64,000 nucleotides of DNA from Anabaena sp. UHCC 0187 (GTDB taxonomy: Bacteria; Cyanobacteriota; Cyanobacteriia; Cyanobacteriales; Nostocaceae): contig NZ_VILB01000014.1 in the NCBI RefSeq assembly GCF_009712035.1, forward strand, positions 336,086 to 400,085, given 5' to 3'. A model generated the notes under the pieces. The model was not told the DNA's origin and made no database searches. It worked only from the letters and a program-made list of their open reading frames with translations. Positions 1-64,000 of this stretch are shown here, piece by piece (within the stretch, counting starts at the first letter, position 1; every line of letters starts with the position of its first letter). A program made the position numbers and the translations under genes.

Positions 1-1130
1 AAGTCTAAAACCATTTCTCCCACTGCTTCCGGTTGCAATTTACCTACTAATTCGGGGACAATTTCTGCTTGCGCCCAAATATTTGGCCAAGCAAATAAAC
101 CCTTACGTCTCAACACCCACCAATTAATTAATTTAGCAAAACTAGCACCTACTCCCGGTAAATTTGCTAATATTCCTGGTAAACCATCCCAAGAACGCAT
201 AGCATCTAATTGTTGAGTTGGTAATAGGACAATCATAGGTACAGCTAACGCCCCTAATTCGGCGGTATTTGCCCCAACTGTAGTTAAACAAAGAGAACAT
301 TGGGATAATGAATCATAAACTGGATTTTCTTGTTTTAATTCCACTATTAACCCAGTAGTAGTTGTGAGAAAATTACCGGATAAAGATGCACCTTGAAAAC
401 TAAAAGCTTTTGTAAATGAATTAGTTTCAGGATTAGCAAAACTGGCTAAAGTCGGTAAATCTAAAGTTGGTGCGACAGGAATAAAAAACTTTATTTCTGG
501 TTCTTTATGATGAATATATTCAGCAATAGCTAACATTAAAGGTACACCTTGAGTTAACTTTGCAGATTTTGAACCCGGTAAAATTCCGATTAGTTCAATT
601 TTAGATTGAGGATTTTCAATTTTAGATGTTATTTGATTTTTTGCTGCTTCTAACATCAAATCACCAACAACAGTGAATTTATCAGCATATTTAGAAGAAA
701 CATTTTTTGTAACTTGCGCTTTCATAATCGCAAATTTATCTATAAAATTATGCCAACGCGCTGACCATTCCGCATAAACTACAGTTTTATATCCTAATTT
801 TTTACCAATAATCACTGGAAAAATTTGATCACCACCTAAAAATATGACCACACCTTGATTTCTCCATTCCCAATTTTGGGCGGTTTTTCCCCACAGTAAA
901 AATTGCCAAAAATATTCGGGTGCTTGAACTCTATCAACCTCTGGATAACCCAATGCTATAGCAGCTTCTTTCCCACTAGCATGAGGACAAGGTGATAATA
1001 TTACAGAAATTCTTACTTGAGCAATATCATGTCCTAATTGTTCTCTCAATGCCTTAACAACAGGACGTACCCAGGTTGTAACCTCCCCTGGTCCATTGGA
1101 AAGAATGAGAATATCTACTGGTGTAGTCAT
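1..1130 (-). CDS. LpxB-like glycosyltransferase (lipid-A-disaccharide synthase related), 3' end cut by window
   Basis: The reading frame is open from an ATG at 1130 to the left edge (376 codons visible), so the C-terminus is missing. The N-terminus reads MTTPVDILILSNGPGEV, a glycine-containing first strand-loop typical of GT-B fold glycosyltransferases. Later segments ILPGSKSAKL and TTVGANTAELGALAVPMIVLLP match the nucleotide-sugar binding half of LpxB-like enzymes. Known family: LpxB joins UDP-diacylglucosamine to lipid X in lipid A synthesis. Cyanobacteria usually lack classical lipid A, so this paralogue probably glycosylates another substrate (inference). No neighbour helps decide its role. 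The family call is fairly safe; the substrate is unknown. Confidence 0.7.
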   Translation of the reverse strand, partial: MTTPVDILILSNGPGEVTTWVRPVVKALREQLGHDIAQVRISVILSPCPHASGKEAAIALGYPEVDRVQAPEYFWQFLLWGKTAQNWEWRNQGVVIFLGGDQIFPVIIGKKLGYKTVVYAEWSARWHNFIDKFAIMKAQVTKNVSSKYADKFTVVGDLMLEAAKNQITSKIENPQSKIELIGILPGSKSAKLTQGVPLMLAIAEYIHHKEPEIKFFIPVAPTLDLPTLASFANPETNSFTKAFSFQGASLSGNFLTTTTGLIVELKQENPVYDSLSQCSLCLTTVGANTAELGALAVPMIVLLPTQQLDAMRSWDGLPGILANLPGVGASFAKLINWWVLRRKGLFAWPNIWAQAEIVPELVGKLQPEAVGEMVLD

Positions 1131-1427
1131 TTAATTATTACCTAATAAGTTATAAAATATGATTATACTGATATAATTAATGAAAGCAATAAAACCAAAT
1201 ATAGAAGTCAGAATCTCAATTAGACCTAGGGACAGAGTATCTAAAGTTTTGTATCATAGTTAATCAAATTCATAACAAAATCAAATAACAATGTATCATA
1301 CTAATTAGTAGCGTAAATGTGCAATGCTTTCCTTGCTGTTTTCAAAGGATATCAGGTAAGCTACGCCCTGATTTACTAATAGCAGAATGTGTAAGCTTTG
1401 ACGGGTCAACCTAATTGGGTAATACTG

Positions 1428-1535
1428 ATGTCTAAGGAAAAAAAAGGTAATAAAGAAGTTAAAAAGCCTAAGAAAGATGCCAAGGACAAAAAAGAGAAAA
1501 AAGACCCAAACAGATATGATGGTTTAGGCAAGTAA
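1428..1535 (+). CDS. Possible 35-aa lysine-rich peptide
   Basis: A short frame starts with ATG at 1428 and ends with TAA at 1533-1535. It encodes MSKEKKGNKEVKKPKKDAKD, followed by a second basic stretch and a C-terminus ending NRYDGLGK. About 45% of residues are Lys; there is no hydrophobic segment. The composition is unlike random translation of AT-rich DNA and resembles small basic cyanobacterial proteins. No clear Shine-Dalgarno sequence precedes it. The opposite strand is also open here (about 86 codons), but that translation is low-complexity Ser/Leu/Phe and looks like a shadow. Function unknown. Confidence 0.4.
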   Translation: MSKEKKGNKEVKKPKKDAKDKKEKKDPNRYDGLGK

Positions 1536-1606
1536 GAAAGAGCAATTTCATGAGAATTTCTGGTAGGGTATAATAAGGGTTTTAGGCTTTTAGCTTTTAA
1601 CAAATT

Positions 1607-1644
1607 AATGGAATTATCCGTGTAGATAGATGGATAATTCCATT
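1607..1644. terminator. Perfect 13-bp inverted repeat, terminator-like hairpin
   Basis: AATGGAATTATCC (1607-1619) is repeated inverted as GGATAATTCCATT (1632-1644) around a 12-nt loop. It lies 72 nt after the small lysine-rich frame and upstream of nothing on the plus strand, so it could end that transcript. The T-run after the stem is weak (TGATTTTAC), so a plain repeat is also possible. The rest of the gap 1131-1746 holds nothing else I can identify. Confidence 0.4.
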
Positions 1645-1746
1645 TGATTTTACAAGTAATTATCAATTTTTTTTGATCATTATTTCAGTCATTTTATGAT
1701 AATCAACCTGTTCCTAAACCCGGATTTCTCACAAGCAATTGGTTTC

Positions 1747-2514
1747 TCACTTTCTAATCAGGTCTATCTGTGTCACCGCATAAGGCTCACCATTCAAGCA
1801 CTTACGTAATTCAGCCTTTGCAACCAGACCACTATGCCACATGATTTTAGCGATCGATTTACCATCTATTTGTAAATCAAAACGCTGGACATCTTCCATG
1901 TTTGTCAAAAGTGCATCCATTGTTGGGACAGCCACAGCAATTGAACCAAATGAATGATCGGGGTTTGAGTAATTAAAAGCTTTAACTGTTACGGGAGGCT
2001 CATTGTTTTGGGTAAGCGTAACTTTTACTACCTCTTGCGTTTTAGGACGAGGAATATCTGCCGACATAAATATTAGACCAGCCCCTTTATATTCTCCCCC
2101 AGGTCCGGCCAAAGTTAGTATCACTCCATCCCTTGAAAAGAAGGCATTACAATATGCACCTTTTTTTTCGCCTTTTGGAGATGAAAATAATCTCCATTTG
2201 CCTGTCAGATATCTAAAATAGTCGGGGTCTTGGAAAAGTTTTACTCGTCTTACTAGCTCGGATCTCATTAACTCGGTGGTGGCTTGCATTTTCTCAAGTG
2301 CTGGATCCCGATCAGGTAAGTAATTAGGTGGTCGGTTTTGAATGGCTCTGATTTCATCATACATACCCTCACCTGACACACAGACGTTACCGTCGGGAGA
2401 GTTCATTCCGGGAGGACATCTACTGTCACTTGCCTGCGCTGGTTCACCGATAGACAAGGCAAACGATATAGTCGCGCTACACAATATAAAATGGAGTAAG
2501 TTGATTCGAGGCAT
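1747..2514 (-). CDS. Secreted protein of unknown function
   Basis: The start is placed at ATG 2514 because AGGAG lies at 2522-2526, eight bases upstream; a longer frame begins at 2580 but has no ribosome site. The 255-aa product starts MPRINLLHFILCSATISFAL and has a Sec signal peptide probably cleaved after PAQA. The mature N-terminus has CPPGMNSPDGNVCVSG, a Cys pair in a Gly/Pro-rich context; a further Cys near the C-terminus (RKCLNG) could form a disulfide. A central stretch GKWRLFSSPKGEKKGAYCNAF begins a predicted beta-rich domain. I do not recognise the family. It likely acts in the periplasm or outside the cell. Confidence 0.6.
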   Translation of the reverse strand: MPRINLLHFILCSATISFALSIGEPAQASDSRCPPGMNSPDGNVCVSGEGMYDEIRAIQNRPPNYLPDRDPALEKMQATTELMRSELVRRVKLFQDPDYFRYLTGKWRLFSSPKGEKKGAYCNAFFSRDGVILTLAGPGGEYKGAGLIFMSADIPRPKTQEVVKVTLTQNNEPPVTVKAFNYSNPDHSFGSIAVAVPTMDALLTNMEDVQRFDLQIDGKSIAKIMWHSGLVAKAELRKCLNGEPYAVTQIDLIRK

Positions 2515-2749
2515 TTTAAATCTCCTAAATTCAGATATTGAAATCTTTTTTACAGCACTTCCGGCAGCTATAAGGTACATCCTAAAAGCTATTAATCACC
2601 CGTTTTTAGTATAAATAGTATAACTTCTTACTCACTTCCTATCGCAAAATTATCTATCTTCCTCTCTTCTTTCTTAGTGTTCTTCGTGGTTCATTCCAAC
2701 ACTAAACCCATACCCATTAATCAACTAAATATGCATATAATCGAATAAT

Positions 2750-2918
2750 TATGTAAACAAAATTTACAACCAGGTCCGAAAACCTGCATTCTTTGTTAAT
2801 ATCCATTCATAATTATTTCTTTTTCTATATCATTTGTGTCAGATATAGGATAAAACCCCCACATAATCGGAGTTTTCTGATAAAAAACTCTTATTGCCGA
2901 AAATAATCGAACTTAAAA
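2750..2918. repeat. Copy 1 of a ~170-bp direct repeat of the chlH leader
   Basis: This stretch, 35 bp beyond the 3' end of the Uma2-type gene, matches 4276-4446 upstream of chlH at roughly 90% identity, from TATGTAAACAAAATTTA through TTGCCGAA. Both copies keep two small hairpins: CAGGT/ACCTG near the left end and GAGTTTT/AAAACTC near the right end. The rest of 2581-2749 holds AT-rich sequence with a degenerate dispersed motif near 2650-2695 (TTCTTTCTTAGTGTTCTTCGT) and no gene. Confidence 0.85.
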
Positions 2919-2952
2919 TCATTTACCTGGTTAAATAAATACCTATATAATC

Positions 2953-3528
2953 TTACCAAATCATCCCCAAATTCAAAACAAAACCCTTTAAAACATCTTC
3001 CCCTAAAACCGTAGCAGGAGAATCCAAAACCTCAACCTCTTTTCCTGGTCTATAAATCTCCACTTGACGATATTTACGATTAATTAATATACCTAAATGC
3101 ACACCATTATCTATATATTCCTTCATCTTTTCCTGTGTAGTCTTCAAACTATCACTAGGAGAAAGTAACTCAATTACAAAATCAGGACAAATAGGAGGAA
3201 ACTTTTGTTTTTCCTCATCAGTTAAAGCATCCCATCTTTCTAACTTAATCCAAGAAGCATCAGGAGAACGATCTGCACCATTTGGTAACTTAAAACAAGT
3301 AGAAGAATCAAAAACTATACCCTCCTTATTTTGCTCATTCCAAATCCAAAGTTGAGCAGTAATACCCGCATTACGATTTCCCGTTTCTCCTCCCGTTGGT
3401 GGCATAATTATTAACTCTCCATTTGCATTTCTTTCAAATCTCAATTCCCGGTTGTTTTGACATAGCTGAAAAAACTGATCATCAGTCATTTCTATTAATG
3501 ATTTCAAATTGACAGTTAAAGCATTCAT
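2953..3528 (-). CDS. Uma2 family (DUF820) putative restriction endonuclease-like protein
   Basis: The 191-aa product has the Uma2/DUF820 layout: an N-terminal Glu-rich segment (RELRFERNANGELIIMPPTGG), then RSPDASW, then PDFVIELLSPSD, then a strand-rich C-terminus. These carry the acidic residues of the PD-(D/E)XK nuclease fold. Members are abundant in cyanobacteria, often in many copies, and their function is unsettled. The start is taken at the second ATG (3528) because GAGGA lies seven bases upstream; the first ATG (3534) is only one base from it. The gene and its minus-strand neighbour sit between two copies of the chlH leader, which suggests they arrived or were moved by a duplication event. 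Confidence 0.85.
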   Translation of the reverse strand: MNALTVNLKSLIEMTDDQFFQLCQNNRELRFERNANGELIIMPPTGGETGNRNAGITAQLWIWNEQNKEGIVFDSSTCFKLPNGADRSPDASWIKLERWDALTDEEKQKFPPICPDFVIELLSPSDSLKTTQEKMKEYIDNGVHLGILINRKYRQVEIYRPGKEVEVLDSPATVLGEDVLKGFVLNLGMIW

Positions 3529-3735
3529 GGTCATATCCTCATTGAATGTTCAGGGAGAAAATTTAACTATCTCATGTCTTATTCTATATTATTAGTTACC
3601 AATTAATGGCAACTACCCTAATTTTCGGCGAACTGACAAGTCAGCGCTTGCGCTATCGCATCCCAACATCCCCAAACAGCGATCACTATTGACTATGTTA
3701 TTTTACAATAGATATTAATGGGAGGAAACTTTCTC

Positions 3736-4173
3736 TTAGTAATGTTTATTACCGCTTCTGTCTTCCCAATAACGATCTCCTTGTTTTCCTTTAACCCGTC
3801 CAAGACAGTTACCAGATACATCGTAGCACTTATATCGGCTTCGGTTCCAATGCACCTTCTTCTCCACTCTCACTGTGGCTGGAGCGTAGATTTCAATAAG
3901 TCTTTGTACATCTGGTTTAACATCAAAGTTAGTTAATTGTATCTGAGGTGGATTTTCGTTAGACGTAGAATGTTGAATTGGATCTTGGGATTCACCCTTT
4001 CCAACAATGTATTCCAGCGTTTTTACACAGTCAAGGAAAGATGAAATATTACGAGCAACTATCTGCTTTGTTTGAATGTTGATAATTGCGTACCCTGCAC
4101 CTTCATTGACCACAGCATATTGTCCCTGTACTGTCACATAGGCATTGGTATCTATTTTCTTGAGGTCACTCAT
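3736..4173 (-). CDS. Hypothetical protein, 145 aa
   Basis: The product begins MSDLKKIDTNAYVTVQGQYAVVNEGAGYAI and ends with a basic, Trp/Tyr-rich segment RYWEDRSGNKHY. It has no signal peptide or membrane segment. The C-terminal part (RYKCYDVSGNCLGRVKGKQG) looks like a small beta domain with two Cys residues. I do not recognise the family. It lies 207 bp upstream of the Uma2-type gene on the same strand, between the two chlH-leader copies. The gap 3529-3735 contains degenerate HIP1-like motifs (GCGCTTGCGCTATCGC, AGCGATCAC). Confidence 0.6.
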   Translation of the reverse strand: MSDLKKIDTNAYVTVQGQYAVVNEGAGYAIINIQTKQIVARNISSFLDCVKTLEYIVGKGESQDPIQHSTSNENPPQIQLTNFDVKPDVQRLIEIYAPATVRVEKKVHWNRSRYKCYDVSGNCLGRVKGKQGDRYWEDRSGNKHY

Positions 4174-4275
4174 TTGGCACTCACCAAGCTAAAAAGACGA
4201 CTATTTTTAAATTCCCTTAATTATACAGAAGTATTTACTTGTTTTTCTACCACTAGCACTAGATGCTGAAACAAG

Positions 4276-4446
4276 TATGTAAACAAAATTTAAAACCAGG
4301 TGAGAAAACCTGCATTCTTTGTTAAGATTCATTAATAATTATTTCTTTTTCTATATCATTTTGTGTCAGATATAGGATAAAACCCCCACAGAATCGGAGT
4401 TTTCTGCTAAAAAACTCTTATTGCCGAAGATAATTGAAGTTACAAA
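4276..4446. repeat. Copy 2 of the ~170-bp repeat, in the chlH leader
   Basis: Second copy of the repeat at 2750-2918, ending 57 bp before the chlH start. Because it lies immediately upstream of chlH, it probably contains promoter or 5' UTR sequence of that gene. Conserved in both copies: CAGGTGAGAAAACCTG (hairpin CAGGT/ACCTG), GTGTCAGATATAGGATAAAA, and GAGTTTT..AAAACTC (7-bp stem). A GATATA/GGATAA stretch could act as a -10 element, but no clear -35 can be assigned. Confidence 0.8.
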
Positions 4447-4488
4447 CGGCCATATTAGCTGTAACGAACTTCAGGAGAACACGCTTGA

Positions 4489-4494
4489 AAGGAG
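4489..4494 (+). promoter_or_regulatory. Ribosome binding site of chlH
   Basis: AAGGAG lies nine bases before the ATG at 4504 and fixes the start of chlH. Confidence 0.8.
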
Positions 4495-4503
4495 CTTATT
4501 TGA

Positions 4504-7500
4504 ATGTTTACCCAAGTCAAATCCACGATTCGACATATTGCACCTGACGATTTACGGGGACGTAAGTTAATCAAGGTTGTCTATGTCGTGCTAGAATCCC
4601 AATACCAAAGTGCATTATCACAAGCGGTACGGGAAATTAACGCTAATCATCCCAGCGTTGCCATAGAAATCAGTGGATACTTGATTGAAGAACTGCGTGG
4701 AACTGAAAACTTTGAAGGATTTCAGCGCGATATAGCCAGTGCTAATATATTCATTGCTTCTCTAATTTTTATTGAAGACTTAGCACAGAAAGTAGTTGCG
4801 GCAGTTGAACCCCATCGTGATAATCTAGATGTGTCGGTTGTCTTCCCCTCCATGCCCGAAGTTATGCGCCTCAATAAAATGGGTAGCTTCTCTTTGGCGC
4901 AGTTAGGACAATCCAAGAGCGTCATTGCTAACTTCATGAAGAAGCGCAAAGAAAAATCTGGCGCTGGTTTCCAAGACGGAATGTTGAAGTTGTTGCGGAC
5001 ACTTCCCCAAGTGCTGAAATTCCTCCCCATGGAAAAAGCACAAGACGCGAGAAACTTCATGCTCAGTTTTCAGTATTGGCTAGGTGGTTCAGCCGAAAAC
5101 CTGGAAAACTTCTTGCTGATGCTGGCTGATAAATACGTATTGAAAGGCGCAGAAAAAGAAAGCTTTGCTGCTGCTAAGTATGAAGCACCAGTTGTTTATC
5201 CCGATATGGGAATTTGGCATCCTTTAGCGCCAAATATGTTTGAGGATGTGCGAGAATATCTAAACTGGTATGCTACCCGCAGAGATATTTCCCGAAATCT
5301 CAAAGACCCCCTCGCACCATGTGTAGGCTTGGTTTTACAAAGAACTCACCTAGTAACTGGTGATGATGCCCATTATGTGGCAATTGTCCAGGAATTAGAA
5401 TCATTAGGTGCAAAAGTTCTGCCTGTGTTTGCTGGTGGTTTGGATTTCTCTAAACCAATAGAAGCTTACTTCTATGAACCTACAACTAAATTACAATTAG
5501 TAGATGCGGTAGTTTCTTTAACTGGTTTCGCTTTAGTGGGTGGACCAGCTAGACAAGATCATCCGAAAGCTATTGAAGCCTTAAAACGGTTAAATCGTCC
5601 CTACATGGTTGCCTTGCCTTTGGTCTTCCAAACCACCGAAGAATGGCTAGATAGCGATTTGGGGTTACATCCCATTCAAGTGGCTTTACAGATTGCTATA
5701 CCTGAACTTGACGGGGCAATTGAGCCGATTATCCTATCAGGTAAAGATGGGGCAACTGGGAAAGCGATCGCCTTACAAGACCGAGTAGAAATTGTCGCCC
5801 AACGCGCCTTAAAATGGGCAAGTCTGCGCCGCAAACCCAAATTAATCAAAAAAGTCGCCATCACCGTTTTCAGTTTCCCTCCCGACAAAGGTAACGTGGG
5901 AACAGCCGCATATTTAGACGTATTCGGTTCAATCCATGAAGTCTTGAAAGGACTGAGAAACAACGGTTACGACGTGCAGGACATTCCCGAAACTCCCCAA
6001 GAGTTGCTAGAACAAGTCATCCACGACGCACAAGCACAATACAACAGTCCCGAACTCAACATCGCTTACAAAATGTCTGTGCCAGAATATGAAGCACTGA
6101 CACCCTACTCCCAACGCTTAGAAGAGAACTGGGGACCACCTCCCGGAAACCTCAACAGCGACGGACAAAATCTCTTGATTTACGGGAAACAATTTGGTAA
6201 TGTTTTCATTGGAGTCCAGCCCACATTTGGTTATGAAGGCGACCCCATGCGGTTGTTATTCTCCCGTTCCGCAAGTCCTCATCACGGTTTTGCAGCTTAC
6301 TACACCTATTTAGAACGGATTTGGGGCGCTGATGCTGTGTTACACTTTGGTACACATGGCTCATTGGAATTTATGCCTGGTAAGCAAATGGGGATGTCCG
6401 GTGATTGTTACCCAGATCAACTAATTGGCTCAATTCCGAATCTGTATTATTACGCAGCAAATAACCCCAGTGAAGCCACAATTGCCAAACGTCGCAGTTA
6501 TGCAGAAACAATTTCTTACCTGACACCACCTGCGGAAAATGCTGGTTTATACAAAGGGTTGAAGGAACTCAGCGAGTTAATTGCTTCTTACCAAACCTTG
6601 AAAGACACTGGACGGGGTGTTTCCATTGTCAATTCCATCATGGATAAATGCCGCATTGTCAACTTAGACAAGGATATTGAGTTACCAGAAACCGATTCTA
6701 AGGATATGTCCTCGGAAGAACGGGATAACATTGTTGGTAGCGTTTATCGGCGGTTGATGGAGATTGAATCGCGCTTGTTACCTTGTGGACTGCACGTAAT
6801 TGGTAAACCTCCTAGTGCCGAAGAAGCGATCGCCACTTTGGTCAATATTGCCAGTTTAGATCGACAAGAGGAAGAAATTCAAGGTTTACCCGGAATTATT
6901 GCTAGAAGTCTGGGACGCACCATTGAAGATATCTACAGAAACAACGATGCCGGCATTTTGGCAGATGTGCAACTATTACAAGATATCACCCTCGCTACCC
7001 GTGCCGCTGTCACAGCCTTAGTTCAAGAACAAATTGACGCAGAAGGTCGAGTTATCGCGGTTTCCAAGTTGAATTTCTTGTACATGGGTAGAAAAGAACC
7101 TTGGTTAGAATCACTGCATCAATCAGGTTACACCAAAGTTGATACCTCTGCGTTGAAACCCCTGTTTGAATATTTGGAATTCTGCTTAAAACAAGTTTGT
7201 GCAGATAACGAACTCGGTGGACTTCTCCAAGGTTTAGCCGGTGAATATATTTTACCCGGACCCGGTGGAGATCCTATCCGTAATCCTGACGTATTACCCA
7301 CTGGTAAAAATATTCACGCTTTAGATCCCCAATCTATCCCCACTTCTGCCGCAGTTCAATCTGCGAAAATCGTCGTGGATCGGTTGTTGGAACGCAACAG
7401 GTCAGAAAATGATGGCAACTGGCCAGAAACCATTGCCTGTGTCCTCTGGGGTACAGATAACATCAAAACCTACGGTGAATCCCTCGCCCAAATTATGTGG

Positions 7501-8490
7501 ATGATTGGTGTGCGTCCAGTACCCGATGCTTTGGGACGGGTGAACAAGTTGGAATTGATACCTTTGGCAGAGTTGGGTCGTCCTAGAATTGACGTTGTAA
7601 TTAACTGTTCTGGTGTATTCCGCGACTTGTTCATTAACCAAATGAATTTGCTTGACCAAGGTGTGAAAATGGCTGCTGAAGCGGATGAACCTTTGGAAAT
7701 GAATTTTGTCCGCAAGCACGCTTTGAAACAAGCGGAGGACATGGGCATAAATCTGCGTCAAGCTGCAACTCGCGTTTTCTCTAATGCTTCTGGTTCTTAT
7801 TCTTCTAATATTAACCTGGCGGTGGAGAATAGCACTTGGGATAGTGAAGCTGAGTTACAGGAAATGTATTTGAAGCGCAAATCTTTCTCTTTCAATTCTG
7901 ATAATCCTGGGGTTATGGATGAGTCAAGAGAGATTTTTGAAACTACTTTGAAAACTGCTGATGCAACTTTCCAGAATCTTGATTCTTCGGAAATCAGTTT
8001 AACAGATGTTTCCCATTATTTTGACTCAGATCCTACTAAGTTAGTAGCAAGTCTGCGTGCAGATGGCAAGAAACCTGCATCTTACATTGCAGATACAACT
8101 ACTGCGAATGCACAGGTGAGAAGTTTATCAGAAACTGTGCGTTTAGATGCGCGGACAAAGTTGTTAAATCCCAAATGGTATGAGGGAATGTTGTCTCACG
8201 GTTACGAAGGTGTGCGCGAACTTTCTAAACGGTTGGTAAATACCACTGGTTGGAGTGCGACTGCTGGCGCTGTGGATAACTGGGTTTATGAGGACACGAA
8301 CGAGACTTTCATCAAAGATGAGGAAATGCAAAAGCGTCTCATGAATCTCAATCCTCATTCTTTCCGCAAGATTGTTTCTACTTTGTTGGAAATGAATGGA
8401 CGCGGTTATTGGGAGACTAGCGAGGAGAATTTAGATCGGTTACGTGAGTTGTATCAGGAGGTCGAGAATCGGATTGAGGGAATTGAGTAA
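4504..8490 (+). CDS. chlH: Magnesium chelatase subunit H
   Basis: ChlH is the large porphyrin-binding subunit that, with the AAA+ subunits ChlI and ChlD, inserts Mg2+ into protoporphyrin IX, the first step committed to chlorophyll. The 1328-aa length is normal for the family. An N-terminal DUF3479 domain spans about residues 10-170, followed by the CobN/Mg-chelatase domain. A hallmark motif [19 protein letters not shown] lies near residues 613-632, and [20 protein letters not shown] near 915-935. The gene is preceded by a duplicated ~170-bp leader and followed by a terminator hairpin, so it is probably transcribed alone. It acts at the soluble/thylakoid interface. No frameshift or missing motif is seen. 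Confidence 0.98.
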
Positions 8491-8507
8491 ATTGTGATAT
8501 AGTACAC

Positions 8508-8540
8508 AAGGTGGGTAAATAGCCCACCTTTAATTTATAA
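8508..8540 (+). terminator. chlH terminator
   Basis: AAGGTGGG (8508-8515) pairs with CCCACCTT (8523-8530) around a 7-nt loop, 18 nt after the chlH stop, followed by TTAATTTATAA. The stem is perfect; the U-tract is modest. Confidence 0.7.
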
Positions 8541-8604
8541 GCATTTTTCAAAAACAAAACAATTGATATTTTCAGACAATACTTAAATTAACAATATTTG
8601 CTAT

Positions 8605-9399
8605 ATGAATAGTCATAGTTCCAAAAAACCGAAAGAACTCTCACTTGGAGAATCATTAGAAGAAACTATAGCTAATCCTGATGCTTTGGATACTGTTTTC
8701 AGTTTGGCTGAAATAGGCATAGACGAAATGATTGAGCATCTAATGAAGGATGTTCAAGATGAAGCCTTAAAAGAGATTCCAGTTGTCAAAACACTTTATG
8801 CAATAACTAAAACTGGCTTTGCTATTCGTGACTACTTCCTGTTAGAAAAAATATGCCGATTTATATTAGGTTGTAAAGAGGTCAAGTCTGAAATTCAGGA
8901 GAAAATTACTCAAAAATTATCTAATCAAAAAGATAAAAAAGAAATTGGAAAACAAATAATTATTGCTTTGGATAGGTTTGAACAAATCCAAAAAACAGAC
9001 ATATTACTCAAGATTTTCTTAGCATTTGCAGAGGAAAAAATTACGGACAAAGAATTTCAGTCTTACATTTATGTACTAGATAAAATAGACATAAATAATA
9101 TCAAAATATTAAAAATATTTTATTTACTCAATATTTTACAAAAGCGTGATCCTGTTTCTAGTATTCATAATACTGATGCTCAACAGTATGCTAAAGACAT
9201 TAAAGATAATTATTTTCATTTACAAAATTTTGCTTTTTTGGGTCTGATTACTTTAAATTTAGGGAGCAAAGAAGAAAAATCGGATTATAATTATCTATTG
9301 AGACAGTGGATTTCCTCTGATGAAATCCATCCTGGAAAATTTGAACCAAACGGATTTGGTTACAAATTCCTCAAAATCATTAATTTAATAAATGAATAG
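8605..9399 (+). CDS. Helical protein of unknown function, 264 aa
   Basis: The product is almost entirely alpha-helical and Lys/Glu/Ile-rich, with no signal peptide. Around residues 60-90 it reads EIPVVKTLYAITKTGFAIRD, an amphipathic or weakly membrane-seeking segment, followed by a long charged helix region. I do not recognise a named family, though the IPVVK...GFAIRD pattern occurs in small proteins of accessory islands (recollection, not verified). It ends 10 bp from the 3' end of a convergent PIN_12-type nuclease gene. The codon use is more AT-rich than chlH next door, suggesting recent acquisition. No clear ribosome site precedes the ATG. Confidence 0.55.
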   Translation: MNSHSSKKPKELSLGESLEETIANPDALDTVFSLAEIGIDEMIEHLMKDVQDEALKEIPVVKTLYAITKTGFAIRDYFLLEKICRFILGCKEVKSEIQEKITQKLSNQKDKKEIGKQIIIALDRFEQIQKTDILLKIFLAFAEEKITDKEFQSYIYVLDKIDINNIKILKIFYLLNILQKRDPVSSIHNTDAQQYAKDIKDNYFHLQNFAFLGLITLNLGSKEEKSDYNYLLRQWISSDEIHPGKFEPNGFGYKFLKIINLINE

Positions 9400-9409
9400 C
9401 ACAGAATTT

Positions 9410-10648
9410 TTAACTTAGTGAATTATCCTCTTCTAAAAGCTCCTCATCGTCATCTTCATATGGGTTATATTGTTCTGAAATTTGTTCAACAAAATTATCT
9501 GATGACAATTCTATATTTCGGACAGTATTATCAGGATCTAATATAACTTCTACGATAGAATCAAAACATAAATTGTAGACTGAGTCTCTTGCTAATTGTA
9601 GTGTTACTTCAACAGATAATGTATTACTTTGCCTTACTTTTCCTTTAATCCGCATAATAGGAGAATAATATCTCTCCTCTTCTTGACTCCAAAAAGCGTA
9701 TTCAGTCTTATCATAACTAATATAGGCAGTATATATAATTGCTGCTTCTAATTCAAATGTCACTACTGGATTTTCAGGATCTTTATCATTAATGTCTACA
9801 ATATTTGTTTCAATAATTTTTATAGCATGAACTTTTATAAACTCTATATCTTCACTATTTGGATCAAAATAACCATCATCAAAGTAATAACTAAATGAAA
9901 ACTCTTTTGAAGTGAAAGAATTTGAGATTTCGTGCTTAATTTCTTTGATGTTATTCTCAAGTATTTTATAACAAAAGTTAACATCCTCAGATTCCTTATC
10001 TATTTGTAGTCTTTCCTCTATTATAATTTCTTTTAATAATTGATCAATACTTTCTTTGTAAATCAAATTGTTAGCGTTACCAACTGTATTTTTCCAATCA
10101 TTATCTCCGCTAATGACATATATGTCCTGATTTTCATTTTTAGCCAGATTCTCTATTGCTGCTATAGCAAAAGCATCTGGAAATTCGTGCTTCTTTGCAC
10201 CATCCTTGAAAGGAGGAATAAGTTGAAAATATTTACTAAACACATCTTCTGGGGAAACGCTATCTACTCGTAATAATGTAATTTGTGCTTCTTGTATAAA
10301 ACCGTTGAATTGTTTTATCAACTCATTGTAAAGCTTCTTTTCGTCCAATTCTAAATTTAATAAATATTTATACTCTGTAGAGTTATATAATATGGATGAT
10401 TTTTTACGAAAATCCGAATGACATTTTTTCCAAGCACCTACAGATTCTTTCGATAACTTTTCTAGATGAGATAATATTTCTTGTTGATTGATAGTTGTTA
10501 AATAAATAGCAACTTTTTTTTCTTTGGCTAACTTAACTAACCTTATAAAACTATTTGAATTATAGTTAAATTTAACTTTATCAAAAACCTCTGTATCTAA
10601 AGCAACTAACCGTAACTGGTGAGGCCGTTTTATTCTTAGTGTTTCCAT
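9410..10648 (-). CDS. PIN_12 (DUF4935)-like nuclease, 412 aa
   Basis: The N-terminal ~200 residues have the acidic pattern of a PIN ribonuclease: ALDTEVF (D18), QQEI (E57), FPDAFAIAAIE (D158) and VISGDNDW (D182/D184). The spacing, with a long helical insert between the second and third motifs, fits the PIN_12/DUF4935 branch. The C-terminal 200 residues are strand-rich and acidic, ending in a run of Asp/Glu, and I do not recognise them; they may sense a ligand or bind a partner. It is convergent with the 264-aa helical protein, with 10 bp between. PIN nucleases of this kind are usually Mg2+-dependent RNases used as toxins or antiviral effectors; the target is unknown. Confidence 0.7.
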   Translation of the reverse strand: METLRIKRPHQLRLVALDTEVFDKVKFNYNSNSFIRLVKLAKEKKVAIYLTTINQQEILSHLEKLSKESVGAWKKCHSDFRKKSSILYNSTEYKYLLNLELDEKKLYNELIKQFNGFIQEAQITLLRVDSVSPEDVFSKYFQLIPPFKDGAKKHEFPDAFAIAAIENLAKNENQDIYVISGDNDWKNTVGNANNLIYKESIDQLLKEIIIEERLQIDKESEDVNFCYKILENNIKEIKHEISNSFTSKEFSFSYYFDDGYFDPNSEDIEFIKVHAIKIIETNIVDINDKDPENPVVTFELEAAIIYTAYISYDKTEYAFWSQEEERYYSPIMRIKGKVRQSNTLSVEVTLQLARDSVYNLCFDSIVEVILDPDNTVRNIELSSDNFVEQISEQYNPYEDDDEELLEEDNSLS

Positions 10649-10763
10649 AAGCTTTTACACCCAATTTGACTATTATAAACTCATAATCTAAAATTTTTGC
10701 TTATGAGACTATACCATAATTTACCCACATTTAGGAGATAATCGCTGTTTGGGGTGTGGGAGT

Positions 10764-11118
10764 GCGATCGCTTTTGGGGATGTTGGGAGTGCGATCGCTT
10801 TTGGGTTTGGGAGTGCGATCGCTTTTGGGGATGTGGGGGTGCGATCGCTGTTTGGGGATGTGTGGAGTGCGATCGCTTTTAGGATGTGGGGATGCGATCG
10901 CTGTTTGAGGATGTTGGGAGTGCGATCGCTGTTTTGGGAATGTGGGAGTGCGATCGCTGTTTTGGGGATGTTGGGAGTGCGATCGCTTTTTTGGGGATGT
11001 GGAGATGCGATCGCTTTTGGGATGTTGGGAGTGCGATCGCTTTTGGGGATGTGGGGATGCGATCGCTTTTGGGATGTGTGGGAGAGCGATCACTTTTGGG
11101 GTGTGGGAGTGCGATCGC
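10764..11118. repeat. HIP1-bearing minisatellite (13 perfect GCGATCGC sites)
   Basis: A tandem array of 24-29-bp units, each of the form GCGATCGCTTTTGGGGATGT plus GGGAGT or similar. Perfect HIP1 octamers start at 10764, 10791, 10815, 10841, 10869, 10894, 10922, 10950, 10979, 11007, 11033, 11059 and 11111; a degenerate GCGATCAC lies at 11086. Units differ by small indels and substitutions (TTTTGGGG, GTTTGGGG, ATGTTGGG, ATGTGGGG). Several frames are open through it on both strands because the unit lacks stops, but the products are low-complexity repeats without ribosome sites, so I treat it as noncoding. Confidence 0.9.
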
Positions 11119-11136
11119 TGTTGTGGAGATGTGAGG

Positions 11137-11166
11137 ATGAGCGATAGCGAAGCGCTCCGTAGGAAT
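11137..11166. repeat. Dispersed GCGATAGCGAAGCG-type repeat
   Basis: GAGCGATAGCGAAGCGCTCC plus GTAGGAATC abuts the HIP1 array. The same core recurs at 11817-11845, 20902-20928, 20942-20966 and, rearranged, at 44376-44431. It is a short intergenic repeat common in cyanobacteria. Confidence 0.6.
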
Positions 11167-11173
11167 CAAAAAA

Positions 11174-11503
11174 TTAAACTTCCTCATCTAAGAATGGCAA
11201 GAGATCCTCTAAATCTCTCGCTCCATGCAAAACCCGTAGAACCTCCACTTGTTCCTTTTTAACTTTATAAAAAATCAAATAGTCCTTAAAATTCTTAATC
11301 CGCCACTGACGAATTGTTCCCATATCAGACAAAGACGACACAACCTTACCCATATTGGGAGTTATTGCCAATTGAGTAAAAGCATACTCAACAAACTCCA
11401 AAAACTTCTCCCCTGATTCCCGATTACCATTCACCAAAATATAATTTGCTTGTTGTCTGATATCTTGAGTAGCACGATTGCGAACAATTACTTGAAAAGC
11501 CAT
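11174..11503 (-). CDS. RelE/ParE family toxin
   Basis: The 109-aa product begins MAFQVIVRNRATQDIRQQAN and ends with FKDYLIFYKVKKEQVEVLRVLHGARDLEDLL. The YLIFYKV...VLRVLHGARD pattern is the typical C-terminal core of ParE/RelE toxins. ParE members poison gyrase and RelE members cleave mRNA; which applies is not visible. The start at 11503 is chosen because the family begins here and it lies 5 nt after the antitoxin stop, giving translational coupling; a longer in-frame start at 11551 would run inside the antitoxin. The pair is complete and looks functional. Confidence 0.85.
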   Translation of the reverse strand: MAFQVIVRNRATQDIRQQANYILVNGNRESGEKFLEFVEYAFTQLAITPNMGKVVSSLSDMGTIRQWRIKNFKDYLIFYKVKKEQVEVLRVLHGARDLEDLLPFLDEEV

Positions 11504-11508
11504 ACTCA

Positions 11509-11751
11509 CTACTGCGCCGCACCAAAGATTGATCCGCGCAAATCCCGCCAATATTCAGGAGTTACAGGTTCAGCTTCTGAGTCCAAACCTTCTTGCAACA
11601 AACTAGCTAATTTTGCTTGAGCATCCTTACGCCGTTGATCTTGCTGCAACAACATCAAAAAATAGTCCGCTACAGTATCATAATTGCCAGATTGAAGCTG
11701 AACCTCAAGATAAGACTCAAGTTCTTTTGGTATCGGAAAACTCACATTCAT
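11509..11751 (-). CDS. ParD/CopG-like antitoxin
   Basis: The 80-aa product begins MNVSFPIPKELESYLEVQLQ and continues GNYDTVADYFLMLLQQDQRR, the ribbon-helix-helix arrangement of ParD-like antitoxins (a DNA-binding strand, then two helices). The C-terminal half is acidic and probably wraps the toxin. It is upstream of, and 5 nt from, the RelE/ParE toxin start, the usual antitoxin-first order. Antitoxins of this type repress their own operon, usually at a palindrome near the start; none is obvious here. Confidence 0.8.
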   Translation of the reverse strand: MNVSFPIPKELESYLEVQLQSGNYDTVADYFLMLLQQDQRRKDAQAKLASLLQEGLDSEAEPVTPEYWRDLRGSIFGAAQ

Positions 11752-11816
11752 AAGTTTCTAATATGAATAAAATCTTATTAGTATCTTATCATTTTTTATT
11801 CTAGTGATGAATTTAG

Positions 11817-11845
11817 GCGATAGCGAAGCTGACCGAAGGTATCAC
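11817..11845. repeat. Dispersed GCGATAGCGAAGC-type repeat
   Basis: GCGATAGCGAAGCTGACCGA with a following AGGTATCAC matches the element at 11137-11166 in its first 13 bases. It lies between the antitoxin gene and pgk. Confidence 0.5.
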
Positions 11846-11889
11846 TTTTTAACCAGTAACTGTAGATTATCTATGAACCTACACAGCGT

Positions 11890-11930
11890 TTAAAAAATGA
11901 AGGACAAAGTAAAAAACTTCATCCTTCACC
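11890..11930 (-). terminator. pgk terminator
   Basis: Read on the minus strand, TGAAGGA (11928-11922) pairs with TCCTTCA (11904-11898) and is followed directly by a run of six T. It starts about 10 nt after the pgk stop. Confidence 0.8.
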
Positions 11931-11937
11931 TTTTTAA

Positions 11938-13140
11938 TTACGCTTCATCCAAAGCTGCAATACCAGGTAAAACCTTACCTTCTAGCAACTCCAAACTCGC
12001 ACCACCACCAGTAGAAATGTGGCTCATTTGATCAGCCAAACCAACCTTTTCTACAGCCGCTACAGAGTCACCACCACCGATAATGGTAGTTGCGCCGGTT
12101 TTGCCAATTTCTGCTAGAGTATGAGCGATCGCTTCCGTACCCGCAGCAAATTTATCAAACTCAAACACACCCATTGGCCCATTCCAAATCACAGTCTTAC
12201 AATCAGCCAAAGCCGCTTGGAAAACCTTGATAGAATCAGGGCCAATATCTAAACCCATACCATCGGCAGGGATATTTTCAATGCTGACAGTAGTAGCATT
12301 AGCATCAGGAGCAAACTTATCAGCGGAAACAATATCTGTAGGTAGCAACAAAGCCACACCACGTTCTTTGGCTTTAGCTTCCAACTCTCTAGCCAATTCT
12401 AGCTTGTCTTCTTCAACCAAAGACTTACCAACACTCAAACCACGGGCTTTGTAGAAAGTGAAAATCATCCCACCGCCAATGATCAACTTATCGCACTTTT
12501 CTAACAGGGTTTCAATCACGCCGATTTTGCTAGAAACCTTAGAACCGCCGATAATAGCCGCCAAAGGACGCTTAGGTTCTTCAATTGCACTTTGTAAGTA
12601 TTGCAATTCCTTCTCCACCAAATAACCAGCCACAGAAGGACTCAGAAACTTAGTTACACCCTCAGTAGAAGCGTGGGCGCGGTGTGCAGTACCGAACGCA
12701 TCATTTACATAAAAATCAGCATTTGCAGCCAATTTCTTCGCAAATTCAGGATCGTTCTTTTCTTCTTCTGGGTAAAACCGAACATTTTCCAACAACAGCA
12801 CTTGGCCATTTTCCAAAGCACTTACAGCAGCAGCCACATCATCACCAATACAGTCATCAGTTTTCACAACTGCTTGTCCCAACAACTCAGAAAGACGTTT
12901 AGCCACAGGAGTTAAACGTAACTTTTCAGTTACACCCTTGGGACGACCGAAATGACTTGTTAGAATGACCTTAGCACCCTTTTGGGTCAAATCTTGGATT
13001 GTTGGCAGCGCTGCTCGAATCCGGGTATCATCAGTAATGTTGCCTTGATCATCCACAGGCACGTTAAAATCAACCCGCACCAAAGCGCGTTTTCCCGATA
13101 TATCAGCCGCAGATAAACTTGCTAAACTTTTTTTAGACAC
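11938..13140 (-). CDS. pgk: Phosphoglycerate kinase
   Basis: Pgk interconverts 1,3-bisphosphoglycerate plus ADP and 3-phosphoglycerate plus ATP; in cyanobacteria it serves both glycolysis and the Calvin cycle in the cytosol. Family motifs are present: [14 protein letters not shown] near the N-terminus, [25 protein letters not shown], and [14 protein letters not shown] near the C-terminus. I place the start at GTG 13140 (400 aa, [10 protein letters not shown]) because AGGAG lies nine bases upstream and the family begins this way; a TTG at 13146 would add two residues but is only three bases from AGGAG. It is divergent from the usp gene with 88 bp between. Confidence 0.97.
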
Positions 13141-13228
13141 AGCCAAACTCTCCTGATTACTTTTTTGTTATTGTCTTCAAAATATGACCATCAAGATTTT
13201 ACCGGAGTGAGGGGTGCAGAGGTGATAT

Positions 13229-13636
13229 ATGTTTAAAACAGTTCTATTTCCCATTGATCAAAGTCGAGAAGCCAGAGAGGCCGCTGATATAGTTGCCAAT
13301 ATTGTGCAAACCTATGGCAGCCGCTTAATTCTGCTTTCAGTCGTTGAAGAGGCAGACTCAGAAGCACCTGCTACCAGTCCTATGGTATCTCCAGAAGCAG
13401 TTGCCAAACTCCTAGAAAATGCCCAAACCCTATTTTCTCAACAAGGAATCATAGCGGAATTACTAGAAAGACAAGGTAAACCAGCCTTTACTATCTGTGA
13501 TGTTGCTGATGAAGTTGAGGCTAGTTTAATTATTATGGGCTGTCGAGGACTAGGTTTAACGGAAGAAGGTTCAACTGATAGCGTTACCACGCGGGTAATT
13601 AACCTTTCTCCCTGTCCGGTTTTGATTGTTCCTTGA
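13229..13636 (+). CDS. Universal stress protein (UspA family)
   Basis: A 135-aa single-domain Usp: MFKTVLFPIDQSREAREAAD at the N-terminus, then a helix/strand alternation, ending NLSPCPVLIVP. The nucleotide loop reads GCRGLGLTEEGSTDSVTTRV; the usual G-x2-G-x9-G(S/T) has Asp where the last Gly is expected, so ATP binding may be altered. Usp proteins are small cytosolic stress-tolerance factors. It is divergent from pgk; the shared 88-bp region must hold both promoters. Confidence 0.93.
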   Translation: MFKTVLFPIDQSREAREAADIVANIVQTYGSRLILLSVVEEADSEAPATSPMVSPEAVAKLLENAQTLFSQQGIIAELLERQGKPAFTICDVADEVEASLIIMGCRGLGLTEEGSTDSVTTRVINLSPCPVLIVP

Positions 13637-13646
13637 TTAACTATCG

Positions 13647-13682
13647 GGTGCGTTAATCTGGATTAACACAGTGTAGCGCACC
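13647..13682 (+). terminator. Nested inverted repeat after the usp gene
   Basis: GGTGCG (13647-13652) pairs with CGCACC (13677-13682), and GTTAAT/ATTAAC (13652-13657/13662-13667) forms an inner hairpin. It lies 11 nt after the usp stop. It lacks a T-run and belongs to the same GGTGCGTTA repeat family as 21157-21217, so it may be a repeat used as a transcript end. Confidence 0.45.
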
Positions 13683-13697
13683 ACCTAAAATTCTGGA

Positions 13698-14153
13698 TTA
13701 TGAAGGATTATGAAAATCATTCAGCACTAACACACGCAATTCTGTAATTCGCTTGAAGGTGAGATCATTAGTCAAAAAAGCTTCACATTCTGCGTTTAAA
13801 GCCACAGCAATTTGCAAAGCATCAGGTAATTGTATATTATATCTAGCGCGTATTTGAGCAGCTTCTATTGCTATAGTTTCATTAATCAATCCCACAAATT
13901 CAATCTTGTCATTTTCAGTCATTAACTCTATAAACTCTTGCTGTAATTCCGTTTGTTTTAACCGATAGGGTTGAACTAAACATTCAGCTAAAGTAATAGG
14001 TGAAACAACACCAATTAAAGGTGTGTTTTGAAGCTGTTCAAATACTTCTAGGGACAGATGAAAGTATTCTGGATGTTGTTCTACGAAGTAAATAACTGGA
14101 GCAGTATCCAAAAATAAGCGTCTCACACCCTGTAAATTATTGGTAATACTCAC
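13698..14153 (-). CDS. PIN domain toxin, VapC-like
   Basis: The 151-aa product has PIN motifs: LFLDTAPVIYF (D16), PITLAECLV (Glu of motif 2), IQLPDALQIAVAL (Asp of motif 3) and FLTNDLTF (Asp of motif 4). VapC proteins are Mg2+-dependent RNases that cut tRNA or rRNA. Its ATG overlaps the stop of the upstream 86-aa gene by four bases (ATGA), the standard toxin-antitoxin coupling. All four acidic positions are kept, so it is probably active. Confidence 0.85.
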   Translation of the reverse strand: MSITNNLQGVRRLFLDTAPVIYFVEQHPEYFHLSLEVFEQLQNTPLIGVVSPITLAECLVQPYRLKQTELQQEFIELMTENDKIEFVGLINETIAIEAAQIRARYNIQLPDALQIAVALNAECEAFLTNDLTFKRITELRVLVLNDFHNPS

Positions 14154-14410
14154 TTCTGTTTTTCCAATTGCTGGTTCGCAAGTTCTAAATCTGGAAATTC
14201 ACCACGTCTCATGCGTGTAACATATTCTTGAGCATCCATACCACCTAATAAATTGGGGGCTATTCCGGCAAATTCCATCAAATTGCGGCTGGGTTTGCGT
14301 TTGATTTCGCAATGTTGCAATCTTTGGGTGAGATGTGAGATTAAACTTAATTGTTCATCAGGTGTAAGTGCGTTCGCTAGTGTCATCAACTCAATCAATT
14401 GTTTAGACAT
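14150..14410 (-). CDS. Antitoxin partner of the VapC-like toxin
   Basis: An 86-aa protein, MSKQLIELMTLANALTPDEQ, with a helical N-terminus similar to small cyanobacterial antitoxin-like proteins, and a C-terminal part RMRRGEFPDLELANQQLEKQ that could bind the toxin. The assignment rests mainly on position: same strand, directly upstream of, and overlapping, the PIN toxin. It lacks an obvious ribbon-helix-helix or AbrB motif. Confidence 0.65.
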   Translation of the reverse strand: MSKQLIELMTLANALTPDEQLSLISHLTQRLQHCEIKRKPSRNLMEFAGIAPNLLGGMDAQEYVTRMRRGEFPDLELANQQLEKQK

Positions 14411-14445
14411 TTGGCTTAATGGTTATTTATTTAATTTTATCTTAT

Positions 14446-15207
14446 TCAAACCCGCCGATTTACCAAAGTCGCACTGGCTTGGTCAACTGGCATAAGTACG
14501 ACTTCATTAATATTAACGTGACTGGCTCTAGTAGCACAGAAAAAGATCACATCAGCCACATCATCAGGAGTCAAGGGTTTAACACCTTCGTAAACCTTTT
14601 TAGCCCGTTCTGTATCACCATGAAAACGCACTTCACTAAATTCTGTTTCTACCATACCAGGATCTACAGAAGTCACCCGCACAGGAGTTCCTAAAAGGTC
14701 TTGTTTTAAGCCTTCAGAAATGGCTTTAACGGCGGCTTTAGTACCGCAATAGACATTACCACCGGGATAGGTTTGATGTCCCGCAATAGAGCCGATATTG
14801 ATGACATGACCAAAATTCCGTGCAACCATTCCCGGTACAATATAGCGAGTCAGGTAAAGCAAACCTTTGATGTTAGTATCAATCATTTCTTCCCAGTCTT
14901 GAAAGTCGCCTTCATGCAATTTACTTAAACCGCGACTTAAACCAGCATTATTAATCAGAATATCAATATTTGCCCAAGATGAGGGTAAGTTAGCAATAGC
15001 TGATTCTACCGCCAAGCGATCGCACACATCAAGTTGCAATAAATGGATTTTATCAGGTGGAATATCTAAAGAATCAGCTAGTTGTTGCAAACGTTCCCAA
15101 CGCCGTGCAACTAAAATCAGTTTTGCACCAGCATCAGCAAAAATTTTGGCACAAGCAGCACCAATACCGCTACTTGCACCGGTAATAAAAACAATTTGAT
15201 TTTGCAT
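14446..15207 (-). CDS. Short-chain dehydrogenase/reductase (YdfG-like)
   Basis: A classical 253-aa SDR. It has the cofactor motif GASSGIG (residues 10-16), Arg residues after the second strand (VARRWERL) suggesting NADP(H), NNAG (87-90), Ser140 and Y153-x3-K157 of the catalytic triad. The overall sequence is closest in feel to the serine/allo-threonine dehydrogenase YdfG group, which also reduces 3-hydroxy acids and malonic semialdehyde; the true substrate is not known. The region just upstream of the ATG is a heptamer array, so there is no Shine-Dalgarno sequence. Confidence 0.88.
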   Translation of the reverse strand: MQNQIVFITGASSGIGAACAKIFADAGAKLILVARRWERLQQLADSLDIPPDKIHLLQLDVCDRLAVESAIANLPSSWANIDILINNAGLSRGLSKLHEGDFQDWEEMIDTNIKGLLYLTRYIVPGMVARNFGHVINIGSIAGHQTYPGGNVYCGTKAAVKAISEGLKQDLLGTPVRVTSVDPGMVETEFSEVRFHGDTERAKKVYEGVKPLTPDDVADVIFFCATRASHVNINEVVLMPVDQASATLVNRRV

Positions 15208-15209
15208 GG

Positions 15210-15250
15210 ATTGGTAATTGGTAATTGGTGATTGGTAATTGGTAATTGAG
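15210..15250. repeat. ATTGGTA heptamer array
   Basis: About five tandem copies of ATTGGTA with one variant (ATTGGTG). It begins three bases upstream of the SDR start codon, occupying the place of its leader and ribosome site. Confidence 0.85.
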
Positions 15251-15262
15251 TATTTTTTTATT

Positions 15263-15286
15263 CCCAGTCCCCAGTCCCCAGTCCCC
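15263..15286. repeat. CCCCAGT heptamer array (STRR1-type)
   Basis: Three tandem CCCCAGT units. CCCCA(A/G)T is the classical short tandemly repeated heptamer described in heterocystous cyanobacteria. It touches the stop codon of the neighbouring minus-strand gene. Confidence 0.75.
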
Positions 15287-16098
15287 TACTTTTTAACTAC
15301 TTGTAACCGCTGAGTAATAATAGTCATATTTTCACCTCTGCGAATCACTGCGGAAACCCATTGAGTACCAGGAGTAGAGGGTGCGCGTCCTATTTTGAAG
15401 AGTCCCCCAGAATTGAGAAATTCTAAATTTGCAATTGTGGGGTTGAGAAATTTATTGCCTTGAATGGGTTCTTCCATAGCCGTTCCCAACAGAACATCCT
15501 CACCTAATGGTTCTTGGACAATGGCATCAAAACTATATTTTTCACCAACTTTTACCTGTTGTGGTAATTTAATTTCTACTTGGGGTGGTTTATTCCCAGC
15601 AGTTAGTTGAGTCCGTTCTGACAAAATATCTTGGTGAACGATTTTTGAACCTGTGACTTTTTGACGCGATTTAATGGTAGATTGCAGAGTTAAATTATTG
15701 TTAGCAGATGTAGGTAAACCGCTGATGCTGGTGACAGTGTCCGCAATAATTGTATTACCTTCAGATTTCCAGGATTCTAGCTTTGTCGTGTAACGTAATT
15801 TAGGATATCGTTTCCAGAGTCCTGTTAAAGCTTGTTCCATAGCTTTGCGGTTTAAGCCGTCGCCATGAGTGAATGTGGGGCTGTAAAATTCCATGACACC
15901 GTTAACATTACCTTGATTAGCTGCGGTATTAATTTGTGTTAACAGGTTAGTGAGGGTAGCGGGGGCATTTCCTGGTTGACCGGCTTGAGCTAATTGCCAA
16001 TTGCTGGATAAACCAATTGTCAGTAAACTGGAAATCAGAGAAATACTAACAGTTAGTGTTTTGTTACGTTTCATTAATAAGGGGATAATTTTAGTCAT
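15286..16098 (-). CDS. Exported NTF2/SnoaL-like protein
   Basis: A 270-aa protein with an N-terminal signal peptide (hydrophobic stretch LTVSISLISSLLTIGLSSNW, then LAQA). Residues ~45-150 (TLTNLLTQINTAANQGNVNG, then VMEFYSPTFTHGDGLNRKAM) fit an NTF2-like (SnoaL/DUF4440) domain, a cone-shaped fold used for ligand binding. The C-terminal ~110 residues form a second, strand-rich part with no recognised family. A second ATG eight codons in (16074) is possible; neither has a good ribosome site. Periplasmic or lumenal location is inferred; function unknown. Confidence 0.65.
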   Translation of the reverse strand: MTKIIPLLMKRNKTLTVSISLISSLLTIGLSSNWQLAQAGQPGNAPATLTNLLTQINTAANQGNVNGVMEFYSPTFTHGDGLNRKAMEQALTGLWKRYPKLRYTTKLESWKSEGNTIIADTVTSISGLPTSANNNLTLQSTIKSRQKVTGSKIVHQDILSERTQLTAGNKPPQVEIKLPQQVKVGEKYSFDAIVQEPLGEDVLLGTAMEEPIQGNKFLNPTIANLEFLNSGGLFKIGRAPSTPGTQWVSAVIRRGENMTIITQRLQVVKK

Positions 16099-16183
16099 AA
16101 GTAAGATTTTACTGATTTGATGATAGAAGATAAGGAATTTGTTTTATCTTAATGAAGCTGGGAGATAAATGGTATAGCCGGGA

Positions 16184-17260
16184 ATGGTAAATCCACCAAT
16201 TAGATTACTTATAGCAGCTAGTGGGACAGGTGGACACTTGTTTCCTGCGATCGCTTTGGCTGAAAAATTGCCAGAATATAATATTGAATGGCTGGGTGTG
16301 CCGAATCGGCTAGAAACTCAGTTAGTTCCAGGGACATATCCTTTAAATACGGTCGCTGTCGAGGGTTTTCAGCAAGGTTTGAGTCTTGGTTCTGTTCGCA
16401 TCTTGTGGAAACTGATGGCCGCGATTCTAGAAGTAAGACGTATTCTCAAACAAGGAAAGTTCCAAGGAGTTTTCACCACAGGGGGTTATATTGCCGGACC
16501 TGCGGTGATTGCAGCGCGTTCCTTGGGTTTACCTGTGGTTTTTCATGAATCTAATGCCTTACCAGGAAAAGTTACCCGCTTTTTTGGCCCTTGGTGTAAT
16601 GCCGTAGCCATAGGATTTGATGTGACTGCTAAATATTTACTTCGGACTAAAACTGTTTGTGTCGGTACTCCTGTCCGTTCTCAATTTTTAGATCAGGAAA
16701 GCGATAACACCTTAGATTTACCTGTTCCTGATGGTGTTCCCCTAATTGTGGTGTTTGGTGGCAGTCAGGGGGCTGTGGCTGTAAATAAGTTAGTGCGACA
16801 GTCGGCAGACGCTTTATTTCAAACTGGTGCTTATATAGTGCATTTAACGGGTGATAATGATCCCGATATCAACAGTCTTCAACATCCTCAATATATCGCC
16901 TTGCCTTTTTATCACAATATGGCAGCTTTGTTGCGAAGGGCTAATTTAGCTATTAGTCGTTCTGGTGCGGGTAGCTTGACAGAATTGGCAGTTTGTGGTA
17001 CACCAGCAATTTTGATTCCCTATCCTTTTGCAGCGGAAGATCATCAATCTTATAATGCAGAGGTATTTACCAAAGCTGGGGCGGCATTGTCCTTTAAACA
17101 GTCGGATTTAACGCCAGAAATATTTACAACTCAGGTTTTGAATTTGTTGCAGTCTCCAGCAGAATTGGCGAAAATGGCAGAGCAGTCCAAAGCGATCGCT
17201 GTTCCTGATAGTGCGGATAAATTAGCAGCTTTGGTCAAAGAAGTCATGGGAAATCAGTAA
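16184..17260 (+). CDS. murG: Undecaprenyldiphospho-muramoylpentapeptide GlcNAc transferase
   Basis: MurG adds GlcNAc from UDP-GlcNAc to lipid I, making lipid II for peptidoglycan, on the cytosolic face of the plasma membrane. The 358-aa length is normal. Motifs: AASGTGGHLFPAIALAEKL at the N-terminus (glycine-rich loop), GGYIAGPAVIAA, VVFGGSQGAVAVN near 190, and SRSGAGSLTELAVCGTPAIL near 260 with AAEDHQSYNAEV after it, which bind the UDP-sugar. It stands alone here; the upstream gene is divergent. Confidence 0.97.
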   Translation: MVNPPIRLLIAASGTGGHLFPAIALAEKLPEYNIEWLGVPNRLETQLVPGTYPLNTVAVEGFQQGLSLGSVRILWKLMAAILEVRRILKQGKFQGVFTTGGYIAGPAVIAARSLGLPVVFHESNALPGKVTRFFGPWCNAVAIGFDVTAKYLLRTKTVCVGTPVRSQFLDQESDNTLDLPVPDGVPLIVVFGGSQGAVAVNKLVRQSADALFQTGAYIVHLTGDNDPDINSLQHPQYIALPFYHNMAALLRRANLAISRSGAGSLTELAVCGTPAILIPYPFAAEDHQSYNAEVFTKAGAALSFKQSDLTPEIFTTQVLNLLQSPAELAKMAEQSKAIAVPDSADKLAALVKEVMGNQ

Positions 17261-17560
17261 AAATCGCCATTGCTAAATTATCAGCATTTGGTGATATGGC
17301 GCGGTAGGATAGATAATAGCTCTCAGACTTGCAACAATCATTTACAAGTATTACAAAGATAAGTAACACTCTAAAAGATTTACCAGCCGCCATCAAGGTG
17401 GACTGATGCCTATATTTACGTTGAACTAGGAAAATTGCCGACTTTTGTAGCGATAATTTGACTTTTTACCATGAGAGAGGAATACAAAAGGCGTTTTCTA
17501 GCGATGAAAAGAGCCGTCAGCGTTCAGCCGTCAGTCGTCAGTGGTTTGTTAACAAGGGGA

Positions 17561-17607
17561 TTTAAGCCCCACCTCAACAAAATTCCGCCAAAGGTGGGGG
17601 AATTAAA
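17561..17607. repeat. Inverted repeat CCCCACCT/AGGTGGGG in a gene-free gap
   Basis: CCCCACCT (17567-17574) pairs with AGGTGGGG (17592-17599); flanking TTTAA and TTAAA extend the stem with a mismatch. The gap 17261-17736 has no gene. It also holds degenerate heptamer-like runs (TCAGCCGTCAGTCGTCAGT near 17525-17543 and AGCTGATAGCTGAATACTGA near 17625-17644). Confidence 0.55.
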
Positions 17608-17736
17608 CCCAGAATTAGCTTACTAGCTGATAGCTGAATACTGAATGCTGATAGCTTGTAAAAAATAACCTGTTGCAAGATACTGACACCTGCTGTCATC
17701 AGTTTCTGATCTTCCCAATGTGACTAATTTGCTGAA

Positions 17737-18495
17737 ATGGAAAATAATCACAACAGTTTGACGAAGCTAAATAAGGAGAATCGGGGTTTGGTAATGGAAC
17801 GGTTGAAACAAGACTTAAAAAATGACCTGATTGCGGGTTTGCTGGTGGTAATTCCCCTGGCAACCACCATTTGGTTAACAATTACCATAGCCACCTGGGT
17901 AATTAACTTTCTCACCCAAGTTCCTAAACAACTCAATCCTTTTGATGGCTTAAATCCGATTTTAGTGAATGTACTTAATTTATTAGTAGGATTAGCCGTA
18001 CCATTATTAAGTATTCTCGTCATCGGCTTAATGGCTAGAAACATTGCTGGGCGTTGGTTATTGGATTTTGGCGAACGGCTATTGCAAGCCATTCCTTTAG
18101 CTGGACAGGTATATAAAACCCTCAAACAACTATTAGAAACTCTCCTGAAAGATTCTAATGGTAAATTTCGCCGGGTAGTCTTAGTAGAATATCCTCGTGC
18201 GGGTATTTGGGCGATCGCATTTGTCACAGGAGCAATTAGCAATGAAATCCAAAGCCAAATGTCTCGTCCCGTAATTAGCCTCTTTATCCCCACAACCCCC
18301 AATCCGACGACAGGATGGTATGCAATAGTACCAGAATCGGATGTAGTTAATCTCTCTATATCCGTTGAAGATGCTTTTAAAATTGTTGTCTCCGGTGGTA
18401 TAGTTGCCCCTAATATCCAGTCATCTCATCTCCCTGCACTGTCAGCAGGATCACATTTAGAAATCAAACAGCAGGAAATTCCAGCCGCAGAATAA
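17737..18495 (+). CDS. DUF502 family membrane protein
   Basis: A 252-aa protein with two transmembrane segments near residues 35-60 (LIAGLLVVIPLATTIWLTIT) and 72-100 (VNVLNLLVGLAVPLLSILVI), then a soluble domain with EYPRAGIWAIAFVTGAI and FIPTTPNPTTGWYAIVPESD. This is the DUF502 layout, shared with plant COV/LCV-like proteins. The molecular function is unknown. The first ATG (17737) gives a 19-residue polar N-terminal extension; AAGGAG occurs inside it, so translation from the internal ATG at 17794 is possible. Confidence 0.88.
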   Translation: MENNHNSLTKLNKENRGLVMERLKQDLKNDLIAGLLVVIPLATTIWLTITIATWVINFLTQVPKQLNPFDGLNPILVNVLNLLVGLAVPLLSILVIGLMARNIAGRWLLDFGERLLQAIPLAGQVYKTLKQLLETLLKDSNGKFRRVVLVEYPRAGIWAIAFVTGAISNEIQSQMSRPVISLFIPTTPNPTTGWYAIVPESDVVNLSISVEDAFKIVVSGGIVAPNIQSSHLPALSAGSHLEIKQQEIPAAE

Positions 18496-18592
18496 ATTTG
18501 ACACTAAACTAACCTAGCAAAGTGAGCAAAAAATAGATAAGCTAATTGTTCATCTGTGCCAGAACTCACATATTTTTCATCATCCCAACTGT

Positions 18593-19234
18593 ATGCAACG
18601 TCGTAAACCCCAACAAATAGCCCGTGAATTGGCACTACTAGCCTTGAGCCAGTTACCAATTAACCCCAAAAAACTAGAAACCCTATCAGACGAGCAATTA
18701 GTCTCTAAGCTAGTTTTAGGGGCAGTCCGTACCCTCACACTAGAAGTACAGGACACATTGAATAATGCCGCAGGAGAACTGCAACGCAGTAATGATCGCC
18801 TATTGACTAGCGAAACTAGAGCCGCCGACTTGAATACAGCTAGAACCATGCTGAAAGAGGCAATTTCCTACACCCAAACAGCTATCAATCAATTAGGTAC
18901 ATCCGTTGATTTTCCGGAATTAATTCAGTTAGCTAATCAAGATAAAGAAGTTCGTAATTACGCCAAAGCAATTATTATTACCGTTAGCGAAAACCATCAA
19001 GAGATCGAAGAAGTTATTTCTAATGCCTTAATAGATTGGCAAGTTACCCGTTTAGCCCAAATAGATAGAGATATCTTGCAAATAGCCACCGCAGAAATAA
19101 AATTTATGAAAGTTCCCGACAGCATCGCCATTAACGAAGCTGTAGAATTAGCTAAACGCTACAGTGGAGAAGATGGCCACCGTTTTATTAATGGTGTTCT
19201 CCGTCGAGTTAGCGAACAAAAACAACCTGTTTAA
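18593..19234 (+). CDS. nusB: Transcription antitermination factor NusB
   Basis: NusB binds boxA RNA with NusE (S10) to keep RNA polymerase processive, chiefly on rRNA operons. The 213-aa product begins [20 protein letters not shown] and ends with the family signature [20 protein letters not shown] followed by INGVLRRV. It is longer than E. coli NusB (139 aa) because of a helical insert near residues 50-100, which is usual in cyanobacteria. It is followed after a heptamer array by ftsY, a pairing often conserved in cyanobacteria. Confidence 0.93.
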
Positions 19235-19236
19235 AT

Positions 19237-19310
19237 TTGTCAATTGTCAATTGTCAATTGTCAGTTGTCAGTTGTCAGTTGTCAATTGTCAGTTGTCAAT
19301 TGTCAATTGT
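19237..19310. repeat. TTGTCA(A/G) heptamer array
   Basis: Ten tandem copies of TTGTCAA or TTGTCAG plus a partial unit, filling most of the space between nusB and ftsY. It fits the short tandem heptamer class of heterocystous cyanobacteria. Confidence 0.9.
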
Positions 19311-19353
19311 TTTCTGACTCCTAATTAAATTTTTATCTAATAAACTACAAACA

Positions 19354-20844
19354 ATGGCTTTTAATTGGTTTCGTCGTCCAAATAATGAACCTGCTGATAC
19401 TCCTCAAACTCAGGAAGAAACACCAGCAGTAGAAGCAACTTCACCAGAAACAACAGCACCAGACACGGGGGACTTGTTGGCTTTTGCTAAAGCTGCTTAT
19501 AAGAATATTCAGGAAAAACAACAACTAGAAACAGAATTATCTGTAGCAGTTGAAGAAGAAGAGACTATTACTGAAGAAATAGTAGAAGCTGAACAAGAGG
19601 AAATAACTGCACCGATAGAAACAGATGCGACTGTAGCAGAAATTACTGAAGATATTGTTAGTGAAGTACAACCAGAAATAGCGCCAGAACCAGAACCAGC
19701 TAATTTATCCTTTTTAGAAAGGGCGGCGGCTCAAAGAGAAGCTAAACAAGAAAAATTAATCGCTAGTGCGATAGAAACCCCAGAACCAGAAGCACCGATA
19801 ACCCCAACAGCACCAGAAATAGAGATTCCAGAACTGGTATTTGATGATGGGTTTAAGTGGTCAGCAAAGGTTTTAGCCGCCCAAGGGAGAAAAGCTGAAG
19901 ATATTTCCATCGAAGAAATTACTTGGTTGAAAAAACTCCGTCAAGGTTTAGATAAAACTCGGCGAAATCTTCTCAACCAACTGAAATCAATTGTTGGTCA
20001 AGGACCTCTTAATCAAGCTGCTGTCAATGAAATTGAATCCTTACTTCTACAGGCAGATGTGGGTGTAGAGGCAACAGACCATATTATTAGTGCGTTACAA
20101 AAAAAATTGCTGGCAGAGGTTACTCCCCCAGAACAAGCAATTGCCTATCTCAAAGAAATTCTCCGGGAGATGCTAGATGCTCCCTTGCAAAACAAAGAAA
20201 AACCTAGTTTTGCACCGGAAAAAGACACTCTCACCATTTGGTTAATTACTGGAGTTAACGGGGCGGGGAAAACTACCACCATTGGTAAAATTTCTCACCT
20301 AGCTCAAAATTCCGGTTATAAATGCTTAATTGGGGCAGCGGATACCTTCCGGGCTGCGGCTGTGGAACAAGTCAAAGTTTGGGGGAATCGCAGCGGTGTC
20401 GAAGTGATCGCTAATCCGGGCAAAAATACAGATCCCGCCGCCGTGGTATTTGATGCGATCGCTGCTGCTCAATCTAGAGAAACCGAACTACTATTAATAG
20501 ATACCGCTGGGAGACTGCAAAATAAGAAAAACTTAATGGACGAACTCAGCAAAATTCGCAAAATCATAGACAAGAAAGCCCCCAACGCCCGCGTAGAATC
20601 GCTGTTAGTTCTAGATTCTACCTTAGGACAAAATGGACTGCGACAAGCTGAAGTATTTTCCCAAGCAGCCCAACTTAGCGGCGTTGTTTTAACCAAATTA
20701 GACGGAACAGCTAAAGGAGGTGTCGCCCTCGCCGTTGTCCAGCAATTAGGCTTACCCATTCGTTTTATTGGTGCTGGTGAAGGAATTGAAGATTTACGTC
20801 CATTCTCTAGCTATGAATTTGTAGAAGCATTATTAAGCGGTTGA
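19354..20844 (+). CDS. ftsY: Signal recognition particle receptor FtsY
   Basis: FtsY is the GTPase that docks SRP-bound ribosomes at the membrane. The 496-aa product has a long acidic A domain (residues ~1-170, rich in Glu, Pro, Ala), then the NG domain: a helical N part (~190-290) and the GTPase part with G1 GVNGAGKTTTIGKI (~299-312), AADTFRAAAVEQVKVW, LIDTAGRLQNKK, TKLDGTAKGG and FIGAGEGIEDLRPF. All GTPase motifs are intact. The acidic region probably mediates membrane or translocon contact. It lies 119 bp after nusB, with the heptamer array between them. Confidence 0.97.
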   Translation: MAFNWFRRPNNEPADTPQTQEETPAVEATSPETTAPDTGDLLAFAKAAYKNIQEKQQLETELSVAVEEEETITEEIVEAEQEEITAPIETDATVAEITEDIVSEVQPEIAPEPEPANLSFLERAAAQREAKQEKLIASAIETPEPEAPITPTAPEIEIPELVFDDGFKWSAKVLAAQGRKAEDISIEEITWLKKLRQGLDKTRRNLLNQLKSIVGQGPLNQAAVNEIESLLLQADVGVEATDHIISALQKKLLAEVTPPEQAIAYLKEILREMLDAPLQNKEKPSFAPEKDTLTIWLITGVNGAGKTTTIGKISHLAQNSGYKCLIGAADTFRAAAVEQVKVWGNRSGVEVIANPGKNTDPAAVVFDAIAAAQSRETELLLIDTAGRLQNKKNLMDELSKIRKIIDKKAPNARVESLLVLDSTLGQNGLRQAEVFSQAAQLSGVVLTKLDGTAKGGVALAVVQQLGLPIRFIGAGEGIEDLRPFSSYEFVEALLSG

Positions 20845-20901
20845 TCCCGTTTTCCTGAGTTGACAATTCCCAAAATTTCATCATCAATTTAAGTAGGGTT
20901 T

Positions 20902-20966
20902 GCTGATAGCGAAGCGTGGCGTAAGCCATAAAAGTTATCTGTGATAGCGTAGCGTGACGTAAGTCA
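20902..20966. repeat. Two GATAGCGAAGCG-type dispersed repeats in tandem
   Basis: GCTGATAGCGAAGCGTGGCG+TAAGCC (20902-20928) is followed by GTGATAGCGTAGCGTGACGT+AAGTC (20942-20966), two diverged copies of the same ~26-bp unit. Both relate to the elements at 11137 and 11817. Confidence 0.65.
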
Positions 20967-20971
20967 TGGGC

Positions 20972-21004
<33 letters not shown>

Positions 21005-21156
21005 TGAAGAATTAGAAGAAGAGAAGAATAGTCTTGAATCTGTTCAAGTGATAGGTTTTTGCTAATTTCCACCCTTATTCATTGCACCTGATTCACCTTT
21101 TTCACCTTCACACTCTTGATATATCTAAGTTTTAGCTTTATTAAGCAAGCCTTAAG

Positions 21157-21217
21157 TAGGGTGCATTATCTGTCTTGACAGCAAGGTAACTTGTTGTAAT
21201 TCTGGTAACGCACCCTA
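21157..21217. repeat. Inverted-repeat element TAGGGTGCATTA...TAACGCACCCTA
   Basis: Arms of 12 bp (21157-21168 and 21206-21217) match with one mismatch and enclose 37 bp; it resembles a small MITE-like or REP-like unit. The GGTGCGTTA core also occurs at 13647. The remaining ~600 bp up to the PP2C gene is AT-rich with no identified feature. Confidence 0.6.
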
Positions 21218-21852
21218 GATTTTACTGTGATCTAGCAAAACCCAAGATTTCCCCGAATTTGTTGAGTTCATCGCCCCTACTTGGGGAAATTTTCCAGAAA
21301 AATGGATAATTTTTTCATAAAAGAAATCTATCTAAGGAAACATTTCGATAATTTATGGTATATAGGTTAAATGTTTGTAGTCCAGAATAAAACAAGTTTT
21401 GATTAGAACCATGATTAAATCTATGTTTTGACCAAAACCCCAGGAACGCAAAAACCATGAATTAACTCACTGAAAATCTATCTGGTTTTTAGTTTGATGA
21501 TTCTTAATATCTACGCTTTTAGGAATAGAGGTAATTTTGCTAATGACAAACTTTTATTTCTCACGATATATGAAGGGCTGATTCAGGTGTGAAAAAATTA
21601 GAGGCTGCTAATTAATCATAAAAATCACTGATTGCCAAAGACTTATTTTTGACAAATTAGAAAATTTATCATCATGGAAAATTAACTATCAAAAATGTCC
21701 TCAGCATTAACCAAGATTTAAAAAATTACGTTTAACAGTTTTTCTACTCTTGCTAAAATCACAAATCTCGTTGAATATAATTTCACAATTTATCAAGAAA
21801 GAGTATTTATAAAGAATCACACATTTGCTATTCTCAACTGCAATATTAACCT

Positions 21853-23238
21853 GTGTCACAATTTCCCCCCCATCCTACTGATAGTAATAGCAGCGCCACC
21901 ACAGATGTCACTCCTGTGGTGGCACTTAAAGAACTTGTGTCCAGGCTGCACCGAGAACAAAATAAAATTCAAGACTTGCTGAGTTCTTTAGGATTTGCCC
22001 TCAGAAGCTTTAATAATTTAAATCAGTTTTTGGAACTGATTCCGCTTATGGCTACCAGAGTGACAGATGCGGAAGGTAGCGCACTTTTTCTTTATAAACC
22101 CAACGGACAAATTAGATTAGAACAACTACATTGGCAAGATAGTCAGCAAAGAAAAAATATTAGAAAAGCCCTAGAAACTGCTAGTAGTCAAATTACTCTT
22201 TTAGCTAACTCTGGTCCTGCGGCTATTTCTACAGGCATTCTAGATGACCAAATGCACGCCGTTTTAGGCCCAGATGTGCAAATCTTTGGCACAGCTATTT
22301 TAGTTAAGCATACAGAACGGGGATGGCTGTACGTTTTAAGTCGTGATCCTGAATATAGTTGGACAGAAACTAGACAAAAATTAGTGCGGTTAGTGGCAGA
22401 CCAAACAGCAGTTGCTATTGACAATGATGAATTATCTGTAGAATTAAGAAAAAAAGAACGTTTAGATCAAGAATTAGAAATTGGTGCAGAAATTCAACGC
22501 CGACTTTTACCGCGTCAATGTCCAAATATTCCCGGTTTGTCTCTAGCAGCCCGTTGTAAACCAGCTAATCAAGTTGGTGGTGACTATTATGATTTTATTC
22601 CCACTAATCAAAACCAGTTAAAACCCAAACCACAAGCATCTCCAGAAAATGCTAGTTGGGGTTTGGTAATAGGGGATGTGATGGGTAAAGGTGTTCCCGC
22701 AGGTTTGATTATGACCATGCTGCGGGGAATGTTGCGCGGTGAAGTATTGCATGGCAACTCTCCAGCGGGAATTTTGCAAAATTTGAATCGGGTTATGTAC
22801 GCGGATTTGGAAAATTCCCACCGCTTCGTGACGATGTTTTATTCAGAATATGACCCGCAAACGCGGATTTTATCTTATAGTAATGCTGCCCATAATCCGC
22901 CTTTGTGGTGGCACGCAGCGACAAAAACTGTGAGTCAGTTGGATACATTGGGAATGTTAATTGGTTTAGATGCCAATAGTGAATATGAAAATGCACAGGC
23001 ACAGTTAGAAGTTGGGGATACAGTTATTTATTATACTGATGGTTTGACTGATGCGGCGGCGGCGGGAGGCGATCGCTTTGATGAGGATAATTTTGTTACA
23101 TCTTTCAGAACAGCTTGTAAGTATTGCAATAGTCCCCAGGAAATTGTTGAATATCTATTTGATCAAGTTGAGCAATTTATCGGTTCTGATAGGCAAAATA
23201 CTGATGATATGACGTTGGTGGTTTTGCAAATTGTGTGA
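21853..23238 (+). CDS. GAF-PP2C (RsbU/SpoIIE-type) serine/threonine phosphatase
   Basis: The 461-aa product starts with GTG. Residues ~50-195 form a GAF sensor domain, a short coiled coil follows (ELRKKERLDQELEIGAEIQR), then the PP2C/SpoIIE phosphatase: VGGDYYDF, VIGDVMGKGVPAGLIMTML, AHNPPLWW, VIYYTDGLTDA and DDMTLVVLQIV. The Asp residues of GGDYYDF, GDVMGKG and DDMTLV bind the two metal ions. RsbU-like enzymes dephosphorylate anti-sigma-antagonist proteins in partner-switching stress pathways; the partner is not in this window. It is cytosolic and stands alone, with a 1-kb upstream gap. Confidence 0.92.
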   Translation: MSQFPPHPTDSNSSATTDVTPVVALKELVSRLHREQNKIQDLLSSLGFALRSFNNLNQFLELIPLMATRVTDAEGSALFLYKPNGQIRLEQLHWQDSQQRKNIRKALETASSQITLLANSGPAAISTGILDDQMHAVLGPDVQIFGTAILVKHTERGWLYVLSRDPEYSWTETRQKLVRLVADQTAVAIDNDELSVELRKKERLDQELEIGAEIQRRLLPRQCPNIPGLSLAARCKPANQVGGDYYDFIPTNQNQLKPKPQASPENASWGLVIGDVMGKGVPAGLIMTMLRGMLRGEVLHGNSPAGILQNLNRVMYADLENSHRFVTMFYSEYDPQTRILSYSNAAHNPPLWWHAATKTVSQLDTLGMLIGLDANSEYENAQAQLEVGDTVIYYTDGLTDAAAAGGDRFDEDNFVTSFRTACKYCNSPQEIVEYLFDQVEQFIGSDRQNTDDMTLVVLQIV

Positions 23239-23343
23239 TTTTATCACCACCCAGGCTTTAGCAGCACAAAAAACATTTGTGCCAATTTAATCAAAAAGTG
23301 AGATACTGCAAAAAAATTATTTCACATATTTAGATAACAACAA

Positions 23344-24591
23344 ATGGAAAAAGTACAATTGTTTGGTATGCCTGCGGAGAAAGGACGATGGCTACTGATA
23401 CCTCTAAGTATAACTATTCTGCTGTGCTTGGGTACAGTTTATTCTTGGAGTATTTTTAGAAAACCCTTGGAAAAACTTCTCAATGTGGGTGCAACTGATA
23501 GCCTATTGCCATTTACAGTGCTGTTGGTTGTCTTCGCAATTTTAATGCCAATTACTGGTTTTTATATCAATCGTTTTGATACTCGTCTGATTACAGGTGT
23601 TGGTGGATTAATTACGGCAGTAGGTTATATTCTCTCTAGTTTAGGTGGCAATATTCCCACATTAACTATTACCTATGGTTTGATTGCTGGTATGGGGGTG
23701 GGTATTGCTTACGGTGTCCCGTTGGCTGTGGTGGCTAAGTGGTTTCCCGATAAAAAAGGTTTGGCTGTTGGTGCTACTGTGATTGGATTTGGTTTGTCAC
23801 CTTTAATTACTGCACCTTTGGCCAAGTTTCTGATAGATGCTCTTGGAGTCCAGAAAACTTTTGTATTTTTAGGTATTGCTTTTGCAGTTATTATTACAGC
23901 TATTTCTACTGTCCTCACAACTCCCCCTCCAGGTTGGCAACCAGATGGATGGACTCCACCTGTAGCTGTTCAAGCGAATTCTCACACGACAACTTCAGGA
24001 TCAATTCTGCAAACTTCCAGTTTTTATGGCTTGTGGTTGTGCTATACCATTGGTTCTTTTGCGGGACTGGCAGCGATTGGTATTTCTAGTCCTCTAGCCC
24101 AGGAAATTATTAAATTAGATGCAGCTACAGCCGCAAATACAGTTTCTTTGTTTGCCGTCTTTAATGGTGCGGGACGGTTGTTTTTTGGGTGGTTTACAGA
24201 CAAATTTACGCCAAAATTAGGGGCAATTGTTTCCTTTGTTTTAATTTTGATTGGTTCGATTATGATGCTGAGTGCGGGAGAGGGCAGTGTCCTCACTTAT
24301 ATAGTCGCTTTTTCGCTATTTTACTTGGCTTTGGGGGGTTGGTTAGCGATCGCTCCCACTTCCACTTTAATCATGTTTCAATCCCAAGACTATGCCAAAA
24401 ATTACGGTATTGTCTTCACTGCTTACGGTATGGGGGCTTTGGGTGGAACTTTATTAGCTGGCAAAATTAGAGACATTTTCGGCAGTTACACTAATTTCTT
24501 TTATCCAACTGCGGGATTAGCAATTGTGGGAATTATCTTGGCTGTATTCATGCTGAAACGCACTTCTGCCAATGCCGATTTAGTAAGATAA
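23344..24591 (+). CDS. MFS transporter, oxalate/formate antiporter-like (OFA family)
   Basis: A 415-aa membrane protein with about 12 transmembrane helices. The N-terminus WLLIPLSITILLCLGTVYSW and the motif AYGVPLAVVAKWFPDKKGLA are typical of the OFA branch, as is FGLSPLITAPLAKFLIDALG. Members exchange small organic acids; the substrate cannot be read from the sequence. The loop motif FPDKKGLAVG is intact. It is 105 bp downstream of the phosphatase gene on the same strand, but a shared transcript is uncertain. Confidence 0.85.
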   Translation: MEKVQLFGMPAEKGRWLLIPLSITILLCLGTVYSWSIFRKPLEKLLNVGATDSLLPFTVLLVVFAILMPITGFYINRFDTRLITGVGGLITAVGYILSSLGGNIPTLTITYGLIAGMGVGIAYGVPLAVVAKWFPDKKGLAVGATVIGFGLSPLITAPLAKFLIDALGVQKTFVFLGIAFAVIITAISTVLTTPPPGWQPDGWTPPVAVQANSHTTTSGSILQTSSFYGLWLCYTIGSFAGLAAIGISSPLAQEIIKLDAATAANTVSLFAVFNGAGRLFFGWFTDKFTPKLGAIVSFVLILIGSIMMLSAGEGSVLTYIVAFSLFYLALGGWLAIAPTSTLIMFQSQDYAKNYGIVFTAYGMGALGGTLLAGKIRDIFGSYTNFFYPTAGLAIVGIILAVFMLKRTSANADLVR

Positions 24592-24718
24592 TTTGTTCGT
24601 TTTCGACATCCTCTCTTCCCTTGTGTTTCCCACATTAGTTAGAGGGTTGTCGGATTATTATGTACATTTTCTAATTATTTTTAATTTTATAATTTTAACT
24701 GAAAAAAATATAAGTATT

Positions 24719-24773
24719 GTAGGGTGGGCATTGCCCACAATATGCTCATTTTGGTGGGCAATGCCCACCCTAC
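24719..24773. repeat. Perfect 20-bp inverted repeat with self-complementary arms
   Basis: GTAGGGTGGGCATTGCCCAC (24719-24738) is repeated inverted at 24754-24773 around a 15-nt loop. Each arm also contains its own palindrome (GTGGGCATTGCCCAC), so the element can fold as one long hairpin or as two small ones. It lies 127 bp after the MFS gene and may serve as its transcript end. The rest of 24592-24946 is AT-rich with no gene. Confidence 0.85.
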
Positions 24774-24946
24774 CTATATGTTCAAAAATAAAATAGTAAC
24801 CCTATATATAAAGATAGTGTGTTCAGTTACAGTTATTATCCCGTTAATTAAGCAAGAATAGGGATTGTTGAATTCAATTCAAACTCCTGAATTCTTTTTT
24901 GATAACTGATATGTAGCCATTTATATAAATTTTATGTTGCTGTTTT

Positions 24947-26635
24947 ATGAAACCTCGAATTATTGTTTGCGGCTTAGGGCGTACCGGATATAAAATCTTT
25001 CGCTTACTCAGACAACAGGGGGCTTTAGTCGTAGGTATTCATCGTAAACCTGTTTCTGGTGAAACTGCGGCTAATGTAATTGTTGGTGAGTTACACGCAG
25101 CTTCTACTTTGCAAGCAGCGGGAATTGCCGAAGCACATACTTTGGTAATTGCAACTTCTGATGATGCCTTGAATTTATCAATTATGATGCAAGCGCGGGT
25201 ACTTAATCCCCAAATTCGGATTATTAACCGTTTTTATAATACAAATTTAGGTGAACGTCTTGATCAAACTTTGTCAAATCATTTAAGTTTGAGTGTTGTC
25301 GGTTTAGCCGCACCAGTATTTACCTTTGCCGCTTTAGGAAATAAAGCCATTGGCCAAATTAAATTACTTGAGCAAACTTGGCCAATTCAAGAAGAATATA
25401 TTCATGAAAATCATCCTTGGAAGGGTAAAAAAATCAGCGATTTATGGGAAGATCCCACACGGATGCTCATTTATTATGTACCTGTACAAGGCAAAATGAA
25501 TGTAGTTTCTGCGGTGCTATCAGAACAACAATTAAGAGTAGGTGATCGCTTAATTATTGGCACTCAACCCCGCATTCGTCCACAACGTAAATCATTAGTA
25601 AGAAAACTACTAAAAATCTTTGCTAATATTAGGGAGTTTCAGAAACACGCCCAATCAGTTGTTGGGATGGCAATTGTTTTATTCGTAATTATTTTATTAT
25701 CCACCTTTACCTATGTTGCCAGTAAGCATAGCATCACTTTTATTGATGCTTTATATTTTGCTGTGGGCATGATTACCGGGGCTGGTGGTAATGATAAAGT
25801 CGTAGAAAATGCACCTGACAGCATTAAATTATTTACCGTTGTGATTATGCTAATTGGGGCTGCGGTAATTGGGATTTGGTATGCTATGCTGACGGATTTT
25901 ATCCTGGGTAGTCGCTTAAAACAATTTTTGGATGCTGCGAGAATTCCCCAACATCATCATTATATTGTTTGTGGTTTAAGTGGTATCGGCATTAGAATTG
26001 TTCAACAACTGCATCTGAGTGGCCATGAAGTAGTAGTTATTGAAACAGATGCTAATAATAGATATGTGACTACTGCCAGAGGTATGAGTATTCCTGTAAT
26101 CCTTGCTGATGCTAGTTTTCGGGCTACTCTACAAGCTAGTAATATCAATACTGCCACCGCAGTCTTAGCTGTCACCAGTAATGATGCGACTAATTTGGAA
26201 ATTGCCCTCAAAGCTAAGGCTTTAGCACCGAAAATTCCTGTAATTGTTAACTATGCTGATCCCGATTTTGCTGGTATGGCACAACAGGTATTTGATTTTG
26301 AAGCTGTACTTAGTCCCGCTGAACTAGCTGCCCCTGCCTTCGCTGCTGCTGCTCTCGGTGGTAGGATTATTGGTAATGGGATTATTGCTGATAATCTATG
26401 GGTAGCTTTTGCAACTACAATTACACCGATACACCCTTTTTGTGATGAGTGGGTGAAAGACGTAGCTAAGTTTGCGGATTTCGTGCCTTTGTATGTGGAA
26501 ATCAACCACGAAACTGTACAAGGCTGGGATTTGTTGGAAACAATTCTCGCCCCTGGAGATGTTTTGTATTTAACCATGCCCGCTAATAGGTTAAATCAGT
26601 TATGGCGAGAAGAAGGAAAAGGTATTGGAGTTTAA
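24947..26635 (+). CDS. Two-RCK ion channel-like protein with atypical selectivity filter
   Basis: A 562-aa protein with an unusual order: RCK-N (residues 1-120, Rossmann motif IVCGLGRTGYKIFRLL), RCK-C (~135-210), two transmembrane helices with a pore loop between them (~240-320), then a second RCK-N (IVCGLSGIGIRIVQQL, ~340-460) and RCK-C (~475-560). RCK domains bind nucleotides or Ca2+ and gate K+ channels. The pore loop, however, reads GMITGAGGND (~274-283) where K+ channels have TxGYGD, so ion choice is unclear. It is in the plasma or thylakoid membrane. No neighbour suggests a partner. Confidence 0.8.
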   Translation: MKPRIIVCGLGRTGYKIFRLLRQQGALVVGIHRKPVSGETAANVIVGELHAASTLQAAGIAEAHTLVIATSDDALNLSIMMQARVLNPQIRIINRFYNTNLGERLDQTLSNHLSLSVVGLAAPVFTFAALGNKAIGQIKLLEQTWPIQEEYIHENHPWKGKKISDLWEDPTRMLIYYVPVQGKMNVVSAVLSEQQLRVGDRLIIGTQPRIRPQRKSLVRKLLKIFANIREFQKHAQSVVGMAIVLFVIILLSTFTYVASKHSITFIDALYFAVGMITGAGGNDKVVENAPDSIKLFTVVIMLIGAAVIGIWYAMLTDFILGSRLKQFLDAARIPQHHHYIVCGLSGIGIRIVQQLHLSGHEVVVIETDANNRYVTTARGMSIPVILADASFRATLQASNINTATAVLAVTSNDATNLEIALKAKALAPKIPVIVNYADPDFAGMAQQVFDFEAVLSPAELAAPAFAAAALGGRIIGNGIIADNLWVAFATTITPIHPFCDEWVKDVAKFADFVPLYVEINHETVQGWDLLETILAPGDVLYLTMPANRLNQLWREEGKGIGV

Positions 26636-26754
26636 TTGATTTTTTATGGGAAGATAGTTCTTACTTATCAAGATTGAGTTTAGCAGATTCCCAGGCACAA
26701 GTCAACTACCTTTATCCATAAAATGCGAAATTTTTTCTTTCTTTGGGAATTATC

Positions 26755-26815
26755 TTATGCCTACGGCACGCTGCGCGTTAACGAAGTTCCTCTGAAAGAG
26801 GCACGCGCAGAGGTG
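26755..26815. repeat. Palindrome-rich dispersed repeat
   Basis: CTACGGCACGCTGCGCGTTA, then CCTCTGAAAGAGG (hairpin CCTCT/AGAGG), then CACGCGCAGAGGTG, in the 271-bp gap before the alpha/beta hydrolase gene. It resembles degenerate cyanobacterial interspersed repeats. Confidence 0.5.
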
Positions 26816-26906
26816 AAAAGGTTGAATTTGCTCTCTTGTTACCTATTTGTAGGATGATAATGTAACACCTGTACAGTGTTATTGCATTCCCAAATAGGAA
26901 AATAGC

Positions 26907-27758
26907 GTGTCAATTCAAGAACATAAAATTACAGTAGATTCTTTAGAATGGTTTTATCGGGAAGCTGAACCGATTGGGAGAACTGATTTAATTCCTGTGT
27001 TATGCTTACACGGGATAGTTTCTCAAAGTTATAGTTGGAGAAATGTTATTCCCAGTTTAGCAGCACAGGGAAATAGAGTTATTGCTCCTGACTGGATTGG
27101 TTACGGTTTTTCCAGTAACCCAGAAAAACAGGATTTTGCTTATACTCCTGACGCATTTATCACAGCCTTAGAAGGATTTGTGAAGGCTTTAGAATTAGAA
27201 AGATTTTCCTTGGTTGTCCAAGGATTTTTAGGTTCAGTTGGGTTACAATATGCCTTACGTCATCCGGAAAAGATTGCTAATATTGCTATTTTAAATACAC
27301 CCATTACCACTTCTGCAAAAATTCCCTGGAAAATCAAACAAATGGGTTTACCTTTTGCGGGAGACATGATTACCCAAGATCCTTTATTAGTTGATAGAAC
27401 CTTAGAGGGTGGTAGTCGTTACCGCATTGAAGATCAAGATTTAGATATTTATAGAAAACCATTTTTGAAAAGTTCTGCACCTGGGAGAAGTCTTTTAGCA
27501 ACAGTTCGCAATTTCCAGCTAGAAAAAGCAATGATAGAAATAGAAAATGGGTTTAAAAAATGGCAACAACCTATTTTAGTCCAATGGGGGATGATTGATC
27601 CTTGGTTATCTGTAGATATGGCGGAAACTTTCGTTAAATCTGTACCAAATGGTGAAATAATCAAACTGAATAACGTGGGACATTATCCCCAAGAACATTA
27701 TCATGAAGTAATTTTACAGGATTTATTACCATTTGTGCGGCGTTCCCAGTCGAATTAG
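26907..27758 (+). CDS. Alpha/beta hydrolase fold protein lacking the usual nucleophile
   Basis: The 283-aa product starts with GTG and reads like a haloalkane dehalogenase/epoxide hydrolase-type fold: VLCLHGIVSQSYSWRNVIPS (oxyanion loop HG), APDWIGYGFS, then VVQGFLGSVGLQYALRHPEK, GMIDPW and VGHYPQEH. At the nucleophile elbow, where Ser or Asp is expected (G-x-S-x-G or Q-D-W-G-G), residue 106 is Gly. The putative acid (Asp of MIDPW) and His (VGHYP) remain. I recall plant chloroplast and cyanobacterial relatives with the same QGFLGS, so this is probably a conserved subfamily, not a mutation. It may be a binding protein or use a different chemistry. Confidence 0.8.
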   Translation: MSIQEHKITVDSLEWFYREAEPIGRTDLIPVLCLHGIVSQSYSWRNVIPSLAAQGNRVIAPDWIGYGFSSNPEKQDFAYTPDAFITALEGFVKALELERFSLVVQGFLGSVGLQYALRHPEKIANIAILNTPITTSAKIPWKIKQMGLPFAGDMITQDPLLVDRTLEGGSRYRIEDQDLDIYRKPFLKSSAPGRSLLATVRNFQLEKAMIEIENGFKKWQQPILVQWGMIDPWLSVDMAETFVKSVPNGEIIKLNNVGHYPQEHYHEVILQDLLPFVRRSQSN

Positions 27759-27904
27759 TCATACACCTGTGTTTCCTGTTTCCAACTATCCCTCTTCTAA
27801 TAAATAGGAATGTTTTTTAGAAGAAGGATAGTGAAGTGACACCCAATCTACGTAATATATTATGTATCATTTTGTCAATTTGTTTTATCTACTCATTTAA
27901 AATA

Positions 27905-28337
27905 ATGATTGAACACTATCAAAATCAACAACATAACATCTTTTATGGTGATGCTATTAGCGTTTTATCAAATCATATTCCTTCAGAATCAGTAGATTTA
28001 ATTTTTATCGATCCTCCCTATAATATAGGTAAGAAATTTGGTAATTTCCATGATAAATGGGAATCAGAAGCAGAATATATAAATTGGTCATATCAATGGC
28101 TTGATGAATGTATTCGCATTCTCAAACAAAGAACAAGCCAGGATAAGATATCAAATCAAAGCTATTATTAAGAAATATATGGAATGTATAGAAGAAGTGA
28201 TAAATATTCCAGAACTAATACTTCGTTTTAATAAAGTTTTGGAATTTCAAAGGGGTATTCAGGTAATTGAAGAAATAGTTTTACAAAGTCGAGTTGAGTT
28301 CAATATGGAAGAAGAAGTAGTTGAGGATGAAATATGA
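27905..28337 (+). pseudogene. Truncated DNA N6-adenine methyltransferase remnant
   Basis: From ATG 27905 the frame encodes the start of a methyltransferase: HNIFYGDAISVLSNHIPSES, then VDLIFIDPPYNIGKKFGNF (catalytic DPPY) and YINWSYQWLDECIRILKQ. Just after this, near 28130, the homology ends. A second fragment in another frame (about 28130-28337, EQARIRYQIKAIIKKYMECI and a Glu-rich end) follows and is open to TGA at 28335-28337. The catalytic domain and target recognition region expected between them are missing, so an internal deletion has fused the head to a tail, possibly of this gene or of a partner endonuclease. Not functional as a methyltransferase. Confidence 0.75.
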
Positions 28338-28458
28338 TGATGATAAATATAAGATTTACACTTCTTAACCCACCCACATCCTTGCTGTAAAATCACCGTA
28401 ACCTGATAATGAGAGTAGATGCAATAATTTGTAAATTGATTAAGGTAGGTTAGAATTC

Positions 28459-29037
28459 ATGGCGTATTCTTGGTTTAAAGCATTTCACATTATTGGCTTT
28501 GTGGTTTGGTTTGCGGGGTTATTTTACCTAGTGCGATTGTTTATCTATCATGTTGAAGCTAACCTTGAACCAGAACCAGCAAGAACGATACTGAAAAACC
28601 AGTATCAAATCATGGAAAAGCGTCTTTATGGTATTATCACGACCCCAGGTATGTGCGTAACAGTAGCAATGGCTATTGGAATCTTATCTACAAACATGGA
28701 ACTGCTACAAGAACCCTGGTTACATTTCAAATTAGGGTTCGTAGGTATATTAATCGGCTATCATTACTACTGTGGAAGATTAATGAAGCAGTTAGCAGCG
28801 GATGAATGTAAGTGGACTGGTCAAAGTTTACGCGCATTAAATGAAGCACCAACACTTTTATTAGTTGTAATTGTGATGTTGGCGACATTTAAGAACAACT
28901 TACCAACAGATATTACAGCTTGGTTAATTTTTGGTTTAGTGATTTTCATGGCTGTGACTATTCAACTTTACGCCAAAATCCGCAGACGCAATAAAGAGAA
29001 GCTGACAGCAGAATTAAATCAAATTCCCCAAGCGTAA
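28459..29037 (+). CDS. hemJ: Protoporphyrinogen IX oxidase, HemJ type
   Basis: HemJ oxidises protoporphyrinogen IX to protoporphyrin IX in most cyanobacteria, supplying both ChlH (Mg branch) and ferrochelatase (heme branch). The 192-aa product begins MAYSWFKAFHIIGFVVWFAG, with the conserved His10, and has four transmembrane segments, HFKLGFVGILIGYHYYCGRL in the middle and ALNEAPTLLLVVIVMLA later. Length and topology match the family. It acts in the membrane and is thought to bind heme. It follows the methyltransferase remnant by ~120 bp and appears to have its own promoter. Confidence 0.93.
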   Translation: MAYSWFKAFHIIGFVVWFAGLFYLVRLFIYHVEANLEPEPARTILKNQYQIMEKRLYGIITTPGMCVTVAMAIGILSTNMELLQEPWLHFKLGFVGILIGYHYYCGRLMKQLAADECKWTGQSLRALNEAPTLLLVVIVMLATFKNNLPTDITAWLIFGLVIFMAVTIQLYAKIRRRNKEKLTAELNQIPQA

Positions 29038-29044
29038 TCATGTA

Positions 29045-29095
29045 CTTTTTTCTTTGCGTCTTTGCTTCTCTGCGCCTCTGCGCGAAACAAAAACA
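29045..29095. repeat. CTTTGCGTCTTTGC...CTCTGCGCGAAACA dispersed repeat
   Basis: T/C-rich motif ending CTCTGCGCGAAACAAAAA, repeated with small changes at 55472-55527. It sits at the 3' end of hemJ; the poly-A end suggests it could act as a terminator element on the other strand. Confidence 0.6.
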
Positions 29096-29104
29096 ATGAT
29101 ATGG

Positions 29105-29713
29105 TTATCGAACACTGCCAGCTTGACAATCCCGTAACCATAGTTTAACACCTTGAGCGATCGCCCCGTTACTACTATTTCTAGGTGGTGCGATAGGTGG
29201 TTTGACTGGATAACTACCGTCTTGGGTAAACATCATTACCACAGTCCAACCAATGTTCGTTTTTGTCAAAAATAGCCTGTGAAATTCTTGTAATTCCACA
29301 GGTTTTTTGTGGATATATGTCCGTTCTAAGGTAGTAAAAAAAACCTGTTTTACTCCTTCTGTTTCATAGTTATTCCCATTATTAATCCCAGGATTTAGTG
29401 GTAAAGATTCAAACTCTGGTTTACCAGCAGCTAAGATATAGGAAAAAGTATCAACACTCCGTTTCAGAATACGCGCACGTTGGATAGAACGGTTAGCATA
29501 GCTAGGTAAATCTAACATTAACTGCGTTGTTAAAGTTTCTAAACTTTGTTCAGAACAGGAATTACTAATTTCGGGGTTTACAGGTTTGGGAGAAATATTT
29601 TTAGCAATTACTGGGTATTGCAAATAACTACAATTTATCAACCACGAAAGCCATAAAGCTGTGGAGAAATATACCTTTTTTTTAATTCCTAAACTTTTGT
29701 AGGGGTTTAGCAT
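29105..29713 (-). CDS. Hypothetical exported protein, 202 aa
   Basis: The N-terminus (KKKVYFSTALWLSWLINCSY then LQYPVIA) fits a signal peptide or membrane anchor. The rest is soluble, with Cys residues near 53 (SNSCSEQS) and near the C-terminus (WLRDCQAG) that could pair, and FLTKTNIGWTVVMMFTQDGS as the best-ordered stretch. It looks like a conserved cyanobacterial periplasmic protein, but I do not recognise a family. A tract of palindromes separates it from pyrF upstream. Confidence 0.6.
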   Translation of the reverse strand: MLNPYKSLGIKKKVYFSTALWLSWLINCSYLQYPVIAKNISPKPVNPEISNSCSEQSLETLTTQLMLDLPSYANRSIQRARILKRSVDTFSYILAAGKPEFESLPLNPGINNGNNYETEGVKQVFFTTLERTYIHKKPVELQEFHRLFLTKTNIGWTVVMMFTQDGSYPVKPPIAPPRNSSNGAIAQGVKLWLRDCQAGSVR

Positions 29714-29751
29714 TGCTCATTAGTGTCAACTTAAGGTAAAACCTCTATCCC

Positions 29752-29869
29752 GCAAGGAACTCAAGTTCCTTGCTAATAGCGAAAGTCATCTAAAGATGAC
29801 TAAATACTGGGAAAATTTATTAGTCCGTTTTAACGGACTTGAGCTATGAGACAGGGAATAAATTCCCTG
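29752..29869. repeat. Array of four compact palindromes
   Basis: Four hairpins, each with a 2-nt loop, lie in 118 bp: GCAAGGAACT/AGTTCCTTGC (29752-29773), AGTCATCT/AGATGACT (29784-29801), AGTCCGTT/AACGGACT (29822-29839) and CAGGGAAT/ATTCCCTG (29852-29869). All stems are perfect. The last module recurs alone at 33251-33268. It lies 12 bp after the pyrF stop. Confidence 0.9.
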
Positions 29870-29881
29870 GCGTGTCTTCGT

Positions 29882-30598
29882 TCATGATACCGTCTGTAAC
29901 TCCTCAACAATCTGATTCCAAGCTAACGTAGGTTCAGCAGCCGCAGTAATGGGACGACCGATAACTAGATAATCTGCCCCGGCTGTGATAGCCTGGGAGG
30001 GTGTAAGCGATCGCTTTTGATCTCCCTTCTCAGACCATGTTGGCCGCACCCCTGGACAAACCAGCAAAAAGTCTTTTTCACAACTTGCTCTTAATTGTTG
30101 CACCTCTTGGGGAGAACAAACCGCCCCGTTTAAACCGGAATTTTGCGCCAACAACGCCATTTCTAAGGCAAATTCTGGCAATTCTAAAGGTATTTTTAAA
30201 TCAAACGCCAATTGTCGCGCCGAAATACTGGTTAACAAGGTAATAGCGATTAATTTCGGTGGTTTTGTCCCAGCTTTTTCCGCCCCAATTTGCACAGCTT
30301 CCGCCGCAGCTTTGAGAGCATCACTACCGCAAGTTGAATGAATTGTCAATAAATCCACCCCATAACCAGCCGCAGCGCGACAAGCACCGGCGACAGTGTT
30401 GGGGATATCGTGAAATTTCAAATCGAGAAAAATCCGTTTTTCTTGAGATTTAAGAATTTCCAGAATCTTGGGACCAGTGCTGGTAAACAACTCCAACCCA
30501 ACTTTCCAGAAAGTAACTTGGGGAAGTTTATCCATCAGAGCGATCGCACTATCTAAATCTGGTACATCTAAAGGAACAATAATTTTGTCAGCATTCAT
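29882..30598 (-). CDS. pyrF: Orotidine 5'-phosphate decarboxylase
   Basis: PyrF converts OMP to UMP, the last step of de novo pyrimidine synthesis, in the cytosol. The 238-aa product has the signature [14 protein letters not shown] with catalytic Lys61 and Asp64, substrate-binding [13 protein letters not shown] at the N-terminus, and VCPGVRP and VIGRPITAA near the C-terminus. Length is normal. A HIP1 site lies within the gene. It is monocistronic here. Confidence 0.97.
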
Positions 30599-31315
30599 AA
30601 TTATTATTATTACTTATTACATATTATTCAATTTACTATACTCCAATATTGATGTTTATTATCGCTACTTTTCACTAGGGTAGAAAAATGGTTGTGTATT
30701 CATACAATTAAATTTACTCAATCAAATATTGAAGTTTTTAATAAAATATGAATGCTATATAATGCAATACAGTAGAAATTTAGCTTTTAACCTCGGTTTT
30801 TCCTAATTGATAAGTGGAAATTATTTATATTTCAAAAATAGTTTAAATATTAATATTGTCGAAAAATTAACAGAACTTAATGTTTATATTTTCTTAATAT
30901 TTAATTGAGAATTATTTCTATTTATCAACGATCTTGCAATAGTTTCAGCGATTTGGTAGAATTTCATAATCTAGGCTTAGTATGTAAATTTTCTAAAATC
31001 GCCGGAAGTAGAATTTAGAAATCCTTTATTTATAGATGTTTGAGAAATAGGGAAAGTGACGATAGGGAAAATATTAGTCAGTGATAGAGAGTTTTTTGGA
31101 GAACTTTAGAAATAAATTGATGTAGTTTTGTAAAGCGAAGTCAGAGCGAGTTGACAAAATAGACAGTTTATGATATGGGAATCAGCAAAGATATCATTCT
31201 ATTCAAAGATATTAAAATCATGCTCATATAATATTTTTTGTAAAATTACTATATACTTAGTGATTTCAGTATTATATTTATAATATTAAAATTTGTGCTG
31301 AAAGGATATAAAAAA
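30599..31315. other. Gene-free AT-rich gap
   Basis: About 700 bp without any supported gene, RNA or repeat. It is strongly AT-rich and must hold the promoters of pyrF (left side) and of the coiled-coil/GUN4 pair (right side), but no clear -10/-35 boxes stand out. Confidence 0.5.
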
Positions 31316-32182
31316 ATGCTTGGATGGTTGTTTGGGGGTGTAGTTAAAAAATTTGAACGTGCAGCAAAAGACGTGATTCAAGAAAGTAGTCAAGAAATAT
31401 CCAACTTATTTGATCATAAACTCAAACCTCTAGCTGATCAATTTGACTATGTATCACAACAACGTCTTCAAGAAATAGAAGATTTAGAAACTCAGACAAA
31501 AGTAGATATTGAAAACTTAATGAATCATGCTAACGATAAAGTCAAGGCTAATTTACAAGAAATTAATCAATTAAGAGAACAAGTAATTAAAGACTCACAA
31601 CAAACAATTAGTCAAACAAACTTTTATTTAGAAAATCGCATTAATCAACTTTCATTAGCAGTTATGGAAGCTATTGCAGGTGTAGATAGTAGTTTACAAA
31701 GAGTCGAAAATTTAGAAAATCAATTATTTGCAGATGCGAGTCAACTGATAGATAAAATAGATGAAGCAATAGATGGTAAATTAGAATTTATTCGTAATGA
31801 ATTAAAAAAACATTTACACCATGCTTTACCCAACCCCTTAGATAAATGTAGACAACAATTAGGAATTGGCTGGAAATTTGGTGGTAGTATTTCCGATATG
31901 CAGCTTTACAAATTAAATCAATGTTATGAATTGAGTAAATTAAATGAAAACACACCTATTGATCAAGTCTTAGAAACCTATGGACAATTACAACATAATG
32001 CCGCAATGATGGCCGCTTTAGTCAGAAAATCTCCAGAATTAAGACGTAGAGCAATTGAAGACTGGATGAAATATGGTTTATTATGTGAATTTTGGCGTAG
32101 TACAATAGCCGATTATGATCAAAAAGATCAATTGAAATTACAGGGTAGTTATTCACAACAAATGTTAAAAGGTAATTTATAA
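31316..32182 (+). CDS. Coiled-coil protein of unknown function, partner of the GUN4-domain gene
   Basis: The start is placed at ATG 31316, with AAGGA eight bases upstream; an in-frame GTG at 31295 has no site. The 288-aa product begins MLGWLFGGVVKKFERAAKDV, a short amphipathic or membrane-touching helix, followed by ~160 residues of coiled coil (heptad-like LQEIEDLETQTKVDIENLMN). The C-terminal third (KCRQQLGIGWKFGGSISDMQ to the end) is a helical domain I do not recognise. It is 27 bp upstream of the GUN4-domain gene, so the two are almost certainly co-transcribed and may act together. Confidence 0.6.
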   Translation: MLGWLFGGVVKKFERAAKDVIQESSQEISNLFDHKLKPLADQFDYVSQQRLQEIEDLETQTKVDIENLMNHANDKVKANLQEINQLREQVIKDSQQTISQTNFYLENRINQLSLAVMEAIAGVDSSLQRVENLENQLFADASQLIDKIDEAIDGKLEFIRNELKKHLHHALPNPLDKCRQQLGIGWKFGGSISDMQLYKLNQCYELSKLNENTPIDQVLETYGQLQHNAAMMAALVRKSPELRRRAIEDWMKYGLLCEFWRSTIADYDQKDQLKLQGSYSQQMLKGNL

Positions 32183-32209
32183 CTATAAAGTAACAATAGG
32201 GTTAATTTT

Positions 32210-33085
32210 ATGATTGCATCTGACAAGAACTGGAAAACACCTTTAGGAGTTTACGAAAAAGCAATAGAAGAATTGAGAAATGCGAGAACAGAATTACAAG
32301 AAACTCAAAATAATTTCCTGGTTACTGTTCAAACTTTGCACACAGAAATACAAACATTAAAATCTCAACTTCGTGAAACACAAGAGAAACTAGAAACCAG
32401 TGAACAAATAATCATAGAAACCAAAAGTAATTTAAGGCAAGCTACAGACGAAATAGAGAATTTAAAAGCTATGTTAAATGAACCAAAAGCAAATACCCAA
32501 ATTATCCAAGAATTAGCAGAGATAAAAGCACAAATATCACAATTACAAACTCACATTCAACAACCAGAACAACCAACTACTGTACAGGCTTTATCAAATT
32601 TACAATTACAATTGTCGCAATTAACAGATGAATTAACTTTAGTATCTCATGCTTCGGGAATGGATTATAGAAATTTACAGCAATTATTATCTGCACAAAA
32701 CTGGAAAGATGCTGATAAAGCAACCTATTCTATAATGTTGAAAATATCTGAACGTGAAAATGTATGTTGGTTAGATGATGGAGACATTAGAAAATTTCCC
32801 CGCTATGATTTACATATAATTAATCAACTTTGGGTTAAATATAGTGATGGTAAGTTTGGGTTTAGTATCCAAAAACAGATTCTTCAAAATCATAAACAGT
32901 TTACAGCTAGATGTGGTTGGATAGAAAATCTTGCTAAGAATGAATTGATAAAATACGAAGATTATAATTTTACTTTAGATGCAAATAGAGGACATCTTCC
33001 CTCAACACCTCGAATAGTCGGGTTAGGTTTAAGAAATACTAATGAAATTACCCACCGATTAAATATTTTTTACTCAAGATATTAA
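32210..33085 (+). CDS. Coiled-coil plus GUN4-domain protein
   Basis: Residues ~15-150 are coiled coil (LQETQNNFLVTVQTLHTEIQ and similar); residues ~155-285 form a GUN4 domain: LQQLLSAQNWKDADKATYSI, then DGDIRKFPRYDLHIINQLWV and YSDGKFGFSIQKQILQ. GUN4 binds protoporphyrin IX and Mg-protoporphyrin IX and stimulates Mg chelatase. Standalone Gun4 lacks this coiled coil; cyanobacteria have many GUN4 fusions whose roles appear to be sensory or in conflict systems, so this is not necessarily the chlorophyll-pathway Gun4. The upstream coiled-coil gene is likely its partner. Soluble. Confidence 0.8.
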   Translation: MIASDKNWKTPLGVYEKAIEELRNARTELQETQNNFLVTVQTLHTEIQTLKSQLRETQEKLETSEQIIIETKSNLRQATDEIENLKAMLNEPKANTQIIQELAEIKAQISQLQTHIQQPEQPTTVQALSNLQLQLSQLTDELTLVSHASGMDYRNLQQLLSAQNWKDADKATYSIMLKISERENVCWLDDGDIRKFPRYDLHIINQLWVKYSDGKFGFSIQKQILQNHKQFTARCGWIENLAKNELIKYEDYNFTLDANRGHLPSTPRIVGLGLRNTNEITHRLNIFYSRY

Positions 33086-33250
33086 TGGTTCTTCAGTACC
33101 TAATATGCTAAATTATGAGAATAAAAATTCTAAATAAGATCAAGAAGAACATCAAAGTCATTGATATTGTAGTTGACTTACGAGACTAATTTGTTGTTGA
33201 CTGTAAGTGGTTTAAATTTGGGTGCATTTACCGATTATCTTATTTTAGAC

Positions 33251-33268
33251 AGGGAATAGATTCCCTGA
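33251..33268. repeat. Single CAGGGAAT/ATTCCCTG palindrome
   Basis: CAGGGAATAGATTCCCTG has the same arms as the fourth module of the array at 29752-29869, here alone 29 bp beyond the tyrS stop. Confidence 0.7.
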
Positions 33269-33296
33269 CTTATTCTGGAGTGCGTAGTGCTGACAG

Positions 33297-34493
33297 CTAC
33301 TTTACTAACCGCACAAAATTCTTCTTACCCACCTGTAGCACCTGATCATATAAATCATCAGGTGTAGAAAAACTTAAATCCGCATCAGCAATCTTATCAC
33401 CATTTATCCTCACTCCACCCTCCTGAATTTTGCGTTTACCTTCCGCTGTACTTTTACACAAACCAGTAGCACCGAGAATATAAGCTAATTTAGCGGGAAA
33501 TTGAGGAATAGCAGCTAGAGAAAATTCCGGTAATGCTCCTTCCTTACCACCACTTTTCGCAGCTTCCTTCGCTTCATTAGCCGCTTGTTCGCCATGATAC
33601 TGACGGACAATTTCCCAAGCCAAAAACTCTTGGCGATCGCGCGGGTTTTCTGGCAGACTATGTAAAGGTAAATCTGTGAGCAGTTCAAAATACTGTGACA
33701 GTAAATTATCTGGCACACCTTGAAGTTTTTGATACTTTTGGGAAGGATGTTCACCTAAACCCACATAATTACCCAAAGACTTAGACATTTTTTGGACACC
33801 ATCAGTCCCAATCAAAATTGGTAATAACAGTCCAAATTGAGGTTTTAAATTAAAATGACGTTGTAAATCCCGTCCCACAGCGATGTTAAATTTCTGATCA
33901 GTCCCCCCCAATTCCACATCAGCTTCCACAGCCACAGAATCATAACCTTGCATCAGTGGATACAGGAACTCATGGAGGAAAATGGGACTCTCTTGTTTAT
34001 AACGTTCCGCAAAACCTTCTTTGGCTAACATTTGTCCTACGGTCATGGTTGAAAGTAACTCCAAAGTTTTCCCTAAATCTAGACGAGAAAGCCATTCTGA
34101 GTTATAACGTACCTCAAGCCTACCGGGTGTATCAAAATCTAAAATAGGACGCACTTGGTCAAGATAAGTTTGGGCATTTTGTGCCACATCAGCTTCCGTA
34201 AGTTGACGACGTACCTCAGATTTACCAGTAGGATCACCAATGCGGGCTGTAAAATCACCAATGATCAGTACCGCTGTATGACCAGCATCTTGAAATGCCC
34301 GTAATTTCCGTACAGGTATACTATGACCAAAATGAATATCTGCCCCCGTCGGGTCAATACCCAATTTAATCCTTAAAGGACGGTCAGAATTGAGTAACCG
34401 CTTTTCCAGACTTTCCGTGTCATTATCACCATCATGAGGTTGCGGAAAAATTTCTGCCACACCACGATGCAACCAAGAGAAATTTTGCGTCAT
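33297..34493 (-). CDS. tyrS: Tyrosyl-tRNA synthetase
   Basis: TyrRS charges tRNA-Tyr. The class I signatures are present: [13 protein letters not shown] (HIGH-type) and [11 protein letters not shown] (KMSKS), with a C-terminal S4 RNA-binding domain ([20 protein letters not shown]). The start is put at ATG 34493 (398 aa, [20 protein letters not shown]), the family's usual N-terminus; a frame 21 codons longer exists without supporting features. No anomaly. It is divergent from the class A PBP gene. Confidence 0.95.
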
Positions 34494-34666
34494 ACTAAGA
34501 AATCCGTGATTAACTATATTTTCCACTTTAAAAGTTAAGTTTGTTATGTTCACCAACCAATTATCCGTTCTTTGCTCTGTCAGACTACTATAATTGCAAA
34601 AAATTAACTGTCTTTTTCCATTTAATGAATTACATTTAAATTTACAAGTGAGGAAGTGAGATCGCC

Positions 34667-36589
34667 GTGTCGTCTAGGACTTTTGCAAACAAACAACCAC
34701 AAGAGCAGGCTTCATCTGGATTTGAGTTTTTTAAAGGAGTCGGTCAGATAACTGGCGGTACTCTGCTATCCATAACACTCCTAACAAGCTCTATTGTTGC
34801 GGGAGGACTAGTAGGTTTAGCCATTAGTTTCCGCAATTTGCCAGATGTTAGACAAATAAAAAACTTTTTTCCCTCGGAAACCACTTACATATACGATATA
34901 CAAGGTAAACTATTAACCAGTATCCACGGAGAAGCTAACCGAGAAGTAGTACCCCTGAATAAAGTTTCCCCCAACCTAAAACGCGCAGTTTTAGCCAGTG
35001 AAGATGGTCACTTTTACGATCATCATGGGATTAATCCTACCGGTGTTGGCCGGGCCATAGTTGTCAACATGGTAGCAGGTGGTGTGAAAGAAGGTGGTTC
35101 TACCATCACCATGCAGTTGGTAAAAAACCTATTTTTGTCGCAAAAACGGGCTTTTACGCGGAAGTTAGCCGAAGCTGTACTAGCAATTCGTTTAGAGCAA
35201 ATTCTCAGTAAAGACGAAATTCTAGAAATGTATCTCAATCAAGTTTATTGGGGTCATAACAACTACGGTGTACAAACCGCAGCCCGCAGTTATTTTAACA
35301 AATCAGCAGAATATTTAACTTTGGGTGAATCAGCTATGATGGCAGGTTTAATCCAAGCACCAGAAGAATTTAGCCCTTTTGCCAGCGTAAAACTGGCGAA
35401 ACAGAAACAAAAAGAAGTTCTGGGGCGAATGGTAGAGTTAAATTGGATTACCACAAAAGAATACGAGGATGCTCTCAAGCAAGAAATTAAATTTGGGAAA
35501 ATCAAGTCTTTTCAAGGTAGCGCCTCACCTTACATCACCAATACCGTAGCCCAAGAGTTGAGGAAAAAATTTGGACGTGATGCCTTACTAAAAGGCGGAA
35601 TGCGCGTGCAAACTACTGTTGATGCTAAATTCCAAGCAATGGCCGAAGAAACCGTCAAAACTTGGCATAACAGACTTCAGTCCCAAGGGTTATATAAAAA
35701 TCAAATGGCCTTGGTGGCAATTGATCCCCGGACACATTTTGTCAAAGCTCTAGTTGGTGGCGTAGATTCTAAAGCCAGCGAATTTAACCGAGCCATTCAG
35801 TCCCTCCGCCAACCAGGTTCTTCATTCAAGCCCTTTGTTTACTATACTGCCTTTGCTACTGGTAAATATGCACCAGATAGCACAGTAGTAGATGCTCCAG
35901 TCAGCTACCAAGATGGTAATAATAGGTACTTCCCAAGAAACTATGATGGTGGCTTTGCCGGAGCGATGTCAATTCGCAAAGCCCTCGCTCAATCTCGCAA
36001 CATCCCAGTGATTAAACTTGGTAAAGCAGTGGGGATGAATAAGGTCATTGAAACCTGCCGGACTTTAGGAATTATGAGTCCTATGGAACCTGTTACCTCT
36101 TTACCTTTGGGCGCTATTGGTGTCACTCCCCTAGAAATGGCCAGTGCCTATGCTACCTTTGCTAATTATGGCTGGCAGTCACCATCTACTGTAATTGTGA
36201 GAATTACAGATAGCGCTGGTAATGTGATTTTGGACAATACACCCAAACCTAAACAAGTTCTTGACCCTTGGGCATCAGCAGCGACTATTGATATCATGAC
36301 TTCAGTAATGACTGAAGGTACAGGAAAAGGTGCTGCCATAAATCGCCCCAGTGCGGGTAAAACAGGAACTACATCCTCAGAAAAGGATATTTGGTTTGTC
36401 GGTACTGTACCACAACTAACTACTGCTGTTTGGGTGGGCAGGGATGACAGTAAACAATTGGCTAGTGGGGCAACCGGTGGCGGCATGGTAGCTCCCGTTT
36501 GGCGAGATTTTATGACCAAAGCCCTCAAGGATGTACCTGTAGAAAAGTTTAAGTCACCTTCTCAGTTCCCACGTCCTAAATCAAATTAA
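34667..36589 (+). CDS. Class A penicillin-binding protein (PBP1A type)
   Basis: A bifunctional peptidoglycan synthase, 640 aa, starting with GTG. One transmembrane segment (~30-58) anchors it in the plasma membrane. The GT51 transglycosylase has [20 protein letters not shown] and [20 protein letters not shown]; the transpeptidase has S-x-x-K in QPGSSFKPF (~383-390), S-x-N in AQSRNIPV, and KTGTTSSEK (~564). All catalytic residues are present. It polymerises lipid II (made by MurG) and cross-links it. HIP1 sites are absent from most of the gene. Confidence 0.95.
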
Positions 36590-36608
36590 TTGGTTAGTTG
36601 TCCGTTGT

Positions 36609-36634
36609 CAGTGGGAAAATTATTTCTCCCACTG
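36609..36634. terminator. Hairpin between two convergent genes
   Basis: CAGTGGGA (36609-36616) pairs with TCCCACTG (36627-36634), loop 10 nt, between the PBP gene and the convergent DUF1825 gene. There is no strong T-run; GTTCCCT repeats follow. It may end both transcripts. Confidence 0.45.
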
Positions 36635-36657
36635 CCTCGCCTGTTCCCTGTTCCCTG

Positions 36658-36981
36658 TCATTTTGTTTTTTCCAATTCCGCTTTCATCCTTTCTAATGTC
36701 ACATTCATTTGCTCAAACATTTGTTGTGGAGTTACACCAAACTGACCTAGTTGAGTTTTTAGTTGCTGTATGGTCATTTGCGCCATAAAATCCTCTGATA
36801 GCTCAAAACGCTTCATAAAGACGCGATATCTGTCCATCATGGATTCCATTTGCTCAATAAACAGTTTCTTGCCCTCGCGGTCAAATTTGCCGTAGTTGTT
36901 GCCAAGCTGAATCAGTGCTTGATAATCTTCAAACAACTGTTTAGCTTCTTGCTGCACTATTTCAGAGTCGAAGAATCCCAT
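36658..36981 (-). CDS. DUF1825 family protein
   Basis: A 107-aa, all-helical protein (MGFFDSEIVQQEAKQLFEDY, then KFDREGKKLFIEQMESMMDR and a Met/Gln-rich C-terminus). DUF1825 is a cyanobacteria-specific conserved family of unknown function. The length is normal. It is convergent with the PBP gene and has 218 bp to the next minus-strand gene. Confidence 0.88.
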   Translation of the reverse strand: MGFFDSEIVQQEAKQLFEDYQALIQLGNNYGKFDREGKKLFIEQMESMMDRYRVFMKRFELSEDFMAQMTIQQLKTQLGQFGVTPQQMFEQMNVTLERMKAELEKTK

Positions 36982-37199
36982 TTTGCTTCTCTTTAACTGA
37001 GTGCTATGACTTCAGTAGCTTCAAATTTTGCCTATATTCCTATTTTAGTGTAGAAGATTCATCTAAAAAAACTACTTCGGTTAAAGTAGGGTTTTTTACC
37101 GAAATTTCACCACTTGACCTCATGTATAGTAGCTAACGGGGAATAGGTAATAGTTCTTTATTAGTAATTGTTTTTGAATTATAAATTATTTAAGTCCGT

Positions 37200-38114
37200 T
37201 TATTTGGATAAAAACTTACTTAATAAGGAAGCAATATTTAATGCCTTTACCACTGATTGAGGAGTATTTGTTTCATTTACTTGAATTTGCAAGAGGGAAG
37301 CGTATTTTAAAGCCAGTGGTTGTTGAGGATTAATTTTTAATGCTTGACGAATATAAACTTTGGCCATACCTATAAATTTTTGTTGAAAATGTACTACTCC
37401 TAGTAGTGCATAGTAGTCACTGTTAGCTGAGTTTAGCTTAATAGCATCTCGTAATTCTTGTACGGCTAAGTTCCATTGTTCTTGATTAGAATATTCTACG
37501 GCTCTTTCATAATGACGTTGGGCATAGTTTATTGGGTCTGGGTTGAGAATTGTGTTTGAAGATAAGGTTTTTTCAACTGTTTTCGTTTCTTGTTGGGAAA
37601 TGATAGGTTTAGGTTCATTAGTTAGTGGTCGTTTTGATTGTTGGGATGACAAGTAAACTATATTTAAGGCATTTAACTGCTGTGTTACCTGATATGATTG
37701 AGAGACTGATTGATATTGAGCAGTTGAGTATGATCTAACTGCGTCTTCATAAAATAATTCGGCTTCTTGAGCAGACATTGTTGCTATGACCTGAATTATA
37801 GATACTTGGATGCCAACAGCTTTATATGAATCTAAAATTTTTGCTTCTGAACGCAGTATTGCTATGGTATTCAGGCGTTTTTTTGTATGTTTGAGTTGTT
37901 CATAAGCTGGGTTAATTAATTGTGTAAATACTGCACTAGCTAATTCTTGATCTGGTTTATTATTATTGATATAGTTATCAGGATGTAGCTGCTTTGCTAA
38001 AACATAATATCGTTTACTGATTTGACGCTCATCAGCATTTACAGAAACCCCTAGCATAGCATAAGGATCAATAAGCAGGTTTAGCCATTCTGTTGGTAGG
38101 GAGTTCTGTGACAT
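37200..38114 (-). CDS. J-domain protein with TPR-like C-terminus
   Basis: Residues ~15-75 form a J domain with the HPD motif at 44-46 (RYYVLAKQLHPDNYI), which stimulates DnaK ATPase. Residues ~200-290 contain TPR-like helices (AQRHYERAVEYSNQEQWNLA, then LLGVVHFQQKFIGMAKVYIR). The middle is low-complexity and Gln/Thr-rich. The 304-aa protein is cytosolic and probably recruits DnaK to a client; it is not DnaJ proper because the Gly/Phe and zinc domains are absent. The 489-bp gap upstream (38115-38603) is AT-rich and holds nothing I can identify. Confidence 0.8.
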   Translation of the reverse strand: MSQNSLPTEWLNLLIDPYAMLGVSVNADERQISKRYYVLAKQLHPDNYINNNKPDQELASAVFTQLINPAYEQLKHTKKRLNTIAILRSEAKILDSYKAVGIQVSIIQVIATMSAQEAELFYEDAVRSYSTAQYQSVSQSYQVTQQLNALNIVYLSSQQSKRPLTNEPKPIISQQETKTVEKTLSSNTILNPDPINYAQRHYERAVEYSNQEQWNLAVQELRDAIKLNSANSDYYALLGVVHFQQKFIGMAKVYIRQALKINPQQPLALKYASLLQIQVNETNTPQSVVKALNIASLLSKFLSK

Positions 38115-38606
38115 TGTAGTATTATTCGCAAGTAAAGCCTTTGTTGGTAGTGGAGATCAAAACAGGTTTGAGTATTGTGACGATATTTGTGAAGTATTGA
38201 TAATGTCCTAATGTTGTTTATATACGTAAATAAACTAAGTTAGCAACTGGTGATTAAGATGTTTTAATTAATTCTACTGTATTAGTTATATATACGATAT
38301 GAATTATATGTTTTACTGTGTTTACTTTTATGAAGTTGCTATAATGACTGTTTGGTATTAAAAACTGTCAAATTAGCAGGATGAAAATCATATTTGATTT
38401 CTGAGAAAAACAAATGTAAAAAAATTAGGAGTCACCGAGTCATAATAATTGTAAAATCAGGAATTAACAGATTGGAGATTTTCTCAAAATGATCAAACAT
38501 GATAGTAAAAGTTTTATCTACCTCTTTTCTTTACCTGTTGACTGTTACATAGATTAACGAGTTAGTTTACGAATCAAATATTAGTCCTATAGCTATAGAT
38601 AAAATG

Positions 38607-38978
38607 ATGTTAACTAAGCGAAAAAGCCGCAGTATTGCTGCTATTTTAGCATTTTCTGGGACACTGACGATTTCAGGTTTACATAAATTTTACTTGGGGC
38701 AGCCACTTTGGGGAATCCTGTATGTTTTGTTATCTTGGACACCTATTCCCAAGGTAGCTAGTGCTATAGAAGGGGTTTGGTATTTAACTCAAGATGAAGA
38801 AACTTTTGATCGGTATTTTAATTTGGGTGAGTCAGTAGCTCAGGTATCTCCTCAAGTTGGCAATCAAGTAGAATCAGTAGCTAATGCCTTACGTGAGTTA
38901 GAAGCATTGCGTCAAGATGGATTAATTTCTGAATATGAATTTGAGCAAAAACGCCGTCAGATGTTAGATCGGATTTAG
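38607..38978 (+). CDS. TM2-domain protein with C-terminal SHOCT-like motif
   Basis: A 123-aa protein. Two transmembrane helices (residues ~12-28 and 33-55, AILAFSGTLTISGLHKFYLG and PLWGILYVLLSWTPIPK) carry the TM2 turn with GLHKFYLGQ. The C-terminus ALRELEALRQDGLISEYEFE matches the short SHOCT oligomerisation motif. Function unknown. The second Met (38607) is chosen because the first is directly adjacent and has no better site. It is 26 bp upstream of the HhH-domain gene and probably co-transcribed. Confidence 0.8.
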   Translation: MLTKRKSRSIAAILAFSGTLTISGLHKFYLGQPLWGILYVLLSWTPIPKVASAIEGVWYLTQDEETFDRYFNLGESVAQVSPQVGNQVESVANALRELEALRQDGLISEYEFEQKRRQMLDRI

Positions 38979-39004
38979 GCACAAGGTAAAAAATTGGTTT
39001 GAGT

Positions 39005-39538
39005 ATGAATAAATGGCTACCTTTAAATCTGAAATTACAAAAGCTCCGCGCTAAGTTACTGAATGACCCTTATTATCGTTTACAATCGGGGGAAGAAGTG
39101 CAAATGGCGGCTGAATTGGGTTTGGGCATTGATGCTAATCAAGCGACTGTGGATGATTGGCTGCGTTTACCTGGCTTATCAATTCACCAAGGGCGATCGC
39201 TTGTGGAACTTTCCCGCGCGGGTCTGGTATTCTACTGTATTGAAGATGTAGCTGCGGCTTTAGGTTTGCCAGTACAGCGATTAGAACCCCTAAAACCCCT
39301 ATTAAATTTTAATTATTATGACAATAACTCCCTGGATAAACCCCAGCCGATTAACCCTAATACAGCTTCGGTAGAGAGTTTGTCGAAAATTCCTTTTATA
39401 GATTTATCCCTGGCACAGACAGTTGTAGAAAATCGTTTGGCTGCTGGTCCTTACCGAAATTTGGCCGATTTCCAGCAACGGTTAAAATTACCAGGGGATG
39501 CGATCGCTCAATTAATGTATTATTTGCGGTTTTTGTAG
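39005..39538 (+). CDS. Helix-hairpin-helix (ComEA-like) protein
   Basis: The C-terminal ~70 residues read PINPNTASVESLSKIPFIDL, then AQTVVENRLAAGPYRNLADF, the ComEA-type helix-hairpin-helix fold that binds DNA nonspecifically. The N-terminal half is helical with a second HhH-like segment (QATVDDWLRLPGLSIHQGRS). It has no signal peptide, unlike the ComEA DNA receptor, so it probably acts inside the cell. The start is at ATG 39005; an upstream TTG at 38999 is less likely. Confidence 0.8.
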   Translation: MNKWLPLNLKLQKLRAKLLNDPYYRLQSGEEVQMAAELGLGIDANQATVDDWLRLPGLSIHQGRSLVELSRAGLVFYCIEDVAAALGLPVQRLEPLKPLLNFNYYDNNSLDKPQPINPNTASVESLSKIPFIDLSLAQTVVENRLAAGPYRNLADFQQRLKLPGDAIAQLMYYLRFL

Positions 39539-39578
39539 GGGCGCAGTTTCTGCGCCCAGTTTCTGCGCCCAGTTTCTG

Positions 39579-40151
39579 CTAAATTAAGCCGATGCGGTCA
39601 AGAGGCCAGAAACGAAATGTGGCACGACCGATGAGATTTTCACTAGGGACAAAACCCCAATAGCGAGAGTCATTACTATCATTGCGGTTATCTCCCATGA
39701 CGAAAAATGCGCCTTCTGGGACTTTGATTTCTGGAAATGGGCTATTTGGTTTTTCAGCGATATAGTCTTCTGTTAAGGCTTCACCGTTGAGGTAAACTTT
39801 GCCTTGGGTAATGCTAATTACTGCCCCTGGTTTACCAATTACCCGTTTAATAAAGGCTTGATTTTGAGGATATCCCCGCCGTTGTAATTCTGGTGGTGAC
39901 TGAAAAACTACGATATCGCCAGTTTTGGGAGGATGAAGCCGATAAGAGACTTTTTCTATAACTAAGCGATCGCCTGTGTGTAAGGTAGGATACATTGATT
40001 CGGAAGGAATTAAGCGTGGTTCAGCAATAAAAGTCCGAATCAGGAGTGCTAAACAGAGGGCAATAGTTATTAAAACTAAATTTTCCTGCCAACCACTCCA
40101 TATTTTTGTTTGTGGAGAAGTTTCTTTTATATCACTTTCGTGAGGAGTCAT
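39579..40151 (-). CDS. lepB: Signal peptidase I
   Basis: LepB removes signal peptides from secreted and thylakoid-targeted proteins. The 190-aa product has one transmembrane segment (ENLVLITIALCLALLIRTFI), then IPSESMYPTL with the nucleophile Ser, RGYPQNQAFIKRVIGKPG with the general-base Lys, and VMGDNRNDSNDSRYWGFV (box E). The active site faces the periplasm or lumen. I place the start at ATG 40151, the family's usual N-terminus. It is the last gene of a four-gene minus-strand cluster. A heptamer array lies just upstream. Confidence 0.93.
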   Translation of the reverse strand: MTPHESDIKETSPQTKIWSGWQENLVLITIALCLALLIRTFIAEPRLIPSESMYPTLHTGDRLVIEKVSYRLHPPKTGDIVVFQSPPELQRRGYPQNQAFIKRVIGKPGAVISITQGKVYLNGEALTEDYIAEKPNSPFPEIKVPEGAFFVMGDNRNDSNDSRYWGFVPSENLIGRATFRFWPLDRIGLI

Positions 40152-40191
40152 AGTCAAGAGTATAAGGGGTGTAGGGGTGTATGGGAAGAAT

Positions 40192-40230
40192 TTACCAATT
40201 ACCAATTACCAATTACCAATTACCCATTAC
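40192..40230. repeat. TTACCAA heptamer array
   Basis: About five tandem TTACCAA units between lepB and the GrpE-like gene; it overlaps the last codons of the latter. It is the reverse complement type of the ATTGGTA array at 15210. Confidence 0.8.
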
Positions 40231-40714
40231 CATCATCTGATTTAGCGGTAATCACTTCTGTGGGACGGAGGACTTTTTCACCCCAATGAAATCCGCGACG
40301 GACAATTTTAGTAATTGCTTGATCTGGGATATCTGTTCTTTCTTCCCGATCAATGACACGACATAAATTAAAATCTGGTTCTGTGCCTTCCTGTAATTCT
40401 ATAGGTAAAAGTTGACGCTTTCCTAATACACTGAGAAATTTCCGATTAACTACAGATAAGGATCTGGGTAAACCTTCTATAAATTCTGGACTAGGATGGG
40501 GATTATTTTCTAGATAGTCTAATAAAGCTTCTAAGGCATCAGCAACCTCTAAAAGTTCTAAAAATAAATCTTCTGTTTGGGCTGTGCTTTGGGTTTGCTG
40601 TTCTTTCAAAGATTGCTGTAATACCAGATTATCTTTTTGAAGAACGCCGAGTTTTTGTACGAGCAATTCTCGTAATTCTAAGCTAATCAGATAGTTGGGG
40701 GATAAGTCAGACAC
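40220..40714 (-). CDS. GrpE-like nucleotide exchange factor
   Basis: A 164-aa protein with a long N-terminal helix (LELRELLVQKLGVLQKDNLV) and LFLELLEVADALEALLDYLE, the dimer helices of GrpE, then a beta-rich head ending IVRRGFHWGEKVLRPTEVIT. GrpE exchanges nucleotides on DnaK. Compared with E. coli GrpE (197 aa) it is short, so it may be the second, short paralogue found in cyanobacteria. It lies 11 bp after a 61-aa gene in a lysM-(61 aa)-grpE-lepB cluster. Confidence 0.8.
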   Translation of the reverse strand: MSDLSPNYLISLELRELLVQKLGVLQKDNLVLQQSLKEQQTQSTAQTEDLFLELLEVADALEALLDYLENNPHPSPEFIEGLPRSLSVVNRKFLSVLGKRQLLPIELQEGTEPDFNLCRVIDREERTDIPDQAITKIVRRGFHWGEKVLRPTEVITAKSDDGNG

Positions 40715-40725
40715 GGGAAATCTCT

Positions 40726-40911
40726 TTAGATAACATAATTAATCAAGATTTTTTTAGCCCAAGTGTTGATTTGGGGATGAGGATAATTACTCAAAAGCTG
40801 ACATAGACTGAGGGCTGTTTCCGCAGTGATTACCGCTTTCCTCAGTTGTGTTTTTTGGGCGAAATTTTCAGCTTTCTGACTAGCTTGCTTGAAGCTGTCA
40901 ACTATGCTCAT
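40726..40911 (-). CDS. Small helical protein of 61 aa
   Basis: MSIVDSFKQASQKAENFAQK is followed by a helical segment ALSLCQLLSNYPHPQINTWA. It has no signal or membrane segment. Its ATG overlaps the stop of the upstream LysM gene by four bases (ATGA), so translation is coupled and the gene is very likely real. Function unknown. Confidence 0.65.
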   Translation of the reverse strand: MSIVDSFKQASQKAENFAQKTQLRKAVITAETALSLCQLLSNYPHPQINTWAKKILINYVI

Positions 40912-41402
40912 GGGGTTTTATTTTTACAGGTACTAGGAATTTTTAACACCTGATCTATATCTAACTTATTTTCCCGTTTTTGTAATTCAGAGTTAGCGGC
41001 AACTATTAATTGCCAATCAGTAGGTTTACTACAAAATTTTGCGGCAATACTACTGAGAGTATCTCCTGATTTAACAGTATAAGTAACTAGTGATGGGGCT
41101 GGTTTGGAGACGACAGGAGTAATTATCTGTGGAGTGGGGTTGGGATTAGTAGAAGCTGTAGGATTAGGGACAGTTGCGGTATATATAGCTGTTTGTAGAG
41201 CAAAAAAACTACCTCCCGCACCGATGGTAATGCCTATCATCAACATTAAGATAGCGATTCCTGTTGTCCAAGATTTTGGCCGCTGGGGTAATTCTTCTAA
41301 GGAGCGAATTAGATAAATATCTGTGTCACAATTAGGACAGGTATTACCCTCAATTCCTTGATACCCGCAAACAGGACAATCAATTTTAGTTTTGGTGTTC
41401 AT
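40908..41402 (-). CDS. Membrane-anchored LysM protein with zinc ribbon
   Basis: A 164-aa protein. The N-terminus has a zinc ribbon with C9, C12, C22 and C25 (CPVCGYQGIEGNTCPNC). A transmembrane segment follows (~46-70, GIAILMLMIGITIGAGGSFF), then a Pro/Thr-rich linker and a LysM domain (~106-155, VTYTVKSGDTLSSIAAKFCS), which binds peptidoglycan. The ribbon faces the cytosol if the LysM domain is periplasmic. It is the first gene of the four-gene cluster. Confidence 0.82.
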   Translation of the reverse strand: MNTKTKIDCPVCGYQGIEGNTCPNCDTDIYLIRSLEELPQRPKSWTTGIAILMLMIGITIGAGGSFFALQTAIYTATVPNPTASTNPNPTPQIITPVVSKPAPSLVTYTVKSGDTLSSIAAKFCSKPTDWQLIVAANSELQKRENKLDIDQVLKIPSTCKNKTP

Positions 41403-41557
41403 CGTCTAAGTCCCGTGATCATTCTATACTGTGATACTCCATTCAGGAGATATTATTAGTATTAATAGCAAATTGTAATTCTTGACTCAAGTTTTGTAAC
41501 CGTTCTTGCTAAAGTTGGGGAATCATCGAACCGCAACAATTGATCAAGCTCTCGCAG

Positions 41558-41635
41558 CTACGCAATAAATACTCTGCATCTAAGACCCAAGCACAAATAA
41601 TCCTGCCATGCAGCTTCTGTAAATGTGAGTTTCAT
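41558..41635 (-). pseudogene. YoeB-like toxin remnant
   Basis: The frame starts at ATG 41635, overlapping the antitoxin stop by four bases, and encodes MKLTFTEAAWQDYLCLGLRC before a stop 26 codons in. MKLTF(T/S)..AW.DYL is the YoeB N-terminus; full YoeB is ~85 aa with catalytic Glu, Arg and His further on. All are missing, so this toxin is dead. Confidence 0.7.
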
Positions 41636-41796
41636 TCTTCAATTAAGGCTTGCCATGATGAAAATTCGTCTAGGGAAATTAAAATAGCCTTGTTGCCCTT
41701 ATCATTACAAATAATAGTTGGTTCTACATCTGCAATCACGTGATCTATCAAACCATCTAAGTCATGACTTGCTTGTTGAGTAGTTATTGCATCCAT
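41632..41796 (-). pseudogene. Truncated YefM/Phd-type antitoxin
   Basis: A strong GGAGGA site lies five bases before ATG 41796. The 54-aa product (MDAITTQQASHDLDGLIDHV, then ADVEPTIICNDKGNKAILIS, ending WQALIEE) matches the N-terminal DNA-binding part of YefM/Phd antitoxins, normally ~80-90 aa. The C-terminal toxin-binding part is missing. It may still repress DNA. The gap 41403-41985 holds nothing else. Confidence 0.7.
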
Positions 41797-41985
41797 TTTA
41801 TCCTCCTTTATTTGTTAAGTAATTAGTTAAATTCTAACTTATAAATTTTATGATTAAAGTAAAATTAAGAAAGAGATATTTCGAGAATTTGTATCTCAAC
41901 TTAATCTTTTATCTTAGAGGAATTGGTAGATCGTTTTACTCTACAGCTTATGTTAAATATTTATCAATAGATGGAATTTTAAATC

Positions 41986-43125
41986 CTACTCATTTTGAGC
42001 ATCTTGAGTACACCCATAGTATTTAAAATTGGTGATTTTCTCATTTTCGATTTCCTTTAACAAAATTTGTTTTATCTCCGACTTGATAGTTCCTTTTGGA
42101 GAAATGTCAAAAGACATATTTCTAATATTTACTTCCATTTCTGCATCATCATTTTTTGTCCGTCCATAATCTGGAAATCCTACTGATATTACACATTCTC
42201 CAATGAGTCCTTTGACATTAAATTTAAATTTAGAATCTACGTTATAAAGATGAAGAAAATCATAATAGCTTTTATTGTCAAAAAAGAAAGTTTGATGTAA
42301 AGCATTACCATTTAATTTTAGGTCATCAATTTTTCGTTCCATCCACTCAATACCTTGTGGAAGAGGATTACTTGTATCTGGAGAAAATTCAATATCTACG
42401 ATATCAACAAAATCAAGCATTATCGACTTAGAATTCTCCGTTAAGGAAAGAAGATATTTAATCCTACCCGAATTTGAAAATCTCGAAAAGAGAATTTTTT
42501 CAATTTTTTTTGATTGATCTATGTGACCTTTATCTTTGAAATGTTTTACTAAACTACTAGAAACCTTTGACGCAACATACTTAGTTTCATTTGCAGTGTG
42601 TGTCACGACTATTTTAATATCTCCTTCTTCTTCCATCCTCTTTAACTCTAAACTACCTGAAAATGTACTTTTATTAGTAGCCCAGTTTTTCGACATATCT
42701 TCCCGTTCAACTGAAAAATCCATCCTTATGCAGTCTGGATCACCATTAACTGGAACAAAAGTTGGACTTCCAACAACTTTATAGTTAGAAAATTCTAAAT
42801 CCAAAACAGAATTAATATTCAGTCTTTCTGGAACGCTATCAAATAATGTATCTTTTGACTGCCACTCAATTGTTTGGGTAATAATTTTTGGGTTATCTTC
42901 TTTTGAATTTTGACATTCTCTTAGATAATCAAATTCACTTGGGCTGAGGATTGTAGATGACAAGATTGGTATAGTATCTTGTTTCTCTGTGTTATGCGTA
43001 AATACTCCACGATTTCTAAGCACGTCTTTAAGGTCACTTTTTCCTACAAATGACTGCTCCATAAACCCACGAAGAAGTTCTCCATAAGGCAAAATCTGAT
43101 CTATATCTTCAGGTTCTTTATTCAT
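41986..43125 (-). CDS. Second protein of a two-gene nuclease (GAPS4-like) defence candidate
   Basis: The start is at ATG 43125 (379 aa), overlapping the upstream nuclease gene's last eight bases; a longer frame to 43212 would overlap by 95 bp. The N-terminus LRGFMEQSFVGKSDLKDVLR then NRGVFTHNTEKQDTIPILSS forms a helical/strand head, and residues 90-379 are mixed alpha-beta. I have no named domain for it. The LRNRGVF..ILSSTILSPSEF pattern recalls a partner protein of a PD-(D/E)XK defence nuclease (GAPS4b-like); this is recollection, not a search. It is probably the sensor or regulator of the complex. Confidence 0.5.
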   Translation of the reverse strand: MNKEPEDIDQILPYGELLRGFMEQSFVGKSDLKDVLRNRGVFTHNTEKQDTIPILSSTILSPSEFDYLRECQNSKEDNPKIITQTIEWQSKDTLFDSVPERLNINSVLDLEFSNYKVVGSPTFVPVNGDPDCIRMDFSVEREDMSKNWATNKSTFSGSLELKRMEEEGDIKIVVTHTANETKYVASKVSSSLVKHFKDKGHIDQSKKIEKILFSRFSNSGRIKYLLSLTENSKSIMLDFVDIVDIEFSPDTSNPLPQGIEWMERKIDDLKLNGNALHQTFFFDNKSYYDFLHLYNVDSKFKFNVKGLIGECVISVGFPDYGRTKNDDAEMEVNIRNMSFDISPKGTIKSEIKQILLKEIENEKITNFKYYGCTQDAQNE

Positions 43126-44056
43126 TGCTCGTATTCCTAAAGTCTGTTCGATAACTAGAAACTCTAACTGTTTCAGTAAATTTTTTATCCCTAAAGCTAG
43201 ATTTTGCCTCATTCACCTGATTTTCGTGCTGGATTCGATCATAATTTGGAAATAGAATCAGCGTGTCCTTTGCAAAATTTGATGTAATTTCATAAGATAG
43301 TCCCATCAACCTCTTTAAATGATCTTGTTGAAAATCATCTGTTACAGCTACAACAAACGTCTTGCTATCATCTTTATTACTAAGCTTCAGCGGCAGTACA
43401 CCAGAATTAACAAACTCTACAGGAAGGATTTTACCTGACGATTGTTTATTAATAGGATTATAGTTTTTACCAGTATTAGGATAAAAGAATTCAATTTCTG
43501 AGTTCGGTTTATTGCTTGATAAATATTTAATAACATCATAAATAAAACTTATGCACTTGTTATCTACCACATAAATTGAATTATATTTATAATCTTCAAT
43601 ACCGCGGACACCGGCAACTCTTTGAAGTATATCCCCTGTTCCTGAGGCATCATTACTTAACCAAAAAAGGACTCCGATTTCTCTAGCATTATCTATGCCC
43701 GAAAATTGACTACTAGAGGACTGACGAATTTCTGATCCTTTGAAGCACTCCATTGTTTTAGCCAAATCTAAAAAATGCTCTTTAAATTTGCTGTTGGGAT
43801 TTTTAGGGTATGGATCTAGTGTGTATTTGACCGAAATGACTAGGTGGTCAAGTGTTCTATTGGAAAGTTGAGATTCGTAGGAAAATAAATAATCTATACC
43901 ATGAGTGGTTCGAGGTCTTTCTCCATTTTTATGACGCTGACCTTTCATACAGGGAAGGGTCAAGTTGCGTTGTGAGTCTCCCCAACCTATCAATTCAAGG
44001 AATTCTCTAACGATTTCTTCTCCTATTTCACCAATTCTTCTAGACCACTCTCCCAT
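43118..44056 (-). CDS. PD-(D/E)XK-like nuclease, candidate antiphage effector (GAPS4-like)
   Basis: The 312-aa product begins MGEWSRRIGEIGEEIVREFL and has GIDYLF (D55) and HLVISVKYTL (S75-x-K77), giving the E..D..xVK order of a PD-(D/E)XK nuclease with E13/E14 upstream; Ser replaces the usual Glu before Lys77. Further on, REIGVLFWLSNDASGTGDIL is a conserved-looking core. The gene is followed by, and overlaps, a second gene of unknown fold. The arrangement resembles the GAPS4 antiphage pair, a name recalled and not verified. Flanks are a decayed toxin-antitoxin pair and a 770-bp repeat-bearing gap, which fits an accessory island. Confidence 0.6.
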   Translation of the reverse strand: MGEWSRRIGEIGEEIVREFLELIGWGDSQRNLTLPCMKGQRHKNGERPRTTHGIDYLFSYESQLSNRTLDHLVISVKYTLDPYPKNPNSKFKEHFLDLAKTMECFKGSEIRQSSSSQFSGIDNAREIGVLFWLSNDASGTGDILQRVAGVRGIEDYKYNSIYVVDNKCISFIYDVIKYLSSNKPNSEIEFFYPNTGKNYNPINKQSSGKILPVEFVNSGVLPLKLSNKDDSKTFVVAVTDDFQQDHLKRLMGLSYEITSNFAKDTLILFPNYDRIQHENQVNEAKSSFRDKKFTETVRVSSYRTDFRNTSNE

Positions 44057-44375
44057 AATAATATATATTCCTTAATACACGTATGAAGTTCTAGTTAAGT
44101 AGCATAACCATTTATTGTCTTGCAACTCTCTGTTGATAAATTTAACGGATTTCGGTGATGAAAGAAAGTATCATAAACGATTTGACAGTACCATAATATC
44201 CAGACAATATCAATAAATTTTCTGGCTACCGTCAATATCTCAGTTATATATAGAATTTTCCAAATGACTACCTAACTTCATACCCAAATTAAAGGCTTTT
44301 GTGTCCATTCCTCCCCAATCGCCAGAATTTCTATGCGTAAACTCAGTCTCAAATAAAACCTGTAGTTTCTCTATA

Positions 44376-44431
44376 AGCGATAGCGTTCGCGGAGCGTTCC
44401 GGAGGGTACTAGCGCTGCTGCAAGCAGTTCG
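44376..44431. repeat. GCGATAGCGTTCGCGGAGCG-type dispersed repeat
   Basis: GCGATAGCGTTCGCGGAGCG+TTCC is followed by GGAGGGTACTAGCGCTGCTG+CAAGCAG. It is GC-rich and palindromic in an AT-rich gap and is related to the elements at 11137 and 20902. Confidence 0.6.
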
Positions 44432-44568
44432 CCTGATAAAACCCCAATTTAGTTTTATCCTGGAATAGTGGACTTGAAAAAACTTCAGCTTTGCCGATAG
44501 ATCAAGTTATAACCAGCATTTCTGGGGACTGATAGCGATATTCGAGCCACAAACTACGTAACCCCAGC

Positions 44569-44596
44569 GATGGAAACGCTTGCAAAGCGTTCCATC
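44569..44596. repeat. Hairpin in the psbB upstream gap
   Basis: GATGGAA-A-CGCTT pairs with AAGCG-TTCCATC with one bulged A and a 3-nt loop. It lies 230 bp upstream of psbB; the gap 44057-44827 contains no gene. It could be an attenuator or a repeat remnant. Confidence 0.5.
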
Positions 44597-44810
44597 AATA
44601 GTTACACTTTTTAAAATATTCTCATTTTTGTTTAGCAATTACTCAAACACTCAAACAGCTAGTTCTTGACAAAAGAACTGAATCTATGGTAGTGCGTCGG
44701 TATTGCCAAACTCAAAATCAGCAATAAAAAAACTCAGAGATTGTTCAGATTGGCGGTTTCCGTCTTTTTTGAACCTCAGTAAGAAAATTGCTTTGTAAAC
44801 ATAACTATCT

Positions 44811-44816
44811 AGGAGG
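44811..44816 (+). promoter_or_regulatory. Ribosome binding site of psbB
   Basis: A full AGGAGG lies 11 bases before the ATG at 44828. Confidence 0.75.
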
Positions 44817-44827
44817 CTTGTTAGTCA

Positions 44828-46354
44828 ATGGGACTACCTTGGTACCGAGTACATACAGTCGTACTGAATGATCCAGGTCGGCTGATTTCTGTACACTTAA
44901 TGCACACAGCTTTAGTAGCTGGCTGGGCAGGTTCAATGGCACTGTACGAACTAGCCATTTATAACCCTAGTGATCCAGTTCTTAACCCCATGTGGCGACA
45001 AGGGATGTTCGTACTTCCCTTCATGGCACGTTTAGGCGTGACCGAATCTTGGGGCGGTTGGAGCGTAACTGGTGGCACAGCAGTAGACCCCGGTTTCTGG
45101 TCATTTGAAGGCGTTGCTGCTGCTCACATTGTTCTTTCTGGTTTATTATTCTTGGCTGCCGTTTGGCACTGGGTTTTCTGGGATTTGGAACTCTTTAGAG
45201 ATCCTCGCACTGGTGAACCTGCACTAGACTTACCAAAAATGTTTGGTATTCACCTGTTCTTATCCGGTTTACTTTGTTTTGGTTTTGGTGCTTTCCACCA
45301 GACTGGACTATTTGGTCCAGGAATGTGGGTATCTGATGCCTATGGTATCACTGGCAGTATTCAGCCAGTAGCACCAGAATGGGGTCCGGCTGGGTTTAAC
45401 CCCTTTAACCCCGGTGGTGTTGTTGCTCACCATATTGCGGCTGGTGTAGTCGGTATTATCGCGGGTTTATTCCACCTGACAGTTAGACCTCCAGAAAGGC
45501 TCTACAAAGCCCTCCGGATGGGGAATATTGAAACCGTACTTTCTAGCAGTATTGCTGCTGTCTTCTTCGCTGCTTTCGTAGTGGCTGGAACTATGTGGTA
45601 CGGTAACGCTACGACCCCAATTGAACTCTTTGGCCCTACCCGCTACCAGTGGGATCAAGGCTACTTCCGTCAAGAAATTCAGCGTCGTGTGCAAACCAGT
45701 GTTGCCGAAGGTGCAACTCTTACTGAAGCCTGGGCGAAGATTCCTGAAAAGCTGGCTTTCTACGATTACGTTGGTAATAGCCCCGCTAAAGGTGGTCTAT
45801 TCCGTACAGGTGCAATGGTGAATGGTGATGGTATTGCTGAATCTTGGCAAGGTCACGCTGTGTTCACAGATGCCGAAGGACGGGAATTAACAGTTCGTCG
45901 TCTGCCTAACTTCTTTGAAACCTTCCCAGTAATTTTGACCGATAAAGATGGTGTTGTTCGTGCTGACATCCCCTTCCGTCGGGCAGAATCTAAATATAGC
46001 TTTGAACAAACTGGCGTTACTGTCAGCTTCTACGGTGGTAATCTGAATGGTAAAACCTTTACAGATCCCGCTGATGTCAAGAAGTATGCCCGCAAAGCTC
46101 AAGGTGGGGAAATCTTTGAATTTGACAGAGAAACTTTGAAATCTGACGGTGTATTCCGGACTTCTCCCAGAGGTTGGTTTACCTTTGGTCATGCTGTATT
46201 CGCTTTATTATTCTTCTTTGGTCACCTGTGGCATGGTTCACGGACAATTTACCGTGATGTATTTGCCGGTGTGGAAATTGAAGAAGAACAAGTTGAATGG
46301 GGTCTGTTCCAGAAGCTGGGTGACAAGACAACTCGCCGGAGAACGGAAGCTTAA
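44828..46354 (+). CDS. psbB: Photosystem II CP47 chlorophyll apoprotein
   Basis: CP47 is a core antenna of photosystem II in the thylakoid, passing energy to the reaction centre. The 508-aa length and sequence are canonical: [40 protein letters not shown], six transmembrane helices with chlorophyll-ligating His pairs, a large lumenal loop of about 190 residues between helices 5 and 6, and the C-terminal helix [20 protein letters not shown]. It is the first gene of psbB-psbT-rps1. No anomaly. Confidence 0.99.
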
Positions 46355-46370
46355 AACTTGGATGAGGTGT

Positions 46371-46395
46371 GAAGTAGATTTTTCTACTTCATGCT
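46371..46395 (+). terminator. Hairpin between psbB and psbT
   Basis: GAAGTAGA (46371-46378) pairs perfectly with TCTACTTC (46383-46390) around TTTT, followed by ATGCTTTTT. It could partly terminate or stabilise the psbB transcript before psbT. Confidence 0.6.
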
Positions 46396-46451
46396 TTTTC
46401 CCCGGCTTGGTAAACTAAAATTACTGGCTCAATAGGCAGGATCTGAAAAAT

Positions 46452-46565
46452 ATGGAAAGTGTTGCTTACATCTTGATTTTAACCCTAGCAATAGGTGTTC
46501 TCTTTTTTGCGATCGCCTTCCGCGAACCCCCTCGGTTTGAGAAAAAAGAAGAAAAGAACAATTAG
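46452..46565 (+). CDS. psbT: Photosystem II protein PsbT
   Basis: A 37-aa single-helix protein, [20 protein letters not shown], then [17 protein letters not shown]. PsbT lies at the PSII dimer interface near CP47 and D1 and helps repair. The sequence up to FREPPR is near invariant in cyanobacteria; a HIP1 site (GCGATCGC) lies within its coding sequence. It follows psbB by 97 bp, the usual cyanobacterial order. Confidence 0.97.
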
Positions 46566-46604
46566 GTTGTTAAAACCAGAATTTTAAAGGGTGATCAACC
46601 CTAT

Positions 46605-46646
46605 ATCCGTTGCTACTAAATTAGTAGCAACGGATTAAAATTTTTG
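46605..46646 (+). terminator. Terminator after psbT
   Basis: A perfect 14-bp stem, ATCCGTTGCTACTA (46605-46618) and TAGTAGCAACGGAT (46622-46635), with a 3-nt loop and a following AAAATTTTT. It is 40 nt after the psbT stop. Confidence 0.85.
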
Positions 46647-46835
46647 AATGGACAACTGACAATTGACTAAATTGTGCGATATAATTTTCTATCTGGAAGT
46701 TGATATGTGTTAAGACTAGCAATTCTAAGCTAGGATGAGACAGGAATATAAGTGTAGACTGAAGTTCAACTGCTTAGATATACACTGAATTTATGACAAA
46801 ACCTTTACGGAGACTAGACCCAGGAATACATTAGC

Positions 46836-47948
46836 ATGGTCAATCAGAACTTAACCGCTACAGAAATTGGATTTACCCACGAAGATTTCGCTGCTCTACT
46901 TGATAAGTACGACTATCACTTCAGCCCTGGTGATGTCGTACCGGGTACAGTTTTCAGTATAGAGCCGCGCGGCGCTCTGATTGACATAGGTGCGAAAACC
47001 GCAGCATATATACCCATACAAGAAATGTCTATTAACCGGGTCGATGCCCCGGAAGAAGTCTTACAATCAAACGAAACACGGGAATTTTTCATCCTTACCG
47101 ATGAAAATGAAGATGGTCAGCTCACCCTTTCAATTCGTCGGATTGAGTATATGCGGGCTTGGGAGCGAGTGCGGCAGTTGCAAGCAGAAGATGCTACTGT
47201 CCGTTCTGGCGTTTTCGCAACCAACCGTGGTGGTGCATTAGTGCGAATTGAAGGATTACGCGGCTTTATCCCCGGTTCTCATATTAGCACTCGCAAACCC
47301 AAGGAAGATTTGGTAGGCGAAGAACTGCCTTTGAAATTCTTAGAAGTAGATGAAGAGCGTAACCGCTTAGTTCTCTCCCATCGTCGAGCGCTGGTTGAGC
47401 GCAAGATGAACCGTTTGGAAGTTGGCGAAGTGGTCATTGGTACTGTTCGCGGTATCAAACCTTATGGTGCTTTCATTGATATTGGTGGCGTGAGCGGACT
47501 GCTACACATTTCTGAGATTTCCCACGAGCATATTGACACTCCTCATAGTGTGTTCAATGTTAATGATGAAGTGAAAGTAATGATCATTGACTTGGATGCA
47601 GAAAGGGGACGGATTTCGCTGTCTACCAAACAGTTAGAACCCGAACCCGGTGACATGATCAAAAACCGTGATTTGGTTTACGATAAGGCCGAAGAAATGG
47701 CAGCTAAGTATCGGGAACAATTGCTTGCCAAACAGCAAGGTATTACTATACCTGCGGAAGTAGCACCTGTGGAAGCTGTAGATGAAGAAGCCATAGCTGA
47801 AGAAATTGCATCTGTGGAAGCTGTAGCTGAAGAAGTTGCATCAGTTGAAGCTGTAACTGAAGAAATTACACCTGTGGAAGCTGTAGCTGAGGAAGAAATT
47901 CCCGCAGCAACAGAGATTTCAGAAGAGATCCCAGCAGCTATTGAGTAA
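46836..47948 (+). CDS. rpsA: 30S ribosomal protein S1
   Basis: The 370-aa product has three S1 RNA-binding domains (about residues 30-100, 118-185 and 197-267; for example GDVVPGTVFSIEPRGALIDI and GEVVIGTVRGIKPYGAFIDI). It binds mRNA on the 30S subunit. Cyanobacterial S1 proteins have three domains instead of six. After residue ~305 comes a Glu/Ala/Val-rich tail of degenerate repeats (PVEAVDEEAIAEEIASVEAV and similar), which is probably disordered. It is the gene following psbT, in the conserved psbB-psbT-rps1 order, but has a terminator before it. Confidence 0.95.
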   Translation: MVNQNLTATEIGFTHEDFAALLDKYDYHFSPGDVVPGTVFSIEPRGALIDIGAKTAAYIPIQEMSINRVDAPEEVLQSNETREFFILTDENEDGQLTLSIRRIEYMRAWERVRQLQAEDATVRSGVFATNRGGALVRIEGLRGFIPGSHISTRKPKEDLVGEELPLKFLEVDEERNRLVLSHRRALVERKMNRLEVGEVVIGTVRGIKPYGAFIDIGGVSGLLHISEISHEHIDTPHSVFNVNDEVKVMIIDLDAERGRISLSTKQLEPEPGDMIKNRDLVYDKAEEMAAKYREQLLAKQQGITIPAEVAPVEAVDEEAIAEEIASVEAVAEEVASVEAVTEEITPVEAVAEEEIPAATEISEEIPAAIE

Positions 47949-48000
47949 TAGATTTATAGTTGTAATTACCGACAACTTAGATCATGAAAGTAATGAATTA

Positions 48001-48023
48001 AGAGGGTTTTCCCCTCTTTTTTT
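48001..48023 (+). terminator. Rho-independent terminator after the S1 gene
   Basis: AGAGGG (48001-48006) pairs with CCCTCT (48012-48017), followed immediately by six T. It lies 52 nt past the rps1 stop. Confidence 0.9.
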
Positions 48024-48077
48024 ATGGCAGTTGGGTATTCAATTTGCCTATTCTCTGTTCCCTAACAACTGAAAAAT

Positions 48078-48812
48078 ATGGTAACTATTAAATGTAAAAA
48101 CATTGCGTTTTCTCATATTAAAGCAATTTTATTTGATAAAAACGGTACTTTAGAAGATTCCGAGTCATATTTAAGAACTTTAGGACAAAAAGCAACGCGG
48201 ATAATAGACGCGCAAATTCCCGGTATTGGTGAACCTTTATTAATGGCTTTTGGTATTAATGGTGACTTCTTAGATCCAGCGGGTTTAATATCAGTAGCGA
48301 GTCGTAAAGAAACGGAAGTTGCAGCAGCGGCCTATATTGCAGAAACCGGGAGAGGATGGTTTGAGTCTTTGAAAATTGCCCGTCAAGCTTTAGAAGAAGC
48401 TGATCAATATGTTAACAAAACCCCTTCACCTTTATTTGTGGGTAGTTTGGAGGTATTAAAGTCTTTGTCAGCAGCGGGATTAAAATTGGGGATTCTGTCA
48501 GCAGCAACTACTGAAGATGTCGAGAAATTTGTGATTAATCACCAATTAAGCGATTATTTGCAACTGGAAAAGGGAGTTGATGAGGGTCCAAGTAAACCAG
48601 ATCCGGCACTATTTTTAGAAGCTTGTCAAGCTTTGGGAGTAGCACCAGGGGCAACTTTAATGGTAGGTGATTCTGTGGGTGATATGCAAATGGCACGTGA
48701 TGCTAAAGCCGCTGGCTGTATTGGTATTACTTGGATTGGGAGGGCAGATAATGTTAAAGGTGCAGATGTGGTGATTAATCAACTTGATGACATTCAGATT
48801 GTTGAGAATTGA
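48078..48812 (+). CDS. HAD-superfamily hydrolase
   Basis: A 244-aa HAD protein. Motif I is AILFDKNGTLED, so the nucleophile Asp20 is present, but the second Asp of DxD is Asn22. Motif II is ILSAATTEDV, motif III SKPDPALF, motif IV MVGDSVGDMQMARDA. A helical cap lies between motifs I and II (~40-115). Phosphoglycolate phosphatase-like members remove phosphate from small molecules; the Asn22 change may slow the hydrolysis step or mark a subfamily. The substrate is unknown. Cytosolic. Confidence 0.88.
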   Translation: MVTIKCKNIAFSHIKAILFDKNGTLEDSESYLRTLGQKATRIIDAQIPGIGEPLLMAFGINGDFLDPAGLISVASRKETEVAAAAYIAETGRGWFESLKIARQALEEADQYVNKTPSPLFVGSLEVLKSLSAAGLKLGILSAATTEDVEKFVINHQLSDYLQLEKGVDEGPSKPDPALFLEACQALGVAPGATLMVGDSVGDMQMARDAKAAGCIGITWIGRADNVKGADVVINQLDDIQIVEN

Positions 48813-48937
48813 ATGATTTTTTGCTTTTATTTATTGACGCACTAATTCAGAAACTTTTTGGCAATTAACAAGTTAAAATTTAGTAACTATAACTAAATTT
48901 GATATCCTAATTTGAAATCTTCAATTCTAAATTAACT

Positions 48938-49945
48938 ATGATTCAATGGATTATACCGCTTGGATTTGTTCTAGCTGGCTTACTGGCTGGGATAATTGGT
49001 GAAAAAGTTATTTTCACAAAATTGAAAGTATTTGTTGCTAATAAACGAATTCCTGGTAGTGAAATTATATTTCAATCACTGCACAGAATGACCTTTATTT
49101 GGTTTCTTTTGGCAGGGTTTTTCTGGGCTATTCTCAGTTCCCCTATTCAGCCAAATATCACTTATGTGCTACAAAAAATTCTGACTGTAGTTTTACTGTA
49201 TTCGGTAACGTTAGTCTTGGCTAGATTGACAGCCGGTTTTGTAAATTTATTCGTTCGCAGAACCGAAGGAGTTTCTACATCTCTAGTTTCTAATTTAGCT
49301 AAAGCTGCTGTTTTGGTTTTGGGAACATTAATTCTTCTCCAAACTGTGGGTATTGAAGTTACACCCATTGTGACAACTTTAGGAATTGGAGGTTTAGCAG
49401 TAGGTTTAGCACTGCAAGATACATTAGCTAATTTATTTTCTGGTTTTTATTTAATTATTTCTAAGCAGGTAAGAACTGGAGACTATATAAAATTAGATGA
49501 TGGTTATCAAGGTTATGTCACAGATATTACCTGGCGTAATACTACTATCAAGGAAATTTCTAACAATGTAATTATTGTCCCTAATTCTAAGTTGGCTTCG
49601 TCAATTTTTACTAATTATCATCTCCCTGCTAAGGAAATTACCTTAACAATGAATGTGGGTGTCGGCTACGATAGTGATTTGGAATTAGTGGAAAAAGTAA
49701 CTGTAGAAGTTGCAAAGGAAGTCATGCGGGAAATTGCACCAGAATTAATTGCAAATGAACCGTATATGAGATTTCATACTTTTAATGATTGCAGTATTGA
49801 TTTTACTCTTTATATGCGTGTCAGTGAATTTTTTGACCAACGAATTGGTAAACATCTATTTGTGAAAAAATTACACAAACGCTTTCAGAGAGAAGGAATT
49901 CAAATTCCCTTTCCTATCAGAGATATTTATGTACACGAAAGCTAA
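48938..49945 (+). CDS. Small-conductance mechanosensitive channel (MscS family)
   Basis: A 335-aa membrane protein with three to four transmembrane helices in the N-terminal half. The pore-lining helix and beta domain read GIGGLAVGLALQDTLANLFS then GFYLIISKQVRTGDYIKLDD, the MscS signature, and the C-terminal soluble part ends with FPIRDIYV. It releases osmolytes when membrane tension rises. It is in the plasma membrane. The gene stands alone. Confidence 0.9.
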   Translation: MIQWIIPLGFVLAGLLAGIIGEKVIFTKLKVFVANKRIPGSEIIFQSLHRMTFIWFLLAGFFWAILSSPIQPNITYVLQKILTVVLLYSVTLVLARLTAGFVNLFVRRTEGVSTSLVSNLAKAAVLVLGTLILLQTVGIEVTPIVTTLGIGGLAVGLALQDTLANLFSGFYLIISKQVRTGDYIKLDDGYQGYVTDITWRNTTIKEISNNVIIVPNSKLASSIFTNYHLPAKEITLTMNVGVGYDSDLELVEKVTVEVAKEVMREIAPELIANEPYMRFHTFNDCSIDFTLYMRVSEFFDQRIGKHLFVKKLHKRFQREGIQIPFPIRDIYVHES

Positions 49946-49992
49946 ATGAATTAGTCTGAACCTTTGTATCCTTAAGAGATAAGTAGAACTAC

Positions 49993-51633
49993 TTATTTTC
50001 TTTCAATTACTTGAATCAATTTCCAGTCTCTAAAAGTACCAATTTGACGTTCATTAGTTAAGAAACCTATTTCTACTTCAGGGCTAACCCAAGCATAATT
50101 ATTAATAGGAACATCTGCAAGTTTTTGAAATCTTTTTCCCAAACTAGGAGTTTCAAAAGTAAGTAACAAAAGAGCTTTATCACCACCTGTTGTCATTGTT
50201 TCAGTTTTCTGTACCACAAAATTAATAGATTGATTTTTGAGTACGTCAGCAATTTCTGATTTTTTTACAAACAATTTTACATCAGGACTGTAATTACTTA
50301 ATAAACCATTACTACCAGCTACAGCTATAGCAAACCATGCAGGTAATAACCAACCTGCTAACCAATAATTAGCTGTTAAAAACTTCTGCCCAAAACGATG
50401 ATAAGCAAGCCAAATTATTGGTAAACTTAACCAACCTAATCCTAAGAATAACCCGATTGATGAATAAGTTTTAATATCTGCACTAACACTAATCTGTATA
50501 ATCCCTGTATTCAGAATTATACCTGCTAGAAAAACAACAGCACCTAAGCTGCCAAATATATAGCTTAAATTCCGAGGTAAGAAAAAATATTTTGTCTTCT
50601 GAAAATGTTGATTATAAATTTCACCTAACCAATCTAATCCTATTCCTGCTAAAATAGCCATCCAAGGACAAAGCATGAGTGAATAGTGAGGTAAACGAGT
50701 AGAAGTCATACTAATTTCTAGAAAGATAATTAGAGGACAAACAACTAATATCAAACCATTTTTAATAAAAGAACGACGACAAACTAACAGTAACCCAAAA
50801 ATACTAAATAAAGGCCAAGGAAACGTCTTAATAGGTAGATTCCATAAATAATAAAAAGGTGAATTTCCATTTCGCTGTTCTGTGGCTATTTTAGTTACAA
50901 AACCAAAAAACTGTTCAAAAACTATTGAACCGTAACGTTGCCAACTTAGCCAAAACCATGTAATAACGGGGATAAAGCCGATAACAAAACCCATATACAA
51001 CAGAGGATTATGAAGATGACGATGACGGGGATTTTACCCAATCAAATAAGGTAATAAACCAATAAATGGGACAAATATTAATTGACCTTTGATTAAAAAT
51101 CCTATCCCAAAAGTTAAACCTGTTGCCAAACCCAAATAAGAACGATATTTAGGATATAATTCTGATTTCAGTAAACAGTAAATCCCAAAAAGAGCAATAC
51201 AAATAGTAATAATATCTGGAGCAACTAACCTACTAACTTGTAACCACAGAAAAGATACAGATAAAATTGCCGAAGCTAACCAAGCTATGCGTTTATTTAA
51301 TAACATTGCTGCTATTTCATAAACTAGGAAAATGCTGAGAATAGAAGCAAATTGGGAAGGGATTCGAGATGTTATCTCACTAATACCAAATATCTTGTAA
51401 ATAGATGCTAAAATCCAATAGAACCCTGGTGTTTTTTCGTAAGCAAGTTCTGACCAAGATTGGGGAGTTAACCAATCTCCAGACTCTAGCATCCAGCGAG
51501 TGCGGATAGCATAGGTGGTTTCATCATGAGCAATGAGACTATGCTGACCATGATTAAATAATAGTAATGGTACTATCCAAATAATTAATCCTAAAACATA
51601 CCATCTTTTTGGCAAATGAAGTAATTTTATCAC
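49993..51633 (-). pseudogene. GT39/ArnT-like membrane glycosyltransferase split by one in-frame stop
   Basis: From GTG 51633 a 199-codon frame (LLLFNHGQHSLIAHDETTYA, with the DE of the catalytic loop, and GDWLTPQSWSELAYEKTPGF) ends at TAA 51034-51036. The same frame then continues for 11 codons without a stop into a 335-codon frame (LPIKTFPWPLFSIFGLLLVC, SMTSTRLPHYSLMLCPWMAI) ending at 49993. Both parts together make a normal ~546-aa ArnT-like protein that transfers sugars from polyprenyl-phosphate. The stop replaces what would be Gln (CAA to TAA, a single C-to-T change, inferred). Either a recent pseudogene, a sequencing error, or stop readthrough. Confidence 0.8.
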
Positions 51634-51737
51634 TGTAAACTTTAGCTTCCTGTTATCAGAGTATTTGTTTTTTATGATGATAATATCATATAATAACTGA
51701 TTATGACTAATTACAAACTACTCGCTATCTGTTAATT

Positions 51738-52493
51738 ATGAATCAATCCAATAATAGTGGCATCCTTGAACAGTTTGTCAACACAGTGATGGGGGTAAAA
51801 ACTGAGAATCAACAACATTCCCTAAATACATCAGCAGCGGATATACAAGAATTAGATATCAATGCAGTTTTAGTTTATAAATTAGGAACTATTCTGCAAA
51901 TAGGAGTGATGATTCTTGTATTGCTGGGAATGGAAAAATTAATCATGTTGATTGATCAAAATTCTGCTTTTCCTAGTTGGTTTAGCACTTTAGTCACGGC
52001 ATTATTTTTTGGTCTATTAAGTATCCGTTCCCGCATTTTTTCTCTTTTAGATAATACCCGTTCTCGGACAACGTATGATCAGGTAATTAGACCAAGATGG
52101 TCTCCTCCACCTTTAGCATTTCCCATTGTTTGGATGTTCATTGCTGTATTGCGGGTAATTTCTTCTGTGTTAGTTTGGCAAGAAATGAATCACCAATTTT
52201 TGGTATTGCCTTTAATTCTGTTTGTGGTACATCTGGCTTTAGGAGATACTTGGAATACGATCTTTACCGTAGAACGGAGATTAGGTGCTGCTGTTCCTGT
52301 GGTGATTTTAGGACCTTGGTTATCGGCTATAGTCGTAACGGCAATTTATTGGCAAACTGTTCCTTTAGCGGGAATGATTTTATCTTTTTCTTGTGTATGG
52401 TTAACTGTTGCTAGTGCATTGGTGTTCAGAATTTGGCAGTTAAATGGATCTGAGCCTTTGTATCCTTTGAAGTTGGCTGTTGTGGAGAAATAA
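51738..52493 (+). CDS. TspO/MBR-like tryptophan-rich membrane protein
   Basis: A 251-aa protein with a ~50-residue polar N-terminal part and about six membrane segments. The region YDQVIRPRWSPPPLAFPIVW resembles the TspO loop and second helix (P-x-W-x-P-P...VW), and the later part has WNTIFTVERRLGAAVPVVIL. TspO proteins bind porphyrins and are linked to tetrapyrrole stress control. It is longer than typical TspO (~155 aa), so it may be a divergent branch. It is in the outer or plasma membrane. Confidence 0.7.
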   Translation: MNQSNNSGILEQFVNTVMGVKTENQQHSLNTSAADIQELDINAVLVYKLGTILQIGVMILVLLGMEKLIMLIDQNSAFPSWFSTLVTALFFGLLSIRSRIFSLLDNTRSRTTYDQVIRPRWSPPPLAFPIVWMFIAVLRVISSVLVWQEMNHQFLVLPLILFVVHLALGDTWNTIFTVERRLGAAVPVVILGPWLSAIVVTAIYWQTVPLAGMILSFSCVWLTVASALVFRIWQLNGSEPLYPLKLAVVEK

Positions 52494-52641
52494 ATACTCA
52501 AAATTCACCTTAACAGGAAAGCAAAGACCGCATTTAATATCCATGAAAAACGGTAGGGAAAAATTAATTCTCTACCACTGAAATTCAGGAATTTAAACGC
52601 CTAATATAGTGCTGTAATATTCGGTAAGCTTCGCTAAAGCA

Positions 52642-53703
52642 TTATTTCTTGATTATGTAAAATATTTGATTATCTTTGATTTTAGGCTCAACGCTTACAG
52701 CAATATTTGTTTTTTCTAAAACTGTAAGTTCTTGATATGATTCGTTCTTTAATTGAATTGTTAGAATAGGCTTTTTATAAAATTGCCCTTCTTTAGTTTC
52801 AACAATTAGCATATCTCCAACTTTTATCGTATAATTTTCAATTTCAAATGCTAATACTTTATTACTAAAAATTTTAATCACATTTTCTATTTTTTGAAAA
52901 GTATGTATTGATTCTTGCTTGATAAGTTGTTCAACTAATATTTCAAAAATGGCTTGACAATATTTCTCTAGAAATTGAATATAAGGTTCTAATGCAGAAA
53001 TACCTAAAATATCTAAAACTTCCGAACCATGAGCGATTTGGTTTCTTCTTTCCACTAAGTCATTAATTTTATTATATAAATCATCCTTACTTGTTTGAGA
53101 AATAGTAGGTTTATCTAAACCAATTTCATTATTAAGGTCTTCATTTTTTGATAATTCATTGTTAAAATCTAAGGTTAAATATTTGAATAGCTCTGCAATT
53201 TTATTATGTTTTAAATTACCTGATAAAAGAACAAATGCTTCTGTGTTAATTTGATAGTTGCTAGGATTAACGATACATTCATTTAGCTTCTTTAATACCT
53301 CCTCTTTTGTAAGATGCTGATATTTAGCACTTTCCCTAGTTGTAATAGTATTAGTTAATTTTAAAGAAAGTTCAAAATGATTATCTCTAATCTTTTTATC
53401 CAGTTGATTATATTCAGGTACTACTCTAGACAGGGAATCAAGATATTCTTTAATCCATATTTCTACATATTTTTCTAGCAGTCCATAAAGTGAGATAATA
53501 GAAGCTTTATATTCAAATATTCGTTTATCTGTTCTAAAACTTCTGTCGTGATCTTTTAGAGTATTTAGTAATTTTCTGATTTGTTCCTTATCGGTTTCTA
53601 GAACAGAATAAGCAGCTACATCATTTACATATTGAATATGTTTTAAATATTCTTTTATTTGATTTAATTCTCTTTTGAAGTTTTCCAATGATTGTATATT
53701 CAT
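52642..53703 (-). CDS. MAE_28990/MAE_18760-like HEPN nuclease
   Basis: The 353-aa product begins MNIQSLENFKRELNQIKEYL. Near residues 217-223 it has ERRNQIAHGS, the R-x4-H motif of HEPN ribonucleases, in a helical region. SIISLYGLLEKYVEIWIKEY and LDKKIRDNHFELSLKLTNT further upstream match the MAE_28990 branch. HEPN proteins cut RNA in toxin and antiphage systems. The start is ATG 53703, 19 nt after the stop of the DUF262 gene; an upstream TTG at 53715 is less likely. Confidence 0.75.
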   Translation of the reverse strand: MNIQSLENFKRELNQIKEYLKHIQYVNDVAAYSVLETDKEQIRKLLNTLKDHDRSFRTDKRIFEYKASIISLYGLLEKYVEIWIKEYLDSLSRVVPEYNQLDKKIRDNHFELSLKLTNTITTRESAKYQHLTKEEVLKKLNECIVNPSNYQINTEAFVLLSGNLKHNKIAELFKYLTLDFNNELSKNEDLNNEIGLDKPTISQTSKDDLYNKINDLVERRNQIAHGSEVLDILGISALEPYIQFLEKYCQAIFEILVEQLIKQESIHTFQKIENVIKIFSNKVLAFEIENYTIKVGDMLIVETKEGQFYKKPILTIQLKNESYQELTVLEKTNIAVSVEPKIKDNQIFYIIKK

Positions 53704-53722
53704 AATTTCTATCAATAATTAA

Positions 53723-54913
53723 TTAAATATAGTTCTGTAAGAAATTATGAAAATAGATCATGCGTGCTTCCACATCTTTTTTATTATTGTATCTACCATC
53801 AAATAGCAATCTATTATTTTCTTCTTTGATGTTTAGTGATTCTTGCTCTGAATATAAATTATTTTTAATAGCATCTTTATTTATCAGTAAACTCTCCTTA
53901 TAAGCAATATTGTTTGCAAACACCTGCATTATTGGATCATATATAGTTTTTAATGGCTTTGTTCTCTCACGCTCTCCTTTTGGAGGTATAAAAGCTAAAT
54001 CTCCTAATATAGTATATATCAACTGAATAGTTTCGTTAAACAGGGTTTCAAGATATTTAATTGTTTCATCTGAATAATTATTTGCTTGTTTTAAGTATTC
54101 ATCTAAAAATTTATCCACAGGAGATTTTAAATTATCTATATGACGATAAGCAAAGAATCGCAAAACTAATTCTACATCTTCCATTTTGCGATAAGATTCA
54201 CTTTTAAGTAATTTTTCTTCTCCTTCGCTTTCTAAAGGTAATTTCCACATTTTACGAAAATAGTCATTTTGAGCAAGTTTTATACATACTTGGTTGAATT
54301 TACCATTGTGTAAGGCATTTCTTGTTTCTTGTGGAGTTAATTTATCTCCTCCACTATTCAATCTTTCAAAAACTATATGTTTTACATATTCAGCTTCTCT
54401 TTCATTTTTAGCTGTTTCTTGTAATAAGACAATAGATGATAAATAGCGTCTATCTATTCCTCTTCTAACTTGCCCAGGCAAATTTTGATAATTTCGCCCA
54501 TTAAGTTCCTGCCAATATTCTAGACCTTCTAGGTTAAATTTTCCTTTATAAAAATCATATATAGCCGTTAGTCTTTGTTCTCCATCTATTACTTCATAAG
54601 TAGAATAATCTATTTCATACAGAAATATAGGTGAAATTGGCACATTCATTATCAATGATTCTATTAAACGAGATTTCTGAGTATAATTCCATCTTTTCCT
54701 GCGCTGGTATTCAGGATTTAGGATATACCTTTTACTGTCAAGCATAGTTTCTATACTATCAATTGGATAACGAGCCTGTTCCGTTACAATTCTTATCTCT
54801 CCTTTATTGTATTTTTCGTTAATTTCATCATCGGAACGAGAGACTGGATAAATATCCAAGCTATTTTTATCAATAAATGTTTCACCTGAAATTAAGTGAC
54901 TATTTGTGATCAT
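53723..54913 (-). CDS. DUF262 (GmrSD-N/ParB-like) protein
   Basis: A 396-aa protein whose N-terminal half has EYQRRKRWNYTQKSRLIESL (~68-87), EVIDGEQRLTAIYDFYKG (107-124) and FERLNSGGDKLTPQETRNAL (182-201), the DUF262 signature. The DGQR/DGEQR motif is the ParB/Srx-like NTP or nucleotide-handling site used in GmrSD-type restriction and other defence systems. The C-terminal half is helical. AAGGA lies about ten bases before the ATG at 54913. It is followed by, and coupled to, a HEPN nuclease gene; together they form a likely antiphage pair. The 110-bp region upstream of it is not annotated further. Confidence 0.85.
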   Translation of the reverse strand: MITNSHLISGETFIDKNSLDIYPVSRSDDEINEKYNKGEIRIVTEQARYPIDSIETMLDSKRYILNPEYQRRKRWNYTQKSRLIESLIMNVPISPIFLYEIDYSTYEVIDGEQRLTAIYDFYKGKFNLEGLEYWQELNGRNYQNLPGQVRRGIDRRYLSSIVLLQETAKNEREAEYVKHIVFERLNSGGDKLTPQETRNALHNGKFNQVCIKLAQNDYFRKMWKLPLESEGEEKLLKSESYRKMEDVELVLRFFAYRHIDNLKSPVDKFLDEYLKQANNYSDETIKYLETLFNETIQLIYTILGDLAFIPPKGERERTKPLKTIYDPIMQVFANNIAYKESLLINKDAIKNNLYSEQESLNIKEENNRLLFDGRYNNKKDVEARMIYFHNFLQNYI

Positions 54914-55031
54914 ATTTATTCTTCCTTATACTTTGTACTAATTAAATTTAGAACTTGAGAATTCTATAATTTTAGATTTTTTTGTAACCAAGTATCTCAT
55001 ATCCATCCACAAGTGCTTGGTTACTGAAGCA

Positions 55032-55256
55032 TTATTCTTCACTTTCAATTAATCTTTTACCATTACTAAGACGCTGCAAAAACTCAGGAAAATTCATCAA
55101 ATCATCAACAGATTCTGATGGTGGCATTTCTACCCAATTTGCTTCAGCATTTAACTTATCTACATAAATGTAGAATGCCTCTTGGTCATCTCGATGAGAT
55201 AAAACATAAGCACGTAATTCCTTTGTACTCATACCTTGGAAGTTAGGCCGACTCAT
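55032..55256 (-). CDS. DUF6887 family protein
   Basis: A 74-aa protein, MSRPNFQGMSTKELRAYVLS, then AFYIYVDKLNAEANWVEMPP. This is a common cyanobacterial small family (DUF6887) encoded next to DUF6888. Its ATG overlaps the stop of the DUF6888 gene by four bases. Function is unknown; the two-small-gene coupling suggests a toxin-antitoxin-like or regulatory pair. Confidence 0.8.
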   Translation of the reverse strand: MSRPNFQGMSTKELRAYVLSHRDDQEAFYIYVDKLNAEANWVEMPPSESVDDLMNFPEFLQRLSNGKRLIESEE

Positions 55257-55429
55257 ACCACATACCTCCATTTACCATTAGGATATATTTCTATCATATT
55301 TTCTTCACCCGCCAGGATAAATACATTACCTGTACGTTTATCAACTCGAACCAAGTTTATGGGTAAATATAGTTTAGTTAACCAACAACACAGAATAAAT
55401 AACTGCGTTTTTTGCTCAGATGTAGGAAT
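55253..55429 (-). CDS. DUF6888-like protein with apparent ATT start
   Basis: The 58-codon frame reads IPTSEQKTQLFILCCWLTKL, then YLPINLVRVDKRTGNVFILA, which matches DUF6888. GAGGAG at 55438-55443 is eight bases before the ATT at 55427-55429, and the frame has a stop at 55442-55444. There is no ATG, GTG or TTG until well inside the conserved region, so either ATT is the start or the start was lost. It precedes DUF6887 in the usual order. Confidence 0.6.
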   Translation of the reverse strand: MPTSEQKTQLFILCCWLTKLYLPINLVRVDKRTGNVFILAGEENMIEIYPNGKWRYVV

Positions 55430-55471
55430 GACCCGTACTCCTCAATAAAACTCATTATAACGAATATATCA

Positions 55472-55518
55472 CTCCTTCTCCTCTTTGCGCCTTTGCTCCT
55501 TAGCGTCTCTGCGCGAAA
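55472..55518. repeat. Second copy of the CTTTGCG...CTCTGCGCGAAACA repeat
   Basis: It matches 29045-29095 in its CTTTGCG(C/T)CTTTGC and CTCTGCGCGAAACAAAA parts. Here it abuts the clpC terminator. Confidence 0.6.
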
Positions 55519-55556
55519 CAAAAAAAACGGCAGAGAACCGAAATCCCCCACCGTTC
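55519..55556 (-). terminator. clpC terminator
   Basis: On the minus strand AACGG (55555-55551) pairs with CCGTT (55530-55526) around a long, partly paired loop, followed by eight consecutive T. It starts 24 nt after the clpC stop. Confidence 0.65.
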
Positions 55557-55579
55557 AATTAACAATTACAAAAACCTAA

Positions 55580-58051
55580 CTAAGACTCAACACCTTGGGG
55601 TAATAACTCCCGTGTTAGTTGAGAACTAACTTGAACAATGCCATTTTCATCAACATCAACAAGAGCAGTATCGCCATCTTTGATGCGTCCAGACAGAATT
55701 TCTTCCGCCAAACTATCTTCCAACAAGCGCATAATTGCCCGACGTAATGGCCTTGCACCGTAGCTAGGACTATAACCCTCAGTGATCAAGCGATCCTTGA
55801 AGCGGTCTGTGACTTCTAAGACAATGCCTTTTTCCGTCAACCTACCGAAGACTTCCTTGAGCATGATTTCGGCAATTTGGGTAACTTCCAGCTTATTCAA
55901 CTGACGGAAGACGATAATTTCATCTAACCGGTTCAGGAACTCAGGACGGAAGTATTGCTTCAGTTCCTCATTCACCAAAGAGCGAATTCTGTTGTACTGT
56001 GTCTCAGTCGCATCTTCAGAGAACTCGAATCCGATACCGCTACCACCTTTTTCAATCACCTTAGAACCAATGTTGGAAGTCAAAATCAGCAAAGTGTTCT
56101 TAAAGTCCACCGTGCGACCTTTCGCGTCAGTTAAACGCCCATCTTCCAAAATTTGCAAGAGCATATTGAATACATCGGGGTGTGCTTTTTCGATTTCGTC
56201 GAATAGCACCACGGTGTAAGGACGACGACGGACAGCTTCAGTTAACTGACCACCTTCGTTGTAACCGACATAACCAGGAGGTGAACCGATCAATTTACTG
56301 ACGGTGTGACGCTCCATGTATTCGGACATATCCAAGCGAATCATGGCTTCTTCTGAACCGAAGAAGTAGGACGCTAAGGATTTGGCTAATTCGGTTTTAC
56401 CCACCCCAGTTGGCCCAGAGAAGACAAAACTAGCAATCGGTCTGTTGGGATTTTTCAAGCCAACGCGAGCGCGACGAATAGCTCTGGAAACAGCCTTCAC
56501 AGCGTCTTCTTGACCGATCAGTCGCTGGTGTAAGGTGTCCTCCATGTGCAGCAACTTCTCGGACTCAGATTCGGTGAGTTTGTTCACCGGTACACCTGTC
56601 CAGGAAGCGACAATGTGAGCAATGTCTTCTTCTGTAACTACAGGCTCAACACCGTCACCACTAGCGCCATTACTCTTAGTTTGAGCAATAGTGCGGATTT
56701 CGGCTTTGATTTCCATTTCCCGATCACGCAGTTCTCCCGCCCGATCAAAGTCCTGGGAACGGACTGCATCATCTTTTTCTTTTAAGATTTGCCGTAGTTC
56801 CTTGTCTAACTCCTTCGCTGCTGGGGGCAGTTGGGAGTTAATCAAGCGCACCCTTGAACCCGCTTCATCCATCAAGTCAATGGCTTTATCTGGCAAAAAG
56901 CGATCGCTAATATAACGATCAGACAATTTCGCCGCCGCCACCAATGCTTCATCGGATATCTTCAGCTTGTGGTGTGCTTCATAGCGATCGCGCAAACCAT
57001 ATAAAATTTCTATTGTTTCATCAACAGAAGGTTCACCCACCATCACAGGCTGGAAGCGTCTTTCCAACGCTGCATCCCGTTCAATGTGCTTGCGGTACTC
57101 ATCCAAAGTAGTCGCACCGATACATTGCAACTCACCCCGCGCCAAAGCTGGCTTGAGGATATTCGCCGCATCAATCGCCCCTTCGGCAGCACCCGCACCA
57201 ATTAAGGTGTGAACTTCGTCAATTACTAGGATGACATTACCCGCAGAGCGGATTTCATCCATAATTTTTTTGAGTCGTTCTTCAAATTCACCCCGATATT
57301 TAGTTCCTGCTACCAGTAAACCAATATCGAGAGTGACTACACGCTTATCTTCTAAGATATCGGGGATATCCTTACTGGCGATCCGTGAAGCTAAACCTTC
57401 AGCGATGGCTGTTTTACCAACACCTGGTTCACCAATCAAAACTGGATTGTTTTTCGTCCGGCGACCCAAAATTTGGATAACTCGCTCAATTTCCTTGGCG
57501 CGTCCCACCACAGGATCAAGCTTGTTATCTATGGCCATTTGGGTCAGATTCGATCCAAACTCATCAAGAGTTGGGGTTTTAGTGCGACCAGAGGGGCCAC
57601 CCGGCGTAACTTCCGCCGTTTCTCCCAACATCCGAATCACTTGGGTTCTCACCTTGGTCAAATCTACACCGAGGTTTTCTAGCACCCTGGCTGCGACACC
57701 TTCCCCTTCGCGGATCAGTCCCAACAGCAGATGCTCGGTACCAATGTAGTTATGCCCCAATTGGCGTGCTTCTTCCAAGGATAGTTCTAAAACCCGTTTT
57801 GCCCGTGGCGTAAACGGAATTTCCACGGCTACAAAGCCTGAACCCCGTCCTATGATTTTTTCAACTTCAATGCGAGCATCTTTGAGATTAACTCCCATTG
57901 ATTTCAGCACCTTGGCGGCTACTCCTGTGCCTTCGCCAATCAAACCCAAGAGGATTTGCTCAGTTCCGACAAAGTTGTGACCTAAACGGCGGGCCTCTTC
58001 TTGGGCCAGCATGATTACCTTAATGGCTTTTTCTGTGAAGCGCTCAAACAT
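55580..58051 (-). CDS. clpC: ATP-dependent Clp protease ATP-binding subunit ClpC
   Basis: ClpC is the AAA+ unfoldase of the Clp protease in cyanobacteria and chloroplasts. The 823-aa product has two N-terminal repeats ([40 protein letters not shown]), Walker A GEPGVGKT and Walker [14 protein letters not shown] in D1, a UVR/M domain ([20 protein letters not shown], then [15 protein letters not shown]), and Walker A GPTGVGKT with [12 protein letters not shown] in D2. The start at 58051 (MFERF) is the family's N-terminus; a longer frame to 58099 is unsupported. Cytosolic. It has its own terminator. The gap 58052-58623 is AT-rich with no gene. Confidence 0.97.
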
Positions 58052-58623
58052 GGCATTTTTCCTATCACCTGCGTCGTGCCGGTATGCTGATTTTAGCACA
58101 GGCTAAAATTTTGGGTATCTGTATAAACAATTTAGATATCCAATTACCATGACACAAATTGATAGGTTAATGAGTAGCTATTAATGAATTTCTATGTAGC
58201 TAGTGTACTGAGGAGAGTGATTTTACCAGCATTTTAGGGACTAAATCCAAACAATATACTATTGATGTTGAGATTTTGGTTAATACTCCCAAACAAAACT
58301 TAATATCATAAAAAAGATGTCAATGTCAATCTATTTGCCGAAGTGATAAGATTTTAATATCAATAAAAAAAATAATTGAAAATATTTTGATGGATTATCT
58401 ACACAAAAAATTTATTTTATTTTCACAAATGTGGTTTATGGTGGTCAGCTTTTTAAACCTTTTGTTTTAAATTGTCAAAGCGAGAGCTATATACTGATAT
58501 TGAGTGTCAATTCGCTTACAAAGCTGTCGTGCATCTAAATGAAGCTTTTTTCGTCTAAATGTTTTACACTTAGCCTTTTAGTCAGGACAAATAAATGCGC
58601 GACAGCCGTTATACTCGTGCTAT

Positions 58624-60630
58624 TCAGACGTTAATCAACGCTCTGATGTTGCCAATCTCATAATTAAGATCAGCAAATTCTTTTTTATAACGCGCCAATA
58701 TTGTTCTCAATTCTTGAGGAATATCATCATCTTCATTCTTGAGAATATAGCCGTATTTAATTGCAGTCAGAACATTGACCATATAGATCAGATTAGTAGA
58801 TTCTAAGATATTAGGAGCGATCGCTGGATCATCTTCACTACCAAAACTACCGCCGCGTAATGCCAGCGAATTATAGAAAATTTCTCCACCTTCATCAGCT
58901 TGAGCATCATTTACCCAAGAATGCCACAAAGTAATGTGGAAAATCACATAACGGCACAACTGTTTTAAGTTGTCAATATCCGTCTCCTGGGGTTGATCAG
59001 AAGTAGTAACAGGACGAGTAGCCTTGACTGTACCATTAACCGTAACTCTAGGGATATCAGAATTATCAAGCTCATTGTGATCATACCAATCGTAGTCACT
59101 ATCAGCAGCAGATCCGCAGGGTTGATGTGGTTGATAAGCAACACTATGTTGGACGAGATCATCAGATAAACGGTGAATTTCTACCCATTCTTTGACAATT
59201 TCATCTTGATAATTTGCAAAAAAGGCATCAAGATATTCGGTTAACACCTGCCAATACAGATTAGCGATCTTAGCAAAGGTATGAGATTCACATAAAGGTT
59301 GACGGGGTTTCCAACCTTTCCAATCATAAGTAGCCATACTTTCTTTGCAGATTTGTACTACCGAGTCCGGAGTTAATGGTCCATTGGTAGTTACTAAACC
59401 AATTGTCGGTGATACTAATACTTCATCAGCCCGTTGATTAATATTAACCAGACTTTTCACATGAGGAGCTAAGATCAGCCGAACAGGATTTTTGCGTAAG
59501 TTGCGGAAAGCAGCAATTGTATATTGCTCCATTTGTAAATGAGCCTTAATATAATGCTCAATCATTTCTGCTGCAAAGAAACTGTTAGTCCGAAAAATGC
59601 GTTTAGCTTGTAACCATTTTTCCCCATCTTTAGGGTTATAGGTAACAGGATCTTTCAGAGGAGAATGGGGAGATAAAGAATCAGGATAACGACTTTGCAC
59701 CGTAATTGCCGTAACCACCAAATTATTATCTTTCAGTTCAAAAAATGCTTCCACATTATTCAGATCGTGGTCATTATCCTTTTCATAATTATCCCAATTA
59801 AATGCTGCCTTAAACTGATTTGGATTCTGCTTATTCCGTTTCAGCAAACAGGGATTCATCCCACTAAGCACCCGCAACACAAAATATTCATCACTTCTGG
59901 TATAACCCGGATTTTTCCGATCTAATTTAATTGTTAAATTAGGAGGATAAGCCGCTTGAATTTCTGGTAAACTTGGCTGATCTGGATGAAGAGTATTGGT
60001 AATAACGTGCTTGGCTTTAATAGGAACTAAACCACTAGCAGCATCATAACCTTGGAGAGTCCGACCGACAGAATAATCGTCCGGTGTTCCTTCTAATTCA
60101 CTAAAAAACAGCCGCGCAAAGTGGCTATCTGGTTTATAAAGCCAGTAAGGAACGGTGCAAGTCCCGAAGTCGTATACTTTTTGAGTTACATTGTCATCAC
60201 CTTTGATAGTGTAAGCAATGCGATAGGTAGAAACTGGCTGATTATCACTATCAAAACTAATGCGATTTTCTAACAATCTTAATTCTAAATCTGGCTGATC
60301 TAGAAAGCCTGCTTTATCTGGATCATAGTAAATTGTAAACTGACCATTGTAGTCAGTTGCACCCCGACCTAAATAGTCTCCAGGTGTACCGATGTCTCTG
60401 TCCCACAGTTCTAATTGAATATTGTGTAGGGGCTTATTGGTATCACCAAAAACTAACTTACCAGTGGCTTTATGTAACTGATCAAGGGGTTTGTCAAATT
60501 CCTGTTCATGAATTTGGACAATGCTTTTTTTAGCTTTCTTTTCAGTTTTACTTTTTCCTAAATCGCTGTCGGCTAATTTAATTCCGAAAACTTGCTTAAT
60601 TTCATCAAGAATGGTTTTCAACTTGGACAT
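58624..60630 (-). CDS. Lipoxygenase family protein with transthyretin-like N-terminal domain
   Basis: The 668-aa product has a ~50-140 transthyretin-like (beta) domain (KPLHNIQLELWDRDIGTPGD, YLGRGATDYNGQFTIYYD), then the lipoxygenase catalytic part. The iron ligands are visible: H359-x4-H364 in HYIKAHLQMEQYTIAAFRNL, and H570-x3-N574 in LWHSWVND; the extreme C-terminal residue is Val in ALINV where Ile is usual. The motif NPVRLILAPHVKSLVNIN matches HPIHKLLxPHxxxTxxIN. Lipoxygenases add O2 to polyunsaturated fatty acids. It lacks a signal peptide. It is last in a three-gene cluster with a P450 and a SnoaL-like protein; an oxylipin pathway is inferred. Confidence 0.85.
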   Translation of the reverse strand: MSKLKTILDEIKQVFGIKLADSDLGKSKTEKKAKKSIVQIHEQEFDKPLDQLHKATGKLVFGDTNKPLHNIQLELWDRDIGTPGDYLGRGATDYNGQFTIYYDPDKAGFLDQPDLELRLLENRISFDSDNQPVSTYRIAYTIKGDDNVTQKVYDFGTCTVPYWLYKPDSHFARLFFSELEGTPDDYSVGRTLQGYDAASGLVPIKAKHVITNTLHPDQPSLPEIQAAYPPNLTIKLDRKNPGYTRSDEYFVLRVLSGMNPCLLKRNKQNPNQFKAAFNWDNYEKDNDHDLNNVEAFFELKDNNLVVTAITVQSRYPDSLSPHSPLKDPVTYNPKDGEKWLQAKRIFRTNSFFAAEMIEHYIKAHLQMEQYTIAAFRNLRKNPVRLILAPHVKSLVNINQRADEVLVSPTIGLVTTNGPLTPDSVVQICKESMATYDWKGWKPRQPLCESHTFAKIANLYWQVLTEYLDAFFANYQDEIVKEWVEIHRLSDDLVQHSVAYQPHQPCGSAADSDYDWYDHNELDNSDIPRVTVNGTVKATRPVTTSDQPQETDIDNLKQLCRYVIFHITLWHSWVNDAQADEGGEIFYNSLALRGGSFGSEDDPAIAPNILESTNLIYMVNVLTAIKYGYILKNEDDDIPQELRTILARYKKEFADLNYEIGNIRALINV

Positions 60631-60693
60631 GATAACTCCTGAAAATATTGATAAGTTTGCTAAAAGCTGTAAAGATATCTGGGAAATATCTGA

Positions 60694-62064
60694 TTACTTG
60701 TCATAACCAATGACAAAACGTTCTGGGATATAACCTTGATATTCAACTTTGCCTTCATCACCGGCAAGTAATTTGATGCCTGGACGTAATAGAATTTGTT
60801 TGATTACTTCAGGAACAATCACTCCACCAAGGTGTTCACCCAAACAGGTATGACTACCATAGCCAAAGTGCATATAGTTATATTTTGGACGTTCAATGGA
60901 AAATTCATCAGGATTAGTAACAACTGCTCCATCAAACATTGCTGAACCTACGCCGGCTAAAACAATGCTTTTAGCAGGGATGTGAGTTTCTCTGGGAGTT
61001 CCTGCGGCCAAGGTGTAATCTGCTTCACAAAAACGCACCAGAAAAGGGCTAAAGGGGTTAAAACGAATTGCTTCCCAAACGTATTTATCAAAGGTTTGAT
61101 TATCGTCAGCTTGGGCTGCTGCTAAGGCTTTTGCGAAGATTTCTGGACGTTTGAGAATTTGTTCTACACCTTGAGTAATCACCTGACCTGTACCTTCAAT
61201 ACTACCCACTAACAAAATGATCATGTGGCTGATGATCTTGGTTTCATCAAAGGGAATATCACTGGCAAATTTTGTGTTTGCTAACCGAGTAAAAATGTCT
61301 GCTGGTGCGGCAGATTTGTCATTGTTAGAATTTTGATTACTTGTTTGATTGCTGGGACTAAAAATTGATTTTAACCAGCCTTGGAATATTTCTCCTGATG
61401 ATAAATCATCTATGCTTTTAGGTGACTCTTGAGCAATTTGGGCTTTTTTCTGTTCCAGAAGTTGACCCAAGTAAACACGCATTTCTTGTCCGGCTTGAAC
61501 CGAAGCTTCGTGGACTTTAGCATCGTTGGTCAAATTTCTAAACATATCGTCTTGGGTGGATTTTGCCCAGCGATACATAGTTTCTAAATCAGGACCAGGA
61601 AACCCAAAATAGTCGCCGCAAATTTTGATAGGAACATATTTTCCTAACTCACGAACAACTTCGATTTTACCGGTTTTTGCGGATTCATCTAAACGTGATT
61701 TGGCAATTTCACCGGCTCTTTTTCTGACAAGTGGTAAATCTTCCAATTGCAACATTGATCTCATAATTGACTTTTCTTGCCAATTATGTTCTGTGTTATC
61801 TCTAGCCAGCATACAAGGTCCGAAAACAGGGTCCATTTTGGGAGCAAAGGTTCTGACTGAGAAGTGTTCGGAGCGAGATAAAACCTCTTGTACGTCTGGA
61901 AATAAACTTACCAGTGTAAATCTAGGTGTGATAAAAATGGGTCGTTTTTCTCTGAGTTCTTTAAATAAACCCTGCCAATCTGTCCAAACTCCTTGATTGA
62001 CTACTTTAACTCTATCGGCAATGTTTTCCGCCGGAATGCTATTGTACCTTTCTAAATAGGACAT
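60694..62064 (-). CDS. Cytochrome P450
   Basis: A 456-aa soluble P450. The heme signature is FGYGSHTCLGEHLG with the thiolate Cys near residue 407, ExxR is EAIRFNPFS, and the I-helix reads IILLVGSIEGTGQVITQG, where the usual (A/G)Gx(D/E)TT has Glu-Gly-Thr. There is a low-complexity Ser/Asn insert around 235-255. The absence of a clear acid-Thr pair resembles P450s that isomerise or dehydrate hydroperoxides (CYP74-like chemistry) rather than hydroxylate; that is an inference. It lies 63 bp upstream of the lipoxygenase gene, so it may use its hydroperoxide product. Confidence 0.92.
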   Translation of the reverse strand: MSYLERYNSIPAENIADRVKVVNQGVWTDWQGLFKELREKRPIFITPRFTLVSLFPDVQEVLSRSEHFSVRTFAPKMDPVFGPCMLARDNTEHNWQEKSIMRSMLQLEDLPLVRKRAGEIAKSRLDESAKTGKIEVVRELGKYVPIKICGDYFGFPGPDLETMYRWAKSTQDDMFRNLTNDAKVHEASVQAGQEMRVYLGQLLEQKKAQIAQESPKSIDDLSSGEIFQGWLKSIFSPSNQTSNQNSNNDKSAAPADIFTRLANTKFASDIPFDETKIISHMIILLVGSIEGTGQVITQGVEQILKRPEIFAKALAAAQADDNQTFDKYVWEAIRFNPFSPFLVRFCEADYTLAAGTPRETHIPAKSIVLAGVGSAMFDGAVVTNPDEFSIERPKYNYMHFGYGSHTCLGEHLGGVIVPEVIKQILLRPGIKLLAGDEGKVEYQGYIPERFVIGYDK

Positions 62065-62186
62065 AAGACTTCTTTGTTTTTTTGTGTTATTTCTGGAATC
62101 AACTACTATTAGCTTTCTGGATGAACTTAAATAAATATCAATTACTGAGTTTGTAGACCTGATTTGACAACGCAGTTAATTTTTAC

Positions 62187-62585
62187 CTAAGAAACAGAAT
62201 CTACATCATGAATTGTTCCCACAATGATTTTCCAGCGCTCGTCTACTTTACGCATGGTATAAGTAAATCCAAAGCTAGTTAGTAGTTTATTATCTTTGGT
62301 GTAGCGGGTGGCAACTGCACTAACTACGGCTAGATTATCACTGAGTAATTTAACTTTAAGAGGACCAGTTTCACTTCTACCATAGTTTTGTTTTTTTAAA
62401 TCACCTACGATTTTTGTAAAAACAATCCACAGTTTGAAGCCATTGGTAATAGTGACTGCTGTTTCTGGTGTAATTAGTATTGATGGATAGTGATAAAATG
62501 GATCTAATATACTAGGCTTAAGCTTGGCAAATGCCTCGTTGTATTCGGCAATTGTTTCTATTACCTTTTTCGTTTCATCTTGCAT
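62187..62585 (-). CDS. NTF2/SnoaL-like protein
   Basis: The start is ATG 62585, with AGAGGA seven bases upstream; an in-frame longer frame to 62627 lacks a site. The 132-aa product (MQDETKKVIETIAEYNEAFA, then SFGFTYTMRKVDERWKIIVG) has the alternate helix-strand pattern of the NTF2-like fold with a ligand pocket. It is the first gene of the P450-lipoxygenase cluster, 122 bp upstream of the P450. It may bind or cyclise an oxylipin, but this is inference. Confidence 0.75.
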   Translation of the reverse strand: MQDETKKVIETIAEYNEAFAKLKPSILDPFYHYPSILITPETAVTITNGFKLWIVFTKIVGDLKKQNYGRSETGPLKVKLLSDNLAVVSAVATRYTKDNKLLTSFGFTYTMRKVDERWKIIVGTIHDVDSVS

Positions 62586-63067
62586 AGAAATATCCTCTGG
62601 AACTGATTTTTGACATAGTGTAAGCACGCGCTAACTTTTGCTAAGTTCAATCACAGCAAATTGATAGTACACAATGGCGATTTTATCGAACAGAATTCAG
62701 GAGTCAGAATTCTTAAATGTTTTCTGTGCCAGTGGTGGATGAATAAACGGCGTTTTTGCACCCCCACCAAATATACGATTTGGTGGTCTTTAATCAGTCG
62801 CAGGTCTGTACCTTGCTTCCCGCAAGGTATCCTCGACGGATTGATTCTGACTCCTGGCTACTGACTCCTTCTTCAAATTGGTATTTTCAAGATCTTTGGT
62901 TAAGTAGAACTAAATACAATCTGATGGATACAATACATCAACAAACACCAGTTTTTTCTAAAAAAAAGTTAAATTATGTGAATTTACTTAAATATGAACT
63001 TTAATTACAGAATAGGGACAAAAACCACCATTCTATGATTTTGCCCTCTGTGCCTAAAAAATAATCA
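62586..63067. other. Gene-free gap upstream of the lipoxygenase cluster
   Basis: No supported gene. It holds a heptamer-like motif (ACTCCTGGCTACTGACTCCT near 62850-62869), AT-rich sequence and probably the cluster's promoter on the minus strand. Confidence 0.5.
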
Positions 63068-63098
63068 GATCCCTGACTTCTCAAAGAAGTCAGGGATC
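63061..63098 (-). terminator. ctaB terminator
   Basis: GATCCCTGACTTCT (63068-63081) pairs with AGAAGTCAGGGATC (63085-63098) in a perfect 14-bp stem with a 3-nt loop. On the minus strand it is followed by TGATTATTTTTT, 24 nt after the ctaB stop. Confidence 0.85.
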
Positions 63099-63122
63099 TT
63101 TATCTCTATCTCCTGAGTATTA

Positions 63123-64000
63123 TTACCAGTGCAATTGGTTAAGCAAATGATGAGTAATTGGTAAACTATCCACCACCATTGCCAAACACAACAGCATCAT
63201 GTAGGAAATGGAATACAAAAATAATTCCCGTGCTATGGTTTTATCTTCGGGATTTTGCAACAACCGCCAAGACTTATGCACAAATACCCCACCTAAAGTC
63301 AAGGCAATAACAGCATAGACAATCCCGCTGGCGTGTAATGGATAAAACAGAAAGATAGTAGCAGTGACAGTAATTACCGTATAAAACCAAATTTGTCTTA
63401 CAGTTGCTTTATCACCCGCTACCACAGGTAACATTGGTATACCTACCTTAGCATAATCATCACTAATCATTAAAGCCAAAGCCCAAAAATGGGGAGGTGT
63501 CCACAAAAAGACAATGGCAAAAATTAGCCATGCAGACCAGCTTAAAGTGTCTGTCACCGCTGCCCAACCGACTAAAGCGGGAATTGCCCCTGCTGCACCA
63601 CCAATAACGATATTTTGAGTGCTATGGCGTTTGAGCCAGTGAGTATAGACTAAAACATAGAAAATGATGCCAGAAAAGGCTAAAAATGCGGCTAGAAGAT
63701 TGGCAAAAACGGTGAGGAGTGTAAAAGAAAGTACAGCCAGAGCGATCGCAAAAAGTAAAGCATCACGGGGTTGGATCTTCCCAGCCGGAATGGGACGGTT
63801 GCGTGTCCGCTCCATATCATAATCTATATCTCTGTCATAGATACAGTTAATAGTTTGGGCGCTGGCTGCTGCTAAAGTTCCGCCAATCATTGTAATAATT
63901 AACAACCAGGGATCTACCTCACCTTTGGCAGCTATCCACATACTCCCAGCAGTAGTAATTAAGAGCAGGGGAATAATCCGGGGTTTGGTTAGCTGGTAGT
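63123..64000 (-). CDS. ctaB: Protoheme IX farnesyltransferase (heme O synthase), 5' end cut by window
   Basis: CtaB adds a farnesyl group to protoheme to make heme O, a precursor of heme A for cytochrome oxidase. The visible ~292 codons show many membrane helices and the prenyltransferase aspartate motif [20 protein letters not shown], then [20 protein letters not shown] and [20 protein letters not shown]. The frame continues to the right edge through [20 protein letters not shown], a typical near-N-terminal segment, so only the first residues are missing. It is in the plasma or thylakoid membrane. Confidence 0.95.

Follow-up and report, generated by a model that had tools for sequence, protein, structure and literature searches.

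CspLOX1 of Cyanothece PCC 8801 (PDB 5ek8) is a 9R-lipoxygenase (9R-LOX), and the lipoxygenase (LOX) described here resembles it over its whole length and in its ligand set. Other cyanobacterial LOXs, from Anabaena and Acaryochloris, are described in PMC11719350 and PMC6627107 together with a catalase-related hemoprotein, a heme enzyme that transforms the LOX hydroperoxide. We predict the same role for the partner of the present LOX, but that partner is a cytochrome P450 with a gene of its own rather than a catalase-related domain in a fusion protein. PMC13049297 describes an N. punctiforme 10S-DOX whose catalase-related hydroperoxide lyase is separate from it, and also the DOX-CYP fusions of fungi and the pairing of COX with TXS or PGIS, in which a fatty acid dioxygenase is coupled to a peroxide-isomerizing P450. 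The fungal and COX systems are comparable only in the way they work, as is the plant LOX-AOS-AOC jasmonate route, in which a LOX, a P450 (CYP74), and a small third protein belong to one pathway. In the putative cassette reported here, the genes are separate, the P450 is bacterial and has mostly LOX partners, and the third protein is NTF2-like.

The window, a stretch of 64,000 nucleotides from Anabaena sp. UHCC 0187, carries this cassette on the minus strand. We estimate at roughly 0.55 the probability that it is a compact oxylipin cassette in which the LOX makes a hydroperoxide and the P450 rearranges that peroxide, which supplies it with both substrate and oxygen. In general terms, the gene set probably converts fatty acids to peroxides, which the P450 would then remodel, a bacterial counterpart of the making of oxidized-lipid signals in plants and animals.

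Organization of the cassette

An earlier note on this DNA had described three same-strand genes in the order SnoaL-like, P450, and LOX, spaced by 122 and 63 bp. Open reading frames in that order were found on the minus strand, and the recomputed gaps were also 122 and 63 bp. The first gene encodes an NTF2-like protein of 132 amino acids when read from an ATG (62187..62585), and an alternative GTG lengthens the frame to 62627. It is followed by the P450 gene (60694..62064, 456 amino acids) and the LOX gene (58624..60630, 668 amino acids), all on the minus strand. Compared with Dolichospermum sp. UHCC 0259, dN/dS was about 0.13 for the LOX, 0.14 for the P450, and 0.16 for the NTF2-like protein, against 0.03 for the neighboring control clpC. 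These values, and a linkage that recurs in other genomes, indicate that the cassette is more than a chance arrangement.

Upstream of the cassette and directly 3' of ctaB lies a terminator-like hairpin (63067..63099, minus strand), a 15-pair stem followed by GATTATTTTT that is a consensus match only. Terminator-like sites exceeded the shuffled expectation (9 versus 3.3), and promoter-like sites showed no excess (13 versus 16.5). Since promoter-like sites were not above shuffles, and since neither the 122-bp nor the 63-bp gap contains a minus-strand terminator-like site, co-transcription of the three genes is only plausible.

The lipoxygenase

Residues 2 to 668 of the LOX, N-terminal domain included, aligned with 5ek8 in a PDB search (1047.9 bits), and the protein is about 65% identical to CspLOX1. 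The match to Pfam PF00305 (39.4 bits, cutoff of 23.6) is confined to residues 332 to 407. A transthyretin-like N-terminal domain, claimed previously, does appear as a Pfam match, but its score falls below the threshold (21.4 versus 24.9 bits). The full His/Asn iron ligand set claimed alongside it was confirmed: H359, H364, H570, and N574 all align, and with the C-terminal V668 they give the pattern HHHNV, complete in 18 of 18 aligned LOXs. The residue roles, taken from PMC5437038 Table 1, together with the alignment show that the ligand set is complete.

The window enzyme has Ala401 and Met617 where CspLOX1 has Gly401 and Ile, and its product may differ accordingly. Gly at position 401 (codon at 59428..59430, minus strand), a stereocontrol site, is associated with R products; it is absent from the window LOX, and Ala is found there and in 15 of the 18 LOXs. 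Residue 401 is a product specificity feature and does not define the CspLOX1-type family. Because Ala replaces Gly at this site, the alignment suggests that the window LOX may form a 13S hydroperoxide rather than the 9R product of CspLOX1. A plasmid search with the LOX as the query gave zero matches.

The P450 and its I-helix

The P450 (PF00067, 46.6 bits) is a member of a distinct cyanobacterial family and displays the superfamily features, with the heme loop FGYGSHTCLG at residue 400 (FxxGxxxCxG) and EAIR at residue 331 (ExxR). To our knowledge, no activity has been assigned to any P450 of this family. The earlier note had stated that the protein lacks the usual acid-Thr pair and that this fits hydroperoxide isomerization. 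The Thr position is indeed Gly, Gly291 standing directly after Glu290 (61192..61197, minus strand) where most relatives have Thr, with a Thr one position further on (I-helix VGSIEGTG). However, the acid is present as E290 and is kept in 12 of 12 aligned members, and the pair is intact in 7 of these 12, including one encoded beside the 5ek8 gene. Lack of the pair is not a family trait, and the argument from it to isomerization does not hold in the form given. The window P450 does not carry the I-helix sequence of plant AOS (CYP74 clan), which PMC13049297 gives as Asn321 followed by TwGG. An AlphaFold2 model built from 5 sequences reached a mean pLDDT of 34.9, too poor for a fold comparison.

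These sequence features bear on whether the P450 is instead an ordinary ferredoxin-dependent monooxygenase that uses O2 to hydroxylate or epoxidize the LOX product or a fatty acid. The canonical heme loop and ExxR, the acid and Thr frequencies given above, and the best sequence matches, bacterial P450s whose names designate them as hydroxylases or epoxidases, all agree with such an enzyme. However, Gly occupies the Thr position in 5 of the 10 LOX-linked P450s, the window protein among them, and this lack of conservation is more readily understood if the enzyme does not have to activate O2. In addition, no ferredoxin or reductase gene was seen in a reading of the open reading frame lists at the loci, and the partners of the P450 are peroxide-forming enzymes from unrelated families. 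We consider the monooxygenase possible but rather unlikely.

Genomic linkage and exchange of partners

A P450 of this family adjoins a CspLOX1-type LOX in 10 genomes, on the same strand and with the P450 first, and 6 of these have no intervening gene. In genome G387, the P450 is immediately upstream of a LOX identical to 5ek8 (668/668 residues). A survey of other genomes, which the earlier note had proposed as a check, found all three genes together at four loci besides the window: those of UHCC 0259, Nostoc CHAB 5844, Cyanothece BG0011, and genome G617. The note's refuting condition, an absence of linkage of the three genes in other genomes, was therefore not borne out. Across the 10 genomes, LOX and P450 identities were correlated (r = 0.896), and 0 of 5000 permutations gave a value as high.

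For 15 of 17 aligned P450 relatives, a dioxygenase-type gene lies next to the P450 gene or with a single gene in between, the partners being 10 LOXs, 2 COX homologs of the 10S-DOX type, 2 RoxA-like proteins, and 1 divergent LOX; one of the other two relatives has no such neighbor and one lies at a contig edge. The COX homologs of G246, G279, and UBA11370 all (3/3) carry the motifs FTDxF, F...Y.WH, and R.[IV]G.DAF.QA and the central Tyr motif, adapted from PMC13049297, and of the two beside the aligned P450 relatives, the one that was searched matched PGHS-2 (E = 1.9e-74). The homologs of G246 and G279 thus share the motifs printed for the N. punctiforme 10S-DOX, but their companion gene encodes a P450 of the window's family. 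This swapping of unrelated dioxygenases beside the P450 is our best evidence that the P450 handles a product of the dioxygenase, most likely the hydroperoxide. The proposal that a polyunsaturated fatty acid is oxygenated and that the P450 acts on the LOX product is supported by the 10 linked genomes, by the 10S-DOX-type COX in place of the LOX in two, and by the correlated divergence, even though its motif-based case for isomerization does not stand as worded.

The breadth of partners, which extends to a DyP-type peroxidase in the vicinity of two distant relatives, would also suit a peroxidase or peroxygenase role, in which the P450 clears lipid hydroperoxides formed by LOX, COX-like, or other oxidases and makes no dedicated product. 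The loci look more like a production line, since a PF09994-type gene (Tle1-like phospholipase homolog; Pfam was run on one of the seven loci) is the usual first gene, found ahead of the P450 gene at 7 of 10 loci, while 5 of 10 have a gene for an NTF2-like protein. We consider detoxification very unlikely. No lipase homolog was detected in the window's genome at an E value of ≤0.001, in a search that had no control from the query's own source genome.

Linkage is not universal. CspLOX1-type LOXs without a P450 of this family at the locus occur in G142, G178, G424, G715, and G475, in G611, where the contig ends on the upstream side, and in the decayed loci of G001 and G006. Nor was a P450 of this family found near any of five other cyanobacterial COX homologs (0/5), for one of which the contig breaks off on the relevant side. 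In G142 and G424, the neighbor of the LOX resembles a catalase by eye, but this assignment was rejected because searches of Pfam, NCBIfam (one of the two), and PDB lent it no support. Between the window and UHCC 0259, dS was 0.48 for the LOX, 0.26 for the P450, and 0.18 for clpC. With the LOX more diverged than the P450, and the two LOXs not a supported sister pair, the comparison indicates that LOX and P450 are not strictly inherited together even inside the genus. Unlinked LOXs and unequal divergence would be expected if the genes were regulatory or historical neighbors, with a LOX that needs no partner to act on membrane lipid and a P450 that has a different substrate, and CspLOX1 is described in PMC6164985 as drawing its substrate from the membrane. 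That explanation seems to us very improbable indeed, for the P450-then-LOX order on one strand is kept in ten genomes, and the P450 retains dioxygenase partners where a CspLOX1-type LOX is absent.

The NTF2-like protein

The small protein had been called SnoaL-like, a label that we replace: it matched the NTF2-like family DUF6841 (PF20795, 31.3 bits, cutoff of 27), and at an E value of ≤0.1 only DUF6841 and DUF4440 were found, with no SnoaL polyketide cyclase model and no allene oxide cyclase model. The plant allene oxide cyclase fold is a lipocalin-like barrel. A PDB search with the NTF2-like protein gave no match at an E value of ≤1, and its AlphaFold2 model from 4 sequences (mean pLDDT of 54.7) was too poor for a fold comparison. 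Its orthologs are 95, 69, and 54% identical at the three named loci and 83% identical in G617. The gene is missing from the other 5 of the 10 P450-LOX loci, and searches of those five genomes gave no match. It occurs at 5 of 7 loci with an Ala401 LOX and 0 of 3 with Gly401, in small numbers and with the three Gly LOXs forming one clade. Relatives elsewhere adjoin alpha/beta hydrolases, without a LOX or P450. The protein is a candidate cyclase, hydrolase, or binding protein.

Proposed pathway and significance

In the fuller cassette, the Tle1-like lipase homolog would free polyunsaturated acyl chains, and the CspLOX1-type LOX would oxygenate them to a hydroperoxide, as reported for CspLOX1. The P450 would use this hydroperoxide, and its rearrangement could yield any of several products: an allene oxide, an epoxy alcohol, a diol, or a product of cleavage. 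Where present, the NTF2-like protein might cyclize, hydrolyze, or bind the product, the weakest step of the scheme. As no lipase gene copy was detected in its genome, the window LOX may use another lipid source or membrane lipid directly. The genome has 11 desaturase-family matches, and a supply of polyunsaturated fatty acids is therefore plausible. A more specific version, which we regard as quite unlikely, would make the cassette an independently evolved bacterial jasmonate- or prostanoid-like route, with a 13S-LOX (Ala401), a non-CYP74 P450 acting as an allene oxide synthase or similar isomerase, and an NTF2-fold cyclase, the P450 family being one that can use the peroxides of LOX, COX-like, and further dioxygenases.

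Judged by titles and abstract openings, none of the papers among the matches listed (e.g., the best 12 of 417) describes this P450 or its association with CspLOX1, though earlier mention is possible in the CspLOX1 structure paper (10.1194/jlr.M064980) and in Brash 2014 (10.1074/jbc.M114.555904). A LOX with a solved structure adjoins a conserved P450, which offers a directly testable next pathway step. If the P450 uses hydroperoxides, it would represent a bacterial family that performs such reactions, is distinct from CYP74, and can exchange its dioxygenase partners, and would bear on the origin of LOX/P450 and COX/P450 cascades. The hosts include the bloom-forming Dolichospermum, and in such organisms the oxylipins could serve in grazing defense or odor.

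The cassette in the window and its genus

The three genes lie on the minus strand in the order NTF2-like (DUF6841; positions 62187 to 62585), cytochrome P450 (60694 to 62064), and lipoxygenase (LOX; 58624 to 60630), with gaps of 122 bp and 63 bp, and are flanked on opposite sides by what we take, from inspection of the protein sequences, to be ctaB (63123 onwards) and clpC (55580 to 58099). All three reading frames are intact. Against Dolichospermum sp. UHCC 0259 (G013), which belongs to the same genus, dN/dS was 0.0634/0.4815 for the LOX, 0.0353/0.2611 for the P450, and 0.0265/0.1631 for the NTF2-like gene, with 0.0047/0.1815 for the clpC control, and the cassette frames look constrained. The LOX dS is above that of the P450, NTF2-like, and clpC genes, which suggests that the two LOXs do not quite share one history. 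The two P450s are sisters in the P450 tree (support 100/99), and the pairing of the LOXs is unsupported in theirs.

Among 16 genomes of the genus, four carry a full-length LOX of this type, three only C-terminal fragments, and nine none; the P450 at the LOX loci is intact at two and a 33-residue remnant at one. Loci of Dolichospermum-group genomes, from the same genus as the window, show stepwise decay beside ctaB (L073, L074, L087, L088, and L089), the states being a LOX with P450 and lipase remnants, a LOX with a split lipase gene, and a LOX C-terminal fragment alone. Further LOX-family genes of the window's genome lie at G000:C4:685618-686790 (one) and G000:C22:3306-5722 (two in tandem).

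The lipoxygenase

The window LOX can be aligned end to end with the structure 5ek8. In genome G387, the LOX does not differ from 5ek8 at any of 668 positions, and it has the CspLOX1 residues at all six positions in Table 1 of PMC5437038, a match that identifies 5ek8 as CspLOX1 and G387 as very probably Cyanothece PCC 8801. CspLOX1 is described there as a 9R-LOX. The alignment shows a complete iron ligand set in 18 of 18 LOXs. At the stereocontrol position, 401, 15 of them have Ala, the window LOX among these; the remaining three (PCC 8801, G333, and UBA11370), which form a single clade (support 100/100), have Gly.

In the same Table 1, Gly occurs in four R-LOXs and Ala in three S-LOXs, the exception being CspLOX2, an 11R bis-allylic enzyme that likewise has Ala (PMC5437038). 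The Ala-S/Gly-R rule is given elsewhere with a few exceptions, the Anabaena mini-LOX being the subject of one of the references cited for them (PMC13059375). With 5 to 8% activity, the G401A variant of CspLOX1 is a weak enzyme; it made 6% 11-hydroperoxide, and its account in section 7 of PMC5437038 reports no switch to 13S. Given a rule with exceptions and a variant with no reported switch, a 13S product of the window LOX is plausible only.

Linkage of the P450 to dioxygenases

Two overlapping samples of 388 genomes each, one drawn from the class and one from the order, contained 9 and 14 genomes, respectively, with a match to the P450 at E<=1e-20. Seventeen P450s, four named loci included, were aligned, excluding those of G622, G604, G301, and G223 (24 to 32% identical). 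Both loci tested with such a distant relative, L129 (G604) and L136 (G223), have a DyP-type peroxidase nearby, and neighbors at two more, L128 and L135, resemble one by eye.

The P450 is followed on the same strand by a CspLOX1-type LOX in 10 genomes: those of the window, UHCC 0259, Nostoc CHAB 5844, Cyanothece BG0011 (G656), UBA11370 (G584), G675, G617, G670, G333, and G387. The two genes are adjacent in six; one gene intervenes in four, namely a second P450 in BG0011, the NTF2-like gene in G617, and a DUF1304 protein in G675 and UBA11370. Across the 10 genomes, the pairwise identities of the LOX track those of the P450 (r=0.896, a value reached in none of 5,000 permutations); the comparison covers these two genes alone, and common descent may account for part of the correlation. 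In the tree, the P450s of G675, from the same family, and of G617, from another family, lie nearer the window P450 than the Nostoc CHAB 5844 one does, a hint of transfer.

In G246 and G279, the P450 (60% and 44% identical) is followed, in place of the LOX, by an animal-haem-peroxidase-family protein (COX homolog). Both homologs carry motifs adapted from those of the N. punctiforme 10S-DOX as printed in PMC13049297. The G246 protein matches PGHS-2 at E=1.9e-74, and UBA11370 has both a LOX and a COX homolog. A RoxA-like, cytochrome-type protein precedes a P450 about 36% identical in G392 and G619 (L086:7844-10888 and L127:5559-8493); RoxA is a dioxygenase, and this is possibly another dioxygenase-P450 pair. 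In G211, a divergent LOX lies one gene away from the P450. A dioxygenase-type gene thus adjoins the P450, or lies one gene off, in 15 of the 17 aligned members. As for the others, no dioxygenase gene was recognized near the P450 at the G690 locus, and the G560 P450 sits at a contig edge.

Counting against this linkage, none of five COX homologs from 165 genomes has a P450 of this family nearby (the upstream side of L168 ends at the contig end). The P450 is missing from the LOX loci of G142, G178, G424, G715, G475, and G611 (in the last of which the contig ends upstream) and from two decayed loci of the Dolichospermum group, in G001 and G006. Two of the loci without the P450 have a 422- to 444-residue protein of no recognized family directly after the LOX (L075:6570-7838 and L077:6357-7691), followed at L075 by a fragment matching the LOX C terminus. 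At four of four loci (L080, L081, L133, and L134), a more distant LOX (37 to 41% identical) belongs to a conserved four-gene set, whose other members encode two small proteins without known family and a protein of the MIF/tautomerase family (assigned by Pfam in one copy).

Chemistry of the P450

The heme loop of the window P450 is canonical and the ExxR motif is present; similarity to P450s of solved structure is only moderate (best E, 1.6e-15). Its I helix reads VGSIEGTG, in which the Glu is retained, Gly replaces Thr, and a Thr follows one place on. Glu-Gly recurs in UHCC 0259, BG0011, G675, and G617; Glu-Thr is found in CHAB 5844, G670, UBA11370, G333, G246, and G279, and Asp-Thr in PCC 8801. 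The Gly state requires two changes on the P450 tree. Such a variable Thr would mildly favor peroxide chemistry. The intact acid-Thr pair elsewhere, above all next to the CspLOX1 gene, is what an O2-dependent monooxygenase would carry, and for this reason the motif cannot decide between the two. In fungal P450s that isomerize peroxides, residues near the site may be polar or nonpolar, as described in PMC13049297, so that no single residue is diagnostic. We consider a monooxygenase rather unlikely and lean, at a probability of about 0.55, toward a P450 that uses hydroperoxide.

At five P450-LOX loci (L078, L079, L122, L123, and L124, of G333, G387, G675, G617, and G670), a 156-residue N-terminal extension is in frame with the P450; the one copy tested gave a weak, subthreshold FRG1-like match.

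Lipase homologs and the NTF2-like protein

A PF09994-type protein precedes the P450 at 7 of the 10 loci (Pfam on the UHCC 0259 copy, similarity for the others) and is absent at those of the window, UBA11370, and G617; no homolog was found in the window's genome. PF09994 is the catalytic domain of type VI secretion Tle1-like phospholipases, and from the family name we infer phospholipase activity. A class 3 lipase gene adjoins the LOX in G178 (L076:6923-7726; Pfam), as does a 49% identical relative in G617 (L123:11471-12310), perhaps another substrate-releasing partner.

The NTF2-like protein, called SnoaL-like in the earlier note, may have a part in the pathway. Its gene is present at five of the 10 loci (window, UHCC 0259, CHAB 5844, BG0011, and G617), and the other five genomes gave no match at E<=0.001 (UBA11370 is 88% complete). 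Relatives 37 to 45% identical occur in nine genomes besides the window's among 165 searched, one gene being interrupted; that of G246 (45%) is on a different contig from its P450. An alpha/beta hydrolase lies near them at all but one of nine loci, G246 included (two confirmed, the rest by eye), and the stretches read at L142, L157 to L160, and L162 to L164 contain no match to the cassette LOX or P450.

Relation to known systems

The literature matches listed contain no account of this P450 or of its linkage to CspLOX1. Cyanobacterial LOXs coupled to a heme partner are already described in PMC11719350 and PMC6627107; the partner is catalase-related there and a P450 here, and on those accounts the LOX-P450 pairing would not be new in kind.
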